In this document: positions 1 through 56,753 of the stretch, piece by piece | Numbering within the stretch: position 1 is the stretch's first letter | Layout of the letters: each line of letters starts with the position of its first letter | From: Bacteroidaceae bacterium | GTDB lineage: Bacteria > Bacteroidota > Bacteroidia > Bacteroidales > Bacteroidaceae | Length of the DNA: 56,753 nt | Direction of reading: 5' to 3' | Assembly (NCBI GenBank): GCA_024688885.1 | Contig: JAILDV010000013.1 | Location: 1 to 56,753, forward strand | The notes under the pieces: generated by a model | The model's input: the letters and a program-made list of their open reading frames with translations, nothing else | Told to the model about the DNA's origin: nothing | Databases searched by the model: none | Made by a program: the position numbers and the translations under genes

Positions 1-534
1 AGAGTAAGCCATCTTCTCACGGATAGCGGCGAGACCTACGATAGCGAGTGTCCAACCGATACCGGAACCGAGCGCGTAAGCAATGCAATCACCTACACCT
101 GAGATAGCCTGAGTGCTTGTCTCTGGATCAAGCAAGATGCGCTGCTGCATGAAGAGTGATGCACCCATGATGGCGCAGTTCACTGCAATCAGCGGAAGGA
201 AGATACCGAGTGCGGCATAGAGAGAAGGGGAGAAGCGTTCCACAATCATCTCCACGAGCTGCACCATACCAGCGATGACAGCAATGAAGAGGATGAATGC
301 CAGGAAAGTCAAATCAACACCTTCTGCCAAAGCACCGCTGGCGAGCACCTTCGTTTGGAGCAAATAGTCAACGGGAACGGTGATGAGGAGCACGAATGTG
401 ACAGCCACACCGAGTCCGAACGATGTCTTTACGGTCTTGGATACTGCAAGATAAGAGCACATACCCAAGAAGAAAGCGAAAATCATGTTGTCCACAAAGA
501 TGGAGCGGACGAACAAACTAATGAAATGTTCCAT
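1..534 (-). CDS. nqrE: Na+-translocating NADH:quinone reductase subunit E (partial)
   Basis: This is an integral membrane subunit of the Na+-pumping NADH:quinone oxidoreductase in the inner membrane. The visible 178 residues begin [17 protein letters not shown] and are almost entirely hydrophobic helices. The stretch near residues 75-115 ([20 protein letters not shown]) and the later [13 protein letters not shown] are typical of NqrE/RnfA-type proteins. The family is about 200 residues long, so roughly 25 C-terminal residues lie beyond the left edge of the window. It follows nqrD by 34 nt in the order A-B-C-D-E, and nqrF would be expected next, outside the window. NqrE and NqrD are homologous and pack as an inverted pair that binds an Fe-S centre (family knowledge). 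No Shine-Dalgarno is seen upstream of the start. Confidence 0.95.
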
Positions 535-568
535 AATTCTTTTCTTTTATTGATTAGGTATGTTACAC

Positions 569-1204
569 TTAAGCTTCTAAATCCTTATTGTATGCACGGT
601 GTGCCCAGATGACGCAAGCCACGATGATGAGTGCCATGGCAGGCATTGTCATCATACCGTTGTTGATGTAGAGACCACCATTCTCAACGTAAGCACCGTC
701 AGGAATGATCTGGAAACCGAACAAGGTGCCGAAACCGAGGATTTCACGGATGAAACCGACGATGACAAGCACAACGGCATAACCGAGACCATTGCCGATT
801 CCATCGAGGAAACTCTCCCAAGGACCGTTCTGCATGGCGAATGCCTCCAGACGTCCCATGAGGATACAGTTGGTGATGATCAGACCCACATACACAGAAA
901 GCTGCACGCTCACATCATAGACGTATGCCTTCAGGATGTTGCTCACAATCGTTACGAGCGCAGCAACAACCACCAGCTGGACGATGATGCGGATACGGTT
1001 AGGAATGGTCTTGCGAATCAAGGAAATAATCACATTTGAGAATGCTGTGATGACAGTCACAGAAAGACCCATTACGATGGCGGGCTTCAGTTGCGAAGTG
1101 ACAGCGAGTGCCGAGCAAATGCCGAGGACCTGAACTGCAATAGGGTTGTTCAAGTTGAGCGGACCCATGAAAACTGCGCCATTCTCTTTAGAAAATAAAC
1201 TCAT
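569..1204 (-). CDS. nqrD: Na+-translocating NADH:quinone reductase subunit D
   Basis: This inner-membrane NQR subunit has 211 residues, the usual family length. Its hydrophobic segments include the conserved stretches LGICSALAVTSQLKPA near the N-terminus and IITNCILMGRLEAFAMQN in the middle. The second contains the Cys that is an Fe-S ligand in this family (family knowledge). It lies 15 nt downstream of nqrC. A strong Shine-Dalgarno, AAAGGAGG on the minus strand with CCTCC at 1214-1218, overlaps the nqrC stop and sits 9 nt before the ATG, which fixes the start. Such a site is unusual in Bacteroidetes. The protein works with NqrE in coupling electron transfer to Na+ transport. Confidence 0.96.
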   Translation of the reverse strand: MSLFSKENGAVFMGPLNLNNPIAVQVLGICSALAVTSQLKPAIVMGLSVTVITAFSNVIISLIRKTIPNRIRIIVQLVVVAALVTIVSNILKAYVYDVSVQLSVYVGLIITNCILMGRLEAFAMQNGPWESFLDGIGNGLGYAVVLVIVGFIREILGFGTLFGFQIIPDGAYVENGGLYINNGMMTMPAMALIIVACVIWAHRAYNKDLEA

Positions 1205-1219
1205 ATTCTTTGTCCTCCT

Positions 1220-1849
1220 TTAATTTTTGAATGCTTCAATTGCGCTCTGATTGTCACTCAGGCACTTCTGAATCATGTCGTTAACACCATTGGAAGTCAG
1301 CGTTGCACCTGTCACAGCATCTACATAGCAATCTGTAGAGAGCGTTGCAGGAGCCTTGCCCTGCTTGTAAACACCGAGGGCAACTTGACCGTCCTGATAA
1401 ATTTTCTTGCCTTTGAACAAATCCTGGAACCACTGCTCCTTGATGCGGGCACCCAGACCTGCTGTCTCCGATTCGTGATTGAAGAATGTGCCATATACGG
1501 TTTCACCATCCTTGTTGATGGAAATCCATCCCCAAAGTGGTCCCCAAAGACCTGCACCCTTCACAGCGATGATGAGCTTCTCCTCACCATCCACATTGGC
1601 TGTGAGGGTAGGGCTGTCAAGTTCACCGCTGGTGATGACCTCGTTATACTTAGCTTCAGCGGCTGCATTGTCAAGGTCGCGGATGTTCAATGAAGAAAGA
1701 ATTTGCTTCTTAGTATCAAGTGCCACATTGGCATCCTGTGTAGGCTTCAGCGCTGATGCGACAAAAGCGAGAAGGAATGCCACGATGATGACCATCACAG
1801 ATGCATAAATAATAGTATATGCATTGCCATTTGTATTCATTTTTGCCAT
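1220..1849 (-). CDS. nqrC: Na+-translocating NADH:quinone reductase subunit C
   Basis: NqrC has one N-terminal membrane helix (residues ~12-33) and a soluble flavin-binding domain. The flavinylation motif DAVTGATLTS at residues ~177-186 is present, so FMN would be attached covalently through a phosphodiester to Thr183, as is known for NqrC and RnfG. This modification needs an ApbE flavin transferase, which is not in the window. The 209-residue length is slightly short for the family. The gene is 15 nt downstream of nqrB. An AAAGGAGG Shine-Dalgarno at 1858-1866 (minus strand) overlaps the nqrB stop codon and supports the chosen ATG. Confidence 0.96.
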   Translation of the reverse strand: MAKMNTNGNAYTIIYASVMVIIVAFLLAFVASALKPTQDANVALDTKKQILSSLNIRDLDNAAAEAKYNEVITSGELDSPTLTANVDGEEKLIIAVKGAGLWGPLWGWISINKDGETVYGTFFNHESETAGLGARIKEQWFQDLFKGKKIYQDGQVALGVYKQGKAPATLSTDCYVDAVTGATLTSNGVNDMIQKCLSDNQSAIEAFKN

Positions 1850-1864
1850 ATCTTGTGTCCTCCT

Positions 1865-3040
1865 TTACTTTTTGGCACGCTTAGCGCGCTTATTGATATT
1901 AGCCTGTACGAAGAAGTAGTCGAACAAAGGTGCAAACACGTTCATCAACAGGATGGCGAGCATCATACCCTCTGGATAACCAGGGTTGAGCACGCGGATG
2001 ATGATGGCGAGAGCACCAATGAGGAAACCGAAAATCCACTTACCACCTTCTGTGCGAGGGCTCGTCACAGGGTCGGTTGCCATGAATACGGCACCAAAGC
2101 AGAAACCACCCACAGTGAGCTGCTCCCACCATTCGAAGTTCTGTGCACCATCGTAGCGGAGGAAGTAAGCCATCAAGGCACCACCCACAAATGTGGAGAG
2201 GATAATCTTCCAGCTGGCGATGTTCGCCCAAACAAGGATGACAGCACCAATCAGGATGGCGATGACAGAAGTTTCACCGATGGAACCGGGGATTGTACCG
2301 ATAATGGTCTCCATGGGAGAGTAAGTCACAGCCTCACCAGCAGCCAGCTGACCGAGTGGGGTGGCAGCAGAAACTGCATCCACAGCGGGAGTGCCGTTGA
2401 TACAATCAATATAATTGCCATTCACCCACACCTTATCGCCTGACATCATGGATGGATAGGCGAAGAAGAGGAATGCACGAGTGACGAGGGCAGGGTTGAA
2501 GATGTTCATACCTGTACCGCCAAACACTTCCTTGGCGAAGATGACTGCAAATGCCGTTGCAATGGCAAGAATCCAGAGAGGGCAGTTCACAGGAACGATG
2601 AGCGGAATCAGAATACCAGTTACGAAGAAACCCTCGTGAACCTCTTCCTTCTTCCACTGAGCCACAGCGATTTCAATGCCAAGACCTACAGCATAGCTCA
2701 CCACAATCTTGGGAAGCATCACTGCCAGACCATAGAGGAAATTACCCCAGATGTCAGCGCATGGACAAGCATCGGGAGTGCAAGCGCCTGTCACCAGAGC
2801 GTGCTGATAACCGATGTTGTACATGCCGAAGAGTATCGCTGGAATCAAGGCAATCACTACAAAGAAAATAGAACGCTTGGAGTCGATGGCGTCGTGAATC
2901 TGTGCGCCACGCACCTTAGCCGTCTCGTTAGGCACAAAGAAGAAAGTCTCTGCAGCGTCAAAGAGAGAGCCGAAAGCGCTGAGCTTACCTCCCTCAGAGA
3001 AGGTAGGCTTCAAGTTGTCAAGAATTTTCTTAAGTCCCAT
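1865..3040 (-). CDS. nqrB: Na+-translocating NADH:quinone reductase subunit B
   Basis: This is the largest membrane subunit of NQR, 391 residues with many transmembrane helices, and it forms the Na+ channel and ubiquinone site with partner subunits (family knowledge). The covalent FMN motif is visible as DAVSAAT at residues 221-227, with Thr227 as the expected flavin acceptor. Other recognisable stretches are VPNETAKVRGAQIHDAIDSKR near the N-terminus and GFCFGAVFMATDPVTSPRT near the C-terminus. It starts only 5 nt downstream of nqrA, which suggests translational coupling. There is no Shine-Dalgarno in front of it, in contrast to nqrC and nqrD. Confidence 0.97.
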   Translation of the reverse strand: MGLKKILDNLKPTFSEGGKLSAFGSLFDAAETFFFVPNETAKVRGAQIHDAIDSKRSIFFVVIALIPAILFGMYNIGYQHALVTGACTPDACPCADIWGNFLYGLAVMLPKIVVSYAVGLGIEIAVAQWKKEEVHEGFFVTGILIPLIVPVNCPLWILAIATAFAVIFAKEVFGGTGMNIFNPALVTRAFLFFAYPSMMSGDKVWVNGNYIDCINGTPAVDAVSAATPLGQLAAGEAVTYSPMETIIGTIPGSIGETSVIAILIGAVILVWANIASWKIILSTFVGGALMAYFLRYDGAQNFEWWEQLTVGGFCFGAVFMATDPVTSPRTEGGKWIFGFLIGALAIIIRVLNPGYPEGMMLAILLMNVFAPLFDYFFVQANINKRAKRAKK

Positions 3041-3045
3041 ATTGC

Positions 3046-4389
3046 TTATTCGTTTTCTTTACGCAGCATGTCGAGACCTTCCCGAACAATGCGCTGGAGT
3101 TCTACTTTAGAGCTATCCACAAACTCAGCCACAGCAAAATCCTCAGGTGCCACCTCATAGATGCCGAGAGCCTCCATGCGGTCGATGTCACCGGCGATGA
3201 TTGCCTTGACGAGCTGTTCTGGATAGATGTCCATGGGGAATACAGAATCATATTCGCCGCTGAAAATCATGTGGCGATGACCACCCTTCACACGTGCGTC
3301 AAGCACATATTCCTTACTCTTAGGCAACAGCCAAGAGAAATAAGAACGGCTGACGGAGAAATTCTTGAAACGTGGTGCAATCCAACCGAAGAGTTCGTTG
3401 GCTTCATCACCTTCAGGAATAGCGGTCACCTCAGTGGTGTGAGCGAGAAGGAAGGCATTCTCATTGGTCTGCATACCAGTGAGAGGGTTGCCATCAATCA
3501 GGCGTACCTTCTTGTCTGTGTTCACATTGCCTGCCACGATGTCACCAATCTTGGCGCCAACGAGCACCTGCTTGTACTGAGGCTCCTTGATTTCAGAACC
3601 TGCCACAGCGATAGTGCGTGTCAAATCCACGATGCCCTTGTTGAAAAGTCTGCCGATGAAAACGACTTCTTCAGCACCGATGGTCCAAACCACCTCACCC
3701 TTGTTGACTGGGTTGACGTGGTTAATCTGAACGCCCACGTTACCTGCAGGACATTTGCCCTTGAACACGTTGACTTCAGCATCCTTCGTCCCGGCAAGAG
3801 CACTGTCGGGCTTCACACCCAGATAGACCTTTGCCAACTTGGCAAGTGCGGAGATACCTGTCTGGAAATCCTCCTCATTACCCTTCATCACTACGTCGAT
3901 GTCAGCAGCGAGCGGCATGTCTGCAATGGCAGACACAAAAATGCCCTTAGGCGCATCGTTGGGGTCAGCAACAACGGCGTAAGGACGCTGAAGGAAGAAA
4001 CCGAAAAGACCGCTTTCAAGGAGAGCCTCTTTCACCTGCTCACCACTCAGCGACTTCACGTCCTTCTTTCCGAAGTCCACATACGCCTGCTGCGCAGCGG
4101 CTTCCACCTGAACGCTCAATACTTTACGACGGTCGCCTCTCTCCACGAGCGTCACCTTGCCCGCAACAGGAGAGACGAACTTTACTTCCGGATGCTGTTT
4201 GTTGACAAACAACGCATCACCAGCCTTCACTTCATCCCCATCCTTGACAACCACCTTTGGCTTCATACCCCAGAATGCATCAGGCACAAGTCCATAGACT
4301 TTCGATGCAGGAGCGGCAGAAACCTGAGCAGCAGCCTTACCTTTGAGGTTGATGTTCAAGCCTTTCGTAATTTTAATTACATTCGCCAT
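3046..4389 (-). CDS. nqrA: Na+-translocating NADH:quinone reductase subunit A
   Basis: NqrA is the peripheral cytoplasmic subunit and the first gene of the operon. The 447-residue protein starts MANVIKITKGLNINLKGKA, the usual NqrA N-terminus. It carries the lipoyl/biotin-like swivel segment around PKVVVKDGDEVKAGDALFVNKQHPEVKFVSPVAG (residues ~44-80, quoted here only as a landmark) and the family motif GHRHMIFSGEYDSVFPMDI near residue 372. Its start is followed upstream by an AT-rich leader of about 135 nt and a -7 box TACCTTTG at 4531-4538 (minus strand). The operon encodes the respiratory entry point for NADH in many Bacteroidales. Confidence 0.96.
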   Translation of the reverse strand: MANVIKITKGLNINLKGKAAAQVSAAPASKVYGLVPDAFWGMKPKVVVKDGDEVKAGDALFVNKQHPEVKFVSPVAGKVTLVERGDRRKVLSVQVEAAAQQAYVDFGKKDVKSLSGEQVKEALLESGLFGFFLQRPYAVVADPNDAPKGIFVSAIADMPLAADIDVVMKGNEEDFQTGISALAKLAKVYLGVKPDSALAGTKDAEVNVFKGKCPAGNVGVQINHVNPVNKGEVVWTIGAEEVVFIGRLFNKGIVDLTRTIAVAGSEIKEPQYKQVLVGAKIGDIVAGNVNTDKKVRLIDGNPLTGMQTNENAFLLAHTTEVTAIPEGDEANELFGWIAPRFKNFSVSRSYFSWLLPKSKEYVLDARVKGGHRHMIFSGEYDSVFPMDIYPEQLVKAIIAGDIDRMEALGIYEVAPEDFAVAEFVDSSKVELQRIVREGLDMLRKENE

Positions 4390-4530
4390 AATTTGTTAAT
4401 ATTAACTATGATTTGTTTCTCTCTTATACTGTAACAGATTCACCCTCCATCAAGAGGGCTCTTCTCTATATTGCCTAACTAAAACGAAAAATAAACAACG
4501 GAAGAAATCCCGTTGATTCTAAAAACGGCA

Positions 4531-4538
4531 CAAAGGTA
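4531..4538 (-). promoter_or_regulatory. Promoter -7 box of the nqr operon
   Basis: On the minus strand the sequence reads TACCTTTG, matching the Bacteroidetes TAnnTTTG consensus, about 140 nt before the nqrA start. No good TTTG -33 box is seen at the expected distance. Confidence 0.55.
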
Positions 4539-4675
4539 CCACTTTTTCATTGATTGTGGAAATTTCCGAACACATATTTTAATAAAAAAACTTCAAAAAA
4601 GTACAGACACACTTATTGAGGTAGGGTGAGGTTGCAATCACATCCGATGCTTTCATTCCAGTACCTCGCTTTTAT

Positions 4676-4792
4676 CTCACACAGAAAACACAGAAATTCA
4701 CGAAAATATTTATTTTTTCGAACACGGATTGACCAGATTGGACGGAATTTTTTTATTCTTTCATTCTGTGTTTTCTGTGTTTTCTGTGTGAG
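4676..4792. repeat. 20-bp inverted repeat with CACAGAAAACACAG arms
   Basis: CTCACACAGAAAACACAGAA at 4676-4695 is the exact reverse complement of 4773-4792. The 77-nt interior is AT-rich, and the right arm is extended by a further TTCTGTGT unit (4764-4771). It could fold into a long hairpin or be a remnant of a small mobile repeat. Confidence 0.75.
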
Positions 4793-4927
4793 CTACTTAG
4801 AGCCGCGCAAGGCTCTACAAAGAACATGTCACACGGAAATTCACAGAAATTACATAAACCTATCCTTTAAGTATTCTTGTCAAATATATGATTCTATTGA
4901 AGTTATCAACGACTCACTAAGAGTTTA

Positions 4928-4970
4928 GTAACTTAGATTTTTCACTTTGCACTCTTCACTTTTCACTTTT
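4928..4970 (-). repeat. Short copy of the 117-bp dispersed element (ends only)
   Basis: Read on the minus strand, this ends in GTGAAAAATCTAAGTTAC, the same right end as the elements at 7387-7503 and 41261-41377, preceded by GTGAAAAGTGAAGAGTGC-like repeats. The ~90-bp core of the full element is missing. Confidence 0.65.
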
Positions 4971-5100
4971 AATTCATTCACTTCTTAAGTCCATTTTTAT
5001 CATTTAGCGAAGCGTCTCTCCCTTTTTATTAAAAATTTAACTTTTTTTTACCTTTCGGTTTTTCGGTGGAAGTTGAACGATGAAATCGATTTTTCAACAT

Positions 5101-5137
5101 AGTTATCAACAGTCTGAGACAAAAAGTGTTGATAACT
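5101..5137. promoter_or_regulatory. Inverted repeat with DnaA-box-like arms upstream of dnaB
   Basis: AGTTATCAACA (5101-5111) and TGTTGATAACT (5127-5137) form a perfect 11-bp inverted repeat with a 15-nt spacer, 14 nt upstream of the -33 boxes of dnaB. Each arm contains TTATCAACA, one mismatch from the DnaA-box consensus TTATCCACA. Regulation by DnaA is an inference. Confidence 0.5.
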
Positions 5138-5150
5138 TTCGCTTAAAGTG

Positions 5151-5182
5151 TTTGTTTGTATTAAATATTCTTATTAAATTTG
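5151..5182 (+). promoter_or_regulatory. dnaB promoter (TTTG / TAAATTTG)
   Basis: The -7 box TAAATTTG lies at 5175-5182. Two TTTG boxes lie at 5151-5154 and 5155-5158, giving spacers of 20 or 16 nt. Transcription would start near 5188, leaving a leader of about 58 nt before the ATG at 5246. The longer in-frame TTG start at 5180 falls inside the -7 box and is therefore unlikely. Confidence 0.75.
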
Positions 5183-5245
5183 CAGCCCGATAAAGTGGGG
5201 GAACCCCATCGACGTGCCGCAAAGCACTATTCCAAAACCAATAAA

Positions 5246-6799
5246 ATGCCAGAACAAAGACCCACATCCCGTAGAAAGACTGTTCGCAGCAACGACCAAG
5301 ATCAGCTTGCACAGTTAGGCAGATTGCAGCCTCAAGCCGTAGAGTTTGAGAAAGCTGTGTTGGGTGCATGTATCATTGAGCAGGACGCCTTTGGTACAGT
5401 ATCTGACTTCTTGAAGCCACATTCTTTCTATGATTCAAAACATCAGGTCATTTTCCAGGCAATACAATCATTGGCTGCAACAAACTCACCGATTGACTTG
5501 TTGACGGTGACAGAGCAGTTGCAGAAAAGCGGAGACTTAGAGAATGCGGGAGGTGCAGCCTATGTCGCAGAACTCTCACGCTCCATGCTCTCATCCGCAC
5601 ATTTGGAATATCATGCACGCATAGTGGCACAGAAAGCACTGGCGCGTGAACTCATATCCTACACCAGTGGCATCCAGAAGATGGCATTCGATGACACGCA
5701 AGACATCGAATCGCTGATGCAGCTTGCAGAAGGGCAGTTGTTCGAACTATCCAAGTCCAACCTGAAGAAAGACTTCACACAGATTGACCCAGTCATCCAT
5801 GAAGCATACGAACTCCTGCAAAAAGCAGCAGCCCGCACCGACGGACTTTCCGGCTTGCCCTCTGGTTTCGACAAATTGGATGCCATGACATCCGGTTGGC
5901 AAAACTCCGACCTCATCATCATAGCAGCCCGTCCTGCAATGGGTAAGACCGCCTTTGTGCTCTCCATGGCTCGAAACATGGCAGTTGACCGCAAGATACC
6001 TATTGCCATGTTCTCCCTTGAAATGTCAAACGTACAGCTGGTGAACCGTCTGTTGGTGAATGTGTGTGAGATTTCCGGTGAGAAAATCAAGAGCGGACAG
6101 TTGGCGAAATATGAATGGTCACAGCTTGACCACAGAATGAATGACCTGTTCGGAGCGCCCCTTTATGTAGATGACACCCCATCGCTGTCAGTGTTCGAAC
6201 TCCGCACGAAAGCACGTCGATTAGTGCGTGATTTTGGTGTCCAGATGATTATCATCGACTACCTCCAGCTGATGAATGCATCGGGCATGTCCTATGGATC
6301 TCGTCAGGAAGAGGTGTCCACCATATCCCGTTCATTGAAGGGTTTGGCAAAGGAACTGAACATACCTATCATAGCCCTCTCGCAGTTGAACCGTTCCGTG
6401 GAGCAGCGCACAAGCAGCAATCCTGAAAGCCCGGACAGCAAACGTCCGCAACTCAGTGACCTTCGCGAATCAGGTGCCATTGAACAAGATGCCGACATGG
6501 TATGCTTCATCCATCGTCCCGAATATTACAAGATTATGAAGGACCAGCATGGTAACGACACGAAAGGCATAGCAGAAATCATCATCGCCAAGCACCGTAA
6601 TGGTGCAGTAGGGGATGTGCGCTTGCGATTCCGCAGTGAATTTGCAAGATTCCTGAATCTGGATGATGATCTTCCTCCGATGCCCACAGATGACGGAACA
6701 ATCAGACCGACACCCTCCAAACTCAATTTGGGTGGAATAAATGACGACTCCTTCGATGGATTGGACATTTCTTCCATGCCAAGTGTGACACCATTCTGA
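5246..6799 (+). CDS. dnaB: Replicative DNA helicase DnaB
   Basis: DnaB is the hexameric helicase that unwinds DNA at the replication fork. The 517-residue protein has the N-terminal DnaB domain (residues ~25-130, LQPQAVEFEKAVLGACI) and a RecA-type C-terminal domain. That domain carries Walker A AARPAMGKTAF (~227-237), MFSLEMS (H1a region), Walker B MIIIDYLQL (~334-342) and the DLRESGAIEQDADMV arginine/sensor region. I chose the ATG at 5246 because the longer frame starts inside the promoter -7 box. The gene stands alone, with its own promoter and an inverted repeat of DnaA-box-like sequence upstream. Downstream, no terminator is seen until 7032-7070. Confidence 0.97.
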   Translation: MPEQRPTSRRKTVRSNDQDQLAQLGRLQPQAVEFEKAVLGACIIEQDAFGTVSDFLKPHSFYDSKHQVIFQAIQSLAATNSPIDLLTVTEQLQKSGDLENAGGAAYVAELSRSMLSSAHLEYHARIVAQKALARELISYTSGIQKMAFDDTQDIESLMQLAEGQLFELSKSNLKKDFTQIDPVIHEAYELLQKAAARTDGLSGLPSGFDKLDAMTSGWQNSDLIIIAARPAMGKTAFVLSMARNMAVDRKIPIAMFSLEMSNVQLVNRLLVNVCEISGEKIKSGQLAKYEWSQLDHRMNDLFGAPLYVDDTPSLSVFELRTKARRLVRDFGVQMIIIDYLQLMNASGMSYGSRQEEVSTISRSLKGLAKELNIPIIALSQLNRSVEQRTSSNPESPDSKRPQLSDLRESGAIEQDADMVCFIHRPEYYKIMKDQHGNDTKGIAEIIIAKHRNGAVGDVRLRFRSEFARFLNLDDDLPPMPTDDGTIRPTPSKLNLGGINDDSFDGLDISSMPSVTPF

Positions 6800-7031
6800 T
6801 GAAAGAAAATAAAATGCTCGACACGAGATATATGTAAGAATTGAATGAAATGTAACGAAAAAGAGAAATTTATGATGATTGAATGAAACTAAGATTGAAT
6901 GAAATAATTTTCAGATGATTATGCCTTCATTCGCGAGAAGTCAGGGCATACATTCAACACGAAAAGGCTGCGCGAGCAACGTATCCGTGATTTGAATGAT
7001 ACATTTTTTCTCACTTTATCAATTAGAAGGC

Positions 7032-7075
7032 GTGGATACTCCAAGACCAAGTTCTGGCAGGAGTATCCACTTTAT
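7032..7075 (+). terminator. Rho-independent terminator
   Basis: GTGGATACTCC (7032-7042) and GGAGTATCCAC (7060-7070) form an 11-bp stem with a 17-nt loop, followed by TTTATTTTTCC. It is the first terminator downstream of dnaB, though 230 nt from its stop codon. Confidence 0.7.
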
Positions 7076-7123
7076 TTTTCCCCGATTTCACCGAGACATT
7101 TTGCCTCACTCGCTTTCATCGGA

Positions 7124-7165
7124 AAAACAAAAATTTAACCATTTAACCATTTAACCTTTTTAACC
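7124..7165 (+). repeat. ATTTAACC heptamer module
   Basis: This 42-bp stretch (AAAACAAAAATTTAACC followed by further ATTTAACC units and TTTTTAACC) is identical to 42004-42045. It is inverted relative to a close copy at 7635-7675. The two local copies therefore flank the interval 7166-7634 as inverted repeats. Confidence 0.75.
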
Positions 7166-7189
7166 TTTTTGTGCTTCCTGTGCTCCATT

Positions 7190-7258
7190 AAGTGTTCCCC
7201 ACAAACGAGTGTAAGTGTTCCTCACAAACGAACGTAAGTCTTGCCCACAAACGAGTTG
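7190..7258 (+). repeat. 3 x 23-bp tandem repeat
   Basis: Three units begin AAGTGTTCCCCACAAACGAG (7190), AAGTGTTCCTCACAAACGAA (7213) and AAGTCTTGCCCACAAACGAG (7236), exactly 23 bp apart. The reverse complement (CTCGTTTGTG...) loosely resembles the 23-bp units at 53734-53825. Confidence 0.85.
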
Positions 7259-7386
7259 CAAACATTGAAATATTTCAAAGATTACCAGCAATCTTTGCAA
7301 AAGTGCAAGGATTTCATTTTTTCTTGCACTAATTTGGTCACCCCCTATTTTGTGTCGTAACTCTGCATCGGATTCAGAAACTGAAA

Positions 7387-7503
7387 GTGAAAAGTGAAAG
7401 ATGCGATTAAGCGAGTGCAGAAGTCAAACTTGTTTGAACTATGCCGAGCGTGAGCATCTTCGGCGAAGCCAACAGTGAAAAGTGAAAAATCTAAGTTACC
7501 TTG
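7387..7503 (+). repeat. 117-bp dispersed element, copy 1
   Basis: It differs at only 2 of 117 positions from the minus-strand sequence of 41377-41261. It begins GTGAAAAGTGAAAG and ends AGTGAAAAGTGAAAAATC then TAAGTTACCTTG, so its two ends are direct repeats of each other. The core contains CAAACTTGTTTG and a GCATCTTCGGCGAAGCC palindromic segment. No open frame is present. Confidence 0.9.
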
Positions 7504-7634
7504 CCACGAGTAAGACACCAGCACAACAAACGTCGATAACTCCGAGTAAAGCGATAACTTCGATAACTTCAATAACTTCAAAAAAACTCTCAATTCTCAA
7601 TTATCAATTATCAATTCTCAATTATCACACACGA

Positions 7635-7796
7635 GGTTAAAAAGGTTAAAAGGTTAAATGGTTAAATTTTTGTTTTTATTTTGTATTTTGTTCGGCTTTC
7701 ACTAACGTTGGCTTCGCCGAAGTTACTCACGCTCGACAATAAAAATAAAAAAACTTTTCTTTCATTTTGTATTGTACTCACTTAATCGTAACTTTG
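7635..7796 (+). repeat. ~160-bp promoter-bearing element, copy 1
   Basis: The order is GGTTAAA heptamers, ATTTTTGTTTTT, ATTTTGTATT, a TTGGCTTCGCCGAA block, ACAATAAAAATAAAA, and a second ATTTTGTATTGT that ends in a TAACTTTG box. The same order occurs on the minus strand at 42045-41888. In both places the right end is the promoter of the adjacent gene. Confidence 0.85.
7766..7796 (+). promoter_or_regulatory. Promoter of the esterase-LamG gene
   Basis: TTTG at 7766-7769 and TAACTTTG at 7789-7796 are separated by 19 nt, an excellent Bacteroidetes promoter. The predicted start near 7803 leaves an ~80-nt leader before the ATG at 7886 and rules out the upstream in-frame ATG at 7811. The promoter is the right end of a dispersed element. 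Confidence 0.8.
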
Positions 7797-7885
7797 CAAT
7801 ATAAAACCTGATGATAGGAAGATGGGAAGGGCTTGCAAGAGATGCAAAAGCTTTTTCGGAATACACTTATAACAATCAGACAAAC

Positions 7886-9349
7886 ATGAAACAAAACCAA
7901 ATCTACATGATGCTTGTCGCCTTTTTTTTGCTGTACACGTCTGTGGCACAAGCGCAGTATCAACAAGTGAATGACATTCCCTACACGGAATCGACAGATG
8001 CTTACGCTCAGGAGCGCTGTAAACTGGATGTGTATTACCCCACGAACCGAAAGGATGCTCCTGTCGTGGTGTGGTTCCACGGGGGTGGCATCGAAGGTGG
8101 CAATAAGCATATTGACCAGGAACTCAAGAACAGCGGACTTGTGGTGGTGGCTCCAAATTACCGACTCCTGCCGAAAGCGAACATTGACCAGTGTCTTGAC
8201 GATGCTGCCGCTGCTGTGGCATGGACTTTCAAGAACATTGAGAAATATGGCGGGAGCCGACGCAAGATTTTTGTGGCAGGACATTCTGCTGGCGGCTATC
8301 TGCTCGACCTCATAGGACTGGATAAGAAATGGCTCGCCAAATATGGTGTCGATGCTGACAGCTTGGCGGCGCTCGTGCCCTTCAGCGGTCAATGCATCAC
8401 TCATTACAATATCCGTAAGCAGCAGGGTATTGGTCCGCTGCAACCAACCATCGACCAGTATGCTCCACTCACTTATGTGCGTGCTGATGCCCCTCCTATG
8501 GTCATCATCTCAGGCGACAGGGAACTGGAACTCTACGGACGCTATGAGGAGCAGGCTTATTTCTGGCGCATGCTGAAGCTGGTTGGTCATCCTGATGTCA
8601 CGCTCTATGAGATGCAAGGCTACGACCATGGTGCCATGCCTCAACCTGCCTATAAGATATTGAAAGACCATATCCGTCGCTTGACAGCCAAGATGGTCTC
8701 TGCCTTACCTAAAGCAACAATCATAACGGAACAGAAGGCTGAATACCGATTTGAATGGCAACCTTCTTTTTGTAAACGTGATGCCAAGATTGATGAGTCG
8801 AATCCATCCATCCTCCACCTCGGAAACAATAATGGCTATTATGATTTGACGGCGGAGACGGGTGCGCTCATCAAGAACCTGAAGGATTTCTCTGTGTCCG
8901 TACATTTCAAGGTGAGTTCGGATAATGCGCTCGACGGATACGGGCACTTCCTCTTCGCTTTCTCCCAACTGGCTGAGAACAGTGCCCAAGAGGGTCCTTA
9001 TATGGCTATGCGCCTGAATGAGCAGCGATTCGAAACTTCTACAGGCGGATATGAACATGAGGAAATCATCATGCAGGGAGGAAAGCCTAAACGTGACACA
9101 TGGATACACGTTCTTTATCGACAGCAGGTACACAAGGGCGAACTCTTCCTTGACGGAAAACTGATAGGGAGAAACGAGCACATGCCCATCCTCTCAGAGA
9201 TTTTCAAGGAGGCACCAGCCAATTGCTGGATTGGACGTGCTCCTTTCCGAGGCGACAAGTTCCTGACGCAAACTGATGTGGCAGATTTCCGTCTCTTCGA
9301 TTATGCCGTCAGCAATCAAGAAATGCAAAGGCTGAAAAAGAGGGATTAG
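7886..9349 (+). CDS. Secreted alpha/beta-hydrolase (esterase) with C-terminal LamG-like domain
   Basis: The 487-residue protein starts with a signal peptide (MKQNQIYMMLVAFFLLYTSVA, cleavage probably after AQA at residue 23). An alpha/beta-hydrolase domain of the BD-FAE/carboxylesterase type covers ~35-270. It has oxyanion motif HGGG (65-68), nucleophile elbow GHSAG (Ser134), a likely acid Asp211 in ISGDRE, and His248 in GYDHG. Residues ~300-485 resemble a concanavalin/LamG fold (FSVSVHFKV, WIHVLYRQ, LFLDGKLIG, DFRLFDYAV). It probably removes acyl groups from a glycan or similar substrate outside the cytoplasm; the substrate is unknown. I chose the second ATG because it begins the signal peptide and the first lies too close to the transcription start. 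Confidence 0.8.
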   Translation: MKQNQIYMMLVAFFLLYTSVAQAQYQQVNDIPYTESTDAYAQERCKLDVYYPTNRKDAPVVVWFHGGGIEGGNKHIDQELKNSGLVVVAPNYRLLPKANIDQCLDDAAAAVAWTFKNIEKYGGSRRKIFVAGHSAGGYLLDLIGLDKKWLAKYGVDADSLAALVPFSGQCITHYNIRKQQGIGPLQPTIDQYAPLTYVRADAPPMVIISGDRELELYGRYEEQAYFWRMLKLVGHPDVTLYEMQGYDHGAMPQPAYKILKDHIRRLTAKMVSALPKATIITEQKAEYRFEWQPSFCKRDAKIDESNPSILHLGNNNGYYDLTAETGALIKNLKDFSVSVHFKVSSDNALDGYGHFLFAFSQLAENSAQEGPYMAMRLNEQRFETSTGGYEHEEIIMQGGKPKRDTWIHVLYRQQVHKGELFLDGKLIGRNEHMPILSEIFKEAPANCWIGRAPFRGDKFLTQTDVADFRLFDYAVSNQEMQRLKKRD

Positions 9350-9356
9350 GAGTTTG

Positions 9357-10547
9357 TTACTTGATGCCTAACTTCTTGGCGATGGGCTTGGGGATGGCAT
9401 CCTTGTGGACAAGGATGTTCAAGGTCTTGTATGCCACGAATGCTTTGGATGCATACCATACACCATTGTATTTGTAATCGGTGCCCCATGAATTTTTCAC
9501 CATGAAGTACTCTTTGCCGTTCTGGTCTTTGGCAAGTCCGTAGATCAGCATGCCGTGGTCGTCGGTGGTTTCCCAATTGTCGTAGGCTTCCTGACGCATC
9601 TCCTGTGTGACGGTGATTTCTGGCCATGGACGTGCGGTGTAGGCGGCACGATTGTTGATGCCTGCAAGACCAAACCAGCGCACGTAGTCACTGCCTTCCG
9701 TGTCTTTTGCTTTCTGAAGGTCGGGGCATACGGCGATGCCTTCACGTGAGAAGCCGTTCTCGCTGACATCGGCGCCCCATGCAAAGGTGTAGCCGTTCTG
9801 TACGGCATTCTCCATCACGTCCATGAACTCGTCGAGGGGCAGGTTGTAGGAGAGTCCCCATCGCCAGTTGTCCTGCACTTCGATGATGAACTGCTCGTAG
9901 AAGGGATGGTGGGAGAAGGAGGTGAGGCTGATGTAGTCGTCCATGTTCAAGCCTGTGGAAGCCATGAAAGACATGGGGGTGTAGGTCTTGCCGTTGTAGG
10001 TGAACTCTTTGGGACATTCGCCAAGATAGGTGTCCAGTGTGGCATTGATGGGTTGGAACCAGATAGGGGAGAGTTTCTTCTGCTTACCATTTGCCACTGC
10101 GCTCACCATGGGTTCGAGAATGGAGAAGAACTCTGTGAAGTTGGGTAGGGAGTCGCCTTGCAATGTGCCTGGCTCTGGCATGGCTGATTGTGGTATCATG
10201 CCGTAGTGACGCATGCAATACACGCAGTCGTAGAATGAACCGCCCTGACTGAAATCCATGTCACCATGAAGGCGCACGGTTGCTTTTGCACGGTCTTCGT
10301 AAGTCTTGTGAGCAAGATACATCTCGGAGAAATCCCACTCGCCTTTACCCATTCGGAGCAGTTCTGCCTCGAAGAATCCCAATGAGGAGAATGCCCAGCA
10401 TGTGCCGGAATTGTTCTGGTTTTTGGTGGAGGTGATGGGGATTTCTTTCACGGTTGTGAATTGGAACCCTTCCTCCCTTTTCACGTCTTGTGCAAACAGG
10501 GTCACTCCGACTGCAAATAGTGCAATGGTCAATAATGTCTTCTTCAT
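9357..10547 (-). CDS. Secreted papain-like cysteine peptidase (C1 family, bleomycin-hydrolase type)
   Basis: The 396-residue protein begins with a signal peptide (MKKTLLTIALFAVGVTLFAQ). The catalytic triad of family C1B is visible: Cys50 in NSGTCWAFSSLGF, His331 in DDHGMLIYGL and Asn352 in VKNSWGTDY. Length and motif spacing fit aminopeptidase C/bleomycin hydrolase. Those enzymes are usually cytosolic in other bacteria, while the Bacteroidales versions are often exported. It sits 6 nt downstream of the aminopeptidase P gene and is likely cotranscribed, suggesting joint peptide degradation in the periplasm and cytosol. Its 3' end converges on the esterase gene. Confidence 0.85.
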   Translation of the reverse strand: MKKTLLTIALFAVGVTLFAQDVKREEGFQFTTVKEIPITSTKNQNNSGTCWAFSSLGFFEAELLRMGKGEWDFSEMYLAHKTYEDRAKATVRLHGDMDFSQGGSFYDCVYCMRHYGMIPQSAMPEPGTLQGDSLPNFTEFFSILEPMVSAVANGKQKKLSPIWFQPINATLDTYLGECPKEFTYNGKTYTPMSFMASTGLNMDDYISLTSFSHHPFYEQFIIEVQDNWRWGLSYNLPLDEFMDVMENAVQNGYTFAWGADVSENGFSREGIAVCPDLQKAKDTEGSDYVRWFGLAGINNRAAYTARPWPEITVTQEMRQEAYDNWETTDDHGMLIYGLAKDQNGKEYFMVKNSWGTDYKYNGVWYASKAFVAYKTLNILVHKDAIPKPIAKKLGIK

Positions 10548-10553
10548 TTTATT

Positions 10554-11951
10554 CTATTTTGATTGTTTAACAAATTCTTCTAATTCGTTGATATTATATG
10601 GAATAACTTTGTCTCCAATGATGCGGCAACCATCCTCGGTGATGAGAATGTCGTCTTCCAAACGCACTCCTCCGAATTGGCGGAATGGCTCAATGGCTTC
10701 GTAGTTGATGAAGTCTTTGTGGATGCCTTGTGACTTCCAAAGGTCTATGAGATGTGGGATGAAATAGATGCCCGGTTCGTCTGTCATCACGAAGCCTGGT
10801 TGCAGCCGTCTGCCACAACGGAGGCAGTTCAGCCCGAACTGGGTGGAGGGTTGCACTTCATCGTCAAAGCCCACGTAGTTCTGTCCAAGACCTTCCATGT
10901 CGTGTACATCCAATCCCATCATGTGACCTAATCCGTGTGGCATGAAGAGCGCGTGTGCTCCTGCCTTGACTGCCTCTTCCGTGTCGCCTTTCATCAGTCC
11001 GATGGCTTTCAGGTGTTCTGTCAGGATGCGGCATGCCCCCATGTGCATGTCCAGCCATTTCACGTTGGGCTTGGCATTTGCTATCACCCAATCATGGGCA
11101 GCCTCCACGGCTGTGTAGATGTCTCGCTGCTGACGGGTGAATGTGCCTGAGATGGGTGTCACGCGTGTGTTGTCTGAACAGTAGTTCTCCTTGTTCTCAG
11201 CGCCTGCATCGCATAACATCAACCGTCCTGCCTCCATGGGGGTGTGACTGGGGAAGCCATGCTGTATTTCCCCGTGCATGGACAGGATAGATTGGAAGGA
11301 GTAGCGGTCGCCAAGACTCATGGCGATGCCTTCTATGACACCTGCGATGTATTTTTCAGTGACTCCCGGCGCACATAGTTTCATGGCTGTGGTGTGCATC
11401 TGATAGCCGATGTCGGCAGCCTTCTTCAGTTCTTCCACCTCTTCGGGCTTCTTGATGGAGCGCATGTCAACAATGGCTTTGATGAGCGTGACGGAAGCCT
11501 GTGCGTTCAACTGCAAGGGGTGGATGCCAATGAGGTCTGACAGCTGAATCATCAAATCGTGGCGGCACTGAGGGATGTAGTGAATGGTCTTTCCTTGACT
11601 GCTTGCTGTATCAATCGACGTCTTCAGTTCCTTCATGGGTGCGGTGTGCTGCACACCCACCTTGGCTGCCAATTCCTGCACGGATGGCACATAGCCATAC
11701 CAGATGATGTCGTTGATGTCAATGTCGTCGCCAAAGATGTATTCCTTGTCGTTGTCCACATCAATCAGTCCGACCAACCCTTCGCGTTTCAGACCGAAAT
11801 AGTATAGGAAACAACTGTCCTGACGGAAACGGTAGGTGTTGGCGGGGTAGTTGTTCGGGGCATCATTATTGCCGAACAGGAGGATGAGCCCTTCACCCAC
11901 TCGACGTTTAAGTTCAGCGCGTCGTTGTATGTATATCTCTTTTGCAAACAT
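10554..11951 (-). CDS. pepP: Xaa-Pro aminopeptidase (aminopeptidase P, M24B)
   Basis: This metallopeptidase removes N-terminal residues before proline. The 465 residues comprise an N-terminal AMP_N-type domain (~1-145; LLFGNNDAPNNYPANTYRFR) and a pita-bread catalytic domain. All five dinuclear metal ligands are visible: Asp248 (LCDAGAE), Asp260 (CSDNTR), His343 (HGLGHMMG), Glu392 (TDEPGIY) and Glu432 (VRLEDD). There is no signal peptide, so it should be cytosolic. It is the first gene of a two-gene unit with the C1 peptidase. A TACCTTTG -7 box lies at 11983-11990. Confidence 0.93.
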   Translation of the reverse strand: MFAKEIYIQRRAELKRRVGEGLILLFGNNDAPNNYPANTYRFRQDSCFLYYFGLKREGLVGLIDVDNDKEYIFGDDIDINDIIWYGYVPSVQELAAKVGVQHTAPMKELKTSIDTASSQGKTIHYIPQCRHDLMIQLSDLIGIHPLQLNAQASVTLIKAIVDMRSIKKPEEVEELKKAADIGYQMHTTAMKLCAPGVTEKYIAGVIEGIAMSLGDRYSFQSILSMHGEIQHGFPSHTPMEAGRLMLCDAGAENKENYCSDNTRVTPISGTFTRQQRDIYTAVEAAHDWVIANAKPNVKWLDMHMGACRILTEHLKAIGLMKGDTEEAVKAGAHALFMPHGLGHMMGLDVHDMEGLGQNYVGFDDEVQPSTQFGLNCLRCGRRLQPGFVMTDEPGIYFIPHLIDLWKSQGIHKDFINYEAIEPFRQFGGVRLEDDILITEDGCRIIGDKVIPYNINELEEFVKQSK

Positions 11952-11982
11952 ATAGGTTAATCGTTATGAAGGTGTTGATGTG

Positions 11983-11990
11983 CAAAGGTA
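11983..11990 (-). promoter_or_regulatory. Promoter -7 box of the aminopeptidase P gene
   Basis: On the minus strand TACCTTTG lies 31 nt before the ATG at 11951. A TTTG at 12018-12015 is 24 nt further upstream, longer than usual. Confidence 0.5.
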
Positions 11991-12082
11991 GGAATAATAA
12001 TGGATAATGAAAAACAAATGGCGGAAAAACTGCAGCGGATGCGATTCTTCGTCATGGAGAACACGCATTTGGCGAAGAACAA

Positions 12083-12718
12083 TCATTTCATGCCCAGTTC
12101 GTGCTTTTTCGACTCATACAGGTTTTTCAGTGTCAGTGCCAGCCGTTTCACCTCGGAGATGTTTTTCTTGTCGTTCTGCTCCACACTCAGATGAACATGG
12201 TCGAGATTGCGCAGCACACCGAGCCGTCCACTTTCGTAGCGGTACATGTCCTGCGTGGTTTTCACCTTGTCAATTCCTCTAATCATGTCGTTCAGGTTGG
12301 CAATCACACCACTGGCAGGCACCTCATATTGTTGACATGCCTTCTTGTATGCCTTGTCTGCTTCTGCCTGATGGTTCTTCACCATCGAAATCTCATGGCT
12401 GGTCAACCCCTTCATGTCGTTGCTCAGGTTGTTGGTTGCCATCAGATACATCTTTTTTGCGCTAATCAGTCCATCGGGGGATAGCACATGTGTCAGCCTG
12501 TCGGTGGCAATGTCGAGATTGTTGCAGATGACGGCACATTCCTTGCCGACATGTTCTTTCACCTCGATGCTGTCCGCCAAAAGCTCCTCCCATGATGGTG
12601 CCTTTTCGTATTCTTCTAGATAGGTGTCGCTATTCAAACCTTTGTCGCCTTTCTTCTCATCACATGCAGTCATTGCCAGGATAGAGGTCAATAGCAAGTA
12701 GGGGAGTATCTTCTTCAT
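12083..12718 (-). CDS. Putative lipoprotein of unknown function
   Basis: The 211-residue protein has a lipoprotein signal (MKKILPYLLLTSILAMTAC, lipid-modified Cys at residue 19) followed by an acidic linker DEKKGDKG. The rest is predicted to be mainly alpha-helical and charged, with no cysteine-rich or enzymatic motif that I recognise. After the signal, two Cys remain in KECAVICNNL near residue 60 and one more in the ACQQYE segment. It is a monocistronic gene on the minus strand between pepP and rpsA, with a dispersed-repeat scar just upstream (12771-12800). I cannot name a family. Confidence 0.7.
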   Translation of the reverse strand: MKKILPYLLLTSILAMTACDEKKGDKGLNSDTYLEEYEKAPSWEELLADSIEVKEHVGKECAVICNNLDIATDRLTHVLSPDGLISAKKMYLMATNNLSNDMKGLTSHEISMVKNHQAEADKAYKKACQQYEVPASGVIANLNDMIRGIDKVKTTQDMYRYESGRLGVLRNLDHVHLSVEQNDKKNISEVKRLALTLKNLYESKKHELGMK

Positions 12719-12770
12719 CGTTTTTGGAATTAGGAATTTGGAATTAGGGGTGTGGAAGTGAAAAGTGAAG

Positions 12771-12800
12771 AGTGAAAAGTGAAAAATCTAAGTTACCTTG
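12771..12800 (+). repeat. Shortened copy of the 117-bp dispersed element
   Basis: AGTGAAAAGTGAAAAATC then TAAGTTACCTTG matches the last 30 bp of the element at 7387-7503. It is preceded by AAGTGAAGAGTG-type repeats but lacks the ~90-bp core, as would result from recombination between the element's terminal direct repeats. Confidence 0.75.
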
Positions 12801-12888
12801 CACGTGAGGAGTTACCGCCAGTATAACATTTGGCTTTAACTCCTTAACTTCTTTAACTTCTTAACTCCTTGAAAAACTTGTAGAAAAG

Positions 12889-12918
12889 AAGGGACATATC
12901 CTTGTGGACATGTCCCTT
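12889..12918 (-). terminator. Rho-independent terminator of rpsA
   Basis: AAGGGACAT (12889-12897) pairs with ATGTCCCTT (12910-12918). On the minus strand the 9-bp stem with 12-nt loop is followed by CTTTTCT. It lies 27 nt after the rpsA stop. Confidence 0.75.
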
Positions 12919-12944
12919 GGGTATGTTGCGTTGGTACGATTCAA

Positions 12945-14741
12945 TTATTCCTTAGCGTCGTCCATCTTCTCCTTGAGAGCTGCGAGAGCGTCGATGTCGC
13001 CGAGAGAAGTTGAAGCTGCCACGTTCTTGATGACAGGAGCCTGCTCCTTCTGAGGACGGCTTGCTTTCTTAGCTGCTGCTTCTGCCTTCTTGGCTGCCTT
13101 AGCCTCAGCACGTGCAACATCTTCGAAGATGCGAGAGTGAGAAAGGATGATGCGCTTAGCTTCCTTGTTGAACTCAATCACCTTGAAGTCGAGAGTCTCG
13201 CCGAGTTGAGCCTGGCTGCCATCTTCTTTCACGAGGTGCTTAGGAGTTGCGAAGCCTTCAACGCCACCTTCGAGTGCAATCACAGCGCCCTTGTCAAGCA
13301 CTTCTGTAATCTTACCCTGGTGTACAGAATCCTGAGTGAACACTTCTTCGAACTTGTCCCAAGGATTCTCTTCCAACTGCTTGTGACCAAGTGAGAGACG
13401 ACGGTTTTCCTTGTCGATGTCGAGCACCTGAACCTCGATGGGCTCACCAATCTTAGTGAACTCAGATGGGTGCTTAACCTTCTTGGTCCAAGAGAGGTCG
13501 GAGATGTGGATGAGACCATCAACGCCTTCTTCCACCTCAACGAATACACCGAAGTTGGTGAAGTTGCGCACCTTTGCAGTGTGCTGGCTTCCAACAGGAT
13601 ATTTCTCTTCAATTTTCTCCCATGGGTCTTCTCTCAACTGCTTAACACCGAGAGACATCTTGCGCTCCTCGCGGTCGAGTGTGAGGATAACTGCCTCCAC
13701 TTCGTCGCCCACCTTCATGAACTCCTGTGCAGAGTGGAGGTGTGCGCTCCATGACATTTCAGAAACGTGGATAAGACCTTCTACACCAGGTGCGATTTCA
13801 ATGAATGCACCGTAGTCAGCCATCACAACTACCTTACCCTTCACTTTGTCACCAACCTTGAGGTTTGGATCGAGAGCATCCCATGGGTGAGGAGTCAACT
13901 GCTTCAAACCAAGAGCAATGCGCTTCTTCTCATCATCGAAGTCGATGATAACCACATTGAGCTTCTGGTCAAGCTGAACGATTTCCTTAGGATCACTTAC
14001 GCGGCCCCAAGAGAGGTCTGTGATGTGGATGAGACCGTCAACACCACCGAGGTCGATGAATACGCCGTAGTTGGTGATGTTCTTGACAGTACCTTCGAGA
14101 ATCTGACCTTTCTCAAGCTTAGAGATGATTTCCTTCTTCTGCTGCTCGAGCTCAGCCTCGATGAGTGCTTTGTGGCTAACAACCACGTTGCGGAACTCCT
14201 GATTGATTTTCACAATCTTGAATTCCATGGTCTTGCCAACGAATGTATCGTAGTCGCGGATAGGCTTCACGTCAATCTGTGAACCAGGAAGGAATGCCTC
14301 AGTGCCGAGCACGTCAACAATCATACCACCCTTTGTGCGGCATTTTACGAAACCCTGTACGATTTCGTCGTTCTCCAAAGCAGCGTTCACACGCTCCCAA
14401 GAACGGCTCTGACGTGCCTTCTTGTGAGAGAGAACAAGCTGACCTTTTTTGTCTTCCTGATTTTCAATGTAAACCTCAACGGTGTCACCCACCTTGAGAT
14501 CTGGAGCGTAACGGAATTCACTGCGTGCAATGATACCTTCGCTCTTGTAGCCGATGTTCACAACAACTTCACGGTCGTTGATGGATGTGATAGTACCGTC
14601 AACAACTTCGTTGTCGTTCACATTGTTGAGAGTGCCTTCGTAGGCTGCTTTCTGAGCGGCTTTGTCAGCTGCGCTCACGCCGTCGTTCTCGAATGCCTCC
14701 CAATCGAAACCTTCCAGCGGTTTGATGTCTTTAATTGCCAT
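12945..14741 (-). CDS. rpsA: 30S ribosomal protein S1
   Basis: S1 binds mRNA on the small ribosomal subunit. This is especially important in Bacteroidetes, where Shine-Dalgarno sequences are rare. The 598 residues carry six S1/OB-fold repeats at roughly 45-115, 130-197, 215-284, 300-370, 385-455 and 470-540. Typical motifs are GMIVDVLGTEAFLPGSQID, NYGVFIDLGGVDGLIHITDLSW and NFGVFVEVEEGVDGLIHISDLSW (landmarks). The C-terminus is rich in Ala/Lys (AKAAKKAEAAAKKA). The gene has a strong promoter 100 nt upstream and its own terminator. A leader of about 95 nt could take part in autogenous control, as S1 does in other bacteria. Confidence 0.96.
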   Translation of the reverse strand: MAIKDIKPLEGFDWEAFENDGVSAADKAAQKAAYEGTLNNVNDNEVVDGTITSINDREVVVNIGYKSEGIIARSEFRYAPDLKVGDTVEVYIENQEDKKGQLVLSHKKARQSRSWERVNAALENDEIVQGFVKCRTKGGMIVDVLGTEAFLPGSQIDVKPIRDYDTFVGKTMEFKIVKINQEFRNVVVSHKALIEAELEQQKKEIISKLEKGQILEGTVKNITNYGVFIDLGGVDGLIHITDLSWGRVSDPKEIVQLDQKLNVVIIDFDDEKKRIALGLKQLTPHPWDALDPNLKVGDKVKGKVVVMADYGAFIEIAPGVEGLIHVSEMSWSAHLHSAQEFMKVGDEVEAVILTLDREERKMSLGVKQLREDPWEKIEEKYPVGSQHTAKVRNFTNFGVFVEVEEGVDGLIHISDLSWTKKVKHPSEFTKIGEPIEVQVLDIDKENRRLSLGHKQLEENPWDKFEEVFTQDSVHQGKITEVLDKGAVIALEGGVEGFATPKHLVKEDGSQAQLGETLDFKVIEFNKEAKRIILSHSRIFEDVARAEAKAAKKAEAAAKKASRPQKEQAPVIKNVAASTSLGDIDALAALKEKMDDAKE

Positions 14742-14841
14742 AAATAATAAAAATAGTTTGTTTAATTAATAAAGTTAGACATTATGTTGATAAAATCTAA
14801 ATTTCATTTGTTGTCTTTGGCTTTTATCCACAAAACGGCTG

Positions 14842-14872
14842 CAAAGTTAGTGATTTACTAGCAATTGGCAAA
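14842..14872 (-). promoter_or_regulatory. rpsA promoter
   Basis: On the minus strand TTTG (14872-14869) and TAACTTTG (14849-14842) are separated by 19 nt, matching the Bacteroidetes consensus. The leader would be about 95 nt. Confidence 0.8.
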
Positions 14873-14912
14873 GAAAATTCATAAATAAATGCATTGTCAC
14901 ACCTGATTTTTG

Positions 14913-14920
14913 TAACTTTG
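14913..14920 (+). promoter_or_regulatory. Promoter -7 box abutting the start codon of the DUF819-type gene
   Basis: TAACTTTG ends 4 nt before the ATG at 14925. With normal spacing, transcription would start at or within a few nucleotides of the start codon, giving a leaderless or nearly leaderless mRNA. The only -33 candidate is TTG at 14894-14896, a weak match. Confidence 0.6.
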
Positions 14921-14924
14921 CAGC

Positions 14925-16088
14925 ATGAAAGTATTAGTTGTCCTTATCTGTCTGTTCTCTCCACTTCTCATTTTATATCTTACCTACAAAAGCGCCCTGT
15001 TGCGCAAGGTCGGAAGCATTATCATTGCATACGTCATTGGTTGTGCATTGGGAATGACGGGATTGATACCCGACACAACGGAGATTCATGAAACACAAAC
15101 GCTCATTGCATCTGTGGCCATTCCTCTGGCGATTCCCCTGCTTTTGTTCTCTGCTGATTTGAAGGCATGGGCTCGTTTGGCACCTGCTTTCATCAAATCG
15201 ACGCTTTTCGGATTGTTGGGATGTGCCATTGCCGTCACCATCGGTTTCTTCCTATATGGTCAACATGATTCGGCACTTTTTTCCAAAATTGGTGGCATGC
15301 TGACAGGACTTTACACGGGAGGAAATGCCAATCTTGCCTCATTGAAGATTGCCCTTGGTGTCGATAATGCCACTTACATTCTTGTTTCTGCGTATAGCAC
15401 TGTGATGAGTGCCATCTATCTCTTTGTCGTCATCATTGCCGGCAAGAAGACCTTGCGGTTCTTGTTGCCTGATTTCAATGATGACAAGACCATAGAGGAC
15501 ACCACCATTCAAATTGAAAATCATGACACCGAACTTTTCTTTGGACTCTTCAGAAAAGATAATTTGAGAAGTTTGGGTTTTAGTCTTTTGTTGACTATTG
15601 TCATTCTTGCGTTGGGTGCAGGTGTGGCGTACCTTTTCCCAAAAGATGTCTTCCAATCTGTGTTTATCTTAAGCATCAGCCTGTTCTCCATCCTCGCTTC
15701 ACTCCATCCTAAGGTGCGGAGCCTTAAGCGTACTTTTGAAGCAGGCACGTTTTTCATCTTGATTTTCAGTGTGGCAGTGGCATCGCAGGTGAGTTTGAAA
15801 ACGCTGACAGATGTTGACCCGAACTTGTTCATGTTCACATTTGTTGCCACCATAGGGACACTCCTTTTCCATGTTCTGCTCAGCGCCCTTTTCCGTATCG
15901 ACACTGACACAACCCTCACGACGAGCATCTCGCTCATTTGTTCGCCCCCATTTGCACCTGTGATGGGGAGTGCGTTGGGCAATAAGGCGGTCATTGGACC
16001 TGGCATCGCAGTGGGGCTCTTTGGCTATGCCATAGGCACTTATTTCGGTTTTGCCATTGCCCGATTATTGCCTGTACTCGTGTTTTAA
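14925..16088 (+). CDS. DUF819-type integral membrane protein
   Basis: The 387-residue protein is almost entirely hydrophobic with about 10-12 predicted membrane helices. It shows the DUF819 (YjcL-like) hallmarks: LPLLLFSADLKAWARLAP-like segment near residue 80, GGMLTGLYTGGNANLASLKIAL (~125-145), and a C-terminal SPPFAPVMGSALGNKAVIGPGIAVGLFGYAIGTYFG region (landmark). The repeated Gly-rich re-entrant-like segments suggest a transporter, but the substrate is unknown. It is divergent from rpsA. The start codon follows the promoter -7 box by only 4 nt, and no later Met would leave the first helix intact. Confidence 0.8.
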   Translation: MKVLVVLICLFSPLLILYLTYKSALLRKVGSIIIAYVIGCALGMTGLIPDTTEIHETQTLIASVAIPLAIPLLLFSADLKAWARLAPAFIKSTLFGLLGCAIAVTIGFFLYGQHDSALFSKIGGMLTGLYTGGNANLASLKIALGVDNATYILVSAYSTVMSAIYLFVVIIAGKKTLRFLLPDFNDDKTIEDTTIQIENHDTELFFGLFRKDNLRSLGFSLLLTIVILALGAGVAYLFPKDVFQSVFILSISLFSILASLHPKVRSLKRTFEAGTFFILIFSVAVASQVSLKTLTDVDPNLFMFTFVATIGTLLFHVLLSALFRIDTDTTLTTSISLICSPPFAPVMGSALGNKAVIGPGIAVGLFGYAIGTYFGFAIARLLPVLVF

Positions 16089-16093
16089 GATAC

Positions 16094-16133
16094 AAGAGAT
16101 GCTCCTCAACTGGTGAGTCAAGGGGCATCTCTT
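16094..16133 (+). terminator. Terminator hairpin after the DUF819-type gene
   Basis: AAGAGATGCTCC (16094-16105) pairs with GGGGCATCTCTT (16122-16133), 12 bp including one G-T pair, 5 nt after the stop codon. The downstream T-tract is weak (AGCATTTAAG). Confidence 0.6.
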
Positions 16134-16167
16134 AGCATTTAAGTATTATAATATATGTGACACTCTC

Positions 16168-17124
<957 letters not shown>

Positions 17125-17132
17125 TTAAATGT

Positions 17133-18155
17133 TTATTCCTTTGGTGCGCTGTTCTTGAACTTGTTCAACTCGTCAGCAACAACGTCGAAATCATCGGTGA
17201 GGGTGAGTTGCAGGTTCTTGTATTTGCCCATCTCGACAAGTTGCTCAAGGAATGGATAAACAGGCATTTCCTTTGTCCAGAAGTCGGTGCCGAGGAATAT
17301 CATAGGACTTGCGAATCCGAAAGACTCGTAGTGGTTCTGCACAGCATCTTGGAAGATTTCCTGCATTGTGCCTGCACTGCCTGGAGTGTAGATGATACCA
17401 CCGAATGCTACGGTGAGGATAAGGTCTTCGCGAATGCTGTTCTCAAAGAACTTGGCGATGTGGGTGGCGAAAGGTGCTGATGGCTCATGGCCGTAGAGGT
17501 ATGTAGGAATGCCGAGGCTGACATAGTCTCCTTGGCGAGGATATTTCTTCATCACCTCAAAGGAGGATGCGAGCCAACCTTCGTCCTTGAAAGAAGGGGC
17601 TTTAGTGAGCATCTCAACAGCGTCATCTACATCAGCTTCGGTTCTGCCAGCCAACCATGCACCGAGGTGAGTTGCTTCCATTGCGCCAGGACCGCCACCG
17701 CTAAGCATGATAAAGCCTTCTTCTGTGAGTCGCTTGCTGAGGAGCACCACTTTCTTATACATAGGGTCGGTGCGCAGGAGTGCGTGACCACCCATGATGC
17801 CGATGCAGAGGCGTGAATTGTGTTCTTTGAAGAACTCGTCGAGTGCCACGTGGATGCAGTGGTCGTGGAGGGTTCGTGCGAGTGATTCTTCCACATCCTT
17901 TGCTTGTTTACCTGTCTCGATGTAGTGCTGATAGACTTTGGTGTCATAGCATGAATCGAAAGTCTCAGGTTTTGCAGGGTCATATCCTGCATAGAGGTCT
18001 TCTGCACTGTAGAGCGCTGTACGATTGACATCGTAGGGAACAGTCTTAATGTACTCCATCGCTTCTTCACTGAAGAGTTGATTGGGATTGGTGGTTTTGT
18101 TGCAGGATGTAGCTGCAAGGAGCAGTGTGAGTGCTCCCAAAAGCATTTTTTTCAT
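17133..18155 (-). CDS. Lipoprotein with LOG-family (Rossmann nucleotide-hydrolase-like) domain
   Basis: The 340-residue protein begins with a lipoprotein signal (MKKMLLGALTLLLAATSC, Cys at residue 18). The following domain shows LOG motifs: RLCIGIMGGHALLRTDP, SGGGPGAMEATHLGAWL, and PGSAGTMQEIF in place of the usual PGGxGTxxE. LOG proteins elsewhere are cytosolic phosphoribohydrolases releasing a base from a nucleoside monophosphate. Here the signal would place the domain outside the cytoplasm, so the usual substrate is doubtful. A longer frame starts at 18206 and overlaps the tamB stop as ATGA, so translational coupling with a 17-residue extension is possible. I prefer the inner ATG because it gives a standard lipoprotein signal. 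Confidence 0.75.
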   Translation of the reverse strand: MKKMLLGALTLLLAATSCNKTTNPNQLFSEEAMEYIKTVPYDVNRTALYSAEDLYAGYDPAKPETFDSCYDTKVYQHYIETGKQAKDVEESLARTLHDHCIHVALDEFFKEHNSRLCIGIMGGHALLRTDPMYKKVVLLSKRLTEEGFIMLSGGGPGAMEATHLGAWLAGRTEADVDDAVEMLTKAPSFKDEGWLASSFEVMKKYPRQGDYVSLGIPTYLYGHEPSAPFATHIAKFFENSIREDLILTVAFGGIIYTPGSAGTMQEIFQDAVQNHYESFGFASPMIFLGTDFWTKEMPVYPFLEQLVEMGKYKNLQLTLTDDFDVVADELNKFKNSAPKE

Positions 18156-18202
18156 GTTGTTTGATTTTAGATTGTTAGTAACTGATTTTATATGTTTACT
18201 TG

Positions 18203-21200
18203 TCATTTTTTTATTTCCTCAGTTTTCTTTTTTTCATTTTTCCTCATGCGTCGTCGAATGCTTTCGAAATCGTGGCGCCATGAGAGCCCAATGCCTTGGG
18301 TGTTGAGGGTGGCTTTGGTGAAATAGCGGTCGTTGGTTTGGTTGTAGGCTTTCACGTAGAGATTGCCTTTCTTGTCCATTCTCCATTTCACTTCAAAATC
18401 ACCTATGAAGCTGGAACGATTGGTCATGGCGTTGTCACGATAGCCAAAGGCACCATTGATGAGCAAGCGTTCGTCAAGCAGACGTCCTTCGAGGATACCT
18501 TCCACGTCGAGGTCGTTCCATCCTTTCTCACCGGTGGTGAGTGAGGAACCAAAGTTCCAGTTACTGTCGCGACCTATCATGTTGCTGAGCATCTGGTTGA
18601 TTTGTCCGCTGAGAGTGGAGGAGAGTAGGGAGTTCATCGCTTGACCAGAGTTGTTGTTTCCGTTGGCACGGGCATATTCGTTCGGATAGAAGCGCCCCAA
18701 ACCGAGCAGATAAATCATCTGTGTGTTCATTTCCTCTTCGGAATTGATCATGGAACGCACGAGTTGGCGTGTCTCTTCGTTCACGTTCGGCAAATCCATG
18801 TTGAACTTGAAGTCCATGTTGCCGAGTTTTCCAGTGATGTCGAGGATGCAGATGACCTTCACCTTGTTGTTTTGCGAGAAGGCAGTGGTGGAGGTGAGGT
18901 CGCTGAGAGGCACGGAGTTGATGGTGTGGTGGCAGAGGAGGTGGATGTTGGCATCGAATGGATTGCCGTTAAACTCTACCAGAGAGCCTGGTTGGAGAGC
19001 CAAGTCGCGGAAGATGATGTCTTGCAGATAGAGACGATAGGAACCCGAGGAGATGTTGTAGTTGCCAAACATCTGGAAGGAGCCTTTGTTGTACCAATTC
19101 GCTTTGAGATGGGCATTTCCGAAGGTGCGCATATAACCATCCTCTATGTTGTCCATACGCAGTTTCACTTCACAGGCAGGAGTGAGGTTGATGTCGAAAT
19201 TGATAAAGATGTCGCTATTGTAGTTTCGTTTTGCTTCCTTGACGATGGCGAGCGAGTCTTTTATTTCGCTGCTGATGTGTGGACGAAGTGCCTCAGGGTT
19301 AAGCGTCATTACGGAATCGCGGTCACGGAACTCGATGAATGAGTTTCCAGTGATGGCATCGGGTGTGGCAGCATCATAGGCGAAAACTGAACCGCGGGTT
19401 GGTGTGACGTTGGCGTTTACATAGAGTGGGTGTCCATCACTGCCATCGATGGTTAGGTCGCCGTCAGCGAAGACGGTGGCGAGGAACTTGTCGCTATTGA
19501 ACTCCTTCTCGTCGTATGCAAGCAGTTCATGGAGTTCTGTCTGGAAGTGGTATGCGAAGTTCTTCATATTGCGATGGGTGACCTGCCCGTTGAGGACTGA
19601 ACGGTGTCCGAAACGATCGTATATGCTGATGTTTGGAAAATCGAACAAGTAGGGGCGTATGTGGATGGTGTCACCTTCGATGTGGTAAGGCACATTCGTG
19701 GCACGAAGTCGCAAGTTCATCGTAGGACTTGCATCTGCAATGATGTTGACATTGTTGAATGGACCGATGATGCTGACGGGACCTGTCACATATCCAGACA
19801 CCTCTTTGAACACACCTCCTAAGAAGCCGTGGATGAAGGAAGCGTTGGTGTTGTGTGTGTTGACATCGAGCCTCATGTCGTTTTTGGCTGGTGAAAGCCA
19901 ACCATTGACGGTTGTGACTCCCGTGACGTTACGTGTTCGTCCCGTCAGTCCTTCGGGCACTTGGTAGAGGTCGACCATTCGTCCGTCTATCACGATACCT
20001 TCCACCTCTTTGTCCCAATGGGCACTGATGTTTGCGTCGCCTAATGGTCCTTCCTGAATGGAGAGGTTTTCGACATGTAAATTCGCTCTTACATCGGGAA
20101 CACCTCCTCCCATCACATTGTTCACTACTGTGCGACCTGATGCTTTGCCGGCAAAGCGTACCACATTCCAATTGACCAGTGACATGATGTACTGGATTTC
20201 GAGGTTGTTCAGTGTTGCCACCAGTGAGTCGGTGGGCAGGTCGGATGCTTTGCCGTCAATGGCGAGGAAACTGTTGGTGTTGTTGTTGGAAAAGCGAACG
20301 TTGTGGCATTCGATGTTCTTTTTGTAGAAGGAGATGTTAGCCGGTGAAACAGTCCATGCTGTATCGTTGATGACTGCCGTGGATTTCCTTAAAGCAATGT
20401 TTGTCTTCATGGTGCCCAGCGAGTCGCTCAGTTGGATGATGGGCAGGAGTTGGAGCATGATGTCATTGCTTCCTGTGGTGTTCACGTAAAGGTCACTGAT
20501 GATGCGATTGTCGTGTATGTCTGCCATCACATCGAACTTGGTTGATGTGGATGGAATCTCGTCATCGTCACTTTCCTTGAAAGTAGAGGCGATGGCATGC
20601 ACGTTCATGTTATCATATGAGGAATTACATGCCACGGCTATATCGGTGTAGGGCTTTTCGTTGTAGATGAAGTTGGGTACATCTAACTGGAATGACATCT
20701 TGTCTTCAGAGGCATCCAGATTGCCGAAGATGCGGATAGGGGTGCCAAGACTGTAATCGGCATCGATGAAATGGTGTAGGATAGGAGCATCTGTTACTGT
20801 CAAATCATAAGTGAAATGGGCGGTGAAAGAGATGTGATTCTCCATCTGTGGTTTGAAGATGATGGGAAGATGGCGGGACATCTGGTGGATGAAGTTTTGG
20901 GCAATGTCCATCAGCGAGGTTTCTCCCTGAATGTTGCCTGACACTACATCGCTTTGCACCACATATTTGCTTTCTCCGTTTTCCAATTGCTCTGCTTCGA
21001 GCATGATGCCGTCAAGATGGAATTGGTCTGTGAGTGTGATGAGGTTGATGTCTTCCAATTGGGCACTGCCATACAGATGTTTGAGGTCTGTACCTTGCAT
21101 GTGAACAGCACCATTCAGTGATATGCTTTCTCCAATGTATTCATTTGTGATATTCAGATTATTAGGTCTGAAAAGCTCAAGTATTACATTTAGGTCTATA

Positions 21201-22723
21201 TTTTTTCTTGGGCTATCTGTGTATGCAAAATCTACATTGGCTTTCACATTCTCATCGTTGATGTTTGCAGTGCCGGAAATATGTGTGGCAGTGCTTTGTG
21301 CATCCAAGTTGATGTTTTGGTAGTTGTAGCCGTTATAGTGGATATTGTGAATGGTGCCAGATGCTTTGCCGACAGGGAATGGATGTGTGTTGTCCAGATT
21401 CATGGCAAGGTCGAGATTGAATGCAGCAGTGCCAAACCGTTCATCCTCTTGCAGTTTGCCGATGTTGATGCTATCGCCACTGATGGTACCTGTCAAAAAG
21501 TGCTGCTGGTCATAAATGATATCATAGGAGGCTTGTCCAATGCCTGTCGAGAGATTGCCCTGTGAGATTAAATCTCCGTTAGCAGTGTAATTCACATTTC
21601 CTTCATAGGTGACTTCTTGCAAAGTATTGAATAGGCTTTCTTTGTGATGGTCAGGTGCAAAAGCGTCTGCTAACGCCAGCATTTCGTCACTGGTGATGCG
21701 CAGCGTGCTGATGTCTGCATGGATGTTGCGTTGTTGTTTGTCAAGTGGATGAGTGATGCGAGCCATGGCATGCAGTACCAGGTCTTCATGCTCGGAGCTG
21801 ATGTTGCACTCTTCCACAAGTATCTCTTTTTCATCACCTGCAGCTGTGATGCTGAAATTCAGTGTTTGGTTCAAAGGGGATAGTTTCCCATAGAGTGGGG
21901 CAAGGTCAGAGGGTGTCAAGTGTCCCTTGAGAGCTGTAGTGCGGAAATGAAAAGAACGGTTCGTTTCCCATTCTCCGTAGGTTACTTGGAGCGAATCTAA
22001 TGCAAACTGTGAATGGGGCATGGACACACTCAGGTCGGATAGTGTGGCGTATTGTTTATTGCCTGCAAGTTTCAGGTTTGTGTCATGAATGGTCAGACCA
22101 GAATTGCGCTCTTGTCCTTGCAGACGACGCACATTCACGTTCAACGAGTCGTCCGTTAGGCATCGCAACACCACGTTCATTCCGAAGTCGTGCAGGTTGA
22201 GGTGATTGGGGTCAAGTGTCCCTTTTGGCAAATCTGCAGACTTCACGTCGTAAGTCACATCTGTGTGACGCATAATGAGTGAACCGATGTGCAAGTCTAA
22301 TGGGGTGGGCTCTTTCTCCTCATCTTTCTTAAAAGCATCGATGATGAACTGGAAATTGGGAGAGCTGTCAGGTGTTTCTTTGTAGAGCGTTGCTTTTGCA
22401 CCGAACAGTTGTGCTGTGCTGATGTCTATCCGATTGGATAGTAGTGCCAATAAATCAATGCTGGCAGAAGCACGTGCAATGCTTGCCATCTTTTTTCCGT
22501 TCGGTTCATAAAGGGTCAGGTCATTCAGAACAATGCGATTGAGAAAACCAAGGTTGGCACTTCCGATTTCCACCTTAGCTCCCAGTTGTTCTGTAAGCAA
22601 ATTGGCAGTCCAGTTTGCCAAGGCATGCTGCATGAAGGGCAAACTGAACAATAGGACAACGGCTGCATAGATGGCAACAATTGTTCCTACAACATTCACT
22701 AATATTTTCTCAAGCCTTTTCAA
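18203..22723 (-). CDS. tamB: Translocation and assembly module protein TamB (DUF490 / AsmA-like)
   Basis: This is a 1506-residue envelope-spanning protein with one N-terminal membrane anchor (residues ~9-30). It has long beta-rich repeats such as [16 protein letters not shown] and [20 protein letters not shown]-like segments. The DUF490/TamB C-terminal domain covers ~1050-1480 and includes [16 protein letters not shown] and [16 protein letters not shown]-like motifs. The family forms hydrophobic-grooved tubes that move phospholipids or help outer-membrane protein assembly (family knowledge). The start codon lies inside ribH (14-nt overlap), and the stop overlaps the potential long start of the LOG lipoprotein gene. 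The C-terminal tail is charged ([17 protein letters not shown]). Confidence 0.9.
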
Positions 22724-23204
22724 CCTTTCTCTTGAAATCCACCATCTTGATGGCAGTCACAGCGCATTCATCGCCCTTGTTGCCCAAATTGCCACCTGCA
22801 CGTTCTTCTGCCTGCTGCATGTCGAGAGTGGTGATGAGTCCGTAGATGACAGGTACGTCCTGCACCGCATTCAGACGGGCCAACCCGTAGGTCACACCTT
22901 GACAGATGTAGCGGTCGTGAGGGGTCTCACCACGAATGACACATCCGATGGCAATGACGGCATCCACGCCTGTTTTCACCATCTGTGCTGCACCATAGAC
23001 CAGTTCGAAACTTCCTGGTACAGTCATGACTGTGATGTCCTCTGGAAACACACCGTTCTTCATCAGTGTCTGTTTGGCTCCTTCCAGCAATGATGCAGTG
23101 ATGTTCTCATTCCATTCTGATACCACGATGCCCATTTTCATTCCTGTAGCATTAGGAACAGAATTGATGTCATATTCGGAGAGGTTGTGATTCTTTGTAG
23201 CCAT
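22710..23204 (-). CDS. ribH: 6,7-dimethyl-8-ribityllumazine synthase
   Basis: RibH condenses 5-amino-6-ribitylaminouracil with 3,4-dihydroxybutanone phosphate, the penultimate step of riboflavin synthesis. The 164 residues show the substrate-binding motifs [45 protein letters not shown] (with the catalytic His) and [17 protein letters not shown]. This length is normal for an icosahedral lumazine synthase. Its last codons overlap the tamB start. It lies downstream of the TPR gene, separated by 131 nt containing a 24-bp inverted repeat. No FMN riboswitch-like structure was recognised upstream. Confidence 0.96.
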
Positions 23205-23223
23205 ATTAATAAATAACTTAAAA

Positions 23224-23309
23224 AGTGAAAAACTAAAAACTAAAAGTGAAGATTACGAGGCTTACAGAAGGCTGTGGTAACTTTGACTTTTAGTTTTTAG
23301 TTTTTCACT
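23224..23309. repeat. Perfect 24-bp inverted repeat between the TPR gene and ribH
   Basis: Positions 23224-23247 (AGTGAAAAACTAAAAACTAA then AAGT) are the exact reverse complement of 23286-23309, separated by 38 nt. The arms are built from the AGTGAAAAACTAAAA units common in this genome's intergenic repeats. It could act as a bidirectional transcription terminator or mRNA hairpin. Confidence 0.85.
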
Positions 23310-23335
23310 ATTTGTTGTTCTTGTTTCTCTTGAAT

Positions 23336-24016
23336 TTATTTTGTTGCTCTTTCGATATACATGTCAATCTCCTGAGAGAGAGGACTACGGAAGTACTGCT
23401 TTTTGATTTTGTTGTAGAGTTCCACAGCCTTGTCGTTCTGTCCGAGTGACTCATACACCTCACCTGCTTGAAGGAGGAACACTGGACTTACGGCATCGTT
23501 GTCTGCTTCCTCAGCTGCTTCGATGAGCGTCTTGATGCCCTTCTCGTTGTCACCTTTCTTCACGTAGAGGTTGCCGAGAGCTGCGATGGCTGCAGGAGAA
23601 ACCATATCGTCATCCTGTGCAGAGAAGTCCTCCAGCATCTTGATGGCTTCATCCACCTTGTCAGTCTTTGCATAAGCCAGACCTGCGTAGAGCTTTGCCA
23701 AGTTGGCAGTTTCTGTACCACTGAATTCGTCAATGATTTTCAGGAAACCCTTCACGTTGCCTTCACCCTTCAGCGCTTGGTCATACTGCTGCTGGGCAAA
23801 AGCAGTCTGTGCTCCGACAATAGCCTTTTGTGCCTCCAGTTCCTTACCTGCCATATAGTGCTTGTAGGCATAAATGCCAGCTACAATCACGATGACAGCA
23901 CCGAGCACAATAGCAATCTTCTTCCAATTTTTCTCGATGAAAGCCTCACCTTTGCTCAATTGTACGTCAAGTGCGATTGGCTCATCAGTCGTTTGTTGTT
24001 GTTTGTTCTTTGCCAT
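23336..24016 (-). CDS. Membrane-anchored tetratricopeptide repeat protein
   Basis: The 226-residue protein has a charged cytoplasmic N-terminus, one membrane helix (~33-51, IAIVLGAVIVIVAGIYAYKHY) and a soluble helical part with TPR-like repeats. These repeats include TANLAKLYAGLAYAKTDKVDEAIKML, AAIAALGNLYVKKGDNEKGIKTL and FLLQAGEVYESLGQNDKAVELYNKI (landmarks). It is similar in layout to the YfgM-type envelope chaperone-associated proteins, but the exact role in Bacteroidales is unknown. A promoter lies 42 nt upstream. It precedes ribH and tamB on the same strand. Confidence 0.8.
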   Translation of the reverse strand: MAKNKQQQTTDEPIALDVQLSKGEAFIEKNWKKIAIVLGAVIVIVAGIYAYKHYMAGKELEAQKAIVGAQTAFAQQQYDQALKGEGNVKGFLKIIDEFSGTETANLAKLYAGLAYAKTDKVDEAIKMLEDFSAQDDDMVSPAAIAALGNLYVKKGDNEKGIKTLIEAAEEADNDAVSPVFLLQAGEVYESLGQNDKAVELYNKIKKQYFRSPLSQEIDMYIERATK

Positions 24017-24057
24017 AATATTCTTTGTTTTTAATATTGAGTCGCTTAAAAATCATG

Positions 24058-24089
24058 CAAAAGTACGACAAATTATCCAACCCACCAAA
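24058..24089 (-). promoter_or_regulatory. Promoter of the TPR gene
   Basis: On the minus strand TTTG (24089-24086) and TACTTTTG (24065-24058) are separated by 20 nt. Confidence 0.65.
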
Positions 24090-24150
24090 CTTTCCTTTGA
24101 AAAAGTTGCAAACAGACTTCTATTATTCCACGAATGAAATAGGTCCATAC

Positions 24151-24306
24151 TTATTTTTGAGTATCATGGCAATGACACTCGCCGTCGTGCATCGGGCATG
24201 AACCGCAGTTACAACCGCGTTTCTTGCCTGTGGCTTGCTGATATATGTGGTAGATAAGAACGGCTGCCACAATAACGAGGATGATATATACTATGATTTC
24301 TTGCAT
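24151..24306 (-). CDS. FeoB-associated Cys-rich membrane protein
   Basis: This 51-residue gene starts MQEIIVYIILVIVAAVLIYH, a single membrane helix. It ends with a Cys/His-rich cytosolic tail (KKRGCNCGSCPMHDGECHCH), the pattern of the small FeoB-associated Cys-rich proteins (FeoC-like partners). The start lies 4 nt downstream of the feoAB stop codon, so it is very likely cotranslated with it. The five Cys and three His could bind iron or another metal and assist ferrous iron transfer; that is inference. Confidence 0.85.
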   Translation of the reverse strand: MQEIIVYIILVIVAAVLIYHIYQQATGKKRGCNCGSCPMHDGECHCHDTQK

Positions 24307-24310
24307 CTTG

Positions 24311-26632
24311 TTAACTCATGATAAGGTTTCCTATTTGATAGACAATGGTGGAAATAATCCAAGCCGAGAGGGTTGTGTAGAGAGCTGTGAAACAAGCCCA
24401 TTTCCATTTGCCTGACTCATGCTTGATGCCTATGCAGGTCGGAATGCACGGGAAATAGAGAAGTACAAAAATCATGAAGCAGAAGGCAGAGAGAGTGGTC
24501 ATTCCGCTGGTGGTGATATCGCCATGATAGAGCACAGCCATAGTGCTGGCTACAATTTCCTTGGCACCGATACCGGCAATGAGTGCCACACCTTCCTTCC
24601 ATTGCAATCCGCAAGATTTGATGACTGGCTCAACGAACTTGCCAATCTGACCAATATAGCTAGCTTCCATCTGCATGTCCTCGCTCAATTCCTCGTGGTG
24701 AGGGAAATAGCTGAGTGCCCACACCGCAATGCTTGCCACCAAGATGGTTGTGCCCATCTTCTTCAGATACTGTTTGCCCTTTTCCCAAGTGTGGCGACTC
24801 ACGCTCTTCATCGAGGGCATGCGGTAGGGGGGCAGTTCCATGACGAATGGGCTGCTCTCACCCTTGATGACAAAACGGCTGAACACCTTCGCCATGAAAA
24901 CGCTGAACACGATGCCAATCAAGTACATGCAGAAGAGGATGAGTGCCGCATTGTGTGGGAAGAAAGCGGATATGATGATGATATACACGGGCAGACGTGC
25001 CGAACACGAAATGAGCGGGATGATGAGCATGGTGACCAGTCGCGACTTGCGGTCTTCGATGGTGCGTGTCGCCATGATGGCTGGAATGTTACATCCAAAG
25101 CCCATAATCATGGGGATGAACGATTTGCCGTGCAGTCCCATGCGGTGCATGATTTTATCCATGATGAAAGCCGCACGCGCCATATACCCGCTGTCTTCCA
25201 TCCATGAGATGAACGCATAGAGAATCATGATGTTGGGCAGAAACACGATGACTCCGCCCACACCGCTGATGATGCCATCGATGATGAGGTCTTTCAGAGC
25301 CCCGTCTGCCATCCATTCACCAACCCTCTCGCCGAGCCATCCCACGGCAGCGTCAATCCAGTCCATCGGGTACTGACCGATATTGAACGTGCAGAAGAAC
25401 ATGAAATACATCAGAGTCAAGAAAATAGGGTAGCCCCAAATCTGATGGGTGACAACGGCATCAATGCGCTTGGTCATCAGTCGTTTGTATCGCTGCACCT
25501 TCTTGAACGTCTCCTTCAATGCCCCCTGCACGAAACCGTACTTCGCATCGGTGATGGCAGACTCGCTGTCTTCCTGTATCTCGTCCTCAATCTCCTTTTG
25601 GCACACATCCCTTTCGTTGAGGATTTCTTGGGCATTATCCAACTTCCTCACAATGCCCTCCACCTGTCGGTCATTCTCCAACAGCTTGATGGAGAGGAAA
25701 CGGGCGGAATAGTTGTGATGAGGCTCAGGATTCTTGCGGATGAAAGCCTCAATGCGTTCAATCTTCTCCTCCAGCAACACGCCATGATTCACATGTATGT
25801 GTCGGGCAGTCTTCTGCTTGCCCTCAGCCATCTCTATCATCTGATGAAACAGCTCATGCACACCCTCTCCCGTCTTTCCCACTGTCGGCACAATAGGCGC
25901 ACCGAGCAGTGTCCCCAGCTGCTCTATGTCAAGCACATTGCCGCTCTCACGCAGTTCGTCATACATGTTGAGCGCAATAATCATCGGCACATCCATGTCG
26001 ATGAGTTGAGTGGTCAGGTATAGGTTTCGCTCCAGATTGCTCGCATCAATCACGTTGACGATGATGTCAGGATGCCGCTCGATGATGTACTTGCGCACAT
26101 AGAGCTCCTCTGGCGTGTAGGCAGACAGCGAATAAGTGCCGGGCAAATCGACCAGATTGAAATGATAGCCCTCGAAGTCAAAATGACCGACCTTGGCATC
26201 CACCGTCACACCCGAATAGTTGCCCACCCGTTCATGTGCTCCGCTGGCAATGTTGAAGAGTGAAGTCTTGCCGCTGTTCGGATTCCCTACAAACACCACA
26301 TTCAGTTCGTGCTCCTTCACCCTTGCCAACCGATGCATCACATCCTCATGCTCCTCGGCAGGAATGCCCCTCTGGTTCGGGTGCAGTGACTCCCACTCCT
26401 TCGCCTCCTCCTCGCTCACCACTTCCACCAGTTCCGCTTCGGCACGACGCAGGCTGACCTCATAGTCCATCACCTTATATTTCACGGGGTCGTGCAAGGG
26501 GGCATTCAGCAGCACCTCCACGCTCTTCCCTTTGATGAAACCCATTTCCACGATGCGTTTACGGAAACCGCCATGTCCCATCACACGCACAATGACAGCC
26601 GTCTGTCCTGTTCTCAACTCTGACAATCTCAT
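24311..26632 (-). CDS. feoAB: Ferrous iron transporter, FeoA-FeoB fusion
   Basis: This 773-residue inner-membrane Fe2+ transporter begins with a FeoA domain (1-73, MRLSELRTGQTAVIVRVMGH, SH3-like). The FeoB G-protein domain follows: G1 GNPNSGKT (116-123), G3 DLPGTYSLS, G4 as NMYD in place of NKxD. Next come the membrane domain with two Gate motifs (SYMARAAFIMDKIMHRMGLHGKSF, landmark) and MGFGCNIPAIMATRTI. The FeoA-FeoB fusion is common in Bacteroidetes. The frame extends 26 residues further upstream, but that stretch runs through the promoter -7 box at 26687-26694, so the ATG at 26632 is preferred. The small Cys-rich partner follows, and the gene is divergent from a hemerythrin-LuxR regulator. 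Confidence 0.95.
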   Translation of the reverse strand: MRLSELRTGQTAVIVRVMGHGGFRKRIVEMGFIKGKSVEVLLNAPLHDPVKYKVMDYEVSLRRAEAELVEVVSEEEAKEWESLHPNQRGIPAEEHEDVMHRLARVKEHELNVVFVGNPNSGKTSLFNIASGAHERVGNYSGVTVDAKVGHFDFEGYHFNLVDLPGTYSLSAYTPEELYVRKYIIERHPDIIVNVIDASNLERNLYLTTQLIDMDVPMIIALNMYDELRESGNVLDIEQLGTLLGAPIVPTVGKTGEGVHELFHQMIEMAEGKQKTARHIHVNHGVLLEEKIERIEAFIRKNPEPHHNYSARFLSIKLLENDRQVEGIVRKLDNAQEILNERDVCQKEIEDEIQEDSESAITDAKYGFVQGALKETFKKVQRYKRLMTKRIDAVVTHQIWGYPIFLTLMYFMFFCTFNIGQYPMDWIDAAVGWLGERVGEWMADGALKDLIIDGIISGVGGVIVFLPNIMILYAFISWMEDSGYMARAAFIMDKIMHRMGLHGKSFIPMIMGFGCNIPAIMATRTIEDRKSRLVTMLIIPLISCSARLPVYIIIISAFFPHNAALILFCMYLIGIVFSVFMAKVFSRFVIKGESSPFVMELPPYRMPSMKSVSRHTWEKGKQYLKKMGTTILVASIAVWALSYFPHHEELSEDMQMEASYIGQIGKFVEPVIKSCGLQWKEGVALIAGIGAKEIVASTMAVLYHGDITTSGMTTLSAFCFMIFVLLYFPCIPTCIGIKHESGKWKWACFTALYTTLSAWIISTIVYQIGNLIMS

Positions 26633-26686
26633 TGAAAATTCTGTTTTTTTCTGCAACCGTACACGAATACAATTGCAATTAGTCTG

Positions 26687-26717
26687 CAAAGTTACGACCT
26701 TTTCCGACATTAAACAA
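26687..26717 (-). promoter_or_regulatory. feoAB promoter
   Basis: On the minus strand TAACTTTG (26694-26687) lies 54 nt before the chosen ATG. A TTG at 26717-26715 is 20 nt upstream. The region to 26854 is shared with the divergent regulator. Confidence 0.7.
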
Positions 26718-26783
26718 TACTCAAAAGTTAGTAAATCATTATTTTTCTCACAAAAAGTGTCCCCACCATTCGTTTTTTTTCCT

Positions 26784-26791
26784 TACCTTTG
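26784..26791 (+). promoter_or_regulatory. Promoter -7 box of the hemerythrin-LuxR gene
   Basis: TACCTTTG matches TAnnTTTG, 63 nt before the ATG at 26855. No clear -33 TTTG is present, which fits a promoter needing an activator. Confidence 0.55.
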
Positions 26792-26854
26792 TCCGATAAT
26801 TAGAAAAGGTTTGTGTAATTCTGTATGGTACGTTCTCACACGTAAACTATCAGA

Positions 26855-27835
26855 ATGATGATTTCAATCAAAAGAAAATTTATGGCTGGTCAGTACAAAT
26901 TGACAGACAAACTGAGTTATGTAATAGCCAACGACTATCGGTTGCTGCAAATCATGAGTCGTTTTGGCATTTCTTTGGGTTTTGGAGAGAAAACCATCAC
27001 TGATGTGTGCCGTCAGTGTGGCGTAAATGCTGACACTTTCCTGACTGTCATCAACTATGTAAAAGATGGGGCAGAGAATCGTCCGCAACGTGTGGAACAT
27101 GTCAGCGTGGCATCTTTACTTGACTATTTGAAAAGAACTCATGCCTTTTTTCTGAGTTTTTTGTTCCCAAACATTCGTTTCCATTTGCTTAATGCCATTG
27201 ATTGTTCGGTACAAAATGAGATTGCATTTCTGGTATTGAAGTTCTTTGATGAATATGTGGAGGAAGTGCGCAAGCATATGGAGTATGAAGAGACAACCGT
27301 TTACGCCTATGTACAGAAGTTGATGGATGGTGAATTTGTCTCTATTGAGAATAGTCAGTTACTGTCGCGTCATCACGAAGCAATAGAAAGTAAATTGAAA
27401 GAGTTGAAGAAACTCTTTATGCAGTATTATCCTCAAACAGAAATAAATGAGAAGTTGAATGCTGTCATCATCTCTATCTATCAAGCCGAAGAGGATTTGA
27501 GCATTCACTGTTTGGTTGAAGACAATATTTTTGTGCCAGCGGTACGTCGTTTAGAACATCAGGCAAAGACTCGCCAAGTTAGAACGGAAGAAGAATCGGA
27601 TGCAATGCTTGTTTCAAATGAAGAACAGCTCTCTGAACGCGAGAAGGAAATTGTGGTGTGTGTGGCTAAAGGCTTGTCGAACAAGGAAATTGCTGATACG
27701 CTTTGTTTGTCAGTCAACACAGTCACCACTCATCGTCGTAACATTGCACGTAAGTTGCAGATCCACTCTGCTGCAGGTCTGACCATTTATGCTATAGTTA
27801 ACAAACTTGTGACATTAAGCGAAGTGAATATTTAA
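26855..27835 (+). CDS. Hemerythrin (RIC/YtfE-like) domain fused to LuxR-type DNA-binding domain
   Basis: The 326-residue protein has three parts. Residues ~20-70 resemble the ScdA_N/DUF542 domain of RIC proteins (LLQIMSRFGISLGFGEKTITDVCRQCGV), with the usual Cys-Cys-Gly-Gly replaced by LGFG. Residues ~85-235 are a hemerythrin-like helical bundle with His96, His141, Glu145, His174, His218 and Glu222. These spacings (45, 4, 29, 44, 4) nearly copy the di-iron ligands of E. coli YtfE as I remember them. Residues ~256-320 are a LuxR/GerE HTH (LSEREKEIVVCVAKGLSNKEIADTL, landmark). It is likely a cytosolic transcription factor sensing iron, oxygen, NO or redox state through a di-iron site. It is divergent from feoAB and 3 nt upstream of gmd. 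An alternative start is the Met at codon 10. Confidence 0.85.
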   Translation: MMISIKRKFMAGQYKLTDKLSYVIANDYRLLQIMSRFGISLGFGEKTITDVCRQCGVNADTFLTVINYVKDGAENRPQRVEHVSVASLLDYLKRTHAFFLSFLFPNIRFHLLNAIDCSVQNEIAFLVLKFFDEYVEEVRKHMEYEETTVYAYVQKLMDGEFVSIENSQLLSRHHEAIESKLKELKKLFMQYYPQTEINEKLNAVIISIYQAEEDLSIHCLVEDNIFVPAVRRLEHQAKTRQVRTEEESDAMLVSNEEQLSEREKEIVVCVAKGLSNKEIADTLCLSVNTVTTHRRNIARKLQIHSAAGLTIYAIVNKLVTLSEVNI

Positions 27836-27838
27836 TAT

Positions 27839-28948
27839 ATGGAAAGAAAAGTTGCATTAATTACAGGTATCACTGGACAAGACGGCTCATACCTTTCAGA
27901 GTTCCTTCTGGCGAAGGGTTACGAAGTTCACGGCACCATCCGCCGTTCATCGGTCGATTATCGTGAGCGCATCGCTCATTTGGAAGGTACTCCCAATTTT
28001 CACCTTCACTATGCCGACATGGGCGACTCGATGTCAATAATCCAAGTGGTCAGTGCTGTGAAACCTACCGAGATTTACAACCTTGCAGCTCAGTCACATG
28101 TTCAGGTCAGTTTCGACTCTCCTGAGTTCACCGCCGATGTGGATGCTGTAGGTGTTCTCCGTGTTTTGGAAGCTGTTCGTCTGTGTGGTATGGCAGATAA
28201 GTGTCGCATCTATCAGGCATCCACTTCCGAACTATATGGCAAGGTAGAGGAGGTCCCTCAAAATGAGAAGACCCCTTTCCATCCATATTCGCCTTATGCC
28301 GTGGCAAAACTCTATGGCTTCTGGATTGTAAAGGAGTATCGTGAGGCTTACAATATGTATTGCTGTTCAGGCATTCTTTTCAATCATGAAAGTGAACGTC
28401 GTGGCGAAACATTTGTCACTCGCAAAATCACGCTTGCAGCAGCACGTATTGCACAGGGCAAACAGGATAAACTGTACCTTGGAAACCTCTCCTCTCTTCG
28501 TGATTGGGGGTATGCAAAAGACTATGTGGAGTGCATGTGGCTGATTCTTCAACAGGATAAACCCGAAGATTTCGTCATTGCAACAGGTGTGCAGCATTCT
28601 GTGCGTGAGTTTGCCTATTATGCGTTCAAGGCTGCTGGCATCGAATTGAAGTTTGAGGGTGAGGGGATGGATGAAAAGGGTGTCTGCATCGCAGGTCCTG
28701 AGAATTTGATTGGCAAGATTCTTGTGGAAGTCAGTCCTGACTTTTATCGTCCCACAGACGTTGTTAATCTTTGGGGTGACCCCACAAAGGCAAAAGAGAA
28801 ATTGGGTTGGAATCCGCAAAGCACTTCATTCGAGCAGCTTGTCTCCATCATGGTGAAGCACGATATGGAGAAAGTGGCAGCAGACCATGTGGCATCTGTG
28901 ATGCGCACCAATTTGGCTGAGTATCTTGAAAAAGGACTTGTAAAGTAA
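27839..28948 (+). CDS. gmd: GDP-mannose 4,6-dehydratase
   Basis: This short-chain dehydrogenase/reductase-type enzyme converts GDP-mannose to GDP-4-keto-6-deoxymannose. The 369 residues start with the NADP-binding motif [20 protein letters not shown]. They carry [15 protein letters not shown], the catalytic [16 protein letters not shown]-type Ser/Thr-Glu segment, [13 protein letters not shown] (Tyr-x3-Lys) and [16 protein letters not shown]. Length and motifs are typical. It begins 3 nt after the hemerythrin-LuxR gene and is followed by fcl after 20 nt, so the pair makes GDP-L-fucose for surface glycans. Confidence 0.96.
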
Positions 28949-28968
28949 GTGTTCACTTTTATATTTTT

Positions 28969-30165
28969 ATGTTAGACAAACATTCAAAGATATTTGTAGC
29001 CGGGCATCATGGTTTGGTTGGGTCTGCTATTTGGAACAACATTAAATCGCGTGGCTACTACAATTTAGTGGGTAGATCTCACTCCGAACTGGATTTGCTT
29101 GATGCTGTAGCTGTCAAGAAGTTCTTTGATGAAGAACGCCCAGATGCTGTTGTGCTTGCAGCAGCGCATGTCGGTGGTATCATGGCGAACCTTCAGTATC
29201 GTGCAGACTTTATCTACCAGAACCTGCAGATTCAGCAGAATGTTATAGGTGAAGCGTGGAAGCATGATGTCAAGAAGCTTCTCTTCCTCGGTTCCACATG
29301 CATCTATCCTGGTGAAGCTCCACAGCCAATGCCGGAAGATTGTCTGCTCACATCACCACTCGAATACACCAATGAGCCTTACGCTATTGCTAAGATTGCA
29401 GGCTTGAAAATGTGTGAGTCATTTAATCTTCAATATGGCACCAACTATATTGCAGTCATGCCGACCAACCTCTATGGTCCTAATGACAATTTCCACCTCG
29501 AGAACTCTCACGTGCTCCCTGCCATGATTCGCAAGATTCATTTGGCAAAGTGTCTCAATGAGGGCAATTGGGAAGCGGTGCGCAAAGATATCGGTCTTCG
29601 CCCTGTTTCTATGAAAGTGCCCAAGATGGTGGATGGACAGGGCGCTCAGGATGATGCACGCTCACAAGCCACTCAAACCATTATGGCAACTGCTATGAGC
29701 GATGAGATGACCATTCTGCAAGTGTTGCGCCACTACGGCATCACACCCGAAGCAGTCACCCTATGGGGAACAGGGGCACCCATGCGTGAGTTCCTGTGGA
29801 GTGAAGAGATGGCAGACGCATCTGTCTATTGCCTCCTGAATGTTGATTTCAAGGATGTGGTTGAAAAGAGCGACTTCGTTGTCAATCGTGATGGAATAAA
29901 GGAAGTGCGCAACTGTCACATCAACGTGGGTACAGGTAAGGAAATCTCCATCAAGGAAGTTGCTGAGCGCATCATGCATGAGATTGGTTTCAAAGGAGAA
30001 CTTCGATGGGATGCCACAAAACCTGATGGCACTCTAAAAAAACTGACGGATGTGTCCAAGCTTCATCGTCTTGGATGGCATCACACCATTGAAATAGATG
30101 AGGGTATTCACCGTCTTTATGAGTGGTATCTTCAAGGTGTGTGCATCAATCACAAGCAAGGATAA
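28969..30165 (+). CDS. fcl: GDP-L-fucose synthase
   Basis: Fcl epimerises and reduces the Gmd product to GDP-L-fucose with NADPH. It starts with KIFVAGHHGLVGSAIWNNI and carries LAAAHVGGIMAN, GSTCIYPGEAPQPMPE (catalytic Ser) and EPYAIAKIAGLKMCE (Tyr-x3-Lys). At 398 residues it is ~75 longer than the E. coli enzyme. The extra sequence lies at about residues 185-260 (from LNEGNWEAVRK to MTILQVLRHYGI) before the conserved LWGTGAPMREFLWSEEMADA. Such an insert occurs in other Bacteroidetes members, as I recall. A strong palindromic terminator follows. Confidence 0.94.
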   Translation: MLDKHSKIFVAGHHGLVGSAIWNNIKSRGYYNLVGRSHSELDLLDAVAVKKFFDEERPDAVVLAAAHVGGIMANLQYRADFIYQNLQIQQNVIGEAWKHDVKKLLFLGSTCIYPGEAPQPMPEDCLLTSPLEYTNEPYAIAKIAGLKMCESFNLQYGTNYIAVMPTNLYGPNDNFHLENSHVLPAMIRKIHLAKCLNEGNWEAVRKDIGLRPVSMKVPKMVDGQGAQDDARSQATQTIMATAMSDEMTILQVLRHYGITPEAVTLWGTGAPMREFLWSEEMADASVYCLLNVDFKDVVEKSDFVVNRDGIKEVRNCHINVGTGKEISIKEVAERIMHEIGFKGELRWDATKPDGTLKKLTDVSKLHRLGWHHTIEIDEGIHRLYEWYLQGVCINHKQG

Positions 30166-30186
30166 ATACTGTATTTCATATATGAA

Positions 30187-30218
30187 GGGGGCGAATTGCA
30201 ATTCGCCCCCTCTTTTGT
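30187..30218 (+). terminator. Terminator after fcl
   Basis: A perfect 24-nt palindrome (30187-30210; GGGGGCGAATTG and its complement) is followed by TCTTTTGTTC. It separates fcl from the convergent galK and may work in both directions. Confidence 0.8.
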
Positions 30219-30241
30219 TCAAATCATATCGATTGATGTGG

Positions 30242-31408
30242 TTAGCAGAGCTTACGTGCTCCGTCTCCAATCACAACATTGATGACAACAGGCTTTTTCC
30301 CATATTTTTCTTGGAATTTGGATACAGCTGTCGTCACAAAATTGTCGTAGAGTTCCTCTGCTACAAGGTTGATAGTGCAACCACCGAAGCCACCGCCCAT
30401 AATACGTGAGCCAGTGACGGAACATTCTTTGGCGATGTCGTTGAGGAAGTCGAGCTCTTCACAAGACACCTCGTACTCCTTGGAGAGTCCATAGTGAGTT
30501 TCGTACATCTTTTGTCCCACTTCTTCGTAATCGCCCCTTTCGAGAGCATCGCACACAGCTAATACACGGTCTTTCTCGCCGAGCACAAAGTTTGCGCGTT
30601 TGATGTCTTCTGCAGACACTTTTCCCTCAATCTCCTTCAATTCTTCCCAAGTGGCTTCACGAAGGGTGGTGATTTCTTTTTCCGGGTGAAGTTCTTTGAT
30701 TGCCTTCACACAGTTCTCACAAGATTTACGACGGTCATTATAGGGTGACCCCACAAGTTCGTGCTTGACGCATGAATTGATGAGTACCAGTTTGTAGCCC
30801 TTAGGATTCCATGGGAAATACTGGTATTCTCCGGAACGGCAATCGAGACGCATGAGGTGTCCCTTCTTTCCAAACACCGATGCGAATTGATCCATGATGC
30901 CACAATTTACGCCGATGTATTTATGTTCAGTTGCCTGACCGACTTTTGCAAGCGTCATCTTGTTGATTTTGTTATCACCGAATATATCGTTGAGGGCAAA
31001 AGCATAGCAACTCTCAAGGGCTGCTGATGAAGACATTCCAGCTCCGTTAGGCACATCCCCGGCGAAAGCTGTGTCGAAGCCCTGTACGGGTACTCCTAAT
31101 GCCATCATCTCACGAACTACTCCGAAGATGTAGCGGAAGTGGCTGGCACGTGGACCTTTCTCGTCATCGATGGAGAACTCTGCATAGTCCTTCAGGTCAA
31201 TAGAGTAGGCACGGATAGTGCGACTTCCATTAGGACGGATTTCGGCAATCATGCCTTGTTCCACTGCACCGGGGAAAACAAATCCACCGTTGTAGTCGGT
31301 ATGCTCACCAATGAGATTGATACGACCAGGAGATGCATATACGGAGCCTGGTTCTCCTCCAAGATGCTTGATAAAGCGCGTACGTACGTCGTCAATTTTT
31401 AGTTTCAT
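30242..31408 (-). CDS. galK: Galactokinase
   Basis: GalK phosphorylates alpha-D-galactose to galactose-1-phosphate (Leloir pathway, cytosol). The 388 residues show the GHMP-kinase signatures: galactose-binding GRINLIGEHTDYNGGFVFP (residues ~24-43), ATP-binding PNGAGMSSSAALE (~120-132) and motif 3 MGGGFGGCTINLV. The catalytic Asp is likely in the GVNCGIMDQFASVFG segment. It follows galM by 12 nt, forming a galM-galK unit; galT and galE are not in the window. Confidence 0.96.
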   Translation of the reverse strand: MKLKIDDVRTRFIKHLGGEPGSVYASPGRINLIGEHTDYNGGFVFPGAVEQGMIAEIRPNGSRTIRAYSIDLKDYAEFSIDDEKGPRASHFRYIFGVVREMMALGVPVQGFDTAFAGDVPNGAGMSSSAALESCYAFALNDIFGDNKINKMTLAKVGQATEHKYIGVNCGIMDQFASVFGKKGHLMRLDCRSGEYQYFPWNPKGYKLVLINSCVKHELVGSPYNDRRKSCENCVKAIKELHPEKEITTLREATWEELKEIEGKVSAEDIKRANFVLGEKDRVLAVCDALERGDYEEVGQKMYETHYGLSKEYEVSCEELDFLNDIAKECSVTGSRIMGGGFGGCTINLVAEELYDNFVTTAVSKFQEKYGKKPVVINVVIGDGARKLC

Positions 31409-31420
31409 AGGGTAGCGGTT

Positions 31421-32503
31421 TTATTCAACTCCAAATTTGTAGATGGTCTTCTGCGTGTACTTCTCACCTGGCTTGAGCACTGTAGATGGGAAGTAAGGAC
31501 GGTTGGGTGAGTCTGGGAAATGCTGGCACTCGAAGCAGATTGCCGAACGGCGTGGTGCTGTGCAACCCAATTGGATGGGGTTACCTGAACCCCAGTTATC
31601 TGAATAAACCTGCATACCGGGTTCTGTGGTGTATGTCTCGAGTGTACGCCCAGACTTTGGATCTGTCAAACGTGCTGCAAATGAGAGTTCACCCACTTCT
31701 TTCTTGTTCAGCACGAAGCAGTGGTCATAGCCATTTCCATTCTTGATTTGTACATCATCGGCATCAATGTCCTTACCAATGGCTTTTGGTGTGCGGAAAT
31801 CGAATGGGGTACCAGCCACCTTGAGAATTTCGCCAGTTGGAATGCATGTGTCATCGATAGGGATGAAGAAGTCACCGTTCAGTTCCAGAATCTGGTCTTC
31901 GATACCCGGTGTTGGGTTAGCAATACCCTGAAGCGAGAAGTACGCATGATGTGTCAGGTTGATGATGGTCTTCTTGTTGGTGGTGGCAAGATACTCGATA
32001 ACCAACTCGTTATCATCTGTCCAAGTGAATTCCACTGAAATCTTCACTTCACCAGTGAAACCTTCATGTCCGTATGGGAGAATGCAGTTGAGGGTCAAGC
32101 TCTGCTCACCGCTTTGGAAAGCCTCAAAAACCTGTGAGTGAAGTCCTGTAGGACCGCCATGCAGTGCGTTGGGCTCATTGTTGATGGCGAGCTGATACTC
32201 TTTTCCATTCAGAGTGAACTTACCCTTTGCGATACGGTTGCCAAAACGACCAATCAATGTAGAGAGGTATGCCTCTGGAGAGTTAACGACGTCATCGATG
32301 TTGTCATGTCCCTGAATGACGTTGGCAACCTTGCCGTCCTTTCCGGGTACCATGATGGCAACGATGGCGCCACCGTAGTTGGTGATTGATACTTCATATC
32401 CATCCTTGTTCACAAGGGTGTACAGGTCTGTTTTCTTGCCTTTCACTACCTTCTGGAAGTTTTCGGCTTTAAGACCACTCAATTTAGGCTGAATAGTGCT
32501 CAT
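31421..32503 (-). CDS. galM: Aldose 1-epimerase (mutarotase)
   Basis: GalM interconverts beta- and alpha-galactose, supplying GalK's substrate. The 360 residues include the family motifs YGGAIVAIMVPGKDG, IGRFGNRIAKGKF (sugar-binding Asn-Arg), NEPNALHGGPTGLHSQVF (His), NLTHHAYFSLQG (catalytic-region His), NGYDHCFVL (His) and TTEPGMQVYSDN (catalytic Glu). No signal peptide is present, so it is cytosolic. It is the first gene of galM-galK. Its upstream region has only a near match to the -7 consensus (TTAATTTG on the minus strand, in the AT-rich 32540-32570 region). Confidence 0.95.
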   Translation of the reverse strand: MSTIQPKLSGLKAENFQKVVKGKKTDLYTLVNKDGYEVSITNYGGAIVAIMVPGKDGKVANVIQGHDNIDDVVNSPEAYLSTLIGRFGNRIAKGKFTLNGKEYQLAINNEPNALHGGPTGLHSQVFEAFQSGEQSLTLNCILPYGHEGFTGEVKISVEFTWTDDNELVIEYLATTNKKTIINLTHHAYFSLQGIANPTPGIEDQILELNGDFFIPIDDTCIPTGEILKVAGTPFDFRTPKAIGKDIDADDVQIKNGNGYDHCFVLNKKEVGELSFAARLTDPKSGRTLETYTTEPGMQVYSDNWGSGNPIQLGCTAPRRSAICFECQHFPDSPNRPYFPSTVLKPGEKYTQKTIYKFGVE

Positions 32504-32631
32504 AGAATAATTATTTTAAGTGATGATTAATAATTCGGTTTTAGATTTCTCTTTGCAAATTAAATGAAAATATTTTTACTAAACGAACTTTCTACCAATT
32601 ATTTTTTCAGTTTTTAGTTTTTTTGACAGAA

Positions 32632-32651
32632 AAAGGGGCTTTCGCCTCTTT
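32632..32651 (-). terminator. Terminator of folC
   Basis: On the minus strand an 8-bp stem (AAAGAGGC / GCCCCTTT, one G-T pair) encloses a GAAA tetraloop, followed by TTCTGTC and a poor T-tract, 9 nt after the folC stop. Confidence 0.55.
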
Positions 32652-32659
32652 CTTTTCTG

Positions 32660-33943
32660 CTATTCCCTTCCCGAAAGTAGGTCTGCCACCACAAAACTGC
32701 TTCCCCCAACATAAATGAAATCTTCTGTGTCAGCATCGGCAAGTGCCGCTTGGTAGGCTTGGATAACGGTGGGAAAATCCTTACCCTTCAGTCCGTATGC
32801 TTCTGCTTTCCGTCTGATTCCCTCATGAGGCAGGGCACGTTTCACGCTTGCTTGGCAGAAATAGTAGGTGGCATGTTTGGGCATCATGGCGAGCACACCA
32901 CTGATGTCCTTGTCATTGACCATACCAAATACTATACGCATGGGCGCGTGTACTTTATTCAATTGTTTTGTAATCCATCGGAAGCCTCCCACGTTGTGCC
33001 CAGTGTCGCATACCACTCTCGGGGCTGTCCTCAATGTCTGCCATCGTCCCATCAATCCTGTCATCTCACACACATGGGCGAACCCCTCTCTGATGTGTTC
33101 GTTGTTGATGCGGAATCCCTTTTCTTTCAGTCTGCTGATGGCACATAGGATGGTGGATGCATTTTTCTGCTGGCAGTACCCGCCAAGTTCTCCATGCACT
33201 TTCCCGTATTGGGTTGTATGATAATTGATGCCTCCTTTGGGACAAAAGCGATGACTGACGATTTCCTTTTCCTCTTCAGCAAAGAAGATGGGGGCATCCA
33301 TCTCTTGTGCTTTTGTTTCAAACACAGGTCTGGTCTCTTTGACCACTTCACCGATGACTACAGGTGTTTTCGGCTTGATGATGCCAGCTTTCTCGCCTGC
33401 AATCTTCGCCAAAGTGTTACCCAGAAAAGCCACATGGTCAAAACTGATATTGGTGATGACGCACACTTCAGGTGTGATGATGTTCGTGCAATCCAACCTG
33501 CCGCCCAAACCCACTTCGACCACTGCCACATCCACTTTTTGCTCTGCAAAATACTTGAATGCCATGGCTGTGGTCAATTCAAAGAACGAGGGGTGTAACG
33601 GTTCGAAAAAGGAACGATGCTGTTCCACAAAATCAATCACGTATTGTTCGCTTACCATCTCACCATTCACCCGTATTCTTTCACGGAAATCCACTAAATG
33701 AGGCGAGGTGAAGAGTCCCACTTTGAGTCCTGATGCTTGCAAGACAGCCGCTAAGGTGTGTGAGCAGGAACCTTTCCCGTTTGTGCCTGCCACATGGATG
33801 GTTTTGTATTGCTGATGAGGATGCCCAAAGTGTTTGTCCAACTGATGTGTGTTGCTAAGTCCTTCTTTGTAGGCATCACCTCCCACGTTCTGAAAGAGTG
33901 GTGCCGATGTGAACAGATAGTTTATCGTTTCTTGATAAGTCAT
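32660..33943 (-). CDS. folC: Folylpolyglutamate synthase / dihydrofolate synthase
   Basis: FolC adds glutamate to dihydropteroate and to folates in the cytosol. The 427 residues are a Mur-ligase-type fold with the P-loop HVAGTNGKGSCSHTLAAVL (~residues 45-63). They also contain SPHLVDFRERIRVNGE, VEVGLGGRLDCTNI, ITNISFDHVAFLGNTLAKIAGEKAGI (landmark) and DTGHNVGGFRW. The start at 33943 (MTYQETINYLF) is chosen because the longer frame begins upstream of the -7 box at 33964-33971, and because FolC proteins begin this way. It is monocistronic and divergent from the large sensor kinase gene. Confidence 0.95.
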   Translation of the reverse strand: MTYQETINYLFTSAPLFQNVGGDAYKEGLSNTHQLDKHFGHPHQQYKTIHVAGTNGKGSCSHTLAAVLQASGLKVGLFTSPHLVDFRERIRVNGEMVSEQYVIDFVEQHRSFFEPLHPSFFELTTAMAFKYFAEQKVDVAVVEVGLGGRLDCTNIITPEVCVITNISFDHVAFLGNTLAKIAGEKAGIIKPKTPVVIGEVVKETRPVFETKAQEMDAPIFFAEEEKEIVSHRFCPKGGINYHTTQYGKVHGELGGYCQQKNASTILCAISRLKEKGFRINNEHIREGFAHVCEMTGLMGRWQTLRTAPRVVCDTGHNVGGFRWITKQLNKVHAPMRIVFGMVNDKDISGVLAMMPKHATYYFCQASVKRALPHEGIRRKAEAYGLKGKDFPTVIQAYQAALADADTEDFIYVGGSSFVVADLLSGRE

Positions 33944-33963
33944 GTTTTTGTTATATTTTGTTA

Positions 33964-33971
33964 CAAAGTTA
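33964..33971 (-). promoter_or_regulatory. Promoter -7 box of folC
   Basis: TAACTTTG on the minus strand, 21 nt upstream of the ATG at 33943. Confidence 0.65.
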
Positions 33972-33990
33972 GGATTTTTTTGATTGATAA

Positions 33991-34020
33991 TTGTCAATTC
34001 TCAATTATTTCTTACCTTTG
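33991..34020 (+). promoter_or_regulatory. Promoter of the tandem sensor kinase gene
   Basis: TTG (33991-33993) and TACCTTTG (34013-34020) are separated by 19 nt. The leader before the ATG at 34060 would be ~34 nt. Confidence 0.65.
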
Positions 34021-34059
34021 CACATCATATTTTACTTATAAGACCTAAAACTACCATTC

Positions 34060-37000
34060 ATGCGACTTGCCCCCTGCATATTGTTCCTCATTATTTTACA
34101 GGCAGCACTCCTTTCTCTTGTGGCGTGTGGAGATGCTTCTGACGTGCAGCAGGGTGAGATTGACTCGCTCAACTTACTGGCTCATCAATCCATGTACCGT
34201 TCGCTTGACGAAGCATCTGACTATGTGAATCAAGTGATGGAAAAGCATGACGTGTCCACTTACTCTGACGGGCTTTACGAGGCTCTCTTGAACAAGGGTG
34301 ATGTGTATGGCATGCGGATGGAGTATGATTCTGCACAGGTGTGCTACAAGCAGGTGCTGGAGGAGTCGAACAACGACCTGTTGTGTGGCATGGCTGATGT
34401 GGACATGATGTCGGTGTGTCTGATGCTTTCCTTGAGCAAGGAGTTTTATGACTATCGGAGTGACGCATTGGAACGTCTGGCGAATGTGGAGGAGGAGAAG
34501 GAGGACATGACCGAACATCAGAGGGTGTTGTGGAATGCTGTCCAGACCGACTATCACATGGTGTCGATGAACTATTTCATGAAGATGCGTCAGGATGAGG
34601 GAGTGAAGGAGGAAGTGGAATGGCTGGAGAGGAACAGGGATTTGTTTGCTGCCGACTCCATCAGACAGTCAGCCTATTTGTTCCTCATGTCGGTGTGTGA
34701 TGTGAGGGATGTGCGACAGATGACGAACGACGGACGATGGACAATGGAGGAGGAACCGCAACGCAATCTGATTCGTCTTTTGTCGATGAGCCGTCAGAAT
34801 GGTAATGTCTATTACGAAATTCTGGCGCTGAACGGTTTGGCAAAGTCCATCATGTCGGGTGGGGAACTGAAACCTTCCCGCTGGGTGTTCATCGAGGAAC
34901 TGATTGGTGAGTTCGGCTTTGAGCCCTTGGAGTTGAGGTTGGCGAACAGGGCTTTGCGACTGGCAAAGTTGTATGGCAACGATTTTGTGCAGACCACCGT
35001 GCTGGTCACGTTGTCGGATTATTATCTGCGTGCCCATGAGGACAGTCTTGCACTGGTGCAGATGGAGGATGCGTTGGAACTGATTAACCAGCATCACCGC
35101 AAGATGATGAGAAATGCGCCACGGGCTCATGGTGCGCCCGATGAGCTGCTGTGTGGCTATACGAACACGGACGATACGATTTCCACTGAGATGCGCTGGA
35201 TTGTCACCCCTGCTGTCGTTGCTGTGCCTGAGTGGTTGGCAATGGTGCGTGAGCAGTTGAGCGTGGTGTATGGTGCAAGAGGATTGAAAGCGGAGTCCGA
35301 TTATAATCACAATGTGTATTTCGACATTCTGGATGCGACGCGACAGGACTTGCGTGTGCTGCAAGAGGAGGACAACCTGAAGCAGGAGGAGCATGTGCTC
35401 AATCTTCTCCTGTGGGTGTTCGGTTTGTCGATTGTGGTGCTGGTGTGGCTGTTGTATGTCTATAACAGGCGGAGCCGTGAGGAGTACAGGAGGAAGGTGA
35501 GAAAGCTGAGCAAGGTGATAGACGTGTGCAGGCATCTCTCGTCTGCCTTGTCGGAGAATGTGGAGGATGAGGACGATTTGGAGGAGTTGCTGCATGGAAT
35601 TGCCGATGCTGATGTGGAGCGTCTGTTCCCGCAGGTGAAGGGCAAGGACTGGACAACGATGGAGGGTGGACGATGTGGCATGAAAGGACTGGACAAGGAA
35701 CTGTTCCATGTGTTGCAGGTCTTCTACAACTGGATGAAGCAGAAGGGTGTTCAGTACATCAGATATTCTGAAGAGCAACAGCGTCTGGACAGTGAGACGT
35801 ATGTGTTTGAGAAGCGTCTGGAAGAGAACAAGCGTCAGTATATCGAGAAGTTGACGTCCATGTCTATTGTCAACGGCATCACGCCTTTCCTTGACCGTGC
35901 CTTGCATGAAATCAGCCGCTTGAAGTCTGACAAGGATGCGAAGCCTGAAACCATCCGTGAGCGCTTCCAATACCTGAGTGAACTCGTCGATAAAATCAAT
36001 GACTATAATGATGTGTTAGGTCATTGGGTGAAGATACGTCAAGGCATGGTGACGCTGAACATTGAGAACTTCGCGCTGAACCCCTTGTTCGAGATGTTGC
36101 GGCATGGCACCAAGAGTTTTGACATCAAGGGTGTCTCTCTCGTGGTGGAAGATACAGATGCTGTGGTGAAGGCGGACAAGTCGCTGACGCTCTTCATGAT
36201 GAACACCCTCTTGGACAATGCACGTAAATACACGCCATCAGAGGGGCAGGTGAAACTCTCCGCCATGGAGACGGATGCTTATGTGGAGGTGTCTGTGACC
36301 GATACGGGACATGGCATGTCGGCAGAGGATGTGGACACCTTGAACAACTCGAAAGTGTATGATTCCAGCAAGATAGGAACAGAAGGGGTGCATGCTTCGG
36401 ACATTTTGCAGAACAAGGGTTTCGGTTTTGGCTTGATGAACTGCAAAGGCATCATCGGCAAGTATAAGAAGACCAATGCCGTGTTCAATGTGTGCGAGTT
36501 TGGTGTGGAGAGTGAGATGGGGAAGGGTAGCCGTTTCTTCTTCCGCCTACCAAAAGGTGTGCTGAAGCTGATGATGTGCATTGGCTTGTTCATGCAGTGT
36601 GTCCTGACGATGGCGGAAGTCCGTTTGCCTGATGCTGAGATGTATGCTGACAGCATCTTCACCGCCAATGTGACGGGAGATTATGCACGTGCCATAGCGT
36701 ATGCCGATTCTGCCATTCAGTGTTTCAACCGCTACTATCTGGAACAAGTGCCGAAGGGTAAACATCTCATGACCTTGGAAGGTCCCGACATGGCTGAGGT
36801 GGAGTGGTGGAAATCTGGCATGGACACCGATTACGATTTGATTATCGGAGTCAGGAACGAGGTGGCGATTGCTGCCTTGTCATTGAACAGGAATAGCCTG
36901 TACCATTATAACAGCGAGGTGTTCACGCGACTCTATAAGTTGACCAGCACTGACCCCACCTTGGAAGGGTATTGCAATGACATCAGAATGGCGAACCGCA

Positions 37001-38292
37001 ACAAGAAGACCACTGCCATTCTATTGGGTGTGCTGCTGTTTGTCGTGTTGGCAACCTATTTCTTCCTCCATTACCGCAACACCCAGCTGTTCATCTTCAA
37101 TCTGCGTCAGTTCATTCAGCTGAACAACAATGTCTTCACGGCTACGGAGCAGACATTGCCGGCAGTGCTGCATCAGAATCTCTCCGACATCAAGACAGCA
37201 GACACAGTGGGCATGATGCAGCCCTACAAGGATTCGCCTGACCAATTCCAGTATCACTTTACGGGGAAGGTGGAAGAGCGCAATGTCTATGAGAGCATGA
37301 TGCAGTCCGCTTATCGTCAGCATCAGGAAGTGGTTAGCAGCAATGGGCGTTTCCGTGCCTATCCGCTGTTTGTGCCCGGCACAAGCGACCAGGTGACAGG
37401 CGTGTTGGGTGTGCATTTCATCGATGGCAAATTGCAGGACGAAGAGGCACTCATTATCAATCTTGTGGCACAATTCATGAGCATCCACACCTATTTCTCT
37501 TATCACAAGGTGGACGAGATGAAGGAACTGCTCGAATTGAAGCAGGATGAACGCCTTCGCATAGACAACGAACAGCAGAAGGTGTATGTGCGCAATCAGA
37601 TTATGGACAACTGCCTCTCGACCTTGAAGCATGAGACCATGTACTATCCGAACCGCATCAAGCAGATTGTGGATGCCGCTTTGTCAGACACGAATGTGTC
37701 AGTGCAGGATACGACCATCAACGATATCGACGAACTGCTTTCCTACTACAAGGAAGTGTTCACTATCCTCAGCACCTGTGCAGGCAAGCAGGTGGAGAAA
37801 GTGCTGTTCAAGCGAACCATGCTTTCTGCTCACGACATCGAAGACATGGCAACACGCTCGTTCAAGAAGCAGCAGAAGAAAGTCCGTGGAAAGACTGCCA
37901 TCAAAGTGCAGGGCGTGCAGAAACTGACGATACAAGGTGACAAAATCTTTATCCAGACTTTGCTTGACAACATCATCTCCCTCTATTTCGAACATGAATC
38001 GGGTGGTGACCTGCTGTTGGATTTTGATGTGTCGGATGGTTTTGCTAAATTTGCATTCACCGACACCGCCTACCGCTATGACGAAGAGGAAATACCGCAA
38101 CTCTTCTATATAGATAATATCAAGTACGACGCCAAGAGCGACACGCTTTCTGGAGCGCAATACATGATTTGCCGCCAGATTGTCAGAGAGCACGATGCAT
38201 ACTCTGCACGTCGCGGATGCCGCATCTATGTCGAAAACACTGACAATGGTCAGGGCTCAAGATTCATCTTCACCCTGCCAGTCGTGTCATGA
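34060..38292 (+). CDS. Tandem fused membrane sensor kinase (DUF5112/DUF5113-type, two HATPase-like modules)
   Basis: The 1410-residue polypeptide reads like two sensor kinases joined end to end. Half one: lipoprotein-like signal (LSLVAC, Cys23), helical TPR-like extracytoplasmic region (~30-440), membrane helix 446-468, possible H-box with His616 (ALHEISRL), N-box MNTLLDNARKYTP (714-726), G1 DTGHGM (748-753), G2 GFGFGLMN (787-794). Half two: signal-peptide-like helix 835-852, extracytoplasmic segment 853-982, helix 984-1004, a ~140-residue sensor-like region, possible H-box His1191 (LKHETMYYPNRI), then a HATPase-like end. In that end the N-box is degenerate (TLLDNIISLYF, 1300-1310) and DxGxG is lost (FTDTAYR). 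I recall this pairing as DUF5112/DUF5113 in Bacteroidales. It precedes its response regulator by 43 nt. Ligand and output are unknown. Confidence 0.82.
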   Translation: MRLAPCILFLIILQAALLSLVACGDASDVQQGEIDSLNLLAHQSMYRSLDEASDYVNQVMEKHDVSTYSDGLYEALLNKGDVYGMRMEYDSAQVCYKQVLEESNNDLLCGMADVDMMSVCLMLSLSKEFYDYRSDALERLANVEEEKEDMTEHQRVLWNAVQTDYHMVSMNYFMKMRQDEGVKEEVEWLERNRDLFAADSIRQSAYLFLMSVCDVRDVRQMTNDGRWTMEEEPQRNLIRLLSMSRQNGNVYYEILALNGLAKSIMSGGELKPSRWVFIEELIGEFGFEPLELRLANRALRLAKLYGNDFVQTTVLVTLSDYYLRAHEDSLALVQMEDALELINQHHRKMMRNAPRAHGAPDELLCGYTNTDDTISTEMRWIVTPAVVAVPEWLAMVREQLSVVYGARGLKAESDYNHNVYFDILDATRQDLRVLQEEDNLKQEEHVLNLLLWVFGLSIVVLVWLLYVYNRRSREEYRRKVRKLSKVIDVCRHLSSALSENVEDEDDLEELLHGIADADVERLFPQVKGKDWTTMEGGRCGMKGLDKELFHVLQVFYNWMKQKGVQYIRYSEEQQRLDSETYVFEKRLEENKRQYIEKLTSMSIVNGITPFLDRALHEISRLKSDKDAKPETIRERFQYLSELVDKINDYNDVLGHWVKIRQGMVTLNIENFALNPLFEMLRHGTKSFDIKGVSLVVEDTDAVVKADKSLTLFMMNTLLDNARKYTPSEGQVKLSAMETDAYVEVSVTDTGHGMSAEDVDTLNNSKVYDSSKIGTEGVHASDILQNKGFGFGLMNCKGIIGKYKKTNAVFNVCEFGVESEMGKGSRFFFRLPKGVLKLMMCIGLFMQCVLTMAEVRLPDAEMYADSIFTANVTGDYARAIAYADSAIQCFNRYYLEQVPKGKHLMTLEGPDMAEVEWWKSGMDTDYDLIIGVRNEVAIAALSLNRNSLYHYNSEVFTRLYKLTSTDPTLEGYCNDIRMANRNKKTTAILLGVLLFVVLATYFFLHYRNTQLFIFNLRQFIQLNNNVFTATEQTLPAVLHQNLSDIKTADTVGMMQPYKDSPDQFQYHFTGKVEERNVYESMMQSAYRQHQEVVSSNGRFRAYPLFVPGTSDQVTGVLGVHFIDGKLQDEEALIINLVAQFMSIHTYFSYHKVDEMKELLELKQDERLRIDNEQQKVYVRNQIMDNCLSTLKHETMYYPNRIKQIVDAALSDTNVSVQDTTINDIDELLSYYKEVFTILSTCAGKQVEKVLFKRTMLSAHDIEDMATRSFKKQQKKVRGKTAIKVQGVQKLTIQGDKIFIQTLLDNIISLYFEHESGGDLLLDFDVSDGFAKFAFTDTAYRYDEEEIPQLFYIDNIKYDAKSDTLSGAQYMICRQIVREHDAYSARRGCRIYVENTDNGQGSRFIFTLPVVS

Positions 38293-38335
38293 AACCAAGA
38301 ATTCATCAAATCATCAACTTATAAAACCAAACAAA

Positions 38336-39055
38336 ATGGATCCTTTCAAAGTGATAATAGTCGAAGATGTAGCCCTCGAAATGAAGGGTACAGTTGAGAT
38401 ATTCCGTTCAGAGATTCCTGAAGCGGAGATAGTGGGTACCGCCATGAACGAGACGGAGCTGTGGCGCCTGATGCGTGATAGCCAGCCCGATTTGGTGCTG
38501 CTCGACCTTGGTTTGGGCGGTTCCACCACGGCAGGTGTCGATGTGTGCAAACAGTTGCGCCGTCGCTATCCCGATGTGCATGTGCTCATCTTCACTGGTG
38601 AAATCATGAATGAGAAACTGTGGGTGGATGCCCTTGATGCTGGCACCGATGGCATCATCCTGAAGAGCGGCGAACTGCTCACCAAGGGCGATGTGCAGAG
38701 TGTGCTCAACGGCAAACGTATGGTGTTCAATCAACCCATTCTCGAAAAGATACTGCAGCGTTTCCGCCAATCCGTCATCAATGAGTCCATGCGACAGGAA
38801 GCCTTCCTTGATTATGACATTGACGAGTACGACGAGCGTTTCCTCCGTCATCTCGCACTTGGCTATACGAAAGACATGATTGCAGCGTTGAAGGGAATGC
38901 CCTTTGGCGTGAAATCCATCGAGAAACGTCAGAATGACCTCACCAACCGCCTCTTTGGCGAAGACCATGAGCCTGTGAATGCCACGCGCCTTGCCACCAA
39001 AGCCATCGAACTGCGCATCCTTGACATCGACAACCTCGAACCAGACGACGAATGA
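38336..39055 (+). CDS. Response regulator with LuxR-like output domain
   Basis: The 239-residue protein has a receiver domain (1-125) with acidic pocket Glu10-Asp11, phospho-acceptor Asp57 (PDLVLLDLGLGG), Thr87 (IFTGE) and Lys110 (IILKSGE). The C-terminal part (~165-210, FLRHLALGYTKDMIAALKGM then SIEKRQNDLTNRLFG) looks like a divergent LuxR/NarL-type HTH. It lies 43 nt after the tandem sensor kinase and is presumably its partner. A frame that extends 52 codons further upstream overlaps the kinase gene; I start at the ATG that opens the receiver fold. It overlaps the next gene by ATGA. Confidence 0.85.
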   Translation: MDPFKVIIVEDVALEMKGTVEIFRSEIPEAEIVGTAMNETELWRLMRDSQPDLVLLDLGLGGSTTAGVDVCKQLRRRYPDVHVLIFTGEIMNEKLWVDALDAGTDGIILKSGELLTKGDVQSVLNGKRMVFNQPILEKILQRFRQSVINESMRQEAFLDYDIDEYDERFLRHLALGYTKDMIAALKGMPFGVKSIEKRQNDLTNRLFGEDHEPVNATRLATKAIELRILDIDNLEPDDE

Positions 39056-39747
39056 CCTACAGAGACCATATCCAACGTGTTTTGAGATACCTCTTCTGGG
39101 GGTTGCTCATCGCATTGCTGCTCCTGCTTTTCGTTTCGTGGGTGCTGAGCATCTATGTCGATGGTGTGCAGGGCTTGCTCACACCCCGTGGCATACGTTG
39201 GATGTGCACGAACATCATCCCCAACTTCTCCGAGGTGCATATCGCCAAGATACTCGTAGGGTTGATGGCGATGAGTGTCCTACGCGATTCGGGCATCTTG
39301 CGGGCATTCCGTTCCCACCTCTCGCTCAAACAGCAGCGGGCACTGCAAATCACAGGTGTTTCCGTGCTCGTGGTGCTGAGTCTCTTCTCTCTGCTTCTCG
39401 TCCTGCCCGATGCCGTGCTGCTTAGTGCCTTTGGCTCCATTGAGCATTCCGCATTCTCCAAAGGATTATACGGATTGTTGGCATGTCTTGCCATCTTCAT
39501 AGGGAATGTTTATGGATACACGTCAGGACGGTTCACCACCATGCGCGACTTCATTCAGGCACATGTATCCATATTTGCCGCCATGCCCAACTATTTCGTG
39601 ATGCTCTTCTTGGCGAGCCAATTGATGGGATGCCTCCGCTTTACAGGTATCCTTCCCCTGTTGGGCGATGATGGCACGGTGTTCTTTGCGCTCAAGGGAT
39701 TGCTCTATAATGGTTCCTTGCTTCTATACATTCTGCTGGTGCTTTGA
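39052..39747 (+). CDS. Membrane protein of unknown function, cotranscribed with the two-component system
   Basis: The 231-residue protein has about six hydrophobic helices, including FWGLLIALLLLLFVSWVL, a central VLVVLSLFSLLLVLPDAVLL and a C-terminal GLLYNGSLLLYILLVL. The segments SIYVDGVQGLLTPRGIRWM and GLLACLAIFIGNVYGYTSGRF weakly recall part of the AbgT transporter family, but the protein is about half that size and I do not claim the assignment. Its ATG overlaps the stop of the response regulator gene (ATGA), so it is coupled to the sensor system. Its 3' end overlaps the convergent nth gene by 24 nt. Confidence 0.65.
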   Translation: MTYRDHIQRVLRYLFWGLLIALLLLLFVSWVLSIYVDGVQGLLTPRGIRWMCTNIIPNFSEVHIAKILVGLMAMSVLRDSGILRAFRSHLSLKQQRALQITGVSVLVVLSLFSLLLVLPDAVLLSAFGSIEHSAFSKGLYGLLACLAIFIGNVYGYTSGRFTTMRDFIQAHVSIFAAMPNYFVMLFLASQLMGCLRFTGILPLLGDDGTVFFALKGLLYNGSLLLYILLVL

Positions 39748-40374
39748 CCCCTCTTTGCAGAAAGCCCTGATGCCGCATTCATTACATTTAGGCTTCTGAC
39801 TCTTACACACATAACGTCCGTGCAGAATCAGCCAATGGTGCGCTCTTGGAATCAGCTCATCAGGAATATTCTTCACCAGCTCCTTCTCCACGGCATAAGG
39901 TGTTGTGCATTTCTCTGAAACCAGACCGATGCGGTGGCTTACGCGGAACACGTGCGTGTCAACCGCCATCCTTGCCTCTCCCCATGCCACGCTCAACATC
40001 ACATTGGCTGTCTTTCTTCCTACACCCGGCAGTGCCACCAGCGCATCAAAATCGGCGGGCACTTCACCGCCATGCCTTTCCTCCAGCAGACGAGCCATCT
40101 GCACCAGATGTTCAGCCTTGCTGTTCGGATAACTGACAGATTTCACATAGTGCAGCACCTCCTCCTTGGTGGCAACTGACATCGCCAGTGGAGTGGGGTA
40201 CGCCTCAAACAAAGCAGGCGTTACCATGTTCACCCGCTTGTCCGTACACTGTGCTGACAGCATCACCGCACAAAGCAGCTGGAAGGCATTCTCATACTTC
40301 AGTTCAGTGTTCGCTTCTGGCATCGCCACTTGGAAATAAGCCATGAAGCGCTCATATCGTTCTTTCCTTGTCAT
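39724..40374 (-). CDS. nth: Endonuclease III (DNA glycosylase/AP lyase)
   Basis: Nth removes oxidised pyrimidines in base excision repair. The 216 residues contain the helix-hairpin-helix VALPGVGRKTANVML with the catalytic Lys, the conserved Asp in MAVDTHVFRVSHRIGL, and a C-terminal [4Fe-4S] loop. The loop has the exact C-x6-C-x2-C-x5-C spacing (CKSQKPKCNECGIRAFC). The start at MTRKERYERF is preferred over an upstream ATG at 40428, because that extension runs through the rpmA terminator. It converges with, and overlaps by 24 nt, the membrane protein gene. Confidence 0.95.
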   Translation of the reverse strand: MTRKERYERFMAYFQVAMPEANTELKYENAFQLLCAVMLSAQCTDKRVNMVTPALFEAYPTPLAMSVATKEEVLHYVKSVSYPNSKAEHLVQMARLLEERHGGEVPADFDALVALPGVGRKTANVMLSVAWGEARMAVDTHVFRVSHRIGLVSEKCTTPYAVEKELVKNIPDELIPRAHHWLILHGRYVCKSQKPKCNECGIRAFCKEGSKHQQNV

Positions 40375-40390
40375 TGTTCCTGTAAAAAAG

Positions 40391-40424
40391 AATGGGCAAC
40401 AGCCTTGTTTGACCATTGCCCATT
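40391..40424 (-). terminator. Terminator of the rplU-rpmA operon
   Basis: AATGGGCAA (40391-40399) and TTGCCCATT (40416-40424) form a 9-bp stem. On the minus strand it is followed by CTTTTTT. It lies 22 nt after the rpmA stop. Confidence 0.8.
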
Positions 40425-40445
40425 GCATTTTCTTTTCAAAAGCAG

Positions 40446-40712
40446 TTAAGCCTCAGCAGCTACTGGCTGGATAGATACTGTGCTGCGGTTTTCGCGACCA
40501 CGCTTAAATACCACCACACCGTCAATCAAAGCGTACAGTGTGTCATCCTTACCAATACCTACATTCTTACCAGGGTGATGCTTTGTGCCACGCTGACGAA
40601 CGATAATGTTGCCAGCCTTGACTGTCTCACCACCGAAGTGCTTCAAACCGAGTCGTTTTGAGTGTGACTCACGGCCGTTCTTAGAACTACCTACACCTTT
40701 TTTATGTGCCAT
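40446..40712 (-). CDS. rpmA: 50S ribosomal protein L27
   Basis: The 88 residues start [20 protein letters not shown], the invariant L27 N-terminus that reaches the peptidyl transferase centre. They continue with [28 protein letters not shown] (landmark). Residues after Met start directly with AHKKG, so there is no Firmicutes-style cleaved leader. It lies 57 nt after rplU in the standard L21-L27 operon and is followed by a terminator. Confidence 0.98.
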
Positions 40713-40769
40713 GTTGAAATACTGTCTTAAATGTGATTGATTAATTTGATTGTTTTCTTGTCCACGCGC

Positions 40770-41087
40770 TTATGCTACGATAGACTTAACGAGAACCTGA
40801 GTGAACTGGTCACGGTAGCCCCTCAGCTTACGGTAACCCTTGCGGCGACGCTTGTGGAACACGAGCACCTTGTCACCCTTGATGAGTGGAACAAGCACCT
40901 CGAGCACAACCTTTGCGCCCTCCACAGTGGGAGTGCCTACTGTTACTACACCGTCGTTGTCAGCCAACAACACTTTCTCAATCTCAACAGTTGCACCAGT
41001 CTCCACATTCTGCATGTGGTGAATGTAGAGCTTTTTGCCCTCTTCAACCTTGAACTGCTGACCCTGAATTTCTGCAATTACGTACAT
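40770..41087 (-). CDS. rplU: 50S ribosomal protein L21
   Basis: The 105 residues start [20 protein letters not shown] and end with [22 protein letters not shown], both diagnostic of L21. The frame runs 44 codons further upstream but crosses the promoter -7 box, so the inner ATG is right. The transcript leader is ~80 nt and contains short complementary segments (GGGT...ACCC). These could fold, but no known L21 leader motif was recognised. Confidence 0.97.
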
Positions 41088-41176
41088 TTTGTTTTTGAAT
41101 TGTTTTAGGGTTCCATCGGGAGGCGGAGCACCACTCTGTACCCACTTGTCCGAGCCTTTCCGACATAAATCGGCTG

Positions 41177-41208
41177 CAAAGTTACACCTTTTTGCCGACA
41201 TGACCAAA
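41177..41208 (-). promoter_or_regulatory. rplU-rpmA promoter
   Basis: On the minus strand TTTG (41208-41205) and TAACTTTG (41184-41177) are separated by 20 nt. Confidence 0.8.
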
Positions 41209-41260
41209 TATTTCCCCAACTTTTATCAGCAAAAATCTGCTTTTTCCCCACTTCTAAAAG

Positions 41261-41377
41261 CAAGGTTACTTAGATTTTTCACTTTTCACTGTTGGCTTCG
41301 CCGAAGATGCTCACGCTCGGCATAGTTCAAACAAGTTTGACTTCTGCACTCGCTCAATCGCATCTTTCACTTTTCAC
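41261..41377 (-). repeat. 117-bp dispersed element, copy 2
   Basis: On the minus strand it matches 7387-7503 at 115 of 117 positions; the differences are an A/G in GCGATT(A/G)AGCG and a T/A in TAAGT(T/A)ACC. It begins 3 nt after the cdd stop codon and reaches to 53 nt upstream of the rplU -33 box. Confidence 0.92.
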
Positions 41378-41380
41378 TCT

Positions 41381-41863
41381 TCACTTCCTCCCAGGGAGTT
41401 CAAAACTCAAAGGGAGCAAATCCTTGATGCTGCTGATGACGTAAACACCATCTGTGCCATAGAGAAGCACTTCGATGTTGCCGCCAGCCCGTTGTTCAGC
41501 TTCAAGCAGCACCTGACGGCAAGCTCCGCAAGGAGAGATGGGGCGTTGCATGAACTGCCCATTTGTATCTCGTGCCGCTATGCAAATGCGGCGAATCGGT
41601 TGGTCGGGATAACGGGAATTGGCATAAAACACCGCTGTACGTTCAGCACAAAGTCCGGAAGGGTAGGCGGCATTCTCCTGATTGCTGCCGCTTACGATGG
41701 TGCCATCAGCCAATGCGACGGCAGCCCCCACAGAGAAAAGAGAGTAGGGTGCATAGCTGCGGTAAGTGGCGCGTCGTGCCTCATCCAGCAGTTCGACCTC
41801 CTCGGGCGTGAGTTCCCCCTCCTGTTTAACCAGGACATGAAGATGCAAATCCAGTTCTTTCAT
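41381..41863 (-). CDS. cdd: Cytidine deaminase
   Basis: This is a small tetrameric-type deaminase of the pyrimidine salvage pathway. Of 160 residues, the zinc site is visible as CAERTAVFYA (Cys ligand and catalytic Glu) and PCGACRQVL (two Cys ligands), the three-cysteine type. Substrate residues lie in SVGAAVALADG and GSNQENAAYPSGLCAER. The stop codon TGA (41381-41383) lies in the GTGAAGAGTGAAAAG tract bordering the 117-bp dispersed element. Its promoter is the end of the ~160-bp element upstream, so the gene is bracketed by two repeat families. Confidence 0.95.
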   Translation of the reverse strand: MKELDLHLHVLVKQEGELTPEEVELLDEARRATYRSYAPYSLFSVGAAVALADGTIVSGSNQENAAYPSGLCAERTAVFYANSRYPDQPIRRICIAARDTNGQFMQRPISPCGACRQVLLEAEQRAGGNIEVLLYGTDGVYVISSIKDLLPLSFELPGRK

Positions 41864-41887
41864 ACGTCTTACTTTTATTTGTCATGA

Positions 41888-41918
41888 CAAAGTTAGTGAA
41901 AGCCGAACACAATACAAA
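41888..41918 (-). promoter_or_regulatory. cdd promoter
   Basis: On the minus strand TTTG (41918-41915) and TAACTTTG (41895-41888) are 19 nt apart, 24 nt before the ATG. The promoter is the right end of the ~160-bp dispersed element. Confidence 0.8.
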
Positions 41919-42045
41919 ATAAAAAGGCTTTTATTTTTATTGTTGAGGCGCATCCTAAGTTCGGCGAAGCCAATGTACGATTAAGCGAGGACAATACAAA
42001 ATGAAAACAAAAATTTAACCATTTAACCATTTAACCTTTTTAACC
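41888..42045 (-). repeat. ~160-bp promoter-bearing element, copy 2
   Basis: On the minus strand the order is GGTTAAA heptamers, ATTTTTGTTTTC, ATTTTGTATTGT, CTCGCTTAATCGTACATTGG, CTTCGCCGAA, ACAATAAAAATAAAA, ATTTTGTATTGT, TTCGGCTTTCACTAACTTTG. It has the same modular layout as 7635-7796. The two promoter variants occupy swapped positions compared with that copy. Confidence 0.85.
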
Positions 42046-42077
42046 GTCGCGCGGGATATAGCAGGTGAGCGGATGTT

Positions 42078-43505
42078 TCAATAGGTGGATTGATAGCATC
42101 CGGCATCGGGCTTTTCACCACGAGACACGCCCAATCTGTCTATAGGATAGGAGGTGGAGTAGGCTGTGGAGGCTTTGCCACGTGCTACACTGACAGAGTC
42201 AAGACGGAAGTCATAGATGTATGCATGGGTGTCGAAGGTCTTGAAGTTTTTCTCTTTATATGCTTCTGCATCCTTCGATTCACCGACACATTCGTGGAAG
42301 TAGGTGGCATTGCTTACATCTGTGAGGAGAACACAGTTGTAGAAATTCAAGTTGAGCTGTTTGTCTCCTGGGTTTCCATACACCTCATCGTCTGCATATC
42401 CGGTAATGAAACTGTTGTAGAAATTGACGGATTGTATCAAATGCTCTTCATCACCTATGTAGTTGCTGACATATAGCGCATTGCCGCGATCGGCTTTCCA
42501 TGGATAGAATTGTGCTATCGTGCAGTGATAGAAGTCTGCCTTTCCACCATAGATGCCTACGCAGTCGAATTTTGTGTTTGATATCTGCGTGTTTGTCACC
42601 AAGGCATCGCATTCTTTCAGATACAAGCCATAGCCTGCCACATTGTGAATGACAGAGTTGAAAAGGCTTACTTTTCCATTTGCTTCATCACATACAAGAC
42701 CATAGTTTCCGCTATGGATGTCTGCATAGTTGATGGTGCATTCCTTACATGTGGGGAACAGGTATATGCCACCCCATTGGTTTTCCAAGCGGTCGTAGGG
42801 AAGGTAGTCGAACATCTTGTCCAACCGGTCGCCTCGTAGCGTGACAGGCTTTTCTTGTGTGCCTTCAATCTTCAGTGAGCCATGGACAATAAGACTGGCA
42901 CCATTGTGGAAATAGAGTGTCGTGCCTTCAGTAATCCGTAGTGTGGCATCCTTCGCCACCACCAAACTGTCGTAAATGACGTAGGGTATGTCATCGGCAC
43001 TCATGACCATGTCGTCTTCCAGCACTTTCCCTGTCAGTGGGGTCATGTTCTGTCCGGATGCTTCCAACACAACCTTCTGCTGCACTCCACTTTCAAGCGT
43101 GAAGATAACGGTATCCGTGATTTTGGTGGGTTGCTTCGCAGAATTTGTGGGGATGTTCACTTTGACGAAAAGGAAAACACTGTCTTTCTTCAGCACTTGC
43201 ACATCGTTGATGGATGTGCCGTTCTGACCGTCCACGTTCAGCATGAATCCTGATGTTCCGCCAGATTCCAACCTCACATTCTTGATGCGGAGTCCCTTGT
43301 CATTTTTATTGTACACGCGTACACGTTCGGTGGGTGAGGTGATGCCCGAAAAGATGGTGTCAAAAGACACGGTGTCCTGACTGAAACTCAATTGGGCTCC
43401 ATGGTCGGTGGTCATCTGTTCGTCATCACTGCATGATGAAATCAAGACGGAAGAGAGCAATGTCATCAATGCCCCTATGATTATCCTATATGTATGTCTT
43501 TCCAT
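42078..43505 (-). CDS. Lipoprotein with right-handed beta-helix (parallel beta-helix repeats)
   Basis: The 475-residue protein starts with a lipoprotein signal (MERHTYRIIIGALMTLLSSVLISSC). It has an Ig-like N-terminal part (~35-160, QLSFSQDTVSFDTIFSG, VRVYNKNDKGLRIKNVRL). Parallel beta-helix repeats cover ~165-420: GASLIVHGSLKIEG, YADIHSGNYGLVCDE, NSVIHNVAGYGLYLKE, NTQISNTKFDCVGIYG. The C-terminus DAGCYQSTY is common in Bacteroidales surface beta-helix proteins. A carbohydrate-related role is possible but no catalytic residues can be named. It is the last gene of a unit that begins with an outer-membrane protein and includes lptC. Confidence 0.75.
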   Translation of the reverse strand: MERHTYRIIIGALMTLLSSVLISSCSDDEQMTTDHGAQLSFSQDTVSFDTIFSGITSPTERVRVYNKNDKGLRIKNVRLESGGTSGFMLNVDGQNGTSINDVQVLKKDSVFLFVKVNIPTNSAKQPTKITDTVIFTLESGVQQKVVLEASGQNMTPLTGKVLEDDMVMSADDIPYVIYDSLVVAKDATLRITEGTTLYFHNGASLIVHGSLKIEGTQEKPVTLRGDRLDKMFDYLPYDRLENQWGGIYLFPTCKECTINYADIHSGNYGLVCDEANGKVSLFNSVIHNVAGYGLYLKECDALVTNTQISNTKFDCVGIYGGKADFYHCTIAQFYPWKADRGNALYVSNYIGDEEHLIQSVNFYNSFITGYADDEVYGNPGDKQLNLNFYNCVLLTDVSNATYFHECVGESKDAEAYKEKNFKTFDTHAYIYDFRLDSVSVARGKASTAYSTSYPIDRLGVSRGEKPDAGCYQSTY

Positions 43506-43576
43506 ATGTCTAAAAACAAAAAGTGAACCATTCATATAAACGAATGATTCAGCCTTTTTATTGTATGTGTTGTGGT

Positions 43577-44218
43577 TTATTCCGTGTTGCCATTCTCTTC
43601 CGTGTTGTTCTGCTCTGCCATGATAGCAGGGTCAGGTTGTGGAGTGGGGGCGTTGTCTTCCAGAGGGAATTGTCCCTTGGAGGAATGGATGATGTAGTCG
43701 GTCATCTGCTCATTGCTGCTGAAATTGTAGCCGGAGAGTTTGCGGGTTTCACCATCTATTTCCATGTAGGCGGGAGAATAGATGCGGTGGGCACGCTGGT
43801 CCCAGAAGAGCAGGGATGTCTTGAAGGTCTCGTTCTTCAGATTCTTGATGAACACACGTCCACGCAGTTCCCAAAGCTCCTGAAGGTTGTAGAAATAGGC
43901 TGTGTCGCACGAAATAAAGGCATCCACCTCGAAGGAGGTATTGTAGCGCTCAATAAAAAGACCTTTTTCAAATGACCAGTATTGAGGGTCTTTCTTGTCG
44001 TAGATATACCAGTCTTCTGAAATGATTTTATATCGTATAATACCTGAGTCGCTGATCAGGGTGCTGACACCGACACTTTTGAGGGTGGGCAGGGAATCAC
44101 GTTCTCCAATATCAGGACCCACCTTTTCATTCTTTTCACTACAGGAGGGCAGCAACAATACCGTTGCAGCAGCCATGACGACTGCTGCAACGGTAATGGT
44201 ATGTGTGAATCTTTTCAC
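43577..44218 (-). CDS. lptC: LPS export protein LptC
   Basis: The 213-residue protein has an N-terminal lipoprotein-like signal (VVMAAATVLLLPSC). A LptC/OstA-like beta-jellyroll follows: VGVSTLISDSGIIRYKIISEDWYIYD, QYWSFEKGLFIERYN, ADAFISCDTAYF-like and ELRGRVFIKNLKNETFKTSLLFWDQ (landmarks). LptC links the inner-membrane LptBFG transporter to the periplasmic LPS bridge. The C-terminus is an acidic/polar extension (PTPQPDPAIMAEQNNTEENGNTE region). Gene order outer-membrane protein - TPR - lptC is a common Bacteroidales arrangement as I recall. Confidence 0.85.
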   Translation of the reverse strand: MKRFTHTITVAAVVMAAATVLLLPSCSEKNEKVGPDIGERDSLPTLKSVGVSTLISDSGIIRYKIISEDWYIYDKKDPQYWSFEKGLFIERYNTSFEVDAFISCDTAYFYNLQELWELRGRVFIKNLKNETFKTSLLFWDQRAHRIYSPAYMEIDGETRKLSGYNFSSNEQMTDYIIHSSKGQFPLEDNAPTPQPDPAIMAEQNNTEENGNTE

Positions 44219-44288
44219 AGGTTCAATGCTGTGTTATACAAGATGAAGTGTCTGGATGCCGAAAACAATCTGACACGTGAACTGTTTG

Positions 44289-45731
44289 TTAACGGAAGCG
44301 GATTGTTGTTGAACCATAGGAAGTCGAAGCAGGAGTTCCGGCCTTGATGCCTGCCATGAATCCTTCAGACTTGGGGAAGAGGTTCGCTGTGTAGTTGGCA
44401 ATGGCGCGGTTAGCTCTACCGGCACAAGATGGGTCAACAGACTTTGCCTTGTTGCAGATGTCGATGGCAAGACAATAAGGTGCAGTTGCCATGATGTCCT
44501 TGTGGCTACCACTACGTGCCACGATGCTGGCCTTCAGCAGGTATGCACCACCATTGGATGGGTTGTACTGCAGTGTCTTGTTGATGTAGTTGAGACAACC
44601 GCTGGTGTTACCTTTCTTATACAGGAGCGCTGCAACGATGTAGGCATACTTTGCTTTGCTGGCATTGTCGTCAAGCAGTGAGATGGCCTCGTCAAAGTAT
44701 TTGATGGCACCATTGGTGTCGTTTGCCTTCAGGCACTTGGATGCCTTACCGATGGCAGCCTGTGGAGTCTTGTTGATCTGGTAAGAATAATCTGCTGCAA
44801 TGTCATACAAGTCGCTCTTGTCACAGTCGAAGCTTGAGAGGACTTTCAGCACACCTGTCAGATAGTTGTTGTCAGTCTTGTTTGCTTCCACTTTAGGACG
44901 GTAGATCTTGTCGAGTGCTTCACAGTCAGCAGCTCCAGAATTCACGAACAGCTCTTCTGCCTGGTCGTATGGAGGCTGATAGTTGGCGATAATCTTCTCG
45001 GCTGTAGGATCCAGGATTACTTGTTCCACCCACTTTGTTGAATCCTCAGAGTTGGGGTCTGCAGGAATCACCTGAGTCTCATACTCGTTAGCCTGCTGCA
45101 AGAGTCTTCCGCAGATATCGGTCACGAGGAGATAGTCGTTGATGTAGTCTTCACGATACTTTTCGTTGTCAAATTTGTAGCGGGCATCGCTCAATCTCAT
45201 GAAACCGTACAACACAAAACCCTCAGTGTCATTACCAGTGTCGTTGATACCTTCCTTGAACAAGGCATAGGATTTTTCAACATCAGGATTGGGGTTGAAG
45301 AAATAAGAGTCATAAGCCTTGCGGCAGGTGATACCTCCCTTTGAAGACTGGTCTTTCTCAGAAGAGAAGGAGTTCAACTGCTCCATGTACTTCAGACGCT
45401 GGTCGTAGATTTTCATCAGTTTGTCGAAGTACTCTTGCTTCTTCGCTGCATCCGTCTCTTTCTGGATGAGTTGCTCGAACATGTAGGCTCCTTCTTTGTA
45501 GATACGAACCTGAGAAAGTGGAGCCTTCTCAAATACAAATTCCCATGGCTCTACTGCTTCGACGTAGCTCTGGCGCTTGTAAGCCTCCTGATAGAGTGAG
45601 AGGCTGCCGAGCACATCAATAGAGTCTTGTCCATGACCGATTCTGTCGTTCACAGAAGTGCCTTTGAGGTTTTGTGCAGATGCTGCCGTAGCCATGATGG
45701 CAAGGGAGCAAGCAAATAAAATCTTTTTCAT
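44289..45731 (-). CDS. Secreted tetratricopeptide repeat protein
   Basis: The 480-residue protein has a signal peptide (MKKILFACSLAIMATAASAQ) and a helical body with TPR-like repeats, for example ASKCLKANDTNGAIKYFDEAISLL and GCLNYINKTLQYNPSNGGAYLLKASIV (landmarks). No catalytic motif is seen. It probably is a periplasmic scaffold linked to envelope assembly, judging from its position between an outer-membrane beta-barrel gene and lptC. A TAACTTTG -7 box lies at 45782-45789. An alternative ATG lies two codons upstream. Confidence 0.75.
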   Translation of the reverse strand: MKKILFACSLAIMATAASAQNLKGTSVNDRIGHGQDSIDVLGSLSLYQEAYKRQSYVEAVEPWEFVFEKAPLSQVRIYKEGAYMFEQLIQKETDAAKKQEYFDKLMKIYDQRLKYMEQLNSFSSEKDQSSKGGITCRKAYDSYFFNPNPDVEKSYALFKEGINDTGNDTEGFVLYGFMRLSDARYKFDNEKYREDYINDYLLVTDICGRLLQQANEYETQVIPADPNSEDSTKWVEQVILDPTAEKIIANYQPPYDQAEELFVNSGAADCEALDKIYRPKVEANKTDNNYLTGVLKVLSSFDCDKSDLYDIAADYSYQINKTPQAAIGKASKCLKANDTNGAIKYFDEAISLLDDNASKAKYAYIVAALLYKKGNTSGCLNYINKTLQYNPSNGGAYLLKASIVARSGSHKDIMATAPYCLAIDICNKAKSVDPSCAGRANRAIANYTANLFPKSEGFMAGIKAGTPASTSYGSTTIRFR

Positions 45732-45781
45732 AATCATGTATTTTTTAAGTTTCTAATTCCTTGTTTTTATGTTTGATGTTG

Positions 45782-45789
45782 CAAAGTTA
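45782..45789 (-). promoter_or_regulatory. Promoter -7 box of the secreted TPR gene
   Basis: TAACTTTG on the minus strand, 50 nt before the ATG. Confidence 0.55.
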
Positions 45790-45879
45790 GCGAATGAAAA
45801 GCAGATGAAGATGGTTTTTTCCTTATTCTTTGTAGGGAAATATCTATTCAAGATACCGAAATGCCTCCATCGCCTGTTG

Positions 45880-47235
45880 TTATTTGACTTTCAGCTTGTA
45901 GAACCAACGTTCGTTGAAAGTGATGCCAATGCACAAACGGAGGTAGTTCTCGTTGAGGGTTGCCTTCCGCATGGTGGCAGTGTTGAGGTAGGGTATGTTG
46001 GTATGTGTCCATTGCACAGCCAAATTGATTCGGGGGGCAATGTTGTTCCAAGCCGTGTTCTTGTTGGAGATAGGGATGCTGAGACCTGCCGAGACGCCGA
46101 ACTCATTGGGCTTGTCAGTGATGGTGCCTGTGGGGTCAGCCTTAGCGTAGGTCTGTGAGTAATAACCACCGACCTTGTAGGTGCATCGTTTGAAGAATCT
46201 GGAAGCATAAGGGTCAGGTGTCCAGTCAAGACCTGCCGAAATCTTGGTGCGGTCGTTGAGCTGTCCTTTTGTAGAGGTGTAAACATCTGAGATGGTGCTG
46301 GAGGATTCTCCTGTCTGCTGATTGGGGAAACGGCATTCAGACCATTTCTGCAATTCGAAGTCGGCACCCACACGCAGATTGTTGGAATGATAGTATGTCA
46401 CACCTGCTGATACAGCGTGTGGCAATTGGAATGCGTTCTTGATGGTGTCGCTTGTTGACTCCTCAATAGCGGAGGAGTTGAGGGTTTGTGTGGTGCGGGT
46501 TGCTTCGCTGCCCAATTTGTGTCCATAGGTGTATGTGACACCCAACACAACCTTGTCCTTCTTGCTGATGGGCTGGATGAATTGTAAAGCGCCTTGCCAA
46601 CTGTATGTGCCCACCTCGCCTGTGTATGTACGCGCCAGATTGAATGCCGAACTTTCGCTGAACGACATTCGTGCGTTATGTGTGTAATCACCCCAAATGT
46701 AGCGGACATTGAAACCGAGTGAAACTGGGCGGAATGGGCGCCATCCTGTTCCGAAGAACACTTCACGGAGTCCTCCGTCACCATTGAAACTGTAGGATGA
46801 GCTCACATTCTCCGTACCTTCAAGCGTTTCGCCCGATGAGGAGAAGTTGTATTTGATGTTGGTGATGGGCATGATACCAACCGTCATGCCGACATTTTTG
46901 AAGGCACGGAACTGGAAGGCAAAATAGTCAAAACTGCTGTTATGGGCGTTCTGTTGCAGATTGCTCATCTTGTGGTTGCTGTTCTGGAGTGAGATGCCTA
47001 TGTCGAAGAGTGCCGTGAGCGAGTCAACAGCAGAATACGATGCTGGGTTGGCTATATTGATTTCCCGTCCATTGCGGAATCCTTGCGCAACGCCACCCAT
47101 ACCTTTGTTGAAACCCATGGCACGTTCCGATTGGATGCCGAAGCCATAGCGGGAGTAGGGCGTGTTGATGCCATTCTGGGCATAGGTTGCAAGAGCGCAC
47201 GATGCGGCAATGATGGCAAGTGTTAACTTCTTCAT
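45880..47235 (-). CDS. Outer-membrane beta-barrel protein (FadL/PorV-like)
   Basis: The 451-residue protein has a signal peptide (MKKLTLAIIAASCALATYAQ) and alternating amphipathic strands ending in a barrel-type C-terminus. The N-terminus NGINTPYSRYGFGIQSERAMG is characteristic of a Bacteroidetes outer-membrane family related in fold to OmpP1/FadL. It may transport hydrophobic molecules or take part in surface protein export, but its role is not established. The frame extends 69 codons upstream into the helicase 3' region; the signal peptide and the -7 box at 47271-47278 support the inner ATG. Confidence 0.8.
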   Translation of the reverse strand: MKKLTLAIIAASCALATYAQNGINTPYSRYGFGIQSERAMGFNKGMGGVAQGFRNGREINIANPASYSAVDSLTALFDIGISLQNSNHKMSNLQQNAHNSSFDYFAFQFRAFKNVGMTVGIMPITNIKYNFSSSGETLEGTENVSSSYSFNGDGGLREVFFGTGWRPFRPVSLGFNVRYIWGDYTHNARMSFSESSAFNLARTYTGEVGTYSWQGALQFIQPISKKDKVVLGVTYTYGHKLGSEATRTTQTLNSSAIEESTSDTIKNAFQLPHAVSAGVTYYHSNNLRVGADFELQKWSECRFPNQQTGESSSTISDVYTSTKGQLNDRTKISAGLDWTPDPYASRFFKRCTYKVGGYYSQTYAKADPTGTITDKPNEFGVSAGLSIPISNKNTAWNNIAPRINLAVQWTHTNIPYLNTATMRKATLNENYLRLCIGITFNERWFYKLKVK

Positions 47236-47270
47236 TCTAAATATTGGTGATAAACAATTGTTTTCGACTG

Positions 47271-47278
47271 CAAAATTA
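47271..47278 (-). promoter_or_regulatory. Promoter -7 box of the outer-membrane protein gene
   Basis: TAATTTTG on the minus strand fits TAnnTTTG, 35 nt upstream of the ATG at 47235. Confidence 0.5.
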
Positions 47279-47350
47279 ATCCTTTTTATGGAGTTCTCGT
47301 TCTTTATGCGAGTTAAAAAAGTTGAAACACGGCGATTGTGACACGATTGG

Positions 47351-48631
47351 TCACTGCTGGGTGTTGTTTGAGGGCTTGTTTTTGGGTTTTCCGTGCCGTT
47401 TGCCTCCATTGCTCCGTTTGTTGTAACGTCCTTTGCCACCATGTCTGCCGGGAGTGTGACGTCCTTTCGAAGCGTTCTTGCTTATTTCAGGCTTTTCGCC
47501 ACACCCCTCGGGAAGGTCGGGCTTAGGAATCTCTTTCTCGATGAGGTGCTCAATCTTCATCAAGTGCTGCCAATCCTTAGGCGTGACGAGCGTGATGGCT
47601 TGTCCGTCACGATTGGCGCGTGCGGTTCGTCCGATGCGATGCACATAATCTTCAGGGTCACGTGGCACATCGTAGTTGATGACCATCTGGATGTCGTCAA
47701 TATCAATGCCTCGACTCACGATGTCGGTGGCGATGAGGATGCTGATGCGCCTATTTTTGAATGCCAACATGATTTCCTCACGCTCCCGTTGCACCAAGTC
47801 GCTGTGCATGGCTCCTACATTGAAACCTTTACGTTTAAGCATGATGTTCAACTCCTTGACTTTCATCTTGGAAGAGGCAAAGAGAATGACACGGTCAAGT
47901 GTCTTGTCGCTGAGTATTGTCTCAACGATTTTGTCCTTCATGCCATCATGGCAGACGTAGGCGGTTTGCTGAATTTTCTCTGCTGGTTTCGACACGGCAA
48001 TCTTCACCTCCACAGGGTTGTGAAGAATGTTTTGTGCCAGCTTCTGGATGTTTTCAGGCATGGTGGCAGAGAACATGATGGTTTGGCGTTCTTCTGACAG
48101 ATAGGAGGCTATCTTCATGATGTCATCATAGAAGCCCATGTCAAGCATACGGTCAGCCTCATCCAGAATGAAGAACGACACTTTCTTCAAATCAATATGC
48201 CCACCATTCAGGTGGCTGATGAGTCGTCCTGGCGTGGCAATGATGATGTCTGCGCCAAGTTCCAGCCCTTTTCGTTCTTGCTCAAAACGGATGCCATCGT
48301 TTCCGCCATAAACTGCTACAGAAGAAACACCATCGAGGTAGTAACCGAAACCCTCCACCTGCTGGTCAATCTGTTGTGCCAATTCACGCGTGGGAGCCAT
48401 GATGATGCAGTTGACAGAGTCTTGCGGATAGTTGCCATGGCTCAACTCGTCGAGCACGGGCAACAAGTACGCAGCGGTCTTTCCTGTTCCTGTCTGTGCA
48501 ATGCCCATCAAGTCGTGCCCTTCAAGAATCTTGGGAATGGCCTTCTCTTGTATAGGGGTACACTCCTCGAAGTTCATCGCATCGAGAGCGTCCAGTAAAT
48601 CATCAGATATGTTCAGTTCGTCAAAATACAT
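47351..48631 (-). CDS. DEAD-box ATP-dependent RNA helicase
   Basis: The 426-residue protein shows the full helicase set: Q-motif FEECTPIQEKAIP, motif I AQTGTGKT, Ia PTRELAQQ, II LDEADRMLDMGF, III SATMP, IV-V region ATDIVSRGIDI and VI HRIGRTARA. The C-terminus is a basic, Gly/Asn-rich tail (GRHGGKGRYNKRSNGGKRHG) typical of RhlE-like proteins that act in RNA structure remodelling and ribosome assembly. I chose the ATG at 48631; a TTG five codons upstream is also in frame. Confidence 0.93.
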   Translation of the reverse strand: MYFDELNISDDLLDALDAMNFEECTPIQEKAIPKILEGHDLMGIAQTGTGKTAAYLLPVLDELSHGNYPQDSVNCIIMAPTRELAQQIDQQVEGFGYYLDGVSSVAVYGGNDGIRFEQERKGLELGADIIIATPGRLISHLNGGHIDLKKVSFFILDEADRMLDMGFYDDIMKIASYLSEERQTIMFSATMPENIQKLAQNILHNPVEVKIAVSKPAEKIQQTAYVCHDGMKDKIVETILSDKTLDRVILFASSKMKVKELNIMLKRKGFNVGAMHSDLVQREREEIMLAFKNRRISILIATDIVSRGIDIDDIQMVINYDVPRDPEDYVHRIGRTARANRDGQAITLVTPKDWQHLMKIEHLIEKEIPKPDLPEGCGEKPEISKNASKGRHTPGRHGGKGRYNKRSNGGKRHGKPKNKPSNNTQQ

Positions 48632-48680
48632 ATTTTGTAATGTCAATAATCAAATTTATAGTAAACCCTCCGCATGTCCG

Positions 48681-49940
48681 TCATTTTGGTGCCTTCTTAT
48701 AATAGTAGAGAGCGATGGCGGTAAACACGAAGTTCGGAATCCATACCGCGAGTGCTGCAGGGAAGTTGGCATTGATGGCCATACTCGATGTCACCGTTTG
48801 GAACATGATGTAGGCGAGTGTCAAAGCCAAGCCGATACCCAATGCAATACCCATACCGTTCTTCCGTTTTCGTGCTGAAATGGACACACCAATCAAAGTC
48901 AGGATAAAGGTGGCGAAAGAGGTCGCACCACGTTTCCAGTATTCCACTTCAAACTGTTGGATGTTGGAGAATCCTCGTTCCTTCTGACGTTCTATGTACG
49001 TGCTCAACTCTGGGGTTGTCAGCGTCATCTCCATATCGCGCGAAGCCATCAAGTCTTGTGGCTGTATGGGAATGATGGTGTCGAGTTTGTTGCCGCTCTG
49101 TACAATTTCCCGCATGCCCTGCAGGTCACGTGTCTGGTAGCTGGTGATGATCCAGTGGTAAGGCTCATAAGAGAGCGTGTCATATTGGATGGTCATTGCT
49201 TGCAGGTGCTTCACGAGTTTCTTGTCTTCAAACTTGTCAAGCGTGAAGTCAAAACCCATTTTCAGGCTTTCCTCATAACGCCCGAAGTAGGCGATGACAC
49301 CGCTGTCCACTTCCAATTGCACATTGGCGCTGAAATCCTGTCTTCCTCGGTTCTTGTATTTGTTTTCAAATCTCACGCGTTTCACATTTCCCTTTGGAAT
49401 GATATACGAGCCAAGCCCGTAGTTGAGAAGAGCGATGAATGCTGCAGATATCATGTAAGGTCTCACGATGCGCGCAAAACTTGTGCCTGTTGAGAGCATC
49501 GCGATGATTTCCGAGTTGTCTGCCAATTTCGTGGTGAAGAAGATGACGGCGATGAAGACAAACAACTGGCTGAACAGATTGGAATAGAAGGGGATGAAGT
49601 TCAGATAATAGTCGAAGAAGATTTCCTCCATCGGTGCATCATGTTGCAGGAACTTGTCTATGTTCTCATTGAAGTCGAACACGACTGCGATGCTGATAAT
49701 CAGAATGATGGAGAAGAAATAAGTGCCGAGAAACTTGCCGATGATGTAGCGGTCAAGACGGGAGAGAGGCAAGTGGTCAGACAGCCATTTGAACGAAGAC
49801 GACTTCCTTCCCACTCTCGAACGCAGAGAGCGGTGCTGGCTCTTCTTTTTCAGTCCCTTCTTGTAGTCGAGATAGGCTTTGATGTCCTCCTCGTTTCCAC
49901 GCGGAACCAGCTTTCCATTTACTTCTTCTAATATGACCAC
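48681..49940 (-). CDS. LPS export permease, LptF/LptG family
   Basis: This 419-residue inner-membrane permease of the LptBFG lipopolysaccharide transporter has a membrane domain with RLDRYIIGKFLGTYFFSIILIISIAV (helix 1) and EIIAMLSTGTSFARIVRPY. A jellyroll-type periplasmic part follows at ~160-310, then C-terminal helices from FATFILTLIGVSISARKRKNGMGIALGI (landmarks). The start is GTG. No Met occurs before residue ~100, and the first ~58 residues form a charged cytosolic extension before helix 1. It lies 39 nt after tgt in the lon-tgt-lptF/G cluster; which of LptF or LptG it is cannot be told here. Confidence 0.88.
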   Translation of the reverse strand: MVILEEVNGKLVPRGNEEDIKAYLDYKKGLKKKSQHRSLRSRVGRKSSSFKWLSDHLPLSRLDRYIIGKFLGTYFFSIILIISIAVVFDFNENIDKFLQHDAPMEEIFFDYYLNFIPFYSNLFSQLFVFIAVIFFTTKLADNSEIIAMLSTGTSFARIVRPYMISAAFIALLNYGLGSYIIPKGNVKRVRFENKYKNRGRQDFSANVQLEVDSGVIAYFGRYEESLKMGFDFTLDKFEDKKLVKHLQAMTIQYDTLSYEPYHWIITSYQTRDLQGMREIVQSGNKLDTIIPIQPQDLMASRDMEMTLTTPELSTYIERQKERGFSNIQQFEVEYWKRGATSFATFILTLIGVSISARKRKNGMGIALGIGLALTLAYIMFQTVTSSMAINANFPAALAVWIPNFVFTAIALYYYKKAPK

Positions 49941-49979
49941 CTTCTTACCTTCTTGTTAATTATATAATAATGTGTATGC

Positions 49980-51110
49980 CTACAGCCTTCTTCCCAGCTC
50001 TTCCACCATCTTGGCTTTCCACACACAGAAGTCACCCGCCACGATGTGTTGACGTGCTTCACCCACCAACCACAAGTAGAAAGCGAGGTTATGGATGGAA
50101 GCAATCTGCAGTGCCAAGATTTCCTGCGCCTTGAACAAGTGGTGCACATAAGCCTTGGTGTACATCGTGTCCACATAGGAAGTGCCTTCAGGGTCCAATG
50201 GCGAGAAGTCAAAGTCCCACTTTTGGTTGCGCAGATTGATGGTGCCATGCTTTGTGAAGATTTGGGCATTACGTCCGTTTCGTGTGGGCATCACACAGTC
50301 GAACATGTCCACACCTCTCTCAATGGCTTCCAGAATGTTGATGGGAGTGCCAACGCCCATCAGATAGCGAGGCTTCTCCTTCGGCAATATGGCATTGACC
50401 ACCTCAATCATCTCATACATCACATCTGTAGGTTCTCCCACAGCCAAACCTCCGATGGCATTGCCGTCAGCACCTTTCGATGCCACATTCTCTGCTGCCC
50501 GTTCGCGCAAGTCCTTGTAGGTGCATCCTTGCACGATAGGGAAGAGGCTCTGCTGATACCCATATTTCGGTTCTGTCTCATTGAATCGCTGAATGCAACG
50601 ATCCAGCCAACGCTCCGTCAGTTCCAACGATTTCTTGGAGTAGTCAAAATCGCTGGTGCCTGGAGGACACTCGTCGAATGCCATCACAATGTCGGCACCG
50701 ATGGTGCGTTCTATGTCCATCACCTTTTCCGGTGTGAAGAAATGCTTGCTCCCGTCGATATGGCTTCGGAACTCCACACCTTCCTCCTTGATTTTACGGA
50801 TGCCTGCCAACGAAAACACTTGAAAGCCACCGCTGTCAGTCAGCATGGGGCGGTCAAAGCCGTTGAACTTGTGCAGGCCTCCTGCCTTCTCCAGCACTTC
50901 AAGCCCTGGTCGCAAATAGAGGTGATAGGTGTTCCCCAAGATGATTTGCGCCTTGATGTCATCTTTCAGTTCGTGCAGATGCACCGCCTTCACCGAGGCT
51001 TGCGTGCCCACTGGCATGAAGATGGGTGTCTGAATGTCGCCATGATCTGTATGAATCACACCGGCACGCGCATTCGTCTTGGAGTCGTTATGTTCGAGGG
51101 TAAACTTCAT
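49980..51110 (-). CDS. tgt: tRNA-guanine transglycosylase (TGT)
   Basis: TGT exchanges guanine-34 for preQ1 in tRNAs with GUN anticodons. The 376 residues are a TIM barrel with catalytic Asp92 (TDSGGFQVFSL), substrate motif GGLAVGEP and the nucleophile region MFDCVMPTRNGRNAQIF. The zinc site normally CxCxxC before SRAYLHHL is here EGTSYVDTMYTKAYVHHL. All three Cys are replaced (Gly309, Ser311, Asp314), while the HNL histidine is kept. I recall this change from other Bacteroidetes, so it is probably a lineage trait, not damage. The gene overlaps lon by 4 nt (ATGA), so the two are translationally coupled. Confidence 0.95.
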   Translation of the reverse strand: MKFTLEHNDSKTNARAGVIHTDHGDIQTPIFMPVGTQASVKAVHLHELKDDIKAQIILGNTYHLYLRPGLEVLEKAGGLHKFNGFDRPMLTDSGGFQVFSLAGIRKIKEEGVEFRSHIDGSKHFFTPEKVMDIERTIGADIVMAFDECPPGTSDFDYSKKSLELTERWLDRCIQRFNETEPKYGYQQSLFPIVQGCTYKDLRERAAENVASKGADGNAIGGLAVGEPTDVMYEMIEVVNAILPKEKPRYLMGVGTPINILEAIERGVDMFDCVMPTRNGRNAQIFTKHGTINLRNQKWDFDFSPLDPEGTSYVDTMYTKAYVHHLFKAQEILALQIASIHNLAFYLWLVGEARQHIVAGDFCVWKAKMVEELGRRL

Positions 51111-53524
51111 ATCAGGGCAAAATCTAACACATCCTTCACGTTCTCCACATAATGGAACTTCACTCCCTTCACATACTTGGCTGGAATGTCCTCAATGTTC
51201 TTCTTGTTCTCGTGACAGATGAGGATGTCCGTGATGCCGGCACGTTTGGCTGCCAGAATCTTCTCCTTGATGCCGCCTACAGGGAGCACTTTGCCGCGCA
51301 GGGTGATTTCGCCCGTCATGGCGATGTTCTTGCGCACCTTTCTCTTCGTGATGGCACTTGCCAACGAAGTGGCAATCGTGATACCTGCCGATGGACCATC
51401 CTTCGGCGTTGCACCTTCCGGCACATGGATGTGGATGTTGTGGTTCTCGAAGAATTCGGGTGTGATGCCGATGAGGTCGCAGTGCTCTTTCAGATACTGC
51501 AGGGCAATCGTTGCCGACTCCTTCATCACATCGCCCAAATTGCCGGTCAAACCGAGTTTCTCGCCCTTTCCATTGTTGATGGAGGTCTCGATGAAGAGGA
51601 TTTCTCCCCCCACACTTGTCCATGCCAAACCTGTCACCACGCCATAGTAGTCATTGCCTTGATACTTGTCGCGGCTATAGGGTTCTGTGCCGAGATATTC
51701 CTTGATGTCCTCCACTTTCAGTTCACCTTCAGGCAGCACGCCTTCCTTGGCATACTTGAGTGTCACCTTGCGGAGCACCTTGTTGATTTTCTTGTCCAGT
51801 TCACGCACACCCGATTCGCGTGTGTAGTCCTCAATCATCTTCTCGATGGCAGCCTTCGAAATCTTCACACCGCTGTCCTTCATGCCGAGGTTGTCCAATT
51901 CCTTCGGAACAAGATGACGCTTGGCAATCTCAATCTTCTCCTCTGTCAGATAGCCACTCACCTCTATCAACTCCATACGGTCAAGAAGTGGGGCAGGGAT
52001 GGTCGAGATGTTATTGGCAGTGGCGATGAACATCACCTTGGAGAGGTCATAATCCGTGTCGAGATAGTTGTCGTGGAATGCCACGTTCTGTTCAGGGTCG
52101 AGCACTTCGAGCAGGGCAGAGGCTGGGTCGCCCTGGTTGGTGTTCTGCGTCACCTTGTCGATTTCGTCGAGGATGAACACAGGGTTGCTGCTGCCCGCCT
52201 TCTTGATGTTCTTCACAATCTGTCCTGCCATGGCTCCCACATAGGTGCGGCGATGACCACGAATCTCAGCCTCATCGTGCAGACCACCCAACGACATTCT
52301 CACATATTTCCTCTTCATCGCCTTGGCAATGCTCTTTCCCAACGAAGTCTTTCCCACTCCTGGAGGGCCATATAGACAAAGGATGGGGCTCTTGAAGTCG
52401 CCTCTCATCTTTAGCACCGCCAAGTGCTCTATGATGCGTTCCTTCACCTTCTCCATGCCATAGTGATCCTTGTTCAGCACCTTTTCGGCATTGTTCAGGT
52501 TGAGGTTGTCCTTGGTCACTTCTCCCCATGGCAGTTCCAGCATTGTCTGTGCCCATGAATATTCCGTCTGATAGTCAGGTGTGTGGCTGCTCATGTGCGA
52601 CATCTTGTCGAGTGTGTCTTCAAACACCTTGGCAGTCGCTTCGCTCCATTTTTTCTTTTTGCCCTGCTCACGCATCTGGCTAATCTCGTCTTCACCCTTT
52701 TCGCCCAGCTCTTCCTGAATGGTTTCCATCTCCTGGCGCAAGAAGTACTCCTTGTGCTGCTTGTCAAGCTCTTCGCGGGTGCGCATTTGAAGATCCATCT
52801 TCAGGGTGACATATTGGTACTCACGTTGCAAGATGCCCAGCAGACGGTAGGCACGGTCAAACAGGTCATTCTCCTCCAACAGGACGATGCGCTCCTTGTT
52901 GCTGATGTTCAGGTTGCAGCAGATAAAGTTGACGATGAGCGTGCGGTCAGCAATGTTGTTGAGCGCAAATGCCGAACCGATGGTTTGTTCGCTGCTGCGC
53001 ATCAGTTTGATAGCTGTCTCGCGGCATGCATCCACCACTGCCATGTATTCGCGGTTGCCTCGTGCAGGCACCGTCTCGGGATAGTTGTCCACGCGTCCCA
53101 TATTGTAGGCACCGCTCCATTCCATCTCTATCAGCTTCACACGGGTGTAGCCCTGAATGAGGGCGGTGCGGCTACCGTCAGGCAGTTTGATGATTTTCTG
53201 CACCTTGCCAATCACTCCTGTATGATAAAGCTGGTCGTAATCGGGTTCATCTGTCGAGTCGTCCACTTGTGTGAACACGGCAATCGCCATATCCTTTTTC
53301 TGCGCCTCTTTCAGCAACTTCAGCGATGAATCCCTGCCAATGGAAATCGGAACCATCGTTTCAGGGAACAGCATCACGCCACGCAAGGGCAGAACGGGGA
53401 TGAGGTTGTCTGGCGACACCTCTTGCTCTATGTTTCCCTTGATGGGGTTGTCAATGCTTGTGATGAAACTGATTTTGCCTTCCACTGGCCCTTCGTCAAT
53501 TATCTCGTCAAAATTGAAATCCAT
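51107..53524 (-). CDS. lon: ATP-dependent protease Lon
   Basis: This cytosolic AAA+ serine protease has 805 residues: an N-terminal LAN domain (~40-250, [20 protein letters not shown]) and a coiled-coil helical part. The AAA+ module has Walker [16 protein letters not shown] and Walker [10 protein letters not shown], and the C-terminal protease domain has catalytic Ser712 (DGPSAGI) and Lys755 (GGIKEK). It degrades damaged and regulatory proteins. It is the first gene of lon-tgt-lptF/G. A -7 box lies at 53583-53590; no heat-shock-type promoter was recognised. Confidence 0.97.
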
Positions 53525-53582
53525 CTTAATCCTTCTTGTTGTTTTTTTTCTCTTAATCTATTATCCTCTATTAAAACGGGTG

Positions 53583-53590
53583 CAAAGTTA
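53583..53590 (-). promoter_or_regulatory. Promoter -7 box of lon
   Basis: TAACTTTG on the minus strand, 58 nt before the ATG. Confidence 0.65.
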
Positions 53591-53733
53591 CGAATTTTTT
53601 TTCACACCTCTATTATTTATAATGTGAAACATTCAAAAAAAAGTATTGCACATGTCACTTCATCCCTTTCCATAAATCTTTCCATAAATGATTCCTCCCG
53701 TTCTCCATTTTCAAACACACTTCCTCCTCGTCG

Positions 53734-53825
53734 TGATGCTCATATCCACAAAAAGATGACGCCCACACCCATTTTATCATGACGCTCATACTCGTTTTGT
53801 TGTGACGCTCACTTCCGTTATGTTT
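53734..53825 (+). repeat. 4 x 23-bp tandem repeat
   Basis: Units start TGATGCTCATATCC (53734), TGACGCCCACACCC (53757), TGACGCTCATACTC (53780) and TGACGCTCACTTCC (53803), exactly 23 bp apart. The first half is conserved and the second half is more variable (e.g. GTTTTGTTG). Confidence 0.85.
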
Positions 53826-53902
53826 TCAAAGTTGCAAAAAATATTTTCAAAGTTTGAAAATTATTTTTGAAACTTGCAAAATTTTTTTTGAAACTTTGAA
53901 AA
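53823..53902. repeat. 4 x 21-bp array of 17-bp quasi-palindromes upstream of the HU-like gene
   Basis: TTTTCAAAGTTGCAAAA (53823), TTTTCAAAGTTTGAAAA (53844), TTTTGAAACTTGCAAAA (53865) and TTTTGAAACTTTGAAAA (53886) are spaced exactly 21 bp, two helical turns. Units 2 and 4 are near-perfect palindromes. The array ends 37 bp upstream of the -7 box of the next gene. Confidence 0.88.
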
Positions 53903-53939
53903 TATTATAGAAACGTAAGGCTAATTCAAATGAATATGC

Positions 53940-53947
53940 TATCTTTG
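53940..53947 (+). promoter_or_regulatory. Promoter -7 box of the HU-like gene
   Basis: TATCTTTG fits TAnnTTTG, 45 nt before the ATG. No -33 TTTG is seen at normal spacing. Confidence 0.6.
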
Positions 53948-53992
53948 CAGTTGTGAATGTGAAAGTCATTATCAATTAAAACAAGAATAAGC

Positions 53993-54622
53993 ATGGATTA
54001 TGTAATGGAAAAGTTGCCAGACCTCCATAAGACTGGCGAAACGAAGTATTATCCCAAGGTGAAGCATGAGAATTGCATCAACCACAGTACGATTGTGAGC
54101 CTTTTCAGGGATGTGTCAACGATGAGTCGCAGCGCCATTGAAGGCGTACTGAAGGAACTTCCCGGTGTGTTGAACATGTACCTGACGTATGGGCATTCAG
54201 TGAAACTCGAAGGCTTCGGCACCTTCAATGTGATTTTGGGACGCCTGACGGAAAAAGAAATGGCGGATAGAAAAAAGGTGAGGAAGGTGCAGGCAAACAG
54301 AAGTGGGGTGTACGTCAAGAAAATCAATTTCCAACCCGACCCTGAATGGCTGCTCGAATTGCGTGGCATGACAGAACTGAATGATGGAAAGAATCCTACA
54401 GAGCCGTTTTGGAAGACGCTGACAAAAGAGGAACGATTAGAGATTGCATTGGAGCATATAGATAAACATGGCAGTATGAGTGTGAGAGATTATATGGTCA
54501 GAACAGGGTTGGGACGTGTGAAGGCGGAACGAGATTTGAAGGAGTTCAGCGCAAACTCTAAGAATGGGATTGGCACCATCGAGGGTGCAAACAATAGTAA
54601 ATTGTACGTGAAGGTGTCATAA
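53993..54622 (+). CDS. HU-like DNA-binding protein with C-terminal helical extension
   Basis: The 209-residue protein has an HU/IHF-type fold in the long Bacteroidetes form (HU-HIG type, ~10-125): INHSTIVSLFRDVSTMSRSAIEGVL helices, then YLTYGHSVKLEGFGTFNVIL as the beta-arm region. A C-terminal segment (~135-209, LTKEERLEIALEHIDKHGSMSVRDYMVRTGLGRVKAERDLKEF, landmark) looks like a small winged-helix or helical domain. It probably binds DNA as a nucleoid or regulatory protein. The 21-bp quasi-palindrome array immediately upstream is a plausible autoregulatory target (inference). Confidence 0.8.
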   Translation: MDYVMEKLPDLHKTGETKYYPKVKHENCINHSTIVSLFRDVSTMSRSAIEGVLKELPGVLNMYLTYGHSVKLEGFGTFNVILGRLTEKEMADRKKVRKVQANRSGVYVKKINFQPDPEWLLELRGMTELNDGKNPTEPFWKTLTKEERLEIALEHIDKHGSMSVRDYMVRTGLGRVKAERDLKEFSANSKNGIGTIEGANNSKLYVKVS

Positions 54623-54646
54623 TAATTTTGAAAAGTGCCATTTTTA

Positions 54647-54690
54647 TGCAATAGTGTAAGAAAACCGAGGTGTTTTTCTTACACTTTGCA
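54647..54690 (+). terminator. Strong hairpin after the HU-like gene
   Basis: TGCAA-T-AGTGTAAGAAAA (54647-54664) pairs with TTTTCTTACACTTTGCA (54674-54690), 17 bp with one bulge and a 9-nt loop. ATTATTTTTGCC follows, consistent with a terminator. Confidence 0.75.
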
Positions 54691-54708
54691 ATTATTTTTG
54701 CCAAAAAA

Positions 54709-54741
54709 TTTGTTATAATATTAAAAATAGTCGTATCTTTG
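54709..54741 (+). promoter_or_regulatory. asnA promoter
   Basis: TTTG (54709-54712) and TATCTTTG (54734-54741) are separated by 21 nt. The leader before ATG 54807 would be ~60 nt. Confidence 0.75.
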
Positions 54742-54806
54742 CACCGCTTTTAGGCAAAAAGGCAGTCTTGGGCAATTTTCTAAATCGGTACAAAACAAAA
54801 AAAGAT

Positions 54807-55844
54807 ATGAGCAAACTCATTAAAGTCGAGGGTTACCGACAGCTGCTAGACCCCATTCAGACGGAGCTGGGCATCAAGCAGATAAAGGATTTCTTTCAGG
54901 CTAACCTCTCGACGGCACTTCGTCTGCGTCGTGTGACGGCACCCTTGTTTGTGCTGCGCGGATTAGGTCTTAATGACGACCTGAATGGCGTGGAACGTCC
55001 CGTTTCATTCCCCATCATGGACATGAACGACCAAGTGGCAGAGGTGGTGCACTCCCTCGCCAAGTGGAAGCGTGTGATGTTGGCAGAATACGGCATTCAG
55101 CCAGGCTATGGGCTATACACAGACATGAACGCCATTCGTGGTGACGAGGAGTTGGACAACACGCACTCCCTCTACGTGGATCAGTGGGATTGGTGCCGTA
55201 CTATTCGAAAGGAAGACCGCACATTGGCTTTCCTGAAGAAAATCGTGAAAGACATCTACGCAGCCATCATGCGTACGGAATACTTGGTGTGCGAATCCTA
55301 TCCGCAAATCAAGCCCTTCCTTCCTGAGGAAATCCACTTCATCCATTCCGAAGAACTTCTGCAACTTTATCCTGACTTGACTCCCAAGGAGCGCGAGGAT
55401 GCCATCTGCAAGAAGTACGGCGCAGTGTTCATCATGGGCATTGGTGGCAAACTTTCCAATGGCGAGAAGCATGACGGACGTGCACCTGACTATGATGACT
55501 GGAGCACTCCAAACGAGGAAGGACACAAAGGTCTTAACGGTGACATTCTCATTTGGTATCCTGTGCTCGAGCGTAGCATAGAACTTAGCTCAATGGGCAT
55601 CCGTGTGGACAAGGAAGCGCTTCTTCGCCAACTTAAATTGGAAAATAAGGAAGAACGCCTTAACCTATACTTCCATAAGAAGTTAATGAATGACGAAATT
55701 CCACTCTCTGTAGGTGGCGGAATTGGTCAGAGCCGACTCTGCATGGTGCTCCTTCACAAGGCTCACGTTGGAGAAATTCAAGCCTCTATTTGGCCTGACG
55801 AGATGCGTGAAGAATGTGCCAAGGCAGGCATGCCGCTCATTTAA
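54807..55844 (+). CDS. asnA: Aspartate-ammonia ligase (asparagine synthetase A)
   Basis: AsnA makes asparagine from aspartate, ammonia and ATP in the cytosol. The 345-residue protein has a class II aaRS-like fold with YRQLLDPIQTELGIKQIKDFFQANLS, the DDLNGVERPVSF segment, VHSLAKWKRVMLAEYG, LYVDQWDW and the C-terminal GGGIGQSRLCMVLL ATP-binding motif. The start is the ATG of MSKLIKVEGY. A TTG 13 codons upstream is in frame but less likely. It is monocistronic with its own promoter and a hairpin downstream. Confidence 0.96.
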   Translation: MSKLIKVEGYRQLLDPIQTELGIKQIKDFFQANLSTALRLRRVTAPLFVLRGLGLNDDLNGVERPVSFPIMDMNDQVAEVVHSLAKWKRVMLAEYGIQPGYGLYTDMNAIRGDEELDNTHSLYVDQWDWCRTIRKEDRTLAFLKKIVKDIYAAIMRTEYLVCESYPQIKPFLPEEIHFIHSEELLQLYPDLTPKEREDAICKKYGAVFIMGIGGKLSNGEKHDGRAPDYDDWSTPNEEGHKGLNGDILIWYPVLERSIELSSMGIRVDKEALLRQLKLENKEERLNLYFHKKLMNDEIPLSVGGGIGQSRLCMVLLHKAHVGEIQASIWPDEMREECAKAGMPLI

Positions 55845-55913
55845 AAAAAGTGATAAGTGACACATGCATTCTTGATGAATTAAAGAAGTCATAGAAGATA
55901 TTGAACATTAAAT

Positions 55914-55954
55914 ACAGCAAAGGCGTAAACGAAGTTCGTTTGCGCCTTTGCTGT
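55914..55954 (+). terminator. Long hairpin downstream of asnA
   Basis: ACAGCAAAGGCG (55914-55925) pairs with CGCCTTTGCTGT (55943-55954), and inside it AAACGAA pairs with TTCGTTT, giving an almost continuous 20-bp stem. No T-tract follows, so it may be an RNA-stability hairpin as well as a terminator. Confidence 0.65.
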
Positions 55955-56098
55955 CAACTATCAACTTAATAATTTAATTTTCGCCCATCGCGTAGCGCTT
56001 TGCTCGCAAAGAACCTTAACTTTCTTGTAGTTATCGAAGTTATAGAAGTTATTGCTTCGCTCGAAGTGAGCGACGTTTGTTATGCTGACAATTGACAG

Positions 56099-56168
56099 TT
56101 TAGGGTTTAGAGTTTAGGGTTTAGAGTTTAGGGTTTAGAGTTTAGGGTTTAGAGTTTAGGGTTTAGAG
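56099..56168 (+). repeat. 5 x 14-bp tandem repeat (TTTAGGGTTTAGAG)
   Basis: Five perfect copies of TTTAGGGTTTAGAG fill 70 bp. The half unit TTTAGGG happens to equal the plant telomere repeat. Confidence 0.95.
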
Positions 56169-56317
56169 ATTCAATTCCTCATTCCTCATTCCTAATTCCT
56201 CATTCCTAATTCTTTCTTTTTAAGGTATCGTCGTTTACTTCGTTAACTCCATTAACTTCATCACTTCCGAACCTTTAGCTCGACGAAGTCAAAGTTGAGT
56301 TAATAAGTTTTATGTTT

Positions 56318-56403
56318 GTAGCAGTTGCTACACAATCAGTGTACTATTTGCCACATTGTAGCACTTGCTACGCTTATACTGTAGCATTTGTTGCAACAGG
56401 GCA
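56318..56403 (+). repeat. GTAGCAnTTGCTAC palindrome array (23/17/23-bp spacing)
   Basis: Palindrome-like 14-mers GTAGCAGTTGCTAC (56318), GTACTATTTGCCAC (56341), GTAGCACTTGCTAC (56358) and GTAGCATTTGTTGC (56381) start 23, 17 and 23 bp apart. The spacing suggests a 23-bp unit with one shortened copy. Confidence 0.8.
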
Positions 56404-56465
56404 AGTGAAAAAGGGGGTGTAAAGGTGGAAAAGTGGGGGTGTTCGTGCCTTTGATGAGTGGAAGG

Positions 56466-56497
56466 CTTGCTTGATAGAGGAAGTTTTTGTACCTTTG
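56466..56497 (+). promoter_or_regulatory. Promoter of the right-edge gene
   Basis: CTTG (56466-56469) and TACCTTTG (56490-56497) are separated by 20 nt. Transcription would start near 56503. Confidence 0.6.
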
Positions 56498-56537
56498 CGA
56501 TGAAATCCAAAACCTAAGAATAAGATGGCTGACAAAA

Positions 56538-56753
56538 GTGACACTTTACGAAGATAACAAACCCATCGTGGAAAGTGAACAAAAGGAGCCACAGAAGCGA
56601 GAGGTGAAACGTCCACGCTTTAAGTTCTCCATGTGTGGTATCAAGATAGGCGAAAAAATCACCTTTGACCCTACGGGACTTGTTGTGAAAGTGGCTTCCG
56701 ATGACAGCATCGAATATGAGGGGCGTATCTATAAACTCTCGCCTTTTGTTGGC
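56538..56753 (+). CDS. Unidentified protein, N-terminal part (cut by window edge)
   Basis: From a GTG at 56538 the open frame encodes 72 residues, VTLYEDNKPIVESEQKEPQ followed by KREVKRPRFKFSMCGIKIGEKITFDPTG and an IEYEGRIYKLSPFVG end (landmarks). The frame runs off the right edge. An ATG at 56525 would give MADK but is out of frame because of an AAAA run (56534-56537). One A fewer would join MADK to VTLYEDNKP, so a sequencing indel or a true GTG start are both possible. The sequence looks like real protein, with charged linker then beta-rich domain, but I do not recognise the family. Confidence 0.55.
   Translation, partial: MTLYEDNKPIVESEQKEPQKREVKRPRFKFSMCGIKIGEKITFDPTGLVVKVASDDSIEYEGRIYKLSPFVG

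Follow-up and report, generated by a model that had tools for sequence, protein, structure and literature searches.

BrickBuilt, a MITE of Porphyromonas gingivalis, is described in the excerpted text of PMC4596501 as an intergenic repeat that carries promoters, one of them near the start of argS, and that contains tandem repeats. The unit that we describe here resembles BrickBuilt in being a promoter-carrying intergenic repeat of a Bacteroidales species. However, BrickBuilt has, according to the same excerpt, a 23-nt minisatellite, a leader, a tail and terminal inverted repeats, whereas the present unit is without these and sits in a -7 box. REPs are palindromes of 20-40 bp with a GTAG or CGTC tag, as given in the part of PMC3733652 available to us. 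As in REP/RAYT systems, the palindromes studied here are short, dispersed, and single or arrayed, and one class of them (class C, see below) lies mainly 3' of genes. On the other hand, the GTAG/CGTC tag was not found, the units measure about 74-97 bp with the feet GGTAC, GTTAC or GATAC, the outer arms are of the GGTAC/GTACC kind, and a search for an associated RAYT found none. Thus, at least one defining feature of MITEs, and at least one of REPs, is absent from the unit.

Two other systems deserve comparison. In the invertible promoters of Bacteroides (PMC8748976, in excerpt), as in the present case, a DNA rearrangement decides which promoter faces the gene. Those promoters flip, on a segment between inverted repeats; here only a loop lies between the arms, and the promoter sits inside one arm and would be gained or displaced as a unit, a contrast that is our own reading. 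The plain housekeeping promoter of Bacteroidota has the consensus TTTG / TAnnTTTG (-33/-7) in the excerpted portion of PMC7366714. The right arm of our unit carries both of these boxes with a 19-nt gap, but the plain promoter, as far as that portion describes it, is without the mirror arm, the tandem units and the unit insertion seen here. Among the open-licence papers searched, no title or abstract describing this unit was found. In this family of gut bacteria a hairpin cassette lies before many everyday genes; at one of them a comparison with relatives indicates that it replaced the old promoter, which suggests that promoters in these bacteria can be swapped by moving DNA.

Two arrays in the window

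The window is the whole stretch of DNA analyzed here, 56,753 nucleotides of a Bacteroidaceae bacterium (contig JAILDV010000013.1 of assembly GCA_024688885.1). The initial annotation had described a dispersed ~160-bp element at 7635-7796 (plus) and 42045-41888 (minus) that carries the promoters of an esterase gene and of cdd. The reported order of motifs is present at both stretches, and an inverted-repeat search of the window recovered the shared sequence independently: 7635-7694 pairs with 41986-42045 (60 nt, 92%), which is the common beginning, and two further pairs, 7750-7797 with 41969-42016 (81%) and 7673-7710 with 41888-41925 (95%), correspond to what had been described as a swap of two promoter variants. 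The order is indeed reversed, B then A at locus 1 and A then B at locus 2, but the variants are really two subtypes of one unit in tandem. Nor is there a single ~160-bp element. The shared sequence is a composite of a GGTTAAA repeat, which is separate, and 1.5 copies of a repeating unit of 83-86 bp (~85 bp), so that each locus reads, in order, GGTTAAA repeat, promoter lacking a left arm, and one full unit:

7635..7676, plus strand: GGTTAAA repeat block of locus 1, a separate dispersed repeat adjoining the array
7678..7710, plus strand: upstream promoter of locus 1, subtype B, without a left arm (TTTG 7680-7683, broken -7 box TAACGTTG 7703-7710)
7707..7792, plus strand: unit of locus 1, subtype A, GTTGGCTTCGCCGAAGTTAC...CTTAATCGTAAC (model match 7704-7798, E 5.5e-24, not independent, as the unit is among the sequences used to build the model)
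7720..7751, plus strand: left arm of the locus 1 unit, mirror promoter (mirrored -7 box TAACTTCG)
7766..7796, plus strand: right arm of the locus 1 unit, predicted esterase promoter TTTG-N19-TAACTTTG (TTTG 7766-7769, TAACTTTG 7789-7796)
7886..9349, plus strand: esterase / alpha-beta hydrolase gene (BD-FAE, COesterase), with the start at 7886 in place of 7811
42004..42045, minus strand: GGTTAAA repeat block of locus 2 (from the sequence and the inverted-repeat search)
41970..42002, minus strand: upstream promoter of locus 2, subtype A, without a left arm (TTTG 42000-41997, broken box TACATTGG 41977-41970)
41892..41974, minus strand: unit of locus 2, subtype B, ATTGGCTTCGCCGAACTTAGG...GGCTTTCACTAAC (model match 41886-41977, E 2.4e-12, not independent for the same reason)
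41888..41918, minus strand: predicted cdd promoter TTTG-N19-TAACTTTG (TTTG 41918-41915, TAACTTTG 41895-41888)
41381..41863, minus strand: cdd, cytidine deaminase
7395..7476, minus strand: class C relative with the same outer arms and no promoter
41288..41369, plus strand: class C copy just 3' of cdd

The terminal TTTG-N19-box had been correctly placed at both loci, and in both window units TTTG lies ~19 nt upstream of TAnnTTTG; by this consensus both are predicted to be promoters. Both spoiled -7 boxes were found as well, although the one at locus 2, annotated near 41975-41968, lies two bases away. The esterase start that is kept in a relative is the ATG at 7886, not 7811. We rejected the GGTTAAA block as a part of the element: it is a repeat family of its own, with at least 13 matches in the genome that contains the window (G000), and of the 12 whose surroundings were inspected, the two in the window are the only ones next to a promoter unit.

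The unit itself is an imperfect inverted repeat, in which a mirror promoter with a broken -7 box is followed by a loop and then by a promoter of the Bacteroidota type, TTTG-N19-TAMCTTTG. An alignment of copies gives a length of about 85-95 bp (CGTTGGCTTCGCCGAAGGTACTCACGTTCGACAATAAAAATGAAAAAAnnnnTTTTTCATTTTGTATTGTGCTCACTTAATCGTACCTTTGCA). The activity of the right-arm promoter is predicted from the consensus. The left arm is the mirror image of the right one with the box broken: the mirrored -7 box, counted with a crude pattern, ends in TTTG in 1 of 93 aligned units and in TTCG in 65, the rest having other letters or being out of register. There are two main subtypes, differing in the spacer and the left arm, namely subtype A (CTTAATCG, with GGTACTCACG) and subtype B (GGCTTTCACT, with CTTAGGATGCGCC). 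A third subtype (D core), neither A nor B, is found at trpS of G000.

Copies of the unit and their gene context

A search of the G000 genome (3.03 Mb, 68 contigs) with positions 7630-7810 gave at least 58 matches at E<=10. Of 125 candidates 40 were scored, and among these the strongest match beyond the window has an E-value of 9.8e-35 (82% over 150 bp). The similarity of the two stretches is beyond chance. With a covariance model at least 103 matches were obtained at E<=1 (150 of 2346 candidates scored), 73 of them at E<=1e-4. These searches scored part of the candidates (16 per genome in the family survey described below), so that copy numbers are lower bounds and a non-match does not mean absence. 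A simple text rule was used to classify 72 of the 73 matches, the partial match C14:37649-37707 being omitted and the 30 weaker matches lying outside the count, and it yielded 41 promoter-class and 31 class C copies.

The promoter-class copies do not lie mostly far from genes. In 35 of the 41, which include tandem neighbours of one locus, the next gene according to a crude longest-frame caller is on the same strand, at a median distance of 39 bp and within 130 bp in 32 of the 35. Class C copies, in contrast, are followed by a same-strand gene in 7 of 31 cases and face an opposite-strand gene in 24 (Fisher p 1.3e-7 for the difference in orientation, with tandem copies not independent). The genes behind promoter-class copies include alaS, panC, trmD, prfB, metK, trpS, an ABC-F ATPase and a rhamnulokinase-like gene, the last two assignments scoring below NCBIfam cut-offs. 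At C8:118699-118877, where there are two copies, the final 10 nt of the proximal unit contain the start of a match to the cobalamin riboswitch, which agrees with the predicted direction of the promoter and roughly with its predicted start. Class C is an 82-bp hairpin with the outer arms of the unit, a different core and no promoter. Its 31 copies, at 7395-7476 (minus), 41288-41369 (plus) and 29 other places in the genome, mainly 3' of genes, are nearly identical, and it looks like a recently spread REP-like relative of the promoter unit.

The unit is widespread. Within the genus the DNA query matches 39 of 45 genomes and the model, at E<=1e-10, 37 of 45; at E<=1e-8 the matches within the family extend to 72 genomes (of 249) and, counting the window's genus, to 14 genera (of 25). 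Units were fetched and aligned from five of the other genera. Spread by viruses was considered and discarded, as two scans of viral contigs with exact patterns, which miss variants, gave 0 matches each.

Covariation of the arms

The two arms change together. In a set of 40 units (38 of the genus and two of L065, a near relative), whose alignment took no account of structure, 92.7% of cells are paired versus 88.0 +- 0.5 after shuffling, and there are 42 two-sided changes versus 15.4 +- 2.8, a number reached by 0 of 500 shuffles; when the partner is slid, pairing falls to 51.7% or less. A second set, aligned with our own script and equally blind to structure, comprised 41 units from 13 genomes of five other genera, these being 41 of the 53 units found, with the 12 left out mostly weak or partial. 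Here 94.7% of cells are paired versus 83.1 +- 0.7, with 113 two-sided changes versus 41.0 +- 4.4 (0 of 500 shuffles) and at most 55.6% pairing with the partner slid. Further pair types do not exceed the shuffles in either set (17 versus 15.1 in the genus, reached by 57 of 500; 24 versus 24.6 in the other genera, reached by 377 of 500). When all 53 units are aligned to the model there are 157 two-sided changes versus 51.4, in an alignment that leans towards structure. Covariation is also seen in a small hairpin at the left junction (33 two-sided changes versus 14.9 +- 2.5).

In the set from other genera, one pair varies freely (CG 17, AU 11, GC 11), ~50 of 942 cells are unpaired, and only 8 cells represent one-sided changes that keep the pair (G-U). 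Template switching is documented, in the excerpted text of PMC7202029, to make quasi-palindromes more perfect, and few G-U cells would be expected if one arm were copied onto the other as in such quasi-palindromes. Their scarcity therefore fits arm-to-arm copying better than selection on RNA, although this is suggestive only.

Arrays and their change at orthologous genes

Units occur singly or in tandem, with up to at least four full units in the relative G030. Of 87 -7 boxes closest to a gene, 84 are intact, whereas of 42 boxes followed by a further unit 37 are broken, mostly reading TAMC followed by GTTG (Fisher p 2.5e-23 for loci of G000, its genus and a near relative, with automatic classification of the boxes, orthologous loci that are not independent, and broken letters that are also the left end of the next unit). 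These counts derive from 297 matches reduced to 177 non-redundant ones, from which we removed 19 whose model end lay below 88 and 29, largely class C, in which no box was recognised. The upstream boxes of the window itself are outside the 42, that of cdd being among the 29 and that of locus 1 absent from the printed list. Two of the three proximal boxes scored as broken belong to the rhaB array, the printed sequence of which continues into more units. In other genera the upstream -7 box is often TTTG (at least 24 of 43 rows, by eye); thus, the rule that upstream boxes are broken belongs to the window's genus.

Orthologous arrays of G000, G029 and G030 differ in the number of units and in the live subtype. 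Firstly, the rhaB array ends A-broken, B-live in G000 and A-broken, B-broken, A-live in G029. Secondly, panC has A-broken, B'-live in G000, B'-broken, A-live in G029, and A, B'-live in G030, where the upstream box is still TTTG. Thirdly, cdd has A-broken, B-live in G000 and A-broken, B-broken, A-live in G030. Finally, trmD has subtype A as its last unit in G000, where G029 and G030 have a different one. Other units have stayed alike: those of alaS, prfB and C2:69589 are 100% identical between G000 and G029, those of alaS, prfB and metK lie within 98-100%, and the units of these last three genes were inherited in place. All these genomes are drafts, in which repeats may have collapsed; one array has N inside (L303), and in some of the drafts arrays lie near a contig start, as at L047, so draft assemblies may under-count units.

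Among 69 units of three genomes, the unit nearest to that of G000 cdd is the one before an ABC transporter gene of G000 (96%), versus 85% for the ortholog in G030. The esterase unit is nearest to the cdd unit of G030 (95%) and is also 94% similar to the unit before a frame of G029 that we name methylase-like by reading, with some letters of the leader in common; gene exchange behind one promoter may have taken place here. The esterase gene is without a match in G029 and G030, so that locus 1 has no ortholog there to compare.

A filled and an empty site at trpS

A comparison of relatives for empty sites, in which orthologs of four genes were looked up in four relatives (G029, G030, G036 and G006; 17 places), yielded one clean filled/empty pair, at trpS. 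In each of the four relatives the promoter is a plain one that ends in TACC followed by TTTGCA, and no unit or half-unit is seen. In G000 a 74-bp unit lies exactly at the junction of TACC and TTTG; its core (GGAAAAAC...GTTTTTC) is that of the third subtype. The flanks of G000 and G029 match, the left one over 43 identical bp and the right one at 47 of 50, and further upstream the two differ; G030, G036 and G006 have left flanks unlike that of G000. As the unit ends in TACC, the box TACCTTTG is rebuilt, and the old box becomes TACCGTTG. The 74 bp start with GTTGGC and end with CGTACC, and terminal inverted repeats were not seen by eye in this one insert. TACC flanks it on both sides, and is also part of the -7 box and paired inside the unit.

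The other three genes are less clear. The C36 gene has plain promoters with different left flanks in G029, G030 and G006, and in G036 the sequence of an upstream gene stands at this position. For cdd, plain promoters with different left flanks were found in G029 and G036 and none was seen in G006. The differing left flanks make both genes weaker cases than trpS. At the dTDP-glucose dehydratase gene a unit is present in G036 and in one of the two G030 copies, only the right arm in G029, and none in G006. The proposed insertion is thus carried by one clean case, trpS, among the four genes looked up.

Possible mechanisms

The initial annotation had suggested a mobile or recombining promoter cassette, a view supported by the copies across the genome, the switching between sister species and the filled/empty pair at trpS. 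Our best reading, which we regard as moderately probable, is that a cassette inserts into -7 boxes and that local and ectopic copying act in addition. An inverted-repeat promoter cassette of 74-90 bp would insert into an existing -7 box, between TAMC and TTTG. The old box would be broken by the cassette's left end (GTTGGC...), and the right end, consisting of the -33 TTTG, the spacer and TAMC, would form a box again together with the old TTTG, such that the gene would keep a promoter, albeit a new one. Once in place, units would be gained and lost in tandem and copied between promoters, by which the live subtype would switch. The arms would stay complementary by one being rewritten from the other at the DNA level, through template switching at the quasi-palindrome. 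We infer from the single trpS case that insertion may be the usual way in.

A more far-reaching version is that the units are miniature mobile elements that target the core promoter: an internal GKTA would match TAMC, insertion would kill the old promoter and rebuild a new one in a self-masking manner, and, round after round, fossil promoters would accumulate in front of housekeeping genes in many genera of the family. We put this forward tentatively, as possible but not probable. The left-flank TAMC, the internal GKTA and the right-end TAMC agree in 35 of 48 readable units (out of 81) versus 9.5 +- 2.5 after shuffling, which is what a target-matching guide would give, although copying between repeats would give it too. 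A concrete prediction of the cassette reading is that TAMC-to-TTTG junctions go with a matching internal GKTA. If this reading is true, the core promoters of housekeeping genes (alaS, metK, prfB, trmD, trpS) turn over in a large group of gut bacteria by cassette insertion and not only by point mutation, the arrays are a readable record of past promoters, and the system is an example of how mobile DNA may hit promoters and yet leave the genes unsilenced.

Alternatively, there may be no true insertion, with slippage, template switching and gene conversion between promoters that were already similar giving rise to the arrays where they stand, and a template switch at a few shared bases to the trpS unit. 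In 42 units of other genera, the upstream promoter is closer to the proximal promoter of its own locus (0.729) than to the proximal promoters found elsewhere in that genome (0.691 +- 0.009; 0 of 2000 permutations reach it, with segments L285, L293, L297 and L311 out of register), which indicates that local duplication or copying is also at work. The four units at the cobalamin riboswitch locus of G030, which are 94-98% alike, point the same way, as does the perfecting of quasi-palindromes by template switching in the excerpt of PMC7202029. However, at trpS the four relatives offer nothing local to duplicate, and units at unrelated genes are 94-96% alike. We therefore consider an origin entirely in place to be rather unlikely.

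Within the preferred reading of cassette insertion, the movement itself could be a single-strand transposition of the HUH type (IS200/IS605-like), with insertion 3' of TAMC, no terminal inverted repeats, and the internal GKTA as a guide pairing with the left target TAMC and the TAMC of the right cleavage site; we presume these GKTA letters to be comparable to IS608-type guides. The agreement of the three motifs, the covarying hairpin at the left junction and an unpaired G that is conserved in the main stem are consistent with it. Against it, no matching transposase was found in a search for the Y1_Tnp family. Although 27 of 45 genomes of the genus have a Y1_Tnp match at E<=0.01, and 14 of 45 one over the cut-off, the carriers G036 and G043 (98% complete drafts) have none at E<=0.01, and the only match of G029 is below the cut-off, in a 215-aa frame that is similar to one in G000 and appears to be a cytidylate kinase. 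At nine loci with Y1 matches the unit model gave nothing below E 0.08. Overall, this sub-case seems doubtful.

A RAYT as the driver was examined and rejected. Both Y1_Tnp matches of G000 are below the cut-off; the 388-aa Y1_Tnp-like gene lies at a locus without a unit, no unit being detected at E<=1 in the locus of the better match, and across the genus the presence of Y1_Tnp does not follow that of the unit. The 388-aa protein (L234:1174-2340, G000:C49:58456) matches Y1_Tnp weakly and carries an HLH motif; no units lie in its neighbourhood.

It is also conceivable that the structure is selected, with the promoter regulated, for instance by supercoiling, through the hairpin or cruciform or through a protein bound to the inverted repeat. 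The two promoter boxes are indeed located in arms that pair, and this pairing has been retained both in the window's genus and in five further genera. Nevertheless, the paired letters change freely and the loop length is variable among units, unlike in a fixed operator, and locus 2 folds strongly as DNA (z -4.75) but locus 1 does so weakly (z -1.0), which makes this explanation distinctly improbable. Still further down stands an RNA leader or attenuator, in which transcripts from the upstream promoter would carry the hairpin: the frequent TTTG in upstream boxes of other genera would allow it, but the broken upstream boxes in this genus and the few G-U cells speak against it, and we give it very little credence. 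That these are ordinary promoters alike by chance or common constraint is hardly tenable, for although all share the -33/-7 consensus, the likeness also spans the spacer, the loop and the left arm, both over the 150 bp of the best genome match and between unrelated genes.

Other repeats in the window

The window contains several further repeats. The two class C copies of the window are part of a 119-nt inverted pair, 7386-7504 and 41260-41378 (98% identical), which joins class C to CACTTTTCACT-type repeats, so that several intergenic repeats are nested in one another there. At 7189-7256 there is a TAAGTGTTCCCCACAAACGAGT-like repeat in three copies with a 23-bp spacing, and similar letters occur near C8:118699; the 23-bp period recalls the 23-nt repeat of BrickBuilt. 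A tandem repeat of the TTTAGGGTTTAGAG type, with five copies 14 bp apart, lies at 56078-56171, and an AT-rich inverted repeat of 33 nt with a 1-nt gap at 53840-53906.
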